Virus record (IMG/VR): IMGVR_UViG_3300044819_000068
Location: 1 to 33,807 of that record
Length of the DNA stretch: 33,807 nucleotides
Direction: 5' to 3' (one strand)
From: a virus
Positions 1-33,807 of the stretch are shown one piece after another. The notes under the pieces are model-generated. The model had not been told where the DNA came from, did not search any database, and saw only the letters and a program-made list of their open reading frames with translations. Position 1 is the first letter of the stretch, and the number at the start of each line of letters is the position of its first letter. The position numbers and the translations under genes were made by a program.

Positions 1-44
1 ATAACGCCAGCGAGTCTCGCCCGCCGGAAAAATGCAAAGCTGTC

Positions 45-1193
45 TTAGAAGTAGATTGCGGCAAGACCGGCTAACGAAGCTAGGGAAGAAGTTGTACTAT
101 TATCCGTTGAAACACCTGCGTTATAGCCAGCAAGTTGCCCTTGGTAGGCGGTATTATACGGATTTGAAACATCCGTCGTGGCTGTTTGCCCCGTCGAGCT
201 TTGACTTGGCGCCGGAGTATACGGCTGACCCAATCCACCAGCCGAGGTAAGCCCAAGCTCGCTGAGAAGCTGCTGCGTGCCTTGATTCTGCGCGGTATTA
301 GCGAACCCAGCATTCTGCAACGCGGCAGCAATTTGCGAATTAAGCGTTTGTGATTGGTTTTGGAAATTTTGATTCCCAACCGTCGCGCCTTCGGTCACGG
401 CAGCATCACGGGCGGCTTGGTATTGTTGCCCGGTCGAGGACTGGAATTGCTGCATCGCCTGCGCATAGCCCGGTGTACCGGGAACAAAACCTTGATCGGC
501 TAGGTTCGCTTGTAGGGCTTTTTGTTGGAGCGCAACCTGCGGATCGAGATAAGAAGTCTGCGCACCATACGCGGCATCAGCGGCGGTGCTGTTGTATTGG
601 TTCGGATCAAGCCCACCAAGAGAAGAAATATACCCGCTAATGCCGGGGTCGGTGGTAATCGCGCCGGTACCACCAGCGAGTTTTTGATTAAGCGCCTGAG
701 CTAGCTGGGCTTGTTGGGTTTGATTCCCTTGCTGGGCGTCATGCAACGCCTGTTCAGCCGGGCTCAGAGTTGTCTTGAGGGTATACTGATTAGTCGTATA
801 ATCAGCCATATTGGGCGCAGGCAACGCCGAGCCAGAGGCCGCAGCCGTTTGCCACGCGCCCGGCGTTCCAGCCGATCCAGCGGCGGAACCAGCGGAACCG
901 TCTTGACCCGTTTCCGGTTTCCCGTAGTCAGGATTCGGCGCCGTCGCCGGAGTCCCCGGTACAAACGTACTTGGAGCCGAATTCCCCGCATTCCAAGCCT
1001 TCAACGCTTGGTCATAAGCCGCCTGATCGAAATTAGGCGTGCTTGACCAAGTTTGATTTTCGTCCGGCCCGACGGAGTTATACCGCGCCAACGCCGCAGA
1101 CTGATTCGCTGCGGTCGTATTTGCCTGAGTTTGCAGACCTGTAACTAGCGCCGGATCAGGCGCTGTCGGGGCTGTGCCCGCAGATTTTCCCAT
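45..1193 (-). CDS. Putative internal virion / tail-associated protein, Gln/Ala/Gly-rich
   Basis: A 382-residue protein at the downstream end of the visible late operon. It is rich in Gln, Ala, Gly, Asn, Ser and Thr, has few charged residues, and has no signal peptide. The middle (about residues 140-300) is predicted helical and Gln-rich, and the C-terminus is Ser/Thr/Tyr-rich and ends in a short hydrophobic stretch. In P22-like and related podoviruses, low-complexity proteins placed after the gp10-like gene are often internal (ejection) or tail proteins, so that role is inferred from position and composition only. Its start overlaps the end of the upstream GNAT-like gene by 38 bases. I recognise no enzymatic motif. 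A tail-fibre-associated protein is an alternative. Confidence 0.75.
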   Translation of the reverse strand: MGKSAGTAPTAPDPALVTGLQTQANTTAANQSAALARYNSVGPDENQTWSSTPNFDQAAYDQALKAWNAGNSAPSTFVPGTPATAPNPDYGKPETGQDGSAGSAAGSAGTPGAWQTAAASGSALPAPNMADYTTNQYTLKTTLSPAEQALHDAQQGNQTQQAQLAQALNQKLAGGTGAITTDPGISGYISSLGGLDPNQYNSTAADAAYGAQTSYLDPQVALQQKALQANLADQGFVPGTPGYAQAMQQFQSSTGQQYQAARDAAVTEGATVGNQNFQNQSQTLNSQIAAALQNAGFANTAQNQGTQQLLSELGLTSAGGLGQPYTPAPSQSSTGQTATTDVSNPYNTAYQGQLAGYNAGVSTDNSTTSSLASLAGLAAIYF

Positions 1194-1602
1194 TTAAGCG
1201 ACTCCATATTTTGCAGTCGGCCGGAAACAATGCGTAGATGAGCAAGTTGCCGCCGTTTATATCTGCTTCCCGGAGTGTCGCTTCGGGTTTCGCGCCAAGT
1301 TGGGCGCAGAGGTTCTGAGACGCGATATTAGTCTCAGCGATGATAAATGTCAAGCGTTTCAGTTGAAGCTGGTGGAAGACGTACATCAACCCAGCTTTCA
1401 GGAGCCCTATAGGAAATCTCTTCCCCACAAGAGCAATATTAACAAGACAATGGGAACCGTTGCTATCGTGAAATACAAGACCAGCAACAAGTCGTCCATT
1501 TTCCGTCCACCCCAAAGCGGAGCATTTGCCCGGGTGCGCTCGGCCGCCGCCTTGAGACGCGATCCAATCGTTGATAACATCCGGCGAGTCCCAGATAAGC
1601 AT
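1156..1602 (-). CDS. GNAT-like acetyltransferase-fold protein
   Basis: A 148-residue protein with the pattern of a small GNAT fold. The central strand/helix region (about 75-120) contains a hydrophobic strand followed by a stretch resembling the acetyl-CoA region, including the typical 'N..S..L..QLGAK.E' segment (N-A-S-Q-N-L-C-A-Q-L-G-A-K) found near the GNAT C-terminus. GNAT-like folds recur among podovirus virion genes next to tail proteins, where enzymatic activity is usually unproven. It sits between the gp10-like tail gene (a one-base overlap, TAATG style) and the Gln-rich virion protein, so it is probably a late virion or host-modifying protein. The fold is fairly convincing; the substrate is unknown. 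Confidence 0.7.
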   Translation of the reverse strand: MLIWDSPDVINDWIASQGGGRAHPGKCSALGWTENGRLVAGLVFHDSNGSHCLVNIALVGKRFPIGLLKAGLMYVFHQLQLKRLTFIIAETNIASQNLCAQLGAKPEATLREADINGGNLLIYALFPADCKIWSRLNGKICGHSPDSA

Positions 1603-3152
1603 TAGAAGGAGCTTTGCGAGCGTTTATGGAGCATGTCGCAGCCGAGGTAGCGGACGGAACCAACGCGCGAGACGGTTTGAAGGTAGAGGGCTTTCCATTG
1701 GGAATACTCGTCCGGGACTTGTTCCCAATCATCGAGAACCGACGCGCCTGCGCCCCATGTGGCTGTGCCCCAAATAGCCGAGCCCCAAAGCGATGCACTG
1801 AGGCCTTGGGTTTGATTCAGTTGGGTATATTCTGTGACCGCTTGGAAATCCGAGGCGATGCCCATGTTGTAGAGAAACTGACCCGTCGCTTCGAAGTAGG
1901 CTTTGACAAGCTCGACCTTTTTGTTCAAAGAATACCCAAGCTGACTAAACGCTTGCAGCATCGTTGCGGTGATATTCGTGCCGTTATCCGAGTTCCCGGT
2001 GATGTGCTGAACCGTCCATGCATTTACCGAACCGTCGGAGGCAGAGTAATACATATCCTCCCCGAACCGACAGAAATGGATTGCATTCTGGCCGGAAAAC
2101 GTGCTCCATGAGGCAGTTTGCGCCTGCATGACGGCCTGTTGGCGGAGATTCAGATTGGAATTAGGAACGTTAACGATCAACGAAGGTTTGAGCGGATCGG
2201 AGATAATCTGCCAACCTTGCCCCGCGCCGAATTGTTGCGCGCTGGAGACTAGGTAAGGGCGGATCAACGTCGAAACCGTGGCAGTGCGGTCAATTGACGA
2301 GGACTGGACAAGAGACGACATGGGGATAATCCCCGTCTCGGTCAGAACAAGAACATCTCCGCCGTATTTATAAAGCGGAATATCACCAAGCGGCAAGCCA
2401 GATTGGTAAACTCCTCGGAGCGACCAAGTCGCCGGGTCGTTGCCGACATAAACGGCGATTTCCCCTTTGCTGGAGAGGATGCAGAGATTATCTTCCGGCC
2501 CCGTACCGCCGTCGAGGGTCCAAGTCGCCAACGCAACGAGATAGCCGCCCTTACGGAATAACGCGCCGAGAGGATATTGGGTATAGGTTCCAGCTATCGA
2601 GTTCGGCGCGAGATAGCCAATATTTAACGAGGCTTTCTCAATAAAGAATAATCTCTGCCGGTACACTTCGATGTAAGAGAAAATACTCGTCGCCACGGCC
2701 CCGCCGCTGAACGTCGCGACCGAGGACCAAGTTGTCCCGTCAAATTGTTTTAACGTGTCGGTCCCGTTCACCACCTGCATGTAATTGCCAGCGCCGGTGG
2801 CGATCAGGGTGGAGAAGGTTTTACCGTTTGTTAGGGCGATTGAGGTAGCTGGGCAAACGCCTGCGGAGGAAAAGTCGTAGATACCGTCCGCTGTCGAGCC
2901 GAAAAGTTTCTCGTTGCCGGTCGGCGGGGTGTAGTTAAGAAGCCGATCGCACTGCTTCGGGATAGCGGTAATCCAGTTAAGATGCCCGTCTCGAACTGTC
3001 AACCCGTCCGGCTCGGCAAACCAGTTATCCAATACCGACGCATATGTTGGCTTCATAGCCATTAACGGAAGCATCGGAGCGTAGCCGCCGGTCGGGGCTA
3101 GCAAGCTGGACGGATAATTCCTCTGCGCTGGGGAAACGGGCCGGAAAAACAT
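1602..3152 (-). CDS. Tail hub / packaged-DNA stabilisation protein, P22 gp10-like
   Basis: A 516-residue beta-rich protein with the character of the P22 gp10 family. These proteins plug the head-tail channel after packaging and connect the gp4 ring to the tail needle and spikes. Repeated short strand-turn segments run throughout (for example around residues 160-280, with G-x-Y-L, ATW and GEIAVY-like repeats), as in a beta-propeller-like body. The N-terminus begins with the 'P.S.A.R.YPSS..APTGGY' style seen in this group. It lies directly downstream of the gp4-like gene with a 3-base gap, matching P22 order. The Shine-Dalgarno sequence is poor, so translation is probably coupled to the upstream gene. 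Confidence 0.8.
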   Translation of the reverse strand: MFFRPVSPAQRNYPSSLLAPTGGYAPMLPLMAMKPTYASVLDNWFAEPDGLTVRDGHLNWITAIPKQCDRLLNYTPPTGNEKLFGSTADGIYDFSSAGVCPATSIALTNGKTFSTLIATGAGNYMQVVNGTDTLKQFDGTTWSSVATFSGGAVATSIFSYIEVYRQRLFFIEKASLNIGYLAPNSIAGTYTQYPLGALFRKGGYLVALATWTLDGGTGPEDNLCILSSKGEIAVYVGNDPATWSLRGVYQSGLPLGDIPLYKYGGDVLVLTETGIIPMSSLVQSSSIDRTATVSTLIRPYLVSSAQQFGAGQGWQIISDPLKPSLIVNVPNSNLNLRQQAVMQAQTASWSTFSGQNAIHFCRFGEDMYYSASDGSVNAWTVQHITGNSDNGTNITATMLQAFSQLGYSLNKKVELVKAYFEATGQFLYNMGIASDFQAVTEYTQLNQTQGLSASLWGSAIWGTATWGAGASVLDDWEQVPDEYSQWKALYLQTVSRVGSVRYLGCDMLHKRSQSSF

Positions 3153-3155
3153 GCT

Positions 3156-3875
3156 TTAAGGCCAGTTGCCGGGAGGGATAACGATGCCGGGTTGGGGGCC
3201 GTAGTTCGGGCGGACAGACAGGCTCAGACGGGTGCCACCGTCCTTGACGATATTCTTCGCGATGAGACCCATCGCTTCGTTCATATCATCTTCCCAGCCG
3301 GATTCGCCTTTTTGTTTACGCCATTTGGCTTCGAAAAAGCGTTGGACGACGTTATCAGGGAAAACAAGCGTATCTGCGTCGTTGGTAACGGATTGCTGGT
3401 AATTCGCCGGATTCCCAAGGGCCAGAACGCAGTAATTACTGATGATGATCGCCGAGTAAACCTCGTTTGCGACGATGTTATTTGGGCAAAGATACAACGA
3501 GTCTCGGCTGAGGTAGAATTGGAACGTCGGGCCGGAATTTGGGATCGTTTGAAGCGCATTAAAGACCTGATCGCTGATCGGCCCGTAGACACGCATAATC
3601 CGCGTGTTATTCCACATAGAGTCTTGCTCCATGCCGAAATAATCCGCGCCGAAAAGTGTCGTCAACAACCCCTGTAACTGCCCCGCCACGGAGTTAAATG
3701 TCCTCCGCACCCGCTGATTCTGCCACCGATACTCCCCCAAATCCGCCACCGTCTCACGCAGCAACGAACGGTATTGCTTCGTTGATTTATCCGTCGCTCC
3801 AACGAGTGCGTTCGGGGTTGGAAGCCCCATTTTATCGGTGAAGTTTTGGATCAGCGTGAGAACGGTGGAGGTCAT
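3156..3875 (-). CDS. Head-tail adaptor (P22 gp4-like tail accessory factor)
   Basis: A 239-residue protein of the gp4-type head-completion family, which forms the ring below the portal. Its N-terminal helices begin with 'TVLTLIQNFTDKMGLP', typical of the family. They are followed by a helix with 'LLRETVADLGEYRWQ' and a beta-rich middle containing the 'YFLSRDSLYL' kind of strand pair. The C-terminal helix has the 'FEAKWRKQKGE..WEDDMNEA' signature that closes many gp4-like proteins. It follows the HHH-domain gene with adjacent stop and start, and precedes the gp10-like gene. Both sequence pattern and gene order support the call; the lysozyme-like activity reported for P22 gp4 cannot be inferred here. 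Confidence 0.82.
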   Translation of the reverse strand: MTSTVLTLIQNFTDKMGLPTPNALVGATDKSTKQYRSLLRETVADLGEYRWQNQRVRRTFNSVAGQLQGLLTTLFGADYFGMEQDSMWNNTRIMRVYGPISDQVFNALQTIPNSGPTFQFYLSRDSLYLCPNNIVANEVYSAIIISNYCVLALGNPANYQQSVTNDADTLVFPDNVVQRFFEAKWRKQKGESGWEDDMNEAMGLIAKNIVKDGGTRLSLSVRPNYGPQPGIVIPPGNWP

Positions 3876-4460
3876 TTAGAAAGCCTTCTCGGGTTTTGGC
3901 TCGAATGCGCGGAGGCGGTCGATTTCCGAGGCTTGCTTTTTGGTAAGCTCAACCAGCGACGCCATTTGAACTTGGAGAGCGGTCATTTGTTCCGCGAGTT
4001 TACCCGGACCGGTGGCGGCTTCGAGATAGGCGCGGGCTTTCAGTTTGAAACCGATTGCTCCGGTGCCAAGGTTTTGAAGATCGCCATCGGGCAGATTGGC
4101 AAGGTCTTCAACAGTCTGAATTCCAGCCGCGAGAAGAGTCTTCTGCGCCGCTGCTCCAATAGCCGTCCAACCTTTAATCGGTGTGCCGTTAACCGCGCCG
4201 GTTTCGCCTTTCAGCCACTCATCGAAAGACTGCTGAAAAGCCATCGGCCAAGTCATCGGGACATTCCCGTCCTTTGCTTTTTGCTTAAGCTCCTTCAACC
4301 AAACAAGCGCTTCCTTATCCAGCGTGTCCCTCGACCCCGGCCGAGTAATCACCGCGAAAGCAACTTCCTTATGAACCTCGTGCCCAGCCTTAATCGACGC
4401 GTCACGATCTTCCACCGAGCGCATTTCCCAAGCCACATACGGAGGACGTTCTTCAGCCAT
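3876..4460 (-). CDS. Structural-module protein with helix-hairpin-helix-like domain
   Basis: A 194-residue protein with a clear GGAGC ribosome site. Residues about 95-145 have the shape of a helix-hairpin-helix repeat (GWTAIGAAAQKTLLAAGIQT.. followed by DLANLPDGDLQNLGTGA), and residues 145-185 form a short amphipathic coiled coil. Proteins of this shape occur between capsid and tail genes in many podoviruses, usually annotated as hypothetical. It is the first gene downstream of the strong intra-operon terminator at 4482-4508, so its expression may be lower than that of the coat gene. A role in head-tail joining is inferred from position only. Confidence 0.75.
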   Translation of the reverse strand: MAEERPPYVAWEMRSVEDRDASIKAGHEVHKEVAFAVITRPGSRDTLDKEALVWLKELKQKAKDGNVPMTWPMAFQQSFDEWLKGETGAVNGTPIKGWTAIGAAAQKTLLAAGIQTVEDLANLPDGDLQNLGTGAIGFKLKARAYLEAATGPGKLAEQMTALQVQMASLVELTKKQASEIDRLRAFEPKPEKAF

Positions 4461-4481
4461 TTTAAGCTCCTTTTTGACGAT

Positions 4482-4508
4482 AAAAAGCCCCGGCGGTTAG
4501 GCCGGGGC
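4482..4508 (-). terminator. Rho-independent terminator between capsid and tail genes
   Basis: On the minus strand a perfect 8-bp GC stem (GCCCCGGC / GCCGGGGC, loop CTAACC) is followed by five U residues. It lies 9 bases past the stop codon of the 257-residue capsid-associated gene and before the gp4-module genes. It probably lowers, rather than stops, transcription into the tail genes, giving far more coat than tail protein. Confidence 0.88.
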
Positions 4509-4516
4509 GAGACAGA

Positions 4517-5290
4517 TTAAGTAATCTGCGATTGGAAGGTCGGGCGGTCGATCTGCACGATACCGTAGCCGGTATTTGTGTAGGTCAGCGTAACCGTACC
4601 GGTCGCCGTGGCACTAGCGGGCGTATCGATCGCCGAACCGAGCACATAAGACGTGCCAGTCGCGTCAATCGACGAAACCACCGAGGAACCCGGAATACCC
4701 GTGCCCGAGACAGCCATACCCGGATAAAGGCCACCATCGTTCGGAACCTTGATTTTCGAGGAACCGTTGAGGGTCGTACCTTGTCGGGTGAAGGTCGAAA
4801 CCGCAGCAATCAAACACTGCGCGTTGAGGATTTGAACCCCCGCCGCAGGTGTCGGAGTCGCTTTGCCGGACGTACCACCGAAGACCTTACCCACCGTCGC
4901 TGCGACAGAATAGATCACCGGAGTAATACCCGACCGGAGAACCCAACCGAATTGTTCGTTCGTCGAACCGACTTGGAAGTCGGAAAGAGTCACGAATACC
5001 GGAGAGCCGGTGTTTGCCATTGAGGCAAGCGTCGGGGCGATACGAAAGTTTTTATCAATCGTGACCAGTGTACCAGGGAGAATAGCCGATGCGCCGACAG
5101 ACGAAACGGACATAACCTCCGCATTACCCCAGTTTGCCACGTTGGCGGTAGTGTCGTACATCGTGCCGACACAACCAGTCAACATGCCCAGAGCGACAAG
5201 CCGAGGATTACCCGGATCGTTCTCGCTGTTGGACGATTGGCCGAAGTTAATCAGCCGCGAAAGACTTGCATCGATAGGTGAGAGACGCAT
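4517..5290 (-). CDS. Putative capsid decoration / minor head protein
   Basis: A 257-residue protein immediately downstream of the coat gene and sharing its strong AAGGAG ribosome site style. It is beta-rich, with many Gly, Ser, Thr and Val residues and little charge. About residues 150-230 contain two Ig-like strand runs with the 'LYPGMAVSGTGIPGSSVVSSI' type motif common in phage decoration and virion surface proteins. Position right after the coat gene and before a terminator suggests a high-copy structural protein. I cannot assign it to a named family; a capsid vertex or cement protein is the most likely role. Confidence 0.72.
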   Translation of the reverse strand: MRLSPIDASLSRLINFGQSSNSENDPGNPRLVALGMLTGCVGTMYDTTANVANWGNAEVMSVSSVGASAILPGTLVTIDKNFRIAPTLASMANTGSPVFVTLSDFQVGSTNEQFGWVLRSGITPVIYSVAATVGKVFGGTSGKATPTPAAGVQILNAQCLIAAVSTFTRQGTTLNGSSKIKVPNDGGLYPGMAVSGTGIPGSSVVSSIDATGTSYVLGSAIDTPASATATGTVTLTYTNTGYGIVQIDRPTFQSQIT

Positions 5291-5299
5291 GTTTTCTCC

Positions 5300-6277
5300 T
5301 TAAGCCTTGAGGACGCCTTGCAGCGACCGGTTAGAACACACAAAATTGCCCATCCAGAGGATCGGCACACAAACCGCGTCTTGGTTGAACGGCTTCGCTT
5401 CGTCCATCACGGTCATATTGGCATCGGCGTGGGTAACCAATTCCAGATAATTCGTGTTGAGGAAGTACATATGCGATGCCGGCATACCCGAAACGCCGTC
5501 GAAGATAACCGGAACGCCGTGGTATTGCAGGGTCATAAAGCCTGCGTTGGCGAGGTTTTCATCGACATAGCGCTTGTTGGTGATCTGGCCGCCTTCGAAG
5601 AAGTTGTAATAGTCGTTCGAAGAAACGATCAGATCGGGCTTGTCGTTGTTGCGGGTGAGCTGGATGAAAAGCGGAAGCATCAGCGATTCCATCACGCCTT
5701 GGAGGGCGGACGGGGTAATCGCGCCGCCACCTTGCAACGGGGCTGCGGCCGACTGGACAATATTCTGCCAGAACGTCCAAGCCGCTGCGGAGATGCCACC
5801 GACGGTGTTCGTCGGAGTATCTGCAACAATCTTTTGCAGACCGTCGATTTGGTTGGTGAGCGAGCCATCGGCGTACATATCGGCCGAGAACTGATTACCG
5901 AAAGTGTGGATCGCGTTTTTGATCCGAGCTTTCGCAAGGTTAGCGATTCGCTGCGGGCCAGCATTCATCCGAAGCTCAAGGCCGGTCGAGACAACGTTGA
6001 TGGCAATTTGCCGCCAGTTGAACTCCGCCGCCGTGAACACGTCCGATTGCGAGACGTTAAGAACGTCAATACCCGAATAACGTTGGTAAGTGCCGTTGGC
6101 CGCGTATTCAAGCGGTTCAACGATCGAATAACCACCGGATTCTTCGCGGGTTTTTCCCTTAAGCGCCATACGCCGATAAAGCGCATTGTGCGTCGAGAAG
6201 TTATCCGCGATTTCCTTCGCGTGGTTACGGAAGGTCGTCGAGACGATTTCCGTAAAAACTGCATTTGGAGAAGTCAT
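5300..6277 (-). CDS. Major capsid protein
   Basis: A 325-residue coat protein. The N-terminal third has the pattern of podovirus coat proteins of the P22-related group (T-x-F-R-N-H-A-K-E-I-A-D-N then a G-Y-S-I-V-E-P-L strand), followed by the 'SDVFTAAEFNWRQIAINVVSTG' helix-strand region and a C-terminal 'HMYFLNTNYLELVTHADANM' strand pair typical of HK97-fold P-domains. Gene order (portal, zinc protein, scaffold, then this) and the strong GGAGC ribosome site agree. There is no sign of an N-terminal delta domain, consistent with the separate scaffold gene just upstream. Confidence 0.9.
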   Translation of the reverse strand: MTSPNAVFTEIVSTTFRNHAKEIADNFSTHNALYRRMALKGKTREESGGYSIVEPLEYAANGTYQRYSGIDVLNVSQSDVFTAAEFNWRQIAINVVSTGLELRMNAGPQRIANLAKARIKNAIHTFGNQFSADMYADGSLTNQIDGLQKIVADTPTNTVGGISAAAWTFWQNIVQSAAAPLQGGGAITPSALQGVMESLMLPLFIQLTRNNDKPDLIVSSNDYYNFFEGGQITNKRYVDENLANAGFMTLQYHGVPVIFDGVSGMPASHMYFLNTNYLELVTHADANMTVMDEAKPFNQDAVCVPILWMGNFVCSNRSLQGVLKA

Positions 6278-6289
6278 TTAGGAAGCTCC

Positions 6290-7366
6290 TTAGTGCTTCG
6301 TGGGGTCATAGTGTTTAGCGACTACCGAGTCGATGGTTTGATCCATCGTGAGTTTTTTAACTCGAATCGTAGGCGTGGAGCCCGAATCCTCGATATTGAC
6401 GAATGTACCGTTTTTGCCCCGTGGCTGTGCGGTTAGAGCGGGCTTTTCAGATTGCTGTTTGGCAATCATTTTCGCTCGAACCGCTGGATTGGCCCAGCAG
6501 GCAATTTCGTAAGCTTCGGCAAGAGAACTCGCCGAGTTTGACTTGATGAGGCGGAGAATGTCGTTCCCGACCTCAGCGAAGTATTCATTTTTCGGATCGG
6601 CGGAGAACTTTTCAACTTCTGTAAGTTGCTGGTTAACGCCCGCTTGGTAACGAGCCGCAGCTTCCCGACGACCTTGTTCCCGAAGTGTAGCATTATCCGC
6701 CTCGGCGCGTTGCAGGCGTTGTTGAAGGGCGGTATAGTCGGCGGCGACGGGGGTAATACCATCGAGTTTGATGCCGTATTCGTTTAGGATGCCTTGAACC
6801 ATCGCGGCTTTCTCCGCCGGCGGTTGGTTCGGGTTGAGGAGCGTAAGATGCGTTTGCATCAGGCCTTGCATTAGCTGGACGGGATTAACGTTCGGGTTTT
6901 GTTGGAGCAACGGGGCGAACGGGCGGATTAGCGCATCCCAAGCGTTGTGGCCGTTGGCGTATTGCTGGAACCCGCGCATGAATTGGGCTTCGCGCTCGAC
7001 GATATAAGCCTTGACCGCTGGGTCAGCTTTTTCCCAAACCGGCGCCATGTCCTTTTTCCAGCTTTTCGGCAGGGCAATCGCTTCCTTATTCTCCCCGGGG
7101 ACGATCGCAGGCTTATCCTCAACGATTGGCTTGCCCGCAGCGTCGAGTTTTACCTCAGGCGCAGGTTTCTCCGGCACCACCGGACTCGCTTCGCTCGGGG
7201 CAGCGGGCTTAACGGCCGGGTCGTTGTTCTCGCCTACTACGCCTTCGGTGGGTTCTTCAACCGTTGGTTTCGGTGTCAGCCCAAACAACTCCGCCCCGAT
7301 ATCCTTCGCAATCGCAGTGGTATCCATCGTCTCATACGTCACGCCATCGGCATCTTCAACAGACAT
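6290..7366 (-). CDS. Scaffolding protein
   Basis: An acidic, helix-rich protein of 358 residues, starting at the ATG at 7366 (a TTG six bases upstream is a weaker option). Residues 25-100 are a disordered Pro/Glu/Lys/Ala-rich stretch. The middle holds a long predicted coiled coil (around residues 220-260, ALQQRLQRAEADNATLREQ). The C-terminus is basic (VKKLTMDQTIDSVVAKHYDP), as expected for a scaffold's coat-binding end. It lies directly upstream of the coat gene, the usual place for scaffolds in this module, and would assemble the procapsid and then be lost. Confidence 0.85.
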   Translation of the reverse strand: MSVEDADGVTYETMDTTAIAKDIGAELFGLTPKPTVEEPTEGVVGENNDPAVKPAAPSEASPVVPEKPAPEVKLDAAGKPIVEDKPAIVPGENKEAIALPKSWKKDMAPVWEKADPAVKAYIVEREAQFMRGFQQYANGHNAWDALIRPFAPLLQQNPNVNPVQLMQGLMQTHLTLLNPNQPPAEKAAMVQGILNEYGIKLDGITPVAADYTALQQRLQRAEADNATLREQGRREAAARYQAGVNQQLTEVEKFSADPKNEYFAEVGNDILRLIKSNSASSLAEAYEIACWANPAVRAKMIAKQQSEKPALTAQPRGKNGTFVNIEDSGSTPTIRVKKLTMDQTIDSVVAKHYDPTKH

Positions 7367-7368
7367 TT

Positions 7369-7740
7369 TCAACTTTCAATTTTGCCGGAGTTAACCAGCT
7401 TGGTTACAGTTTCGTCAACGGCTTTCGCCACCGGGGCAAAGGCCTTTTCTTGCATATGAATCCGGTTCTGCTCTACCTGCAAGACCGTTCCGGGTTCCGC
7501 GATAAAGCACCCACTCCGCTTCAAATCTTCTTTTTGCTGGGATCGAGAGTTGATAATGACTCCCGTCTTAGGCGAGATATAAGCTGTGCAGATATCTGGC
7601 GAGACGAACGCTGCCGTGAGGATGCGAGAGAGATTTCCTCCACAAGCATCGCACACAGGCAGATTATTCCGATCGTCCACCCGACGCCAAATAGAATCTT
7701 CATTAGCACAGGAGGAGCATTTGGTTTGGTAGATGGGCAT
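7369..7740 (-). CDS. FmdB-like zinc-ribbon protein
   Basis: A 123-residue protein whose first 40 residues form a zinc ribbon of the FmdB/CxxC type: MPIYQTKCSSC near the N-terminus and VCDACGG about 20 residues later (C8, C11, C32, C35). The remainder is helical and charged with no known motif. Small FmdB-like proteins between portal and scaffold are common in phages with this structural module, and their function is not established. Its start overlaps the portal stop by one base (TAATG) and its stop lies just before the scaffold start, so it is part of the translationally coupled head operon. Confidence 0.78.
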   Translation of the reverse strand: MPIYQTKCSSCANEDSIWRRVDDRNNLPVCDACGGNLSRILTAAFVSPDICTAYISPKTGVIINSRSQQKEDLKRSGCFIAEPGTVLQVEQNRIHMQEKAFAPVAKAVDETVTKLVNSGKIES

Positions 7741-9890
7741 TATACGGCGGCCTCAGCAGATGCGGCTTGTCGGTCTTTGGCGGTTTTAACTTTAAGCGCG
7801 TTGACGGCCGCAGCGGCTTGATAGTCATCGTTCGCTTTTTGGACCTTGAGATTAAGCTCCTGCGTTGCGGCGGCGTATTGCTGCATTTTCAGCGCTGTCT
7901 CGGCGTCGTGGAGGGTTTTCTCGTTGTTGAGCTTCGCCATCTTTGCTTGGGACTCAGCTTGGAACAAAGCGAGCTTGCCTTGGCTCATTTGCATGTTGGC
8001 TTGTTGCTCTGCTTGATCGGCTGGATTCGGCGCACCGGGTGGCGGAGCGGTGATTTGCTGAATAATCGGCGCAATGTCGATACCGAATTTGTAGCGCTGG
8101 CAAACAGCGACGAGAATACCCTTCGCTGCTTCTAAGCCGGACGGCCCGATTTGCGTCAACCCTTGCAACCCCGGCAAAAGCTGCCCCAACGCATTCATAA
8201 ACTCCGTCACATCGGCCGTGTCTTGCGCGGTGTCAAGATCAATCGTCGAGGAAGTCTGGATGTTGATGATAAAAGTCCGATTCGCGTCAGACTTAATCTT
8301 TCCGAGAATCATCTCCCAAGTCGGGGAATTCGCGGCGGTCATCACCGGGGGCGGAATCTGCGGACCAGTAGGAGCCGCAGCATTCGGTCCCGCCGGTGTA
8401 GGCGGCGCACCCGGAGCACTCCCCGGTGGCGGCATAAGGGTTTGCTGTTGACGGAACTGCGCTTGGATTTCGATGATTTGTTTTCTTGCCGCCTGTTGTT
8501 GCGCGTTGGTCGGAATACCCGGCATTTGTACGATTTCGGCCCATTCAGCCTCCGGGACTTTGTTCGAACCACAATCGATTGTCATGCGGAAAAGGTCCCG
8601 CGTGTAATCCGCCACTACGGTTTGCATCCGACGAAGGCGTACCGTACCCCATTTATTTTTAAGGTCCTGAGCCGTGGCCGTTTCCGATGGCTGAGAAGAG
8701 CCACGGATAATATCACTGATGCCAGTAAGTTCGTAAATGATTTGTTTGATCGATTCGCGGGCGACATAGAGTTCCTTTGCGACGGCGATTAGCATGTCGA
8801 GAGGGAGAAGCCAGATGTGTTTTTCGAAACCGCCGGATTGGGCGAGGAGCGCCGCCTCCGTCGCGGCGACGAGTTCGTTATCCATCTCATCCGTAGCGAG
8901 GATTTTCTTGAGGTCGTCACCCAGCATGCCGTTGTAGACACCACGGACGCGAATAGCGGACAGGACCTTTATCAGCCGCACCGAAACGCGGTTCAACTCT
9001 TCCGCTTGCTCGGAATAGTAATTATAAAGCGGAATCGGCAAATATTTCCCCGGCCGCAACGTCAGCAATAACGGTCCGGGCGTCGGGAAGAAGTTCTCAA
9101 GTCCCAACGGATCATCCGATTCTTGAAGGAGCTTATCCTGCCACTCGTCACAGAGGAAATACACCTTCCGGGTTTTCTTGTCCCAGAGTTCGTAGATGGT
9201 GGCGTTGTCTTTATCAGCTTCAGTTTCTCCGGTGGGGACATATTTCTCTTGTTCTTCCTTGTCAATTTTGAAAAGTTCGAACATTTGATCGCGCTTCATG
9301 AAGGATTTGAACGCGATCCACGGGACTTTCGACCAGCGGGTTGCTTTACCCCAGATTAGGGTGCGGAAATTTCCCGATTCATAGGTAATCGGGAAGGAAG
9401 AGGTCTCACTGTACCTGATTCGCACAAACCCCATACCGGGGACTAAGCTGGAGAGCACCGCGTCTTTCATCGCTCCGTCGAAAGAATCGCCCCCCGGAGT
9501 AGTCTCAGTTGCGCAGGTGAGAAACCGTTGAACAACGTCCGGTAGAGGAGCCAGATTTTGATCTTTGTACCGGGTCCGAACGTCAGGCTTTGGGACAGCC
9601 GAGTAAAGACTCGGAAGGAGAACTTCCGTGTTGGAGTAGAGGATGTTATACGGAACATTGCGCTCGTTGTCCTTGTTGTCGGCGGTGTAAATTTTCTCTG
9701 CGGTCGTGGCGTGTTTCCACCAGCCTTTTTCGAACTCATCTTCACGGGCTTTAATAGCCGCCAGTGAGGCAGCGTTGAACTTGAGCGCATCCGCAACGGC
9801 TTGATCCTCGGTAATCTCCACCGGATCGTGCGTGTCGGGGGTTGGGTCTTTCTTAGCCGACTTCTTTGGTTTCTTCTCGGAGTAAGCCAT
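7740..9890 (-). CDS. Portal protein, P22 gp1-like
   Basis: A 716-residue protein of the size of P22-type portals, which form the dodecameric ring through which DNA is packaged. Features are: an N-terminal acidic region with the helix 'ADALKFNAASLAAIKAREDEF'; a mid-region with 'NVPYNILYSNTEVLLPSLYSA', typical of this family; and a wing and stem region with 'SGISDIIRG..QPSETATAQDLK', a signature of P22-like portals (here ELTGISDIIRGSSQPSETATA). The C-terminal 110 residues are a long Gln/Ala/Lys-rich coiled coil, as in the barrel domain. It lies right after the large terminase, with a one-base gap. Confidence 0.92.
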   Translation of the reverse strand: MAYSEKKPKKSAKKDPTPDTHDPVEITEDQAVADALKFNAASLAAIKAREDEFEKGWWKHATTAEKIYTADNKDNERNVPYNILYSNTEVLLPSLYSAVPKPDVRTRYKDQNLAPLPDVVQRFLTCATETTPGGDSFDGAMKDAVLSSLVPGMGFVRIRYSETSSFPITYESGNFRTLIWGKATRWSKVPWIAFKSFMKRDQMFELFKIDKEEQEKYVPTGETEADKDNATIYELWDKKTRKVYFLCDEWQDKLLQESDDPLGLENFFPTPGPLLLTLRPGKYLPIPLYNYYSEQAEELNRVSVRLIKVLSAIRVRGVYNGMLGDDLKKILATDEMDNELVAATEAALLAQSGGFEKHIWLLPLDMLIAVAKELYVARESIKQIIYELTGISDIIRGSSQPSETATAQDLKNKWGTVRLRRMQTVVADYTRDLFRMTIDCGSNKVPEAEWAEIVQMPGIPTNAQQQAARKQIIEIQAQFRQQQTLMPPPGSAPGAPPTPAGPNAAAPTGPQIPPPVMTAANSPTWEMILGKIKSDANRTFIINIQTSSTIDLDTAQDTADVTEFMNALGQLLPGLQGLTQIGPSGLEAAKGILVAVCQRYKFGIDIAPIIQQITAPPPGAPNPADQAEQQANMQMSQGKLALFQAESQAKMAKLNNEKTLHDAETALKMQQYAAATQELNLKVQKANDDYQAAAAVNALKVKTAKDRQAASAEAAV

Positions 9891-9891
9891 T

Positions 9892-11367
9892 TTAATACCT
9901 ATTTTCCCTTGCTCTATTCTTCGCTGCTTGGCGTTTGATTAGCTCGTTAATCGTCGGGGCGCTTCTCGCGCCTTCGACGATTCCCATCGTCGGCACGTTC
10001 GGCGAGTTCCGCGTGATTGCCCGGCTCATACACGCATATCGAGTCTCGTCCGCCGCGTGATCCTCAGCGTCAGTGTCGAGGTCTTCGTTATTCCTATCAT
10101 CGTGCTGGAGGTAAGGAATAGTTCGAATTGTATTCTCACAAGAGGAATGGAAAAGGAGCAAAGTCGTTTCCTTTGAATCGCCGGCAGCGAAACGTTTGCG
10201 CATTTGTTCCCAACCGGGTTGGCGGGCGTTATCACCTTTGAACCATACACATTTCTCCACCAGCATCATCTCCGCGATGCTGGGGCCTCCATTATTTGCG
10301 AAGATTGACGGATCGGCGACTCCGTAGGAGGGTTTTTTGCCGGATTCAAGATCGCGCACAACAATTCCCTGTGCCACGAGGTTGGCAGACATCTTGAGTC
10401 CAACATTGGGCTTACCGGTCCAACCGTACCATTCTTGGTATTTGATAAGCGCGTCTCGGGCGAATCCGAAAGTCCCATCAGACACTGCATACCAACCCAC
10501 AGAAAATGGGCTAGCCGAGCCCCAATCCAAGGCGCGAAAACGAGTGATATAAGGAGGGATGTAAAGATCGCCGGTGATAACGTGTTTGCGTTCATCGAAT
10601 TCGGAGAAGAACGTCCCGTCAACTCCGCTCCAGTCGCCTTCTAGCCAAGCCTTAACAAGAGCTTCCGAGCCCGTTTGTCGTAGACGCATGACGTAAGAAG
10701 GATCGTTTGTGAGAAGTAGTTTGTTGTCCTTGAGTTTCGCGGGGATGAAGACGCGCTCGATAAACGCCTCAACAAAAACACCCGGCTCAATCTCGATTTG
10801 TTCCTCTTCGCGGATAACACGGTAGCCTTTCGGATCGGGGTCGATGTAGCGGGATTTTACCCAATGGTGGCCCGGACCGCCGGGGTTTCCGGTGAGGCGG
10901 ATTCCAACTGGAACGCCCGCAGTCGAGCGCAGCGTTCCCTTTAGTTTCATTATCGGCTCTGGAAACGGGAAGTTTGTGACTTCCTCAACATATAATCGCG
11001 TATAGTTGTGACCTTGGTATTCTTCTGCGTCAGAATCCCGTTCCAAGTAAGCAAAGCGCAGACGGGCGCCGTTGGGCATGATAAGTTCTTTTTTCTGTTC
11101 GTACCACCGGCCGCCGAGTTTGAGGCAGAGGTATTTCGCACGAGCGATAGCTTCGGAAAGTTGGGTGAGACGCCGCCGGACAAATAAACCGATCGCATTT
11201 TCACCGTATTGGGAGGCATGGTTAATCCAGTCACCGATTGATCCGTCTGTTTTTCCGCCGCCACGGGCGCCGCCGTAGAAGATTTCAAATACCGGGCAGG
11301 TGATTAGGTCGGTTTGTGGCCCGGGTTGAGGGGACCAGATTACCGTGGGGTCAGATACCGCCGGCAC
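9892..11367 (-). CDS. terL: Terminase large subunit
   Basis: Packaging ATPase/nuclease of up to 503 residues. In the longest version (from GTG at 11403) the Walker A motif GGARGGGKT is at about 44-52 and Walker B LYVEE at 137-141. Nuclease acidic residues are likely in ALDWG (D293), VADPS (D364) and the DAEDHAADETRY segment. Start choice: the GTG at 11403 has no ribosome site and overlaps the upstream lipoprotein gene by 53 bases. The GTG at 11367 has GAGGA about 9 bases upstream, overlaps by 17, and leaves the conserved start of the family (VIWSPQPGPQTDLITCPVFE). I prefer 11367 but cannot exclude 11403. Confidence 0.93.
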   Translation of the reverse strand: MPAVSDPTVIWSPQPGPQTDLITCPVFEIFYGGARGGGKTDGSIGDWINHASQYGENAIGLFVRRRLTQLSEAIARAKYLCLKLGGRWYEQKKELIMPNGARLRFAYLERDSDAEEYQGHNYTRLYVEEVTNFPFPEPIMKLKGTLRSTAGVPVGIRLTGNPGGPGHHWVKSRYIDPDPKGYRVIREEEQIEIEPGVFVEAFIERVFIPAKLKDNKLLLTNDPSYVMRLRQTGSEALVKAWLEGDWSGVDGTFFSEFDERKHVITGDLYIPPYITRFRALDWGSASPFSVGWYAVSDGTFGFARDALIKYQEWYGWTGKPNVGLKMSANLVAQGIVVRDLESGKKPSYGVADPSIFANNGGPSIAEMMLVEKCVWFKGDNARQPGWEQMRKRFAAGDSKETTLLLFHSSCENTIRTIPYLQHDDRNNEDLDTDAEDHAADETRYACMSRAITRNSPNVPTMGIVEGARSAPTINELIKRQAAKNRARENRY

Positions 11368-11557
11368 AGGGGTCGTCCTCGGGGAATTCAACTTGGATAA
11401 CACCGGCGTGAGGGACGTAGAGGATTACACCGGTGAAACGCCCATCATAGCAGATTGCTTTGGTTCGAACTTCTTCCTCGCCGAGAATGGGCACCGGCTT
11501 CTGCTCAGGGGCAGAAGCGCAGGCGCTTAATAGAAGGCAGAGGAGGAAATATTTCAC
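11351..11557 (-). CDS. Small lipoprotein B (paralogue of the upstream lipoprotein)
   Basis: A 68-residue protein starting with GTG inside the stop codon of the preceding gene (GTGA, four-base overlap). The AGGAG-free start implies translational coupling. The N-terminus (KYFLLCLLLSAC) is a short lipoprotein signal ending in the lipobox LSAC, with C13 the predicted lipidated residue. The mature part has two Cys (AICYDGR... and DDPCAGGI) in the same pattern as its neighbour (TCSLDGK... and DALCGSI). Candidate roles are an outer-membrane lysis lipoprotein (Rz1-like) or surface exclusion, but it lacks the Pro-rich character of Rz1, so the function is unknown. Confidence 0.7.
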   Translation of the reverse strand: MKYFLLCLLLSACASAPEQKPVPILGEEEVRTKAICYDGRFTGVILYVPHAGVIQVEFPEDDPCAGGI

Positions 11558-11808
11558 TTCGGGGCTGAAGCGGAGATAGCCGGCGCCGCAACGGTGAGGG
11601 CTTGGGTTTTGGTAATACTCCCGCACAGCGCGTCTGCATCGGGGACTTCTTCGGTGAAGGCGATTGGGCCGTAGGTGACGACATACGCCGCTTTCCCGTC
11701 GAGCGAGCAGGTAATCCGGTGGTCGAGGGCCGGGTTTTTCATGTTCGCGCAACCGCTGACGGCGGTACAGCCGCTGAGGAGGAGATAAAGAAGAAAGGAT
11801 TTGTTCAT
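11554..11808 (-). CDS. Small lipoprotein A
   Basis: An 84-residue protein starting at ATG 11808, three bases after the stop of the preceding gene. The N-terminus MNKSFLLYLLLSGC carries one lipobox (LSGC, C14) and a second a few residues on (VSGC, C20), so the processing site is ambiguous. The C-terminal half contains a paired-Cys motif shared with the next gene, followed by an Ala/Thr-rich tail. It is encoded between the small terminase-proximal genes and terL, an unusual place for lysis genes. An upstream in-frame extension to 12000 has no ribosome site and lies out of frame over the neighbouring gene, so I reject it. Confidence 0.7.
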   Translation of the reverse strand: MNKSFLLYLLLSGCTAVSGCANMKNPALDHRITCSLDGKAAYVVTYGPIAFTEEVPDADALCGSITKTQALTVAAPAISASAPK

Positions 11809-11809
11809 G

Positions 11810-12100
11810 TTATTGCCCCGATGCTCCGTAATAGGTAACGTTGATAATGCCCGCAGCGACTTGGCCGATGGCTTGGAAGGTGGAGGGGTTGGCGATGGCG
11901 AATTCGACGCCAACGGCTTCGGGATAACCGACGGTGGTGGTTGGGGCAACGCCATCGTCGCGCCAGCGGAGAGCTTGAGCTTCCGCGACTGCGATAACAC
12001 AAGCCGTACCGAGCGGAACGGTCAGCACTTGCGCCGTGGTAATCGTGATCTGCTGATAACCCAGCGGCCGGAGGTACCCAGCGTGAATATCGACGTTCAT
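11810..12100 (-). CDS. Small beta-rich conserved phage protein
   Basis: A 96-residue protein of mostly short strands (QQITITTAQVLTVPLGTACVIAVAEAQALRWRDDG) and a hydrophobic C-terminus (GIINVTYYGASGQ). It has no Cys pair, no TM and no signal. Its start overlaps the previous stop (ATGA). This pattern of repeated strand, 'V.LG.A..A.V.AE...RWRDDG..PT...G', occurs in small virion-associated proteins of many tailed phages, so a minor structural role is a reasonable guess. I do not know a function. Confidence 0.72.
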   Translation of the reverse strand: MNVDIHAGYLRPLGYQQITITTAQVLTVPLGTACVIAVAEAQALRWRDDGVAPTTTVGYPEAVGVEFAIANPSTFQAIGQVAAGIINVTYYGASGQ

Positions 12101-12435
12101 TGATTGTCCTGAGTTGGAGCGGAGGCGGCGGGAGCGGGTTTATTAGCCGCGTCCTCAGCATCCATTTGTTGGAGTTTGGCGAGGAGGGCTTGCCGCTGGG
12201 CGGCTCGTTCCTGCGGGGTGAAGGCTTTGGTGAAGGTTATGCCGTTAGCAGACTGAGAAGTCGGGTCTGGCGTAGCGGGGAAAGCGCCGGGAGTCAACGG
12301 ACCACCTGAGCCAGCTTGTTGCTCCCGCTGGGCATTAACGAGTTTAGGGTTTGTCGCGCCGGCCCGGTAGGCATTCTGCGCGATGGTCAGATAAGTCTTC
12401 GGGTCATCGACCGGGGAAAGTTGAGGGGTCGGCAT
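12097..12435 (-). CDS. Hypothetical late protein, Pro/Gln/Ala-rich
   Basis: A 112-residue, hydrophilic protein. The N-terminus has a short helix (DDPKTYLTIAQNAYRAGATNP), the middle is low-complexity, and residues 70-95 form a helix (AFTPQERAAQRQALLAKLQQMDAED). There is an ATGA overlap with the next gene and a one-base overlap with the previous stop. It lies in the packaging segment between the small and large terminase. Function is not recognised. Confidence 0.65.
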   Translation of the reverse strand: MPTPQLSPVDDPKTYLTIAQNAYRAGATNPKLVNAQREQQAGSGGPLTPGAFPATPDPTSQSANGITFTKAFTPQERAAQRQALLAKLQQMDAEDAANKPAPAASAPTQDNQ

Positions 12436-12728
12436 TATCGGATTTGAGCTTGTTGGAACGCGCCGGAAAGGGTTTTCTGGAGAAGCTGCCGGGCGATTTG
12501 GGAACGAATATCGTTCGGATTTGAGGTTGATTGCATGGGGTTGGTAAAACCCATCCGCGCAGGTTGGGGATTCCCAGGTTGAGCGACACTCTTGCCGCTC
12601 GGCGGGGCCGTTAGGCTGGCGGGGTTGCCATTATCCATCGCCGCGCCTGCGGAATTCGGAATTCCCGACATTGCCGGCCCGACCTGTGGTGTAGCCGGCG
12701 CATTACCTGACCCGAAAGAAGTACCCAT
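12435..12728 (-). CDS. Hypothetical late protein, Pro/Asn/Ser-rich
   Basis: A 97-residue protein with a long disordered N-terminal two thirds (Gly, Ala, Pro, Asn, Ser) and one amphipathic C-terminal helix (NDIRSQIARQLLQKTLSGAFQQAQ). It is joined to the neighbouring gene by stop/start overlap. Both it and the next protein look like small partners within the packaging cluster, but no family is recognised. Confidence 0.62.
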   Translation of the reverse strand: MGTSFGSGNAPATPQVGPAMSGIPNSAGAAMDNGNPASLTAPPSGKSVAQPGNPQPARMGFTNPMQSTSNPNDIRSQIARQLLQKTLSGAFQQAQIR

Positions 12729-12730
12729 AG

Positions 12731-13213
12731 TTAATTCTGCTCCACAAGAGGCAGGGAAACCCTGCTAGAAACTGAAACATTCTCAATCCACTCCTGAGAA
12801 TTTTTTGCCGGGGGCGGGGAGTGGACGACGTAGAGGTTATTCTGGACTACCGGCCCCGGTGCGCGGGTGTTTTTGTCGCCAACGCCGAGTTTTGCCATTT
12901 GGATGAGGTCGGAGTCTTTAATCGCCGCCGGGCCATCGAGTTTATCGATGATGCGGTCGAGTGCGCGCTTGGCGATTCCGTCCAACCGTTCATTAATCGA
13001 CGCAACGAGCTTCGGATCGGTCAGCTCGGCTTTTCTCTGCTTGAGCGAATTCTGAAAAGCATCCGAATTGACGCAGATGCTCATCCACGTCGCGGAAAAA
13101 CCGAACAGTTTCGCCAACTCATTCTGCGAAATTGCCGGATCACGGATAATCTCATCGATTATCGCATCGTGCCAGTAGTGGGTGCGCTGGATTTGAACTG
13201 CGGAGCCGGTCAT
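12731..13213 (-). CDS. Probable terminase small subunit
   Basis: A 160-residue protein whose N-terminal 60 residues form a helix-turn-helix (AIIDEIIRDPAISQNELAKLFGFSATWMSICVNS). This is followed by an alpha-helical region (about 65-110, DPKLVASINERLDGIAKRALDRIIDKLDG) and a disordered tail. An N-terminal HTH plus helical oligomerisation region, located a little upstream of terL, is the usual form of small terminases, which recognise the packaging site. The assignment is by architecture and position, not by a catalytic motif. A transcription regulator would be the alternative. Confidence 0.65.
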   Translation of the reverse strand: MTGSAVQIQRTHYWHDAIIDEIIRDPAISQNELAKLFGFSATWMSICVNSDAFQNSLKQRKAELTDPKLVASINERLDGIAKRALDRIIDKLDGPAAIKDSDLIQMAKLGVGDKNTRAPGPVVQNNLYVVHSPPPAKNSQEWIENVSVSSRVSLPLVEQN

Positions 13214-13214
13214 T

Positions 13215-13445
13215 TTACTTCCTCAGCACCGCTTCCGCCTTGGCTTTAATCGCCGCCGGATCGGCCGCATACTTCGAATCCATAATCGCCGCTCTCGCGT
13301 GCGCTTTATTCTCGATCGGAAAGCTCCGATCCGGCCCAGCAAACTTCTTCGTCGGGATTTTCTTCCTCGCCGCCGCCGAGAGTCGGTGCTCCGGCTTATT
13401 CGCCACCTGCTCGGCCGTTTTATCGACAAAATCCAACTTATCCAC
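13215..13445 (-). CDS. Small basic protein with FAGPDRSFPI motif (DUF6582-like)
   Basis: A 76-residue basic protein containing the widespread phage motif KKFAGPDRSFPIENKAHARAAI (about residues 33-54), followed by an Ala-rich helix. This short motif recurs in phage virion and protease-associated proteins, and I believe it corresponds to DUF6582. It is the first gene of the visible minus-strand late block, immediately next to the divergent control region. Its function is unknown. Confidence 0.7.
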   Translation of the reverse strand: MDKLDFVDKTAEQVANKPEHRLSAAARKKIPTKKFAGPDRSFPIENKAHARAAIMDSKYAADPAAIKAKAEAVLRK

Positions 13446-13574
13446 GCGCCACCCCTGAGAAATCCAGACCCCCGCACAATATCACCCCTTTCGGAGATTG
13501 TCAAGTTTTCGATTGAAGGGCAAATTTTGGGTGTCTGGTAGGCGACGCTTAACCCCCACTGCCTCGAACCCGAT

Positions 13575-13590
13575 CCGGGGGTAACCCCGG
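13575..13590 (+). other. GC-rich hairpin near the late-operon end of the control region
   Basis: A perfect 6-bp stem (CCGGGG / CCCCGG) with a 4-base GTAA loop. It has no U-tract on either strand, so it is not a standard terminator. It could be an RNA structure in the leader of the late transcript. Confidence 0.45.
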
Positions 13591-13897
13591 GGGGATAATC
13601 GGGGAGGATACTCCTAAGATAATCCCCGTTTCCCCAGTTTTTTCCCGTAGCTGCGCGAGATTCAACAAAGAGCGGGCGCAGTATTGAGAATCTGTGCTAG
13701 GGAATTGGAGGGATACTAGCTGATAGGTAGGCTCAATCGCTGCGGGCGCTGGCGATAGGTATGGTCGAGACCCCTCCGAGGCAGTATCGAACCGAGTATC
13801 GGCCCAATGCCCCGCGCCGGGCCGCAATGGGGCCTAGAATCGATTCATTTTCCCTTGGAGTATCTGTATAGCCTGAGGTATCGATAGGCGCCGTTTT

Positions 13898-13924
13898 CCA
13901 TATAATCCATATCCGCCATATCCG
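13898..13924 (+). repeat. Three tandem 9-bp repeats, left iteron cluster
   Basis: Units CCATATAAT, CCATATCCG, CCATATCCG, immediately adjacent. Positions 13907-13922 form a perfect 16-bp inverted copy with 14046-14061. The first unit contains a TATAAT hexamer. Units spaced 9 bp apart are close to one helical turn, as expected for a row of protein sites. Confidence 0.85.
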
Positions 13925-13979
13925 ATGAGTTTGACATTTTCGTCACCCCTTCTAAACCGTGATAGTTTTCTTGTATTGA

Positions 13980-13990
13980 TTTTTTTTTTT
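13980..13990 (+). other. T11 homopolymer tract at the dyad centre
   Basis: Eleven T residues with AT-rich flanks. The midpoint of the two repeat clusters and of the inner TGATAG (13960-13965) / CTATCA (14003-14008) pair is 13984, inside this run. It is a candidate for easily melted or curved DNA. Confidence 0.7.
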
Positions 13991-14036
13991 AATAGAAACA
14001 ACCTATCAGCTGTGGCGAAAAGACCACACTACCTCA

Positions 14037-14063
14037 GATATGGAAGATATGGCGGATATGGGA
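14037..14063 (-). repeat. Three tandem 9-bp repeats, right (inverted) iteron cluster
   Basis: Units GATATGGAA, GATATGGCG, GATATGGGA on the plus strand, the inverse orientation of the left cluster. The 16-bp core at 14046-14061 is a perfect inverted repeat of 13907-13922. Confidence 0.85.
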
Positions 14064-14087
14064 ACGTGAGCGGGTACTAACTTCGTA

Positions 14088-14217
14088 TTATCCCCAAAAA
14101 CTGCACCAACATGGGGAAAACAGGCAAAATCAATCGGTTTGGTTATGATTTGAGGCTGTGTATAATAGGTAAAATGTGGACAAAGCTGGGGATAAGCCTG
14201 TGGAAAGTTATCCACAG
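14088..14217 (+). other. Cluster of DnaA-box-like 9-mers (candidate origin)
   Basis: A perfect consensus box TTATCCACA lies at 14208-14216. One-mismatch relatives are at 14088-14096 (TTATCCCCA), 14187-14195 (same sequence on the minus strand) and 14175-14183 (TTGTCCACA on the minus strand). The perfect box also forms one arm of a 7-bp inverted repeat CTGTGGA/TCCACAG at 14198-14217. Confidence 0.65.
14139..14166 (+). promoter_or_regulatory. Possible early promoter towards the plus-strand genes
   Basis: A perfect -10 hexamer TATAAT at 14161-14166 is preceded at 16 bp by a weak -35 (TTGGTT). It lies inside the DnaA-box cluster and upstream of the first early gene. The -35 match is poor (3 of 6), so activation or a different polymerase is possible. 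Confidence 0.4.
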
Positions 14218-14497
14218 AATCGCGGGATAACTTTTTTTGAGGGGAGGGTAGCTAGAACGGGAAAAATCGCCAGAATCGCGTTTAAATCGGTCGGTTGTTA
14301 CAGGTTAAAAACCGGCTGGCATGGCAATTGTTGTCGGTTTGAAAGTGACAGAAATTGTCAATGTGACGGTTTTGGTCAGGCGAGGGAAAACTGATGCGGG
14401 GCGACGACGCGGCCGGCGAGCGGGCGCAGATATTGCATGCTCACACACGAGCGCATCGGCCCGGCGCGATCAACGGGCCCCATTAGGAGCGGGAAGA

Positions 14498-15781
14498 ATG
14501 GAATCAGCAACGGAACAGATGTACCTCGAAGGGGTTAACATCATTAAGCTTCAATCAGCGGCAAGGATGGCGGGCCTTCGCTGGAAAAGCGGCGATCCTG
14601 CTTTCAATAAGAGTGGGATCATCGAAAAGCTCATGCAGCATCCCAGCATCCGGCGCGCGTGTATCGCCACGCTGCAACGGATGGGAGAAAACGCGCCGAG
14701 CACGCCGATTGACTTCACGCAAGACCTAACCGACGACGACGCATCGACCCCGGCGCAAGACACGCCGAAAGCTATTCCGCAAGCTCAGACCCCAGCGAGC
14801 GCAATGAGCGCTGCCGCGAGCCCAGCGGTTGATCTTTCCCCGATCCTCGAAAACCTCCGCGCATTGGATCGGCGCCTACGGACGAACGAGGCGATTGACC
14901 AAGCGCAGGAAGGTCAGCGCAAGACCCTAGAGGAAAACATCGACGTACTTTCCCGCGCGGTCGAGTCGTTGCAAGAGCAGAAGCCCATTCAGTTTAACTT
15001 CCCCTCTCGCCAACCCGTAACGATCAAGCCCGGCAACCATCACGCGCTTTTCCCGAAGATGATTAAGTACCTCGAAACGAATCGGCGCCTCATTCTCAGC
15101 GGCCCGGCCGGCACGGGGAAAAGCATGGCGTGCGCAAACGCGGCGGAGACGATGGGAGTTTCGTTCCATCTGTTGACGCCCGTTACAGCGTCGCATGAAT
15201 TGATCGGCCATCGTGACGCGCAAGGGGTTTTCCACGAGACTCCGCTCACGCTGGCTTACAAGCATGGCGGTTTGTGCCTGTTAGACGAAGCGGACGCATC
15301 CCTCGCCGACGCAATGCTTTGCGCGAATCCGATCCTCGACGGCAACGGATTTGCCATGCTCGGCGACGGCAAGATGCATAAGCAACACCCGGATTTTCTC
15401 GCGGTGCTCAACATGAACACCGACGGGAATGGCGCAACAATGCAATACGCCGGCCGGACACGCCTAGACGGGTCAACACTGGCCCGGTTCGGTTGCCGCA
15501 TCCTTTGGACGGTTGACCCGAGAATCGAAGCCGCAATGGCACGCGGGCAAGATTCATGGCTCCGTGTCGTTCACGCGGTTAGAGCGCTGATGACGCAACG
15601 CGAAATTGTGGACGTGAACGCTACCCCGCGCCACGTCAAAACCGGCGCGATGCTCTTGCAAGCAAACTGCGCAACGCGGAAGGAAATTCTTGAAGATTGC
15701 CTGATGAATGGAGCAGTCTCCGAAATGTGGCAGGATGTGCTTTCCCTCCCGCCCGTCCGTTCGTTTTTGCAAGGGGCTTAA
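14498..15781 (+). CDS. AAA+ ATPase, MoxR/CobS-like
   Basis: A 427-residue protein starting at the ATG with AGGAG nine bases upstream; longer frames to 14321 have no ribosome site. The N-terminus (residues 1-65) is a helical region, followed by a disordered linker, a coiled coil (about 115-165), and an AAA+ domain with Walker A GPAGTGKS (202-209), Walker B LLDEAD (261-266), sensor-1 Asn in VLNMNTDG (N305) and a probable arginine finger around LARFG (R330). The 'ILSGPAGTGKS..ELIGHRD..G.F..TPL..A' pattern is typical of MoxR/CobS ATPases, which remodel partners through a VWA protein. The next gene is a likely partner. Confidence 0.85.
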   Translation: MESATEQMYLEGVNIIKLQSAARMAGLRWKSGDPAFNKSGIIEKLMQHPSIRRACIATLQRMGENAPSTPIDFTQDLTDDDASTPAQDTPKAIPQAQTPASAMSAAASPAVDLSPILENLRALDRRLRTNEAIDQAQEGQRKTLEENIDVLSRAVESLQEQKPIQFNFPSRQPVTIKPGNHHALFPKMIKYLETNRRLILSGPAGTGKSMACANAAETMGVSFHLLTPVTASHELIGHRDAQGVFHETPLTLAYKHGGLCLLDEADASLADAMLCANPILDGNGFAMLGDGKMHKQHPDFLAVLNMNTDGNGATMQYAGRTRLDGSTLARFGCRILWTVDPRIEAAMARGQDSWLRVVHAVRALMTQREIVDVNATPRHVKTGAMLLQANCATRKEILEDCLMNGAVSEMWQDVLSLPPVRSFLQGA

Positions 15782-15782
15782 C

Positions 15783-16565
15783 ATGCGCGGCCACAATCCC
15801 GACAACGTGCAAGTTCAGCCAGAATTTTCCTTCGACGCGGTCAAGCGTATCGGTTGGCTAAAATTCCGCTCCGTCGCGCATGCAATCGCGTTTCAAGCAA
15901 CGCATTGCCCGCGCGACGGACACGAACCTAGGCCCTTCAATGCACATTACGGTCTCGGCGCGCAGACATTCAATGATTACCTCAAGTCTCATAACGCTAC
16001 GCATGCGCTAGCGCTCACCCGCAAAGCAATCGCCGAGATGAAAGCACCCGTGCGCACGTTTTCCCGCCCCGTGGCGACGATAACGGGCGGGCATTGGGAC
16101 GTCCCATCGGTTTTGGCGAATCTCCCACTAGCAGCCCGCGCACGGGTTCGCACGAAGCTCGCGCCGATCAATCTGCACTTCGTGACTTGGTACGGTTCAA
16201 TCAGCGATATCGCGCCGATTTTCCCGCTCGCGGCGAGACTCGCGCAGGCGATCAACACCTACACAATCGCCGGCGGAATCGTCACCCTCCGCGTTACCGC
16301 AATCGCGGAGGGCCAAGATCAGAAATTCGCCAAGGTCGCGTCATCGGTGAATGTCGTGACTTCGAACCTTTCGGAGGTTGCAACCGCCCTATCGCCGACC
16401 TTTCACCGGGTCACACAAATTCCACTACGGCAAGTTATACAGCATGGATATTCTAGCCTTCCGCAAACCGGCAATTTCATCCCCGGTGCGCGCGAACTAA
16501 TCGGCCCACAGGAAAAATTAGTCGCTGCATTCGAGAAGGCCATCAGCGACCTTAAAATCGGCTAA
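15783..16565 (+). CDS. Putative VWA-like partner protein of the AAA+ ATPase
   Basis: A 260-residue protein starting one base after the ATPase stop, with AAGGGGC before the ATG. The N-terminal 90 residues resemble the DUF7192-type region; then comes 'HWDVPSVLANLP' (104-115) followed by strand-helix segments 'INLHFVTWYGSI' and 'FPLAARLAQAINTYTIAGGIVTLRVTAI', the alternating alpha/beta of a degenerate VWA fold. The metal-site DxSxS motif is not seen. CobS-type ATPases are usually encoded next to VWA proteins, which makes the pairing the main evidence. The process they serve in this phage is unknown. Confidence 0.68.
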   Translation: MRGHNPDNVQVQPEFSFDAVKRIGWLKFRSVAHAIAFQATHCPRDGHEPRPFNAHYGLGAQTFNDYLKSHNATHALALTRKAIAEMKAPVRTFSRPVATITGGHWDVPSVLANLPLAARARVRTKLAPINLHFVTWYGSISDIAPIFPLAARLAQAINTYTIAGGIVTLRVTAIAEGQDQKFAKVASSVNVVTSNLSEVATALSPTFHRVTQIPLRQVIQHGYSSLPQTGNFIPGARELIGPQEKLVAAFEKAISDLKIG

Positions 16566-16572
16566 TCCGGCA

Positions 16573-16604
16573 AGGCGAAGGCTAGCGGGTTCGCCTGCTA
16601 TCCT
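16573..16604 (+). promoter_or_regulatory. Possible promoter with upstream hairpin
   Basis: A 7-bp stem (AGGCGAA 16573-16579 / TTCGCCT 16590-16596) runs into TGCTATCCT (16596-16604), an extended -10-like sequence. The same nine bases occur at 26246-26254 in the clear promoter there. No good -35 is seen. Confidence 0.35.
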
Positions 16605-16638
16605 GCGTCAATCCCGGCGCGTTTTGGAGGGTTTAAAC

Positions 16639-17067
16639 ATGGTTCCCGTTCCCGGCTACCTCAGCGGCGGCGATTCAGCATGGCGCGTCATCAGCGGCGC
16701 TTTGCCCGTTACCGTTGATTACCGCACTGCCCACGAAGCCTTGAATGCTGCGCGTAAGGCTTTCCCGTCGCTGGAAATTTCCCCTTACATCTGGGCGAAA
16801 GACAAGAATTTTTCCCCCTTGTTTCTCCGTCCGCTCACCCGCGACGATGCGTTGACGCTGAGACACGGTCAAAACGTTTACTGTCTCGGTGTCGTCGGTA
16901 CCCGAATTTTCCGTTGCCGCGTTTCTGGCGCGTGCAAAACGTGGAAAACCCGGCCGGGAGAATTTTCCCTCCCGGTGAAATATGGCCTTCGCGACTCTTA
17001 CCGGATTTCTCATATCCCGTTCGAATGGTCCGAATGGTACGTGGCCGCACCGGAGGTTACACTGTGA
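16639..17067 (+). CDS. Hypothetical early protein
   Basis: A 142-residue protein starting at the ATG preceded by GGAGG (spacing about 8); the frame can open 15 bases earlier at a TTG. It is a mixed alpha/beta soluble protein with 'FLRPLTRDDALTLRHGQNVYCLG' in the middle and a basic, aromatic C-terminal part. No known motif is seen. Its stop overlaps the next GTG start (GTGA). Confidence 0.72.
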   Translation: MVPVPGYLSGGDSAWRVISGALPVTVDYRTAHEALNAARKAFPSLEISPYIWAKDKNFSPLFLRPLTRDDALTLRHGQNVYCLGVVGTRIFRCRVSGACKTWKTRPGEFSLPVKYGLRDSYRISHIPFEWSEWYVAAPEVTL

Positions 17068-17180
17068 ACACATCCGAAGTTATCCGCCGCTACTTCGCGT
17101 TGCGGCGATTGCAACGCTTCACGCCCGCGCAAGCATGGTCGCGGGCAATGGGTCTCGCCATTGGGAGAATGCCGAAATGA
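17064..17180 (+). CDS. Very small basic protein
   Basis: A 38-residue ORF starting with GTG that overlaps the previous stop (GTGA), with a strong GGAGG about 8 bases upstream inside the preceding gene. It contains two short basic helices (EVIRRYFALRRLQRFTPAQA). The ATGA overlap with the next gene supports translation. The role is unknown; a small protein binding nucleic acid or a host protein is possible. Confidence 0.6.
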   Translation: MNTSEVIRRYFALRRLQRFTPAQAWSRAMGLAIGRMPK

Positions 17181-17398
17181 GCACGCTACGCTACAACCTC
17201 GCCAAGCATGGCATCGCCTACGGAGCGCTCCGCCTGCGCCTGATGGCCGGGCAAGCGCTGCCCGAAGCAATCGCGGATATCTCGGCCGAGCACCATTGCG
17301 ACCCGCGCAACCTTCTAGCCCTCTATGAACACGCCGACGAGCGCGCCACGGCTGAGGCCCGTATCGCCATCCGACGAATCCAGCGAGGCGCGAAATGA
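17177..17398 (+). CDS. Small helical protein, possible HTH-type
   Basis: A 73-residue protein starting at ATGA inside the previous stop, with GGGAGA ahead. The sequence is helical, with two Ala-rich helices joined by a Cys/His-containing turn (HHCDPRNLLALYEHADE). A helix-turn-helix-like arrangement is plausible but unproven. The gene ends with an ATGA overlap into the next small ORF. Confidence 0.62.
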   Translation: MSTLRYNLAKHGIAYGALRLRLMAGQALPEAIADISAEHHCDPRNLLALYEHADERATAEARIAIRRIQRGAK

Positions 17399-17490
17399 AT
17401 CCGCGCTTTCCCCTCCCCGTACCTCATACCCGCAGGGAAAATCCCTGCCTCATCCTGCGCATTTTGCGCGCTTTTTATAGGTGGCTTTAA
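17395..17490 (+). CDS. Possible 31-residue basic micro-protein
   Basis: An ORF starting in the ATGA overlap with the previous gene, preceded by GCGAGG, and ending immediately before the next start codon at 17491. It is rich in Pro, Arg and hydrophobics, with a hydrophobic C-terminus (CLILRILRAFYRWL). It exactly fills the gap between two better genes, so it may be real or may only serve to carry coupled ribosomes. Confidence 0.45.
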   Translation: MNPRFPLPVPHTRRENPCLILRILRAFYRWL

Positions 17491-17916
17491 ATGGACCCGC
17501 TTTCAATCCTCGTTGGGTTGCATCTTGCAACGCTGCACGTTCCCTCAGCCTCGTATCAGCACGACCTCAACCCAGGCGCATACGTTGAGGTTGAGCACGT
17601 CACCCTCGGCGCCTACCGCAACACCATCGGCCGAACCTCTATCTATATAGCAGGCACGCTCGACCGGGCGCCGTTTAGTCTGACACTTGGCGCTGTCTCA
17701 GGCTACCAGCGTCACGTGACGCCTGCGCCCTGCCCAAGCGAAGGCATGCGCGGCTGTTACCGCATCTCCGGCCTTTCCCCGGGCTACCTAGCCCCTCTAA
17801 TCGCCCCTTCGATTCACCATCCCCTCGGCCCGGTCGAACTCCGCCTTACAGCCATTCCGCCCCTCCGCCGGGGCGATGCGTTGGCCCTCCATCTTTCCGT
17901 GGAAAAGGCCTTCTAG
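17491..17916 (+). CDS. Beta-rich conserved phage protein, possible outer-membrane-type barrel
   Basis: A 141-residue protein with a hydrophobic N-terminal 15 residues (LSILVGLHLATLHV) lacking the usual positive charge. It then has alternating beta strands (VEHVTLGAYRNTIGRTSIYIAGTL, SLTLGAVSGY) and a final strand with terminal Phe (ALHLSVEKAF), a feature of outer-membrane beta-barrels. The GAYRNTIGRTSIYIAG-type motif recurs in many phages as an unassigned protein. AGGTGG lies ahead of the start. A membrane role, for example altering the host surface, is inference. Confidence 0.65.
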   Translation: MDPLSILVGLHLATLHVPSASYQHDLNPGAYVEVEHVTLGAYRNTIGRTSIYIAGTLDRAPFSLTLGAVSGYQRHVTPAPCPSEGMRGCYRISGLSPGYLAPLIAPSIHHPLGPVELRLTAIPPLRRGDALALHLSVEKAF

Positions 17917-17918
17917 CC

Positions 17919-18110
17919 ATGTTGCGCCTCCGCCACATTCCCATTACCCTCCTGCCCGAAGTCACTGAGCTATGGGACTGGCACGCCTACTTCGCCGCTC
18001 TCGAACGCATCGCCTCAGCCGACCACCTAAAAACCGTCCCTTTCTACCGCTCACCCCTTGACTCGGCGCCGGAGAAGCTTACAATCACCCCTGTTCGTTT
18101 TCCTCGTTAG
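17919..18110 (+). CDS. Hypothetical small protein
   Basis: A 63-residue ORF starting two bases past the previous stop. The ribosome site is weak (AAGG about 12 bases away). The N-terminus is hydrophobic/aromatic, with 'ITLLPEVTELWDWHAYFAALERI' forming one or two helices. No family is recognised. Confidence 0.55.
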   Translation: MLRLRHIPITLLPEVTELWDWHAYFAALERIASADHLKTVPFYRSPLDSAPEKLTITPVRFPR

Positions 18111-18121
18111 GAGTCCCCGCC

Positions 18122-18304
18122 ATGTTCGATATCTACTTCTACGGTGCCCTCCGGGTCTTGATTGACTCGTTCACTGGCGCCCTTGTCGCGGTGCAAGATC
18201 GTATCTCAGGCGAAGCCGCGTCGCTCCGCTACTCGCCCGATTACATCTCCCGCGCCGTCTCGGCCGCGATGCTCGCCCACGAATCCCAGCGTGAGGTTGC
18301 GTAA
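18122..18304 (+). CDS. Hypothetical small protein before a terminator
   Basis: A 60-residue protein with TTAGGAG about 8 bases ahead of the start. It starts with short strands (FDIYFYGALRVLIDSFTGALVAVQD) and ends in helices. It is the last gene before the terminator at 18305-18337, so it closes the first early transcription unit. Function is not recognised. Confidence 0.68.
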   Translation: MFDIYFYGALRVLIDSFTGALVAVQDRISGEAASLRYSPDYISRAVSAAMLAHESQREVA

Positions 18305-18337
18305 CCCCTAGACTGTTTGCAGCGGTCTAGGGGTTTT
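18305..18337 (+). terminator. Rho-independent terminator
   Basis: A perfect 9-bp stem CCCCTAGAC / GTCTAGGGG with an 11-base loop, followed by TTTT. It directly follows the stop codon of the preceding small gene. Confidence 0.88.
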
Positions 18338-18341
18338 CACC

Positions 18342-18371
18342 TAGACCAGTGCATCCCGATTAGGGTACACT
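18342..18371 (+). promoter_or_regulatory. Possible promoter after the terminator
   Basis: TAGACC (-35, 4 of 6) and TACACT (-10, 4 of 6) with an 18-bp spacer. It sits just after a terminator and ahead of a gene with a 48-base leader, which makes a start of transcription likely here even if the match is modest. Confidence 0.35.
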
Positions 18372-18418
18372 TCTGTCTCTCGTTAGCCCCGTCCCATCAA
18401 CCCTCAGGAGATTTTGAA

Positions 18419-19009
18419 ATGACCGAACACACCAACACGCAAGAACCGATTGCGCCCGTTGCTCCCGCTCCCGCTCCGGCCAAGACCCGCCAGATGAGTT
18501 TCACCGTTCTGGAAGATGGCCGCATCCAAGCCGAATTCGGCGAAGGCGTGGAAAAGCTGCATCTCAACCCGGGGAAAATCCCCGAGTCGATGCAAGCCGC
18601 CGCGATGGCCGAGGGCCTCATCAGCCGTGCGCGGGGCTACACTTCCCGCCTGACCGATAAGGAGCGCACGCCGCAAGCCCTGCACGATGCGGTCGCGAAA
18701 GCCTTCTCCAACCTCCTCGCCGGCACGTGGAAAGTCCAGCGCGAAGCGGGTGAAACGGAATACAGCATCGAAGTCGAGGCCGCTTTCCTCTTCCGCCAAA
18801 TGCGCGCCAAGGCGAAGAACGAGCCGTTTGAAGGCACCATCGCCGAAGCCGCCGAAGGCTGGGAAAAGCTCTCCGACGAGCAGAAGAAGCAACTCAAAGC
18901 GCTTTCCAAGTACCAAGTTGCCCTCGCCGAAGTCAAGGCCAAGCGCGCCTCGGAAAAGCTCGCGAAGCTCCAAGCCAAGGCCGCTGCCGAACCGGATATC
19001 GGTTTCTAA
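18419..19009 (+). CDS. Abundant-looking helical early protein, unknown family
   Basis: A 196-residue protein with AGGAG 8 bases before the ATG. The first 25 residues are Pro/Ala-rich, then come a short beta-hairpin region (RQMSFTVLEDGRIQAEFGEGVEKL) and a long charged helical C-terminus (KAKNEPFEG.. to the end). It is flanked by a terminator on each side, so it is expressed as its own unit, and the sequence is rich in Glu, Lys and Ala. Highly expressed single-gene units early in infection are often host-takeover or DNA-associated proteins; that is inference. No known domain is recognised. Confidence 0.78.
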   Translation: MTEHTNTQEPIAPVAPAPAPAKTRQMSFTVLEDGRIQAEFGEGVEKLHLNPGKIPESMQAAAMAEGLISRARGYTSRLTDKERTPQALHDAVAKAFSNLLAGTWKVQREAGETEYSIEVEAAFLFRQMRAKAKNEPFEGTIAEAAEGWEKLSDEQKKQLKALSKYQVALAEVKAKRASEKLAKLQAKAAAEPDIGF

Positions 19010-19010
19010 A

Positions 19011-19118
19011 AAACGTTCAAGCGACTACGGGGCGATTAACCTCCCGGTTTCTTCTGCCCCGTAGCGTACCAACCGAACGTTTCCCCTGCGCTGCTTACAA
19101 AGTGCCGCAGGGGTTTTT
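19011..19118 (+). ncRNA. Structured non-coding RNA candidate ending in a terminator
   Basis: Nested stems: an outer AAACGTTC (19011-19018) / GAACGTTT (19075-19082) and inside it CTACGGGGC (19025-19033) / GCCCCGTAG (19056-19064). Next comes the terminator hairpin CCCCTGCG (19083-19090) / CGCAGGGG (19106-19113) with TTTTT. It could be a 3' UTR with a stabilising structure or a released small RNA. Confidence 0.5.
19083..19118 (+). terminator. Rho-independent terminator
   Basis: 8-bp GC-rich stem with a 15-base loop and a run of five U, following the nested hairpin in the same non-coding stretch. Confidence 0.85.
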
Positions 19119-19122
19119 GATA

Positions 19123-19168
19123 GGGGTTTAAGGTGCGTTAGACGGGTGTCCTCTCCGCCTTGAACCCC
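19123..19168 (+). other. Leader hairpin upstream of the next gene
   Basis: GGGGTTTAAGG (19123-19133) pairs with CCTTGAACCCC (19158-19168), 11 bp with one U-G pair and a 24-base loop. It lies in the leader of the gene at 19207, whose ribosome site is GGAGG, and might influence its translation or RNA stability. Confidence 0.5.
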
Positions 19169-19206
19169 TTTCAAAAACGGGAATTTTCCCGAACGCGGAG
19201 GAAACC

Positions 19207-19521
19207 ATGATCGAGGAAAAAATCACTAAAGGAATTTGGGCTTGTGTGCCCAACCGCGAAAACGGCGATTTTGCAATCGTCGTCCTAAAAGACGGGATTC
19301 CTCAGCCGGTAATTGTTGCCGAGGCTTTCGAGGATATTCGCGCATGGGGAGAAAAATCTCCCGAGTGTTTCCCGAATGCGCTGCTCATCAGCGCCGCGCC
19401 GTTGATGTTGCGAATGCTGCGGATTGTTCTATCTGGCAACAAGGCCAATTCCGAACATCCTCTTTTCGTCGCATCGATGCGTAGCCTTCTCGAAACTCTG
19501 GATGCAAAGTCAGGGGGTTAA
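19207..19521 (+). CDS. Small conserved phage protein (NA.LI.AAP-type)
   Basis: A 104-residue protein with the GCGGAGG ribosome site. It has a short beta-rich N-terminal part (KGIWACVPNRENGDFAIVVL) and a C-terminal helix with 'NALLISAAPLMLRMLR'. The Asn-Ala-x-Leu-Ile-x-Ala-Ala-Pro segment occurs in a large family of small phage proteins of unknown function (the usual form ends 'LIAAAPELLEAL'). It is the first gene after the structured leader. Confidence 0.75.
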   Translation: MIEEKITKGIWACVPNRENGDFAIVVLKDGIPQPVIVAEAFEDIRAWGEKSPECFPNALLISAAPLMLRMLRIVLSGNKANSEHPLFVASMRSLLETLDAKSGG

Positions 19522-19523
19522 AA

Positions 19524-19706
19524 ATGTCCACCGAATCCGACCCCATCGCCGCCGTCTGCGGGAGCGAAGTCCGAATCTACGGTTCCCTCGACGACCGCAC
19601 CCAGCGCCGCCCCTTGCGGAAAATCCTCCACTTCCCCCATCACGGCGCGGCCAAAGAATTCGCCATCGAGCACGACGAGAAAAGGAAAAACGAGAAGCCC
19701 CGGTAA
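19524..19706 (+). CDS. Hypothetical small basic protein
   Basis: A 60-residue protein, GGGGG ahead of ATG. It is charged, with a basic C-terminus (KEFAIEHDEKRKNEKPR). Its TAA stop lies in the loop of the terminator at 19695-19719. No motif is seen. Confidence 0.6.
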   Translation: MSTESDPIAAVCGSEVRIYGSLDDRTQRRPLRKILHFPHHGAAKEFAIEHDEKRKNEKPR

Positions 19707-19719
19707 AATGGGGCTTTTT
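19695..19719 (+). terminator. Rho-independent terminator overlapping a stop codon
   Basis: Stem AAGCCCC / GGGGCTT with an 8-base loop containing the stop codon of the preceding gene, followed by TTTTT. Translating ribosomes would cover it, so termination probably depends on translation ending cleanly. Confidence 0.78.
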
Positions 19720-19777
19720 CTCGGGCTGTTGTTTCGACCCAACACTTTTCTGTTACTTCTCGTTACCAAATATGGGA

Positions 19778-19806
19778 TTGACATTTCCCTTGTTTTCCCC
19801 GACACT
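19778..19806 (+). promoter_or_regulatory. Possible promoter with perfect -35
   Basis: TTGACA at 19778-19783; at 17 bp a weak GACACT (3 of 6) as -10. It lies 60 bases after a terminator and close before the small membrane protein start at 19813. Confidence 0.35.
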
Positions 19807-19812
19807 GAGAAC

Positions 19813-19920
19813 ATGGACATTTTCTACTGTTTTGCTACAGGCTTCGGGCTTAGTCTCGTCTACAGCATCGGTGTGGCCTTGCATCGCATTGCCGCTGCCC
19901 TTGAAAAGGCTGCTAAATGA
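19813..19920 (+). CDS. Small membrane protein
   Basis: A 35-residue ORF (start at 19813; a longer frame from 19708 begins inside the terminator and adds hydrophobic residues). It contains one transmembrane segment (FYCFATGFGLSLVYSIGVAL) and a short basic/helical tail. It overlaps the next gene by an ATGA junction. There is no clear Shine-Dalgarno sequence, so the exact start is uncertain. Candidate roles are a holin-like or exclusion peptide; not demonstrated. Confidence 0.5.
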   Translation: MDIFYCFATGFGLSLVYSIGVALHRIAAALEKAAK

Positions 19921-20261
19921 GTCTCCCAAAAAGCATCGACTCCTACCCTCCCGCCTTCCTAGACGCTCTCCGCCGCTGCCACGTCTCCGGCGAAGTCCGT
20001 ATCCCCACACAAACCCCGCAGAATATGCGCCTACAATTCCAAGGCCTTCGAGGCGCCCTCCGCAAAGCCGGCCAAGCCGAGATGGCAGACCAAATCCTTT
20101 TCCTCATCGACGGGTCAGACTTCGTGCTTCGTCTCCGCGCGAACCAACCCATTGTTTCCGAAATCGAAGCCGCCCTAAAACCCGGCGAACAATCCCGCAT
20201 CCTCTCCGCGACGGAAGAATCCGAAGCGGCCCTCGCACGCATCCTAGGAGCCTCAAAATGA
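19917..20261 (+). CDS. Hypothetical helical early protein
   Basis: A 114-residue protein starting in the ATGA overlap. It is mainly helical: PPAFLDALRRCHVSGEV, then a Gln/Arg-rich region (LQFQGLRGALRKAGQAEMADQI) and a C-terminal helix (LSATEESEAALARILG). It looks soluble, without a known motif. Its stop overlaps the next small membrane ORF (ATGA). Confidence 0.72.
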   Translation: MSLPKSIDSYPPAFLDALRRCHVSGEVRIPTQTPQNMRLQFQGLRGALRKAGQAEMADQILFLIDGSDFVLRLRANQPIVSEIEAALKPGEQSRILSATEESEAALARILGASK

Positions 20262-20329
20262 TGTGGATTCTTCTCGGCCTCATCGCCTTCGCGCTTTGGT
20301 TCATCCACGCACTTTTTTCGGATGACTAA
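20258..20329 (+). CDS. 23-residue single-span membrane micro-protein
   Basis: Starts in an ATGA overlap with AGGAG about 8 bases ahead, the strongest ribosome site in this stretch. Almost the whole peptide (WILLGLIAFALWFIHALF) is a transmembrane helix with an acidic C-terminus (SDD), giving a one-span topology. It is too short for most gene finders, but the ribosome site and the packed neighbours (ATG four bases after its stop) make it a credible gene. Confidence 0.65.
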   Translation: MMWILLGLIAFALWFIHALFSDD

Positions 20330-20332
20330 GCC

Positions 20333-20722
20333 ATGTTCAACTTCGCCGAAGACCTAGCCGAAGAATCCCTCGCGGATGCCCTCGAAAACGGCAATCTCCG
20401 AGGGGAAAAATCGCGCGCGCAACGAGAAATCGAAAACCCCGGCTGGAACGACCGGAACGCATGGGTCAGCCAAGGCTACTACATTTCCCTCCACCGAACC
20501 GGTTGCAAATGCGGCAACGTGGTTGACTTCCTCTGCGGCGTCTTCCACGAGGAGAAATCTCCCTCTGGGAAAATCCGATGCATCCGGTTCGACGGGGATT
20601 TTCAGATTCCCAAGTCGGCGATCCAACCAACCCGGATCAGCCATTTCTCGACCCGTATCTGCCTCGCGTGTGTGAGCGGGCACGGATTTTCCCTCCCCAC
20701 CGACCCTAAGGAACCAGCATGA
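20333..20722 (+). CDS. Hypothetical protein with zinc-ribbon-like cysteines
   Basis: A 129-residue protein. A helical N-terminus (NFAEDLAEESLADALENGN) is followed by Cys residues in CKCG and FLCG in the middle and CLAC near the C-terminus, in an order compatible with metal binding. A basic, aromatic central region (GYYISLHRTG) resembles nucleic-acid-binding zinc proteins. No closer assignment is possible. Confidence 0.68.
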   Translation: MFNFAEDLAEESLADALENGNLRGEKSRAQREIENPGWNDRNAWVSQGYYISLHRTGCKCGNVVDFLCGVFHEEKSPSGKIRCIRFDGDFQIPKSAIQPTRISHFSTRICLACVSGHGFSLPTDPKEPA

Positions 20723-21051
20723 ACTTCAACGACTCCCGCACCGCTGAACTTCTCGAAGCGGCAATCGCTCGGGGGGAAAAATCCCTCGAATCCTACATCC
20801 CGGGCGGTACGCTTCCCGAAATCCCGCTCGAAATCAAAGCGACGATTCTTCTCGTTTGTCAAATGACCATCGCCGACCTTCTCGGCTGTGAGATAATGTG
20901 CGAAGGCACGCGAGAAAATAAATTCCGCCAAACCTTCGATCTGATGACCGCGCTTCTCGCGCCGGACCTGCGCCTCAGCCCTACGGGCAAAGCCGCCTAC
21001 AACCGAATCTCCGCCGCCTTTTTCCGCGACCTTTCCGACATGATGCGATGA
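20719..21051 (+). CDS. Hypothetical helical protein
   Basis: A 110-residue protein starting at an ATGA overlap with AAGGA ahead. It is predominantly alpha-helical (RTAELLEAAIARGEKSLES, IPLEIKATILLVCQMTIADLL). No signal, TM or known motif is seen. It forms a coupled run with the next gene. Confidence 0.7.
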   Translation: MNFNDSRTAELLEAAIARGEKSLESYIPGGTLPEIPLEIKATILLVCQMTIADLLGCEIMCEGTRENKFRQTFDLMTALLAPDLRLSPTGKAAYNRISAAFFRDLSDMMR

Positions 21052-21272
21052 ATCCCTTCGACCAATCTCCCGCCATCCCGCTCACCGAAGCCGAGCGTGC
21101 CCATTACCAAGCCGAGGCGGAACGCGGTAATCCCCCCTCGTTAGAAATCGTCCGCCGTTTCGTCGCAACAATCCGTAAGTCAATCACCGAATCCCCGATT
21201 AAGCTGGAGAAAACAGCGAAATCGAGGAATAAGAAGGTTGAATTGACCGAAGACCAGATTGATTTTTTCTGA
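21048..21272 (+). CDS. Small protein with K-rich linker and QIDFF C-terminus
   Basis: A 74-residue protein (ATGA overlap with the previous gene). It has a helix (PSLEIVRRFVATIRKSI, about 30-46), a Lys-rich linker, and the extreme C-terminus EDQIDFF. The last five residues resemble the bacterial sliding-clamp-binding consensus Q-L-x-L-F. A paralogue 66 residues long lies 0.4 kb downstream and also ends in VDFF. The stop, ribosome site and start junction is repeated there nearly base for base. The binding partner is not known. Confidence 0.68.
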   Translation: MNPFDQSPAIPLTEAERAHYQAEAERGNPPSLEIVRRFVATIRKSITESPIKLEKTAKSRNKKVELTEDQIDFF

Positions 21273-21283
21273 AAAGGAAAATA

Positions 21284-21490
21284 ATGAGCGCCATAGACGT
21301 TTTGCGTGAGCTGGTCGCCTGCAAGGACTTGAAGGAGGAAATCAAGCAGCCCCAAGCAGCCTCATCGCCGACCGAGCCGCCAAAGTCGCATTTGCGGAAG
21401 TGGCGCGAAGTGATCGAGGGCTCATCGCCGACCTCGCAGCCCGCCTCTCCAGCATCGCGGCCGGCACCCGAGCCAGAAAAGAAAGTCTAA
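21284..21490 (+). CDS. Hypothetical protein, conserved N-terminus, Pro/Ser-rich C-terminus
   Basis: A 68-residue ORF with AAGGA ahead. Residues 1-20 (MSAIDVLRELVACKDLKEEI) look like a conserved helix often seen at the start of small phage proteins. The remainder is Pro/Ser-rich and repeats SSPT because of a repeated 13-base sequence (21361 and 21421). The -1 frame over the second half reads as an amphipathic helix (LIADRAAKV.. LIADLAARL), so an old frameshift is possible. The C-terminal half is therefore uncertain. Confidence 0.5.
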   Translation: MSAIDVLRELVACKDLKEEIKQPQAASSPTEPPKSHLRKWREVIEGSSPTSQPASPASRPAPEPEKKV

Positions 21491-21492
21491 AA

Positions 21493-21831
21493 ATGCTCTC
21501 CTATATTCTCCTCCGCATCCAACGCATCGAAGCCTTCGGCCCCTCCGGCGCGGAGATGCAGATCAAATTTTTCCCCCTTTTCAACCTCGACGGAACAGAA
21601 CAAACAATCCTCGCCGATTCTCCAGAATCCGCTTTCTCCACCCTAAAACTCCGTTTCCCCATCCTTTCCCGTTTCATGGCAATCCAAGATGAACCAACCT
21701 ACCGAGCCACCGTCGCCCGCCTATCCGCAGACCGGATTCTCCGAGAAAACGCGGATGGAAATTCTCAGCCTCAAAACCGGAAAACACTCCCTCGAAGAAC
21801 TGAGCGCGTTTTTGAAAAAAGCGCAGGCTGA
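21493..21831 (+). CDS. Hypothetical early protein
   Basis: A 112-residue ORF starting at 21493. The first half is beta-rich (MLSYILLRIQRIEAFGPSGAEMQIKFFPLF), while the second is charged and of lower complexity where it overlaps the next gene by 143 bases. Either both are translated in overlapping frames, or this protein is shorter or frameshifted. The first 60 residues look the most protein-like. Confidence 0.5.
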   Translation: MLSYILLRIQRIEAFGPSGAEMQIKFFPLFNLDGTEQTILADSPESAFSTLKLRFPILSRFMAIQDEPTYRATVARLSADRILRENADGNSQPQNRKTLPRRTERVFEKSAG

Positions 21832-21889
21832 TCTGGATGGGAATCGGGTTAAGAGGAACAGTAAGCAGACTGATGTTGACTTTTTTTGA
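21689..21889 (+). CDS. Small protein ending in VDFF, paralogue of the QIDFF protein
   Basis: A 66-residue protein from ATG 21689 (an alternative start is ATG at 21755). It has a Pro-rich N-terminus, one helix (HSLEELSAFLKKAQADL, about 33-49), a basic linker and the C-terminus KQTDVDFF. This mirrors the architecture of the 74-residue protein upstream (helix, Lys-rich linker, xDFF), and the following TTTTTGAAA-GGAAAA-ATG junction is nearly identical. The pair therefore probably arose by duplication. Confidence 0.6.
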   Translation: MNQPTEPPSPAYPQTGFSEKTRMEILSLKTGKHSLEELSAFLKKAQADLDGNRVKRNSKQTDVDFF

Positions 21890-21900
21890 AAGGGAAAATC

Positions 21901-22383
21901 ATGGAAACAATCGTTTACACCAACCAACAAGACCGCTCCTCGTGGCCTGCCGGCCCGTGGGACAACGAGCCCGAGGATAAAATCCAATGGCTCGACGAAG
22001 AAACAAAACTACCCTGTCTCGTCGTGCGCGGACTGAAGGGCGCATGGTGTGGATATGTTGGCGTTACCGCTGAACACCCCGATTTCGGCAAGAATTTGAA
22101 CGACGTAGACGTAGACGTTCACGGCGGGTTAGCCTTTGCCAGTTTCTGCCAACCCGGACCTGACGGAAAAGCCATTTGTCACATCGTTGAAAATGAGGAA
22201 AAAATCTATTGGTTTGGGTTTGATTGTTGTCATTACATGGACGATTGTCATTACATAGACGAAGTACCGGGACTGCGGCGGTATTTTGGGGCCAATGTCA
22301 CCTACAAAACCTACAAACCCCTCGCCTACGTCAAACAAGAAGTCACTAAGCTTGCCCGTCAACTGAAAGGAACCCTGAAATGA
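21901..22383 (+). CDS. Conserved phage protein with WCGYVGV and HGGL motifs
   Basis: A 160-residue protein starting at ATG 21901 with AAGGG ahead (a TTG start 15 bases earlier is less likely). It contains the motifs GAWCGYVGV, VHGGLAFA and WFGFDCCHYMDD, separated as in a widespread family of phage proteins of unknown function. Its many aromatic residues and conserved Cys and His (HYMDDCHYIDE) suggest a metal-binding or enzymatic fold. Its stop overlaps the next ATG. The family is familiar, the function is not. Confidence 0.75.
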   Translation: METIVYTNQQDRSSWPAGPWDNEPEDKIQWLDEETKLPCLVVRGLKGAWCGYVGVTAEHPDFGKNLNDVDVDVHGGLAFASFCQPGPDGKAICHIVENEEKIYWFGFDCCHYMDDCHYIDEVPGLRRYFGANVTYKTYKPLAYVKQEVTKLARQLKGTLK

Positions 22384-22568
22384 AACGCTTCATCATTCTC
22401 CACGGCGCGGAAACAAACGTGCCGTATTACATCCAAGTCTCCCAAATCTGTGGGTTTGGGACTGCCGAGGACTCCAACGCAAAGGCAACCATCGTCAAAT
22501 TCCCCGGCAACGATTTCTTCTGCGCGGAAAACGCCGAGCAGATCATGGCGCTCATCGAGGAGGACTAA
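22380..22568 (+). CDS. Small beta-rich protein
   Basis: A 62-residue protein with AAAGGA ahead. It has a strand-rich pattern (FIILHGAETNVPYYIQVSQICGFGT, ATIVKFPGNDFFCAEN) ending in a short helix (EQIMALIEED), similar to many one-domain phage and FlbD-like small proteins that share 'I.V....I..I.V.E......LI'. No function is assigned. Confidence 0.68.
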   Translation: MKRFIILHGAETNVPYYIQVSQICGFGTAEDSNAKATIVKFPGNDFFCAENAEQIMALIEED

Positions 22569-22569
22569 C

Positions 22570-22824
22570 ATGAGCAATCCTCGTTATGTTTTCGTCAACG
22601 GCGCTAGTCCGGGGTACACCTTCGCGGAAATAACTTCCGCCATTCGCGACCTTGACGCTCGGTTGCAAAAACTCGAACCTGAACCTCCCAAACAATCTAA
22701 AGGCGAAAGGCTTTATAACCTTTTCCGCTCGCACAATCCAAGCCCTGGCACATGGGACATACTAGGCCCCGTAACCAAAGCCGCTTGGGAAAAACTCGGG
22801 GAAAAGTATGACTTCGACCGCTGA
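22570..22824 (+). CDS. Hypothetical small protein
   Basis: An 84-residue protein starting at ATG 22570 with a strong AGGAGG. It contains a helix (EITSAIRDLDARLQKLEPE) and an aromatic C-terminal portion (GTWDILGPVTKAAWEKLGEKYD). Its last 17 bases overlap the nuclease gene. The overlap with the next gene, and its position just ahead, suggest it is coupled to the nuclease, but no partner relation is shown. Confidence 0.7.
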   Translation: MSNPRYVFVNGASPGYTFAEITSAIRDLDARLQKLEPEPPKQSKGERLYNLFRSHNPSPGTWDILGPVTKAAWEKLGEKYDFDR

Positions 22825-23770
22825 AACCATCCGCCCCGAATTCCCCCTAGTCTTCAACGACTCCCTCCGCACCGCCTTCGTCGGTTGTCCCCGAGCAGCC
22901 TATTGGGGCTTTTTCCTCCACTACAAATCCGTCCACCCGAACATCCATCTCCACGCGGGAAAATGCTGGGCCTCAGCCCTTGAGACGACCCGGATGGCTT
23001 ATTACGGAGATGGGAAGGACGAGATAACTGCTCAAGCCCTCGGTCTAGAACGGCTCATCTCCGATTTCGGCGATTTCCTCGTCCCCAACTACGGCTCCGG
23101 CGCGAACAAATCCCTCGACCGGTTGATCGAAGCGTTCGCCTACTATTTCCGCGCGTTTCCCCTCGCCACCGATCCGGTCCAGCCGATGCGGACCTCGGAT
23201 GGCAAACCGATGGTCGAATTCAATTTCGCTCTCCCCATCTCCGACGACCTGCGCCACCCGGAAACCGGTGAGCCAATTCTCTACGCTGGCCGGGCTGATA
23301 TGGTCGCCACCTTCGCCGGCTCCAAGAGCATCTATGACGATAAAACCACTTCCCAACTCGGCCCGCAATGGTCTAACCAATGGAACCGGCGCTCTCAGTT
23401 TTCGGCGTACGCATGGGCCGCGCGTGAGTACGGCATGCCGATCACACAAATCGTCGTTCGTGGGATTGCGATACTTAAAACTACGATTAACCATCAGCAG
23501 GCTCTCCCGGTCCGCACTGAGCACCATATTAACGAGTGGCATTTTCAAGTCAAACGGGATATCCAGCGCGCGATCGATTGCTGGAAAGAAGGTTACTTTG
23601 ACGTTAATCTCTCGGACGAGTGTTCCTCCTACGGCGGGTGTATGTTCCAACAACCCTGCATGTCGGCTCGTTCGGAGGAATGGTTAACCGGGCCGCAGTT
23701 TGAACGCAGGGTTTGGGACCCGATCGCCCGAACAGAGACGAAGATCATCCCCATCTCAGAGGAAAAATGA
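22808..23770 (+). CDS. PD-(D/E)XK nuclease with iron-sulfur-type cysteines, Cas4/RecB-like
   Basis: A 320-residue protein of the RecB/Cas4 nuclease group. Motif II is GRAD (D164) and motif III YDDKT (D177, K179). The supporting Q...Y motif (QFSAYAW, Q197, Y201) and an early HAGKCWASALE segment also fit. The four cysteines C27, C272, C278 and C284 (CSSYGGCMFQQPC) match the 4Fe-4S arrangement with one Cys in the N-terminal and three in the C-terminal part seen in Cas4, AddB and Dna2. It probably resects double-stranded DNA ends for the annealing or recombination system encoded downstream. Confidence 0.82.
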   Translation: MTSTAETIRPEFPLVFNDSLRTAFVGCPRAAYWGFFLHYKSVHPNIHLHAGKCWASALETTRMAYYGDGKDEITAQALGLERLISDFGDFLVPNYGSGANKSLDRLIEAFAYYFRAFPLATDPVQPMRTSDGKPMVEFNFALPISDDLRHPETGEPILYAGRADMVATFAGSKSIYDDKTTSQLGPQWSNQWNRRSQFSAYAWAAREYGMPITQIVVRGIAILKTTINHQQALPVRTEHHINEWHFQVKRDIQRAIDCWKEGYFDVNLSDECSSYGGCMFQQPCMSARSEEWLTGPQFERRVWDPIARTETKIIPISEEK

Positions 23771-23952
23771 ACCCCCTATTCCTCTGGTGCAAACGCTGCT
23801 TCGGCCTAAAAACCGTCTCCCAACGCATGAAAGAAGAACTCGCCTACGCGGAGCTAGAGGAATACTCCATCCTCGCCCGCCTCATGTCCGACCAATCCCG
23901 ATTGCGGCTAATCAAACGTCGCATCACCTTCCTCAAAGGCAAACTCAAATGA
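23767..23952 (+). CDS. Hypothetical basic small protein
   Basis: A 61-residue protein starting in the ATGA overlap with the nuclease gene. It is hydrophobic at its N-terminus (NPLFLWCKRCFGL, with CKRC) and strongly helical/basic afterwards. The CxxC could bind metal or be incidental. Its immediate coupling to the nuclease is the main clue to a possible function. Confidence 0.6.
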   Translation: MNPLFLWCKRCFGLKTVSQRMKEELAYAELEEYSILARLMSDQSRLRLIKRRITFLKGKLK

Positions 23953-23971
23953 AAACATTCTTGGGGCTCTC

Positions 23972-24295
23972 ATGCGCGAACTTTCTCCACGGGAATTACT
24001 CCTCCAGAATCTCCTCGCGCAGTCAGCGACTTTGTTGTATCGAGTTTCCCGAACCCTCCACCCGACTTATAACGAGTCGTTGATAATCGAATGCGAGGAA
24101 TGGTTCACCGAGGCGAAGGGCGCAATCGCGGAGTGTCTGGAAGAGGACGCTCGGGCGGAGAAAATAACCCCAGCGCGGACGCTTCCGGTGGAGCTTGGCT
24201 GGCGCGGCGCTCCGGCGCAGCAAAGGAACGCGCCGATTATCACCCTCGCTGATGAGCCTGAACCTAAGAATCCTCTTAAATACTTCCTAGGATAA
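23972..24295 (+). CDS. Hypothetical helical protein
   Basis: A 107-residue protein with GGGG about 8 bases before the ATG. It has two helices (LSPRELLLQNLLAQSATLLYRVSRTL, then IIECEEWFTEAKGAIAECLEED) and a Pro-rich C-terminal end (PKNPLKYFLG). A competing 44-residue frame from 23949 is less protein-like and is rejected. No family is recognised. Confidence 0.65.
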   Translation: MRELSPRELLLQNLLAQSATLLYRVSRTLHPTYNESLIIECEEWFTEAKGAIAECLEEDARAEKITPARTLPVELGWRGAPAQQRNAPIITLADEPEPKNPLKYFLG

Positions 24296-24298
24296 CCT

Positions 24299-24562
24299 AT
24301 GACACAATTCGTCGTCTCCATCGATCTTGTTGATTTCAACCCAAACGAGAAATACTCCCGTGAAAACCAATACACCCAACGCTTCGACAGACTCAACGTC
24401 GGAGACGTGATTATCTTCCTCAACGAAATGGCGGAAAGGTTAGAAAATGGAAACAAACCTGATAGAGTCTTTATGCCCAATAATCAAATCCTCGGTGAAC
24501 CGCCGCAGGTTTCTCCAGGATTCGTTGTGCTTAATTCTTCCGACCCCCAAAAAACTCCTTAA
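24299..24562 (+). CDS. Hypothetical small protein
   Basis: An 87-residue protein with TAGGA ahead. It has a beta-rich start (FVVSIDLVDFNPNEKY) and a mid-region helix (VGDVIIFLNEMAERL). No known motif is seen. Codon use resembles its neighbours. Confidence 0.66.
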   Translation: MTQFVVSIDLVDFNPNEKYSRENQYTQRFDRLNVGDVIIFLNEMAERLENGNKPDRVFMPNNQILGEPPQVSPGFVVLNSSDPQKTP

Positions 24563-24574
24563 GCGAGGGATCAA

Positions 24575-24793
24575 ATGCCGCGCTCTGCCAAGCAAGAAGC
24601 TCAATGGAAACGGTTCTCTGTCCGAGGAAGGGTCGTTGGTTTCTATGGATGGCTAAGTATGCTTCAAAACGAAGTCAACGCTTCCGATGAAATCAAAGAA
24701 AACACAAAAACTCTTCTAAATAATGCCTGCGGCAGTCTCCGTGCTGGGCTTGAACTAGCAGAGCTTGACTTAAACCTCAAAAGGAAAATATGA
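24575..24793 (+). CDS. Hypothetical small basic protein
   Basis: A 72-residue protein with GAGGG ahead. It starts with a basic segment (RSAKQEAQWKRFSVRGR), then a helix-rich acidic part (NEVNASDEIKENTKTLLNNACG). Its stop overlaps the next ATG, so it is coupled to the RecA-fold ATPase. Function is not recognised. Confidence 0.66.
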   Translation: MPRSAKQEAQWKRFSVRGRVVGFYGWLSMLQNEVNASDEIKENTKTLLNNACGSLRAGLELAELDLNLKRKI

Positions 24794-25659
24794 CAACCGA
24801 ACCGAATCCCGTCCTCATCAATCCACAATACCCCGGTTTCAACGTCCTTTTAATGGGCCCATCCGGCACCGGAAAAACCTACGCCCTCAAATCACTCGCT
24901 GCAACCGGCTTGGAAACCTTCTGCCTATTCCTCGAACCCGGCCTTGAAACCCTAATCGGCTCCTATTCCGACAACGGCGAGAAAATCCCCGACAATCTCC
25001 ACTGGCATTACATCCAACCAAAAAGCCAAGGCTTCGACCAGCTCAAGAAAACCTCGTCCGATATCGGCACCTACGACCTCGCCGGATTGACCAAGATGAA
25101 AGACATGAAACGGTCTTTGAACAACCAAATGACCGACATGTACACCGTCCTCTCCGATTTCCCCGACCAGAAAACCGGCAAGAAATTCGGCCCGGTCGAT
25201 TCATGGTCGAACGGTTGTGTCCTCGCGGTGGATTCACTCAGCGCGTTAATCCGCATGGCGTTTGACATGCAAGTCGGGACAAAGCCCGTGCGGGATATGT
25301 CTGATTGGGGTATTGTCCAACAAGTCCTAATGTCTTTCCTCCACAAGATTACCTCCGGCTGCATCTGCAACTTCGTCTTAATCGCTCACGTCGAGCGGGA
25401 AACGGATATGGTACTCGGTGGGAACAAAATCACGGTTTCCGTCCCCGGCAAAGCAATCGCAGCGACGTTCCTCCAACCTTTCAGCGATGTTATCCTCGCA
25501 GGAAGATCGGGCGCGGAGTGGTCGTGGGACACGGCTTCCAGCCAAGCGGACGTTAAAACTCGAAACCTTCCAATCCAGTCTAAGCTCCCCGCTGACTTTG
25601 GAGCCATTTATGAAAAGTGGAAATCCCGAGCCATCTTGGCATCCGCTGGTCAGTATTGA
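24790..25659 (+). CDS. RecA-fold ATPase, Sak4-like annealing/recombination protein
   Basis: A 289-residue protein with a P-loop GPSGTGKT (23-30), preceded by a strand, and a Walker B-like CVLAVDSL (D148). Its N-terminal core has the order of the phage RecA-like ATPases of the Sak4/AAA_24 type. It has no obvious helicase loop. In phages these proteins anneal or pair single strands and often cooperate with a nuclease and a single-strand binding protein. Here a Cas4-like nuclease lies upstream and a possible SSB downstream. A DNA-packaging or repair ATPase is a weaker alternative. Confidence 0.78.
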   Translation: MTTEPNPVLINPQYPGFNVLLMGPSGTGKTYALKSLAATGLETFCLFLEPGLETLIGSYSDNGEKIPDNLHWHYIQPKSQGFDQLKKTSSDIGTYDLAGLTKMKDMKRSLNNQMTDMYTVLSDFPDQKTGKKFGPVDSWSNGCVLAVDSLSALIRMAFDMQVGTKPVRDMSDWGIVQQVLMSFLHKITSGCICNFVLIAHVERETDMVLGGNKITVSVPGKAIAATFLQPFSDVILAGRSGAEWSWDTASSQADVKTRNLPIQSKLPADFGAIYEKWKSRAILASAGQY

Positions 25660-26224
25660 CTACGCCCAAATCGAGCACAGACTTCTAGCCATGGCTTCCA
25701 ATCGGCAAATGGACCCGGATTATTATAAGCAAAAAATCCAAAGTCTCCCCGATCCATTTTCCCTCCCGATTGAAATTTTGGGACAGATGATTCTATATGC
25801 TGAGGCGTATATGCTCCCCATCCCAGATTCAGTCCGTATTGCCTTTAACCAAAAAGCGCAAGTTCAAAGACGCTTCGATCCTCCCCAATTCCTCCCCCAA
25901 GCTCCCGTCGTCACGCCCAAAGACCACGTAAAACAAACCATCGCTCCACTCCCCGAGGATATTCTCGTCCAATTCATCGGTGGCCCAGCGAACGCCGAGC
26001 AGAAATACTACCAACGAAAAAATCTCCAACTCAAAGACGGGGATTTGTTAGCTTATGTAGTAAAAACCGACCTCCCTCCCATCCAACTCGACGAGAACAA
26101 TAACATCCAATTCAAAGTCACTGAAACCGAGCCGGTTTGGTACAAACTCACCCACGTCCCGCTCGACCAAACCCCATTCTCAAACGCTGAAATCGTCATC
26201 GCTATATTCCAAGAAAAGGTTTAG
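25610..26224 (+). CDS. Uncharacterised protein carrying a Pol I motif A-like segment
   Basis: A 204-residue protein starting at ATG 25610 with GGAG ahead, overlapping the RecA-like gene by 50 bases in another frame. Residues about 15-30 (SIDYAQIEHRLLAMAS) match the classical family A polymerase motif A (D-Y-S-Q-I-E-L-R-x-x-A). No motif B, motif C or exonuclease follows. The rest (Pro-rich linker, then a possible small domain with 'KDGDLLAYVVKTDLPPIQL') is unfamiliar. It may be a clamp- or polymerase-interacting protein, or contain a motif borrowed from a polymerase. It ends just before a promoter. Confidence 0.7.
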   Translation: MKSGNPEPSWHPLVSIDYAQIEHRLLAMASNRQMDPDYYKQKIQSLPDPFSLPIEILGQMILYAEAYMLPIPDSVRIAFNQKAQVQRRFDPPQFLPQAPVVTPKDHVKQTIAPLPEDILVQFIGGPANAEQKYYQRKNLQLKDGDLLAYVVKTDLPPIQLDENNNIQFKVTETEPVWYKLTHVPLDQTPFSNAEIVIAIFQEKV

Positions 26225-26225
26225 C

Positions 26226-26254
26226 TTGACTTTCCCCTTCAACTCTGCTATCCT
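26226..26254 (+). promoter_or_regulatory. Sigma70-like promoter
   Basis: TTGACT, 17-bp spacer, TATCCT, with TGC just ahead of the -10 (extended). It is the clearest promoter seen in the window. It drives the gene at 26341 with a leader of about 85 bases holding a hairpin. Confidence 0.7.
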
Positions 26255-26268
26255 CTCATTCTCAGTTT

Positions 26269-26291
26269 CAAACCGCAAGGCGGACGGTTTG
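26269..26291 (+). other. Leader hairpin downstream of the promoter
   Basis: CAAACCG (26269-26275) pairs with CGGTTTG (26285-26291), 9-base loop. It lies in the 5' leader right after the promoter. It could stabilise the RNA or be an operator for a repressor. Confidence 0.5.
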
Positions 26292-26340
26292 TCAGTTTCT
26301 TCCTCATCCGCCAAAACCCCTCCACTCAAGGAAACTTAAA

Positions 26341-26811
26341 ATGGGCAACCGCCTTTTCGACCCGGTAGACCTGATGAATTCCAACCTCGAAGCGAACGCT
26401 ACCAAGCGCACGCCTCTCCCGGTTGGCGAAGTGAACGCGCAAATCACAAAAATCGAAATCACCGATGGCGTCTCCGGCCCGGCCAGTAAAAAGCCCGGCA
26501 CTCCGTGGGCGCGGCTGGATTGCACCCTCGAAATCACCGACCCGGAATATCTTCGCGGGGTCGGTGACGGGACGAGGGAAAAAGCCATCACCTTCCTCGG
26601 CATCATGCTCGACATGCAAGACGGGAAAATCGCATCCGGCGAAGACCGGAATGTCAGGCTGGGCAAACTCCGCGAAGCGTGCGGGGTAAACGGCCAACCC
26701 CTCGGCGCGTTGAACGGTCAGGTTTTGCGGATTGCTATCTCGCACAAACCGAACCCGAATCAACCGGACGAGACGATTAGTGAGGTTACTAACTATATGA
26801 AAGCGGTTTAA
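26341..26811 (+). CDS. Possible single-stranded DNA-binding (OB-fold) protein
   Basis: A 156-residue protein with AAGGA ahead. The strand-rich middle (EVNAQITKIEITDGVSG, WARLDCTLEITDPEY, EKAITFLGIMLDMQDG) and disordered C-terminal end fit an OB-fold SSB-like protein. Its own promoter and position after a Cas4-like nuclease and Sak4-like ATPase support a replication or recombination role. The typical acidic SSB tail is absent, so the call rests on strand pattern and context. Confidence 0.55.
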   Translation: MGNRLFDPVDLMNSNLEANATKRTPLPVGEVNAQITKIEITDGVSGPASKKPGTPWARLDCTLEITDPEYLRGVGDGTREKAITFLGIMLDMQDGKIASGEDRNVRLGKLREACGVNGQPLGALNGQVLRIAISHKPNPNQPDETISEVTNYMKAV

Positions 26812-26812
26812 T

Positions 26813-27016
26813 ATGAACAATAGTGCAAACATCGCTTGTCAAGCAAGCATTGGCGATGAAGTCTATAGGTCTCATAGCGTCCGTGACCGTCTCGACAAGC
26901 GAATTGCCGGATTGCGGCAAGCTCTCGAAAGAGCATGCAACGCTAAAGCCCGCGCCGAAGCGTTGCAGATGCTGGACTACCCTGTTCGAGACCTCGAACA
27001 GATTCTTTGGGAATAA
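26813..27016 (+). CDS. Hypothetical small protein
   Basis: A 67-residue protein one base after the previous stop with no strong ribosome site (probably coupled). It is helical (VRDRLDKRIAGLRQALERACNAKARAEALQML), a coiled-coil-like protein. No family is recognised. Confidence 0.6.
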   Translation: MNNSANIACQASIGDEVYRSHSVRDRLDKRIAGLRQALERACNAKARAEALQMLDYPVRDLEQILWE

Positions 27017-27055
27017 AGATTCCCTCATCAGTGTTCTACCCCAACCGGAGGGAAA

Positions 27056-27412
27056 ATGATCCTAACCGAAACCCTCCTTTTTCTCATCCTTCTTGTTCTT
27101 ATTTACATCGGAGTTGAAATGACTGCTCAATACGCTCAAATCTCGACCCTTCTCGCTGGCGTGGAAAAGGCCAACGCGCAGCTTGTTACCATCGCTGCGG
27201 TGCTGGCGGCGAATGCTGCGGCTGGAACCGGCCTGACGGCGGCGGAAACGCAAGACCTTTCCGACCGTCTCACGGCACTGGCAAACGCTGATCTGGCGGC
27301 TGTGACGGTTGACGGGGGTCCTTCGCTGGTTCCGCCTTCGAGCCCGAGCCCTGCTCCGGCTCCGGCTCCCGCTCCAAACCCCGCTGACCCGCAAGACGGT
27401 CAACCCGCTTAA
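27056..27412 (+). CDS. Membrane-anchored or soluble coiled-coil protein with two starts
   Basis: A 118-residue protein. The long start (ATG 27056) follows GGAGGG and gives an N-terminal transmembrane helix (LLFLILLVLIYIGVE). A second in-frame ATG at 27119 follows its own GGAG and would give a soluble 97-residue protein (MTAQYAQISTLLAGVEKANAQ). The rest is Ala-rich helix and then a repetitive Pro/Ala/Ser tail (PAPAPAPAPNP). The tail coding sequence is partly repeated downstream at 27464. Membrane and soluble products from one gene may both exist. Confidence 0.68.
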   Translation: MILTETLLFLILLVLIYIGVEMTAQYAQISTLLAGVEKANAQLVTIAAVLAANAAAGTGLTAAETQDLSDRLTALANADLAAVTVDGGPSLVPPSSPSPAPAPAPAPNPADPQDGQPA

Positions 27413-27463
27413 CCGAACCCCGGAAGGTGTCCCCAAATTGGGGGATGGTTGTTCTCCCGTTGG

Positions 27464-27487
27464 CGGGGGTACTTCGCTGGTTCCTCC
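27464..27487 (+). repeat. Direct repeat of the 3' end of the preceding gene
   Basis: GGGGGTACTTCGCTGGTTCC matches GGGGGTCCTTCGCTGGTTCC at 27314 within the preceding gene's Pro-rich tail, with few changes. The second copy is outside the frame of that gene and seems to be a duplicated, decayed tail. Confidence 0.6.
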
Positions 27488-27567
27488 CTCCGCCGACCAC
27501 CTTTCACGGGCGACCTAGCCTCGAAGAACTTCACTAGATAATAGGACGGTTGCTTTAAACCTCTCTG

Positions 27568-27590
27568 CCCGGTGAAAAGCCGGGTTTTTT
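27568..27590 (+). terminator. Rho-independent terminator
   Basis: CCCGG / CCGGG stem (27568-27572, 27580-27584) with a 7-base loop and TTTTTT (27585-27590). It ends the preceding unit about 10 bases before the MazG-like gene's longest start. Confidence 0.68.
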
Positions 27591-27599
27591 ATAACCAAA

Positions 27600-28211
27600 A
27601 TGGCTTGTCAGACACATCCTACAGAGCGCGGTCGATACTACGATGGAACTTCGTGGGTCTGTTTGGCTTGTTGGGAAAAAGGGGAAAAAATGAACTACAT
27701 CGATTTCGTCACCAGCCGCATCAAATGGCTGGAAAATCCAACCCTCGATATCGTCCACGCAGCGATGGGCCTTCTCGGCGAGGCGGTCGAGCATTGGGAA
27801 GCGCAGGACGCTTCCCATCAAAAAGAAGAACTCAGCGATATCGAGTTTTATCTCGAACACGCGATTCAAGCTCTTGTTAAAGCCGAGCGCCCGATCCAAG
27901 ACGCGCTCTCCCGAGAAGCCTTCAAGCTCCTCCACTCCGACCCGTGCGGCTCGATCCTCCACTGGTGCGCCGAGTTTCACGACCGCGCGAAAAAACTCTT
28001 CATCTACAACAAGCAAGATGTGAACTTTGCCGAGTGCGTCACCGCGATAAAACTCTGCCTCCATATCCTCGCGGTCGAGCACAACTGCCTCCGAGAAGAC
28101 CTTCAAGCCCAGAATCAGGCGAAGCTGGAGAAACGTTTTCCCACAGGTTATTCCGATGCGGCCGCTCAGGCGCGGGCGGATAAACAAGGAGTTCAAGATG
28201 ACCGTGCATAG
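27600..28211 (+). CDS. MazG-like nucleoside triphosphate pyrophosphohydrolase
   Basis: A 203-residue protein with the MazG-type motif: LLGEAVEHWE (E61, E64) then EELSDIEFYL (E77, D80), the four acidic residues that bind the metals. Phage MazG enzymes cleave (d)NTPs or ppGpp-like compounds. Start choice: ATG 27600 adds a 30-residue extension with a possible zinc site (C3, H6, C21, C24) but no ribosome site and lies right after a terminator. ATG 27690 has AAGGGGAAA ahead and begins with NYIDFVT. The shorter form is likely at least major. Confidence 0.78.
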   Translation: MACQTHPTERGRYYDGTSWVCLACWEKGEKMNYIDFVTSRIKWLENPTLDIVHAAMGLLGEAVEHWEAQDASHQKEELSDIEFYLEHAIQALVKAERPIQDALSREAFKLLHSDPCGSILHWCAEFHDRAKKLFIYNKQDVNFAECVTAIKLCLHILAVEHNCLREDLQAQNQAKLEKRFPTGYSDAAAQARADKQGVQDDRA

Positions 28212-28449
28212 TAGTCTCAGTATTGAGGTCTGTGATAGCCCCCGAGACGCTATCGAAAAAGGCTATAACTACGCCTCCAACAAATCCGCAGAGCCTATCT
28301 CTGTAGAAAAAGTTATCGTCGTCCGAAAAGGCACTCAATCCGGCCGGTCAACAGTGGATTTTCTTCTCAAAACTGAAGACGGGAAACAGTATGTTTTCAT
28401 GGTGACGAGCGCATTGCTCGAATCTATTCCATCTTTTTGGGATATTTAA
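28198..28449 (+). CDS. Hypothetical small protein
   Basis: An 83-residue protein starting at ATG 28198, AAGGAG ahead, overlapping the MazG-like stop by 14 bases. It has a strand-rich pattern (SLSIEVCDSPRDAIEKGYNYA, SVEKVIVVRKGT, STVDFLLKTEDGKQYVFMVTS) with a KTEDGK beta-turn. No family is recognised. Confidence 0.68.
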   Translation: MTVHSSLSIEVCDSPRDAIEKGYNYASNKSAEPISVEKVIVVRKGTQSGRSTVDFLLKTEDGKQYVFMVTSALLESIPSFWDI

Positions 28450-28450
28450 T

Positions 28451-28675
28451 ATGACCGAGCCTAGTATCACCCTCGTTACCCCGGGAAAATTCGACCCGGA
28501 CGGAATGCTTCTGAATAACCAATTCGCCGTAACCATCATCGCAATCCTCGTCATGCGCTTCGGGCCGCAAATATTCGAGCAAAGAGATTTCGACATGATC
28601 GCAAAACAACGCCTGACTGAGGGTTTCGACGACGCTGGTTTTAAGCTCTCAATCACAACCCCGCAAAATGCATGA
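28451..28675 (+). CDS. Hypothetical small protein, polymerase-adjacent
   Basis: A 74-residue protein with GGGATA ahead. It contains a helical hydrophobic patch (AVTIIAILVMRFGPQIF) and a helix (DFDMIAKQRLTEGFDDAGF). Its stop overlaps the next gene by 8 bases, so it is coupled to the exonuclease gene. Function unknown. Confidence 0.65.
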   Translation: MTEPSITLVTPGKFDPDGMLLNNQFAVTIIAILVMRFGPQIFEQRDFDMIAKQRLTEGFDDAGFKLSITTPQNA

Positions 28676-29771
28676 AGGCCCGATCCCAGCCGAGATTGCG
28701 ATACTAGTCGACTACCCCGAATCCTATGGCTGGGGTATTAAACCAGTGTTGGATAAACTGTCCAAGCTCGGCATCGGCTCAGGCTCAATCTTCATCCTAA
28801 GCCTCGCCGATTCCGCGCCCCCAAAAGGCGACGATGGCACGCCGGACATCGACCACTGGATCAGCACGCGGAAAACTTGCCCGGGAGCTGGCTGGACTAA
28901 GGAGTCAAACTGTTGGGTAAATTCTACACTTTCGCTTGGCATCGCTACGGCGAGGCAGAAGCTTGCCGAAGTCAATCCCAAGCTCGTAATTGCCCTCGGA
29001 AAAGCAACCCTACTATTTGCTACCGGACAAGAGAAAATTGCATCTTGGCGGGGTTCGAGGATGGTGACGGACCGGTTGACGTGCCCGGTTGTGCCGACAT
29101 ACCATCCTCGGATTCTTTCCCGCCAGCCTGAATCCCGTTTCATCATCGAAATGGACCTGACCCGTGCATACAACATCTACACCGGAAAACAAACCCCTCG
29201 GCATTATTCTTTTCAAATCGAACCCGATTTTGACAACGTTTCTCGCACGCTCTTTGATCTACTTCGACGGGCCGAAAACGGGCCGATGGTCCTTTCCGGC
29301 GACCTTGAAACCCGAGCCGGGCACATCGCCTGTTTTGGAATAGCTTGGTCGGCGACAGAGGCGATTTGTATCCCCCATCTCGTTATCAACGACACAAACC
29401 CATTCTACTGGCCGGCGGAAGAAGAAGCGATCCTAATCTCGCTCTATATCCAACTCTTCACCCACCCAAACATCGAATGGGTCGGCCAAAACTTCCTCTA
29501 CGATTGTCAATACTTCCACCGGCATTGGGGTGCAATGCCGTTGAAAGTGTTCGACACAATGATCGCGGCACATGCGCTCCACAGCAATATCAAAAAATCC
29601 CTCGATTTTCTCTCCTCGATGTACGCCCACGATCATGTGTACTGGAAGGGGGAAATCTCAGACTGGCACCCCGACCAAGGTGAGAAACAATTTTGGACGT
29701 ATAATTGTAAAGACTGTGTTGTAACTTGGGAAATAGCAGAAGTTTTAAAGGAAATAAGCCGTGAGAGATAA
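28668..29771 (+). CDS. UDG-like domain fused to 3'-5' exonuclease domain (amino half of a split family A DNA polymerase)
   Basis: A 367-residue protein. Residues about 10-150 resemble a uracil-DNA glycosylase fold: LVIALGKATLLFATG (107-120) and VVPTYHPRIL (141-150), as in family 4/5 type enzymes, with the first catalytic motif degenerate. Residues 205-360 form the 3'-5' exonuclease domain: LSGDLETRAG (D212, E214), VGQNFLYDCQYF (N275, D279) and TYNCKDCVVTWE (Y345, D349). The protein ends where the polymerase thumb would begin. A UDG-like N-terminus on a family A polymerase is known from phages such as SPO1. The polymerase domain is in the next-but-one gene. Confidence 0.85.
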   Translation: MHEGPIPAEIAILVDYPESYGWGIKPVLDKLSKLGIGSGSIFILSLADSAPPKGDDGTPDIDHWISTRKTCPGAGWTKESNCWVNSTLSLGIATARQKLAEVNPKLVIALGKATLLFATGQEKIASWRGSRMVTDRLTCPVVPTYHPRILSRQPESRFIIEMDLTRAYNIYTGKQTPRHYSFQIEPDFDNVSRTLFDLLRRAENGPMVLSGDLETRAGHIACFGIAWSATEAICIPHLVINDTNPFYWPAEEEAILISLYIQLFTHPNIEWVGQNFLYDCQYFHRHWGAMPLKVFDTMIAAHALHSNIKKSLDFLSSMYAHDHVYWKGEISDWHPDQGEKQFWTYNCKDCVVTWEIAEVLKEISRER

Positions 29772-30192
29772 ACGATTGCAACCATATTATCCTTTACACT
29801 CACTGCATCCTTTTGTGACGTGTTGGCGTGCAATGAATTCACGATGTACCGATCCAAACAATAATCGATACAAAAACTATGGTGCCCGAGGCATTAAAGT
29901 TCTATGGGTAACGTATCGTGAGTACGAACGAGATATGTTTTCTTCGTGGCAAGAAGGACTTCAGATTGACCGAATCGATGTAAATGGAGACTATTCTAAA
30001 GAAAATTGTCGTTGGGTAACAGCAGCACAGAATGCTCAAAACCGAACGAATAGTAAACTAAACCTTGCTCAAGTTGCAGAGATTAAAAAACGTTTCGGTG
30101 CAGGTGCAGCTTACCAAGAAAGCCTAGCAAAAGAGTTTGGTGTTTCTAGCCGGATGATCCGTTATATCGGAGCAGGTGGCGCATGGCGCTGA
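29761..30192 (+). CDS. Free-standing HNH homing endonuclease inserted in the polymerase gene
   Basis: A 143-residue protein with GTG start, AAAGGA ahead. Motifs are the N-terminal W..M..RCTDPNN.RYKNYGARGIKV block, then LQIDRIDVNGDYSKENCRWVTAAQNAQNRT (about 68-96), the typical HNH form with D-R-I-D, N-G-x-Y and the N-C-R-W end, followed by a C-terminal HTH (AEIKKRFG...SLAKEFGVSSRMIRYI). It is AT-richer than its neighbours. It overlaps the exonuclease stop by 11 bases and the polymerase start by 10 bases, so it splits the polymerase exactly at the exonuclease/thumb boundary. Confidence 0.9.
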   Translation: MRDKRLQPYYPLHSLHPFVTCWRAMNSRCTDPNNNRYKNYGARGIKVLWVTYREYERDMFSSWQEGLQIDRIDVNGDYSKENCRWVTAAQNAQNRTNSKLNLAQVAEIKKRFGAGAAYQESLAKEFGVSSRMIRYIGAGGAWR

Positions 30193-31499
30193 CTCGGCAT
30201 CAGGAACATTTAGAGTTTCAGCAAAAACAGTTTTTTCCTGTTTTGCGAATGATGAATCGCGGCCTCCGTTGGGATATGAAGCGTCGCGCCGAACTCAAGA
30301 AAGAGTTACTACAAATCGTCTTCGACCGCGAACAACAACTCAACTGGATCGTCGGATATGAAATCAACGCCAAAAGTCCCAAACAACTTCTTAACCTCTT
30401 CTATAATGAACTGGGCGTTCCCGGAATCAAAGCGTTGGGTAAGGAAACGCTGTCCACTAACTCACCAACTCTGCAAGAGATTGCCAGCCGCCACCCAATG
30501 TTGGCGCCGCTCTGTCAACTTATCACCGAACTGCGCAGTCTTGGAGTATTCCTCAGCAACTTTATCGACGCCGATGTGGATATTGACGGACGAATGCGGA
30601 CGAGTTTTGCTGTGGCCGGCCCCACGACCTATCGATATGCAAGCCGGGAGAACGCGTTTTATTCAGGGATGAACATGCAAAACGTCCCGGTGAAGGAAAA
30701 AGAAAAGATTAAAGGAAGTAAAGATTATGTCAAACTCCCAAACATCCGAGAACTCGCCCTTGCCGACCCCGGAAGAACCTTCTTCGACCTCGACCTCGAT
30801 CGAGCTGATATGCAAATTGTCGGATGGGAGTCCGACGATGCGGCCCTTAAAACGGCTCTCCGAAAAGGAATCGACCTACATTGTTGGTCAGCTTCTGAAA
30901 TCTTTGGGATTAAGGGAATCCCAGTAGATGAACTCGTCGAGTCGCATCCAAATTACCTTGAGCATCGAGGAAGAATAGGAAAGGCCAATCGTGACAAAAC
31001 GAAAAATGGCGGCCATGCCTGCGATTACGCTGTGGGAACGCCGAAGCTTGCCCAAACGCTCGGTATTACCCGGCACGAAGCAGATTTATTCAAGGCCCGA
31101 TGGTACGGCCTGTTTCCAGGCATTCGGAAGTGGCACAAGCGCGTCGAGCAAGCGGTCGCTGAAACGGGTTATCTCGAGAATATCTTCGGTGCGCGCTTGT
31201 ATCAATTCGGACGCTTTAATCTTCCAGAATTTCTGGGCTGGCAACCGCAGAGTACGGTGGCAGGCGTCATTAACCAGGCTTTGGTTCGTATTGATGCCGC
31301 GCAAATCGCAGGCGAGACAAGTATCGAACTTCTTATCCAAGTCCATGACAGTCTCGCGGGGCAGTTTGAGACGGCAAAGAAGGAAGCAGAAATCGCTAAT
31401 CTCCGCAAGTATGCGTCAATTGTTGTCCCGTATACCGATCCGTTGATTATTCCGGTCGGGATTAAGACTTCGTTAAAAAGCTGGGGAGACTGTAAATGA
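30183..31499 (+). CDS. Family A DNA polymerase, polymerase domain (carboxyl half)
   Basis: A 438-residue protein starting with thumb (LEFQQKQFFPVLRMMNRGLRWD), then palm and fingers. Motif A is FFDLDLDRADMQIVGWES (D206 likely catalytic; the usual Glu is Gln), motif B is the NRDKTKNGGHACDYAVG segment (R270, K274, Y282), and motif C is LLIQVHDSLAG (H388, D389). The domain starts exactly where an intact polymerase would continue after the exonuclease. It should copy the phage genome together with the upstream UDG/exonuclease protein. The ribosome site is GCAGGTGG, inside the HNH gene. Confidence 0.9.
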   Translation: MALTRHQEHLEFQQKQFFPVLRMMNRGLRWDMKRRAELKKELLQIVFDREQQLNWIVGYEINAKSPKQLLNLFYNELGVPGIKALGKETLSTNSPTLQEIASRHPMLAPLCQLITELRSLGVFLSNFIDADVDIDGRMRTSFAVAGPTTYRYASRENAFYSGMNMQNVPVKEKEKIKGSKDYVKLPNIRELALADPGRTFFDLDLDRADMQIVGWESDDAALKTALRKGIDLHCWSASEIFGIKGIPVDELVESHPNYLEHRGRIGKANRDKTKNGGHACDYAVGTPKLAQTLGITRHEADLFKARWYGLFPGIRKWHKRVEQAVAETGYLENIFGARLYQFGRFNLPEFLGWQPQSTVAGVINQALVRIDAAQIAGETSIELLIQVHDSLAGQFETAKKEAEIANLRKYASIVVPYTDPLIIPVGIKTSLKSWGDCK

Positions 31500-31723
31500 G
31501 CACACCATTCATAATGAGCTTCCTACCGATGTGCCGGATTTGTGGGCAAGCAGCCTACACCGACCGGGTTGATACCGCCAACGCCAGCGCGGTTTGTATC
31601 TGTAAAACCGTTTTCTGCCCCGAATATGATAAAGAATACCGCATTATGCTGCCCGGCGTGGCGGGACAGTTTATCCCATCTAAAAAAGCAAAACTGCATT
31701 CTCCCTTTCCGAAGATTTTGTGA
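31496..31723 (+). CDS. Small zinc-binding-type protein
   Basis: A 75-residue protein (ATGA overlap, GGGGAGA ahead). It has CRICG near the N-terminus and CICKTVFC about 20 residues on, which gives a four-Cys metal site (zinc ribbon type). It sits between the polymerase and the DUF3987-like ATPase and probably belongs to the replication module. Function unknown. Confidence 0.65.
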   Translation: MSTPFIMSFLPMCRICGQAAYTDRVDTANASAVCICKTVFCPEYDKEYRIMLPGVAGQFIPSKKAKLHSPFPKIL

Positions 31724-32937
31724 GCGTACTTCCTTTCCAAAAACCCAGCGCAGTTCGGGAACTCCCTGACTGGCTGTCCACCTTCATGGAGAATACCCAA
31801 TGGGGCGAAGCTCCTCCGTATTTTTATTTCTGGGTTGGAGTTGCTACTATTGCGGCTGCGTTACAAAGGCGAGTGTGGCTGCCGATGGGCACATTCACTT
31901 GGTATCCGAACCTCTACACTTTGCTGGTTGCTCCGCCCGGGATTATCCAAAAGTCGAGTACTTCCGATTTGGGAATGCGATTGTTGAAGAAAATCCCGGG
32001 GATTCACCAAGGCCCAACGACCCTAACTTGGCAGTCTCTGTATGACGCTTTCCAAGAAGTCGGGCATGAATTTGAAATTTCCCCCACAGAAGTAGCAACG
32101 CAATTCCCCCTCTATATCAACTCCCCCGAACTCGGTATCACCCTCAACATGAAGGATACCGATATGATTAACCAACTAATCCACATGTGGGATGGGTATG
32201 AGCTTAAAAAGCGTACTCGGCAGGATGGTGAGTTGCTTATTCCAACGCCGTCACTCAACCTTATTGCCTGCACAACCCCAAGCTGGATCGCAGAAAACGT
32301 CCCCGAATATCTCATCGGAGGCGGTCTTACTTCTCGCATTCTTTTTGTATATGGTGAGCAAAAAGCCCGGTATATTGCTTACCCGCAACGGCATATGCCA
32401 GCTGACTATCCTGAAAGAGAGGCGCGACTTATCCGCGACTTGGAAAGAATCCACAATCTCGTCGGCCCCTTCACCCTCACCGAAGACGCCTACAAATGGG
32501 GCTCAGAATGGTACGAGGACTTTCACAAAAATCAAGCCCCTAAACTCGATAAAACCCTCATCGGCGGCTACATCGCACGAAAACAAACCCTTGTCCACAA
32601 AGTAGCGATGATTCTCGCGGTTTCGCTGGGAGATGCGTTGGTTATCGATCGCTCCCTCCTCGAACGCGCGGAGAAATTGATAACCGAGCTTGAGGGCAAT
32701 ATGCCCAAGATTTATAATCGGATGGGCCTCTCCGCCGGGGCGAACGCATCCCACAAAGTCGTGGCATTCCTCGAACGCTACGGCGGAACGGCAGATTTTT
32801 CCCTCCTCTACCGCTTCATGCACGCTCAATTCCCCGATGTGGAAGCCTTCGAAACGATCATCAAAGGAATGATCGAGGCCCACATCATCACCATCGATAG
32901 AACTGCCCGCACAGTAACCCTGCTCAAGCCAAAATGA
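31720..32937 (+). CDS. DUF3987-like ATPase with degenerate Walker A
   Basis: A 405-residue protein starting with GTG that overlaps the previous stop (GTGA). The N-terminal 60 residues resemble the DUF3987 family of phage/plasmid replication proteins. The P-loop reads VAPPGIIQKSS (70-80), where Gln takes the place of the usual second Gly (GxxxxGKS), so nucleotide binding may be altered. It also has a helix-rich C-terminal half. Such proteins are associated with primase/helicase functions. Its place after the polymerase supports a replication helper or helicase role. Confidence 0.7.
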   Translation: MSVLPFQKPSAVRELPDWLSTFMENTQWGEAPPYFYFWVGVATIAAALQRRVWLPMGTFTWYPNLYTLLVAPPGIIQKSSTSDLGMRLLKKIPGIHQGPTTLTWQSLYDAFQEVGHEFEISPTEVATQFPLYINSPELGITLNMKDTDMINQLIHMWDGYELKKRTRQDGELLIPTPSLNLIACTTPSWIAENVPEYLIGGGLTSRILFVYGEQKARYIAYPQRHMPADYPEREARLIRDLERIHNLVGPFTLTEDAYKWGSEWYEDFHKNQAPKLDKTLIGGYIARKQTLVHKVAMILAVSLGDALVIDRSLLERAEKLITELEGNMPKIYNRMGLSAGANASHKVVAFLERYGGTADFSLLYRFMHAQFPDVEAFETIIKGMIEAHIITIDRTARTVTLLKPK

Positions 32938-33227
32938 CTTCCCGGAAAAATTGGCTTTCCGCCAAAGTCTCGTCGGAGGGGTATTGTTGTTTAAACGGGT
33001 ATCTCCGCCTGTGCCGGCTTCGTGGAGAAACTGTGGAGGGAATGGCGAAGAATATTGGGATGAGTGCCGATACGATCTGGTATCACTACCGCAAGCTGGA
33101 TACTGAGCTTGCCGTTCCGAACGCGCCGGTTTGCATGAAACAAATGGACTGTATGAAACCGGTGATCGATATTATTGAATCCGATTCAACACCCAACCAT
33201 ATAGAAACTGATCGTCAGACGGATTAG
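32934..33227 (+). CDS. Helix-turn-helix protein
   Basis: A 97-residue protein (ATGA overlap) with a HTH segment (GETVEGMAKNIGMSADTIWYHYRKLD, about 30-57), the second helix being the likely recognition helix. It has a basic N-terminus and an acidic C-terminal tail. It is the last early gene, and its 3' end overlaps the endolysin gene on the other strand by 56 bases. It may regulate late transcription; that is inference. Confidence 0.7.
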   Translation: MTSRKNWLSAKVSSEGYCCLNGYLRLCRLRGETVEGMAKNIGMSADTIWYHYRKLDTELAVPNAPVCMKQMDCMKPVIDIIESDSTPNHIETDRQTD

Positions 33228-33690
33228 CTTCCTCGTCGGCCATGTAGGAAACGCAGCGTTGGGCGTTAATCATGCGGAGCAGGACCGTTTCCCCTTGGGA
33301 AAATCTCACGGTCAGAAACTGCCCCAGCGCCATGATGGTCGAATTCCCAATTTCCCCGTCCAACACGAGCTTATTCTTCGTCGTGCAATTCAGCGCGCGT
33401 TGGAGAAATTTCCCCGCTGTTCCAACCCCTTGATTAACCCCACAATCAAACAACATCGAGGCTAACGCTTGGGAAAGCAGTTGGACTCGATTCAGATTCG
33501 GATCGAACCAATACTTCGCTTTATAAATTGCCTTTGCAGTGGCTTTTGGCAGACTAATCATCGGCCCGATGTAACCATTCGCCCGGGCAACATCAACCGT
33601 AATTCCATACATCGTCTCAGGATCGGGCGGTTTATTTGAATAACCACCTTCAATCAAAAGCAACGCTTCGAGTTGTTCGTCAAGAGTCAT
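33172..33690 (-). CDS. Endolysin, glycoside hydrolase 108-type
   Basis: A 172-residue protein starting with LDEQLEALLLIEGGYSNKPPDPETMYGIT: the EGGY..DP......YGIT motif is typical of GH108 phage/prophage muramidases, with E14 the catalytic residue. The C-terminal 100 residues fit the accompanying peptidoglycan-binding 3 type region. It has no signal peptide or TM, so it would rely on a holin. It is minus-strand like the late genes and overlaps the plus-strand HTH gene tail-to-tail. Confidence 0.82.
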   Translation of the reverse strand: MTLDEQLEALLLIEGGYSNKPPDPETMYGITVDVARANGYIGPMISLPKATAKAIYKAKYWFDPNLNRVQLLSQALASMLFDCGVNQGVGTAGKFLQRALNCTTKNKLVLDGEIGNSTIMALGQFLTVRFSQGETVLLRMINAQRCVSYMADEEANPSDDQFLYGWVLNRIQ

Positions 33691-33722
33691 GGTTTTCCTT
33701 AACTGGAGAATGATTCGGGGGC

Positions 33723-33807
33723 TCAGTTGAGCTTCGCGTTAAACCAAGTTGACTGGGGAACGTCCGGGCTCCCCGAGGCTATGGAAACACCGCTGGCTGG
33801 GAAGTCC
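33723..33807 (-). CDS. 3' end of a gene cut by the window edge
   Basis: An open minus-strand frame enters from the right edge and ends with TGA at 33723. The visible 27 or so residues (SGVSIASGSPDVPQSTWFN and LN at the end) look like the C-terminus of a beta-rich virion protein such as a tail fibre or tail spike, judged by composition and location next to the lysin. Family not determinable from so short a piece. Confidence 0.45.
   Translation of the reverse strand, partial: DFPASGVSIASGSPDVPQSTWFNAKLN

Follow-up and report, generated by a model that had tools for sequence, protein, structure and literature searches.

The window, that is, the whole stretch of DNA analysed here, comprises 33,807 bases of a tailed phage. 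The virus record is metagenomic and possibly a fragment. The minus strand carries terminase, portal, major head and amidase genes, and the plus strand carries the replication genes. On the plus strand, a family A DNA polymerase is divided over two open reading frames (half A and half B), with a gene of the HNH family between them. Table 1 lists the three genes and their motifs.

Table 1. Genes and motifs of the divided polymerase locus; L007 is a relative with the same arrangement.
Feature	Positions	Strand	Support or comparison
Half A: degenerate family-4 UDG-like domain and 3'-5' exonuclease, 367 aa	28668-29771	+	Pfam/PHROGs; 59% identity to L007 half A
Exo I motif DLETR, half A residues 212-216	29301-29315	+	
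Exo II motif QNFLYD, half A residues 274-279	29487-29504	+	
Exo III motif YNCKD, half A residues 345-349	29700-29714	+	
11-nt overlap: HNH GTG start within the final codons of A; A stop TAA at 29769-29771	29761-29771	+	Same start codon and similar overlap in L007
HNH-family gene, 143 aa, I-HmuI-like, Arg replacing the catalytic His; predicted C-terminal helix-turn-helix	29761-30192	+	Family matches, model, composition
HNH residues D70-R71, aligned to I-HmuI D74-H75	29968-29973	+	
HNH residue N82, aligned to I-HmuI N96	30004-30006	+	
Predicted C-terminal helix-turn-helix, HNH protein residues 102-137	30064-30171	+	AF2 model, pLDDT 88; weak fold matches, to HTH proteins only
10-nt overlap: half B ATG start within the final HNH codons	30183-30192	+	Same register in L007 (TTG or ATG)
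Half B: family A polymerase thumb, palm and fingers, 438 aa	30183-31499	+	Pfam/PHROGs; 65% identity to L007 half B
Palm motif A DLDRAD	30792-30809	+	
Fingers motif RDKTKNGGHACDY (R-x3-K-x3-H-x3-Y)	30990-31028	+	R, K, H and Y invariant in the alignment
Palm motif C QVHDS	31338-31352	+	

The gene order, coordinates and overlaps agree with the initial annotation of this DNA. Pfam finds DNA_pol_A_exo1 in half A (E 3e-12) and DNA_pol_A in half B (E 1e-38). The elements of a family A polymerase with a 3'-5' exonuclease (Exo I-III and motifs A, B and C) are all present, distributed over the two ORFs. The exonuclease motifs had been said to end at residue 349 of half A, with polymerase motifs A-C in the third gene, and the position of Exo III bears this out. 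No second match to half B was found within the window.

The same layout is present in L007. There, half A ends in TAA overlapped by a GTG-started HNH gene of the same family, and half B begins inside the HNH end. The HNH proteins of the two phages are 42-43% identical. With the same order and overlaps at protein identities of 59, 43 and 65% (A, HNH and B), the three-gene layout is not a product of chance.

A MazG-like pyrophosphatase gene (27600-28211) lies upstream of the window polymerase, and a similar-looking ORF is upstream in L007. Because of this gene, a 2-aminoadenine phage polymerase (DpoZ) was considered. Elsewhere in the window, positions 14321-15781 encode an ATPase-like protein matching PHROG 249 (E 3e-39), which is listed as porphyrin biosynthesis.

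The UDG-like domain of half A (28668-29130) has lost GEAPG..GxPFVG, a family-4 motif that most relatives retain. The motif is missing in L007 and in another relative, L010, too. In half B, residue H278 of the fingers helix (31014-31016) occupies the position of E. coli Phe762 and is histidine throughout this polymerase lineage. Motif C consists of HDS instead of HDE.

Position of the break and state of the two halves

Against the PHROG 17 (DNA polymerase) profile, half A matches up to position 826 and half B from position 838. The halves are therefore collinear, with nothing missing between them. In the unsplit relatives L008, L012, L088, L026 and L011, 18 residues separate FQQ from the Exo III helix (WEI/YEI); in L087 there are 20. 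In the window, 10 such residues close half A, ahead of its last Arg, and 8 follow MAL in half B; L007 has 11 and 7-8. These lengths match those of the unsplit relatives, so no residue has been lost at the junction, as the initial annotation had proposed. A few residues at the ends of A and B probably derive from the inserted element.

An AlphaFold2 model of the unsplit L088 protein (mean pLDDT 89.6) has a fold that matches Pol I/Klenow. The junction corresponds to about residues 369-372, a short loop that connects helix 343-369 with helix 373-380. In this model, the break is the loop joining the last exonuclease helix to the first polymerase helix. Residue 16 of half B aligns to position 209 of the Klenow chain, approximately E. 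coli residue 532. This fits the known exonuclease/polymerase boundary, which we take to be near residue 518-520 in E. coli. Profile and model both place the split at the exonuclease/thumb boundary, where it had first been put.

Comparison of the window with L007 gives codon-position 1/2/3 divergences of 0.34/0.25/0.57 for A and 0.31/0.21/0.63 for B. Position 2 is far below position 3, so A and B are both conserved as proteins. The constraint on both halves fits a two-protein enzyme. Another reading is that only half B matters, as an exonuclease-free polymerase, and that half A is decaying. The Klenow polymerase domain functions without its exonuclease domain, and the UDG-like domain of A is degenerate (its UDG match has E 8e-5, whereas other relatives reach 3e-11 to 1e-28). 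However, Exo I-III are intact in both the window and L007. The position-2 divergence of A is also close to that of B and far under its own position 3. We consider this reading improbable.

The HNH gene and the search for a splicing element

The middle ORF matches PHROG HNH families (phrog_374, E 2e-32). By sequence, the best PDB match of its product is I-HmuI (1u3e), a weak one (E 0.013). The catalytic residues of I-HmuI are D74, H75 and N96 (PMC12724721). Residues D70 and N82 of the window protein align to D74 and N96. The Asp-His pair of I-HmuI-like HNH enzymes is nevertheless incomplete, since Arg71 stands in for the catalytic His75. The aligned HNH relatives in viral contigs present Asp(Glu)-Arg at this site, and all those examined have Arg at the His75 position. 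The alignments place the protein in a large family of phage proteins whose active site is altered, and it is a putative endonuclease. A Foldseek search with the HNH model gave no significant match and only weak helix-turn-helix hits.

The HNH gene differs from its neighbours in composition. Its GC content is 42.6%, against 51.6% and 49.7% in A and B, and its GC3 is 0.30 against 0.58 and 0.53. The HNH gene of L007 is likewise AT-rich (GC3 0.39 against 0.61). Between the two phages, its codon-position 1/2/3 divergence is 0.41/0.42/0.61, less constrained than in A and B. The open HNH frame in both phages could reflect translational coupling, since a stop in HNH would cut off B. Among the best 80 HNH relatives, only one, L103, lies in this polymerase, and its contig is that of L007. 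Four others of these 80 lie within about 2-3 kb of weak polymerase matches.

The initial annotation had excluded an intein on the grounds that the frames are not continuous. The exclusion holds, but not the reason given for it. A and B share one frame, their starts (28668 and 30183) being a multiple of 3 apart, and it is the ten in-frame stops between them that rule out an intein. The shared frame could also favour a single chain made through frameshifting, readthrough or bypassing. Against this stand the same ten stops, the 19 found in L007, and the length of the insert: at about 410 nt, it is far longer than the T4 gene 60 bypass. A single chain of this kind is hardly conceivable.

A self-splicing intron too divergent for detection might instead remove the HNH gene and restore one polymerase mRNA. 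Introns often carry the HNH genes that are found within phage polymerase genes. Splicing was shown for phage CB7 (PMC7344957) and suggested for phage MQM1 (PMC10410586). However, an Rfam scan of the window and L007 gave no ribozyme match, even with E allowed up to 1 and 5. As RNA, the insert region folded no better than shuffles (z -0.74 in the window and -1.12 in L007). The HNH ORF occupies the entire insert and overlaps both halves, and in both phages the start and stop codons are positioned for independent translation. A cryptic intron is very improbable. The conserved ribozyme core of a group I intron was not found in these computations (Rfam and RNA folding), in line with the earlier doubt about such an intron. 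No ribozyme or intein that would speak against a free-standing split was detected computationally. Intron, intein and readthrough seem unlikely on these data.

Origin of the split and its recurrence in the lineage

A scan of viral contigs with the half B protein as single query gave no matches, so an alignment query was used. Polymerase alignments run against IMG/VR yielded nearly 100 loci over the first two rounds. The scan of bacterial and archaeal genomes gave no relatives. Three of the relatives discussed below, L007, L010 and L026, come from one metagenome (3300020045). The closest relatives are 58-65% identical in half B.

It had been suggested at the outset to align both halves with unsplit relatives. 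In close relatives, at 58-62% identity, the alignment gives a single continuous frame across the junction; those unbroken here are L087, L088, L008, L009, L011-L014 and L026. In the window, an endonuclease-family gene separates two consecutive parts of a gene that these relatives have in one piece. The nearest unsplit relative is 62% identical in half B, and the relatives include no nearly identical empty site. In the tree, the window and L007 form a clade (99/99 support), with the unsplit L087 adjoining (90/91). Since L007 has the same layout and shares this clade, the split is inherited, with both halves kept intact.

The relative L010 is broken at the same boundary around two non-HNH ORFs, each junction being an ATGA overlap. 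Because of this, the HNH gene could have entered a pre-existing split. The gene would then have been divided already, by fission or by other cargo genes, and the HNH gene would be a passenger in the gap. L047, L052 and L076 are split without any inserted gene, and a similar doubt exists in the literature over gene 43 of phage 25 (PMC2988022). Nevertheless, L010 is the sister of the unsplit L026 in the tree, and just two gains are required at the exonuclease/thumb joint. Grouping L010 with the window and L007 as a single clade is rejected (p-AU 3e-87). We consider a passenger HNH gene unlikely. The simplest reading of the tree is two separate splitting events at this joint; one old split with later re-fusions is formally possible.

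Two coupled polypeptides probably work as one family A polymerase, following an ancestral HNH insertion. The enzyme would be made from one polycistronic message as A (UDG-like domain and proofreading exonuclease) and B (thumb, palm and fingers). A mobile gene of the HNH family, perhaps arriving by homing, would have inserted in codons of the linker that connects the last helix of the exonuclease to the first helix of the polymerase. This insertion would date to the common ancestor of the window phage and L007. The element would have given A its stop codon and B its start codon, and the result would be two overlapping genes bridged by the HNH frame. The two products may be translationally coupled, and they may assemble or co-operate on DNA.

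HNH genes are also present directly after the polymerase in L010 (6263-6721), L016 (6278-6700) and L028 (4627-5106), a second insertion spot. In L016 and L028, they lie just before a DUF3987 primase-like gene.

A mechanical survey covered 178 distinct polymerase contigs, 130 of them unbroken; the sample is non-random, one scan having been seeded with a split palm half, so these frequencies carry no meaning. A quick tree of 171 rows needs at least 19 changes of state in the split label, which may be gains or losses. The exonuclease/thumb joint accounts for 2 of these changes, the site before Exo III for 6, the site before palm motif A for 10 and the UDG domain for 1. Single contigs with one in-frame stop only (L028, L218, L270, L278 and L283) are possible errors. 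Not every break before Exo III is an assembly slip, since two metagenomes yield the identical L047 and L048, and in L052 and L076 the stop codon overlaps the start codon.

In the L088 model, the three recurrent sites are the joint loop, a loop at 323-342 (pLDDT 62 in 331-340) and a loop at 533-552 (pLDDT <50 at 533-540). In L204 and L244, an HNH gene of the window's family lies in the break before Exo III, and in L300 one lies in the palm break. Another HNH-like type is found in the breaks of L335 (palm) and L078 (UDG domain; by sequence reading). Judging from these sequences, the polymerase lineage is broken repeatedly, mainly at three loops and several times with HNH genes.

A wider reading, which we offer tentatively as possible rather than probable, is that the replicative family A polymerase of this largely uncultured phage lineage is recurrently divided. 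HNH-type elements would break it repeatedly at a small number of flexible loops, namely ahead of Exo III, at the exonuclease/thumb joint and ahead of palm motif A. The bridge ORF would be kept since its frame carries ribosomes downstream. It could also be lost or replaced by cargo genes, the enzyme staying in two pieces.

Other arrangements were observed in the lineage. In L279 (2042-4492), Exo III is interrupted (YN|C...VVVHN|CED) by an insert that is in frame, resembles an intein and contains a DGEG (LAGLIDADG-like) stretch; it lies a short distance upstream of the window's break site. In a large related group within L260-L336 (e.g. L265, L267, L285, L319 and L336), the polymerase break lies immediately ahead of palm motif A, and the two parts are separated by 0 to about 2,900 nt. 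By sequence reading, a ribonucleotide-reductase-like gene occupies this space in L319 and L336.

The locus offers a natural test of whether separate proteins can supply proofreading and polymerisation in a replicative family A enzyme. The related whole, split and re-filled alleles give a series for tracing how selfish endonuclease genes make two genes of one. Such splits are also easily mis-annotated as introns or pseudogenes.

Comparison with known split genes

Free-standing endonucleases are known to split phage genes, as in Aeh1 nrdA/mobE, the T4 topoisomerase/mobA and phage 25 gene 43 (PMC2988022). In an open-access library, the search for divided family A polymerases turned up MEP401, MQM1 and CB7, but no description of an HNH gene that divides such an enzyme where its exonuclease and polymerase domains join.

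Some phage polymerases resemble the window in part. In Aeromonas phage MQM1, a family A polymerase I is found in three ORFs with an HNH ORF in the gap (PMC10410586). Unlike in the window, the pieces have 590, 115 and 56 aa, and the authors read them as putative introns (PMC10410586). Judged from the piece sizes, the MQM1 break is not at the exonuclease/thumb boundary. The OM43 phages MEP401 and MEP402 likewise have a family A DNAP in two ORFs with a small ORF between (PMC10580990). In contrast to the window, their break falls inside the polymerase domain, no homologue of the small ORF is known, and there is no HNH gene. The broken polymerases of these phages and of MQM1 were discussed as possible introns (PMC10580990, PMC10410586).

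Vibrio phage VS-ABTNL-3 and Caulobacter phage Kuura belong to the same UDG-exonuclease-polymerase lineage and are also split by small genes. Unlike in the window, these splits are before palm motif A and before Exo III, and the inserts have no HNH match. I-PfoP3I and phage CB7 present, as the window does, an HNH gene inside a phage polymerase gene. However, these are group I introns, with splicing demonstrated in CB7 (PMC7344957), whereas the window has no detectable ribozyme.

The arrangement is also like that of Aeh1 nrdA-a/mobE/nrdA-b, a free-standing HNH gene inside an essential gene. The NrdA split by mobE is active, its products forming a working enzyme (PMC2988022). Aeh1 differs in that its host gene is a reductase, while that of the window is a polymerase that would work as two chains. 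Gene 43 of the T4-like phages 25 and 44RR (43A/43B) is likewise a two-gene replicative polymerase, with the homing gene seg43 at the phage 25 break, and gp43A/B of phage 25 co-purify and polymerise (PMC2988022). Nevertheless, the phage 25 and 44RR polymerases are of family B and seg is of the GIY-YIG type. The window presents a family A enzyme and an HNH gene, and its break falls at the boundary of the exonuclease and polymerase domains.
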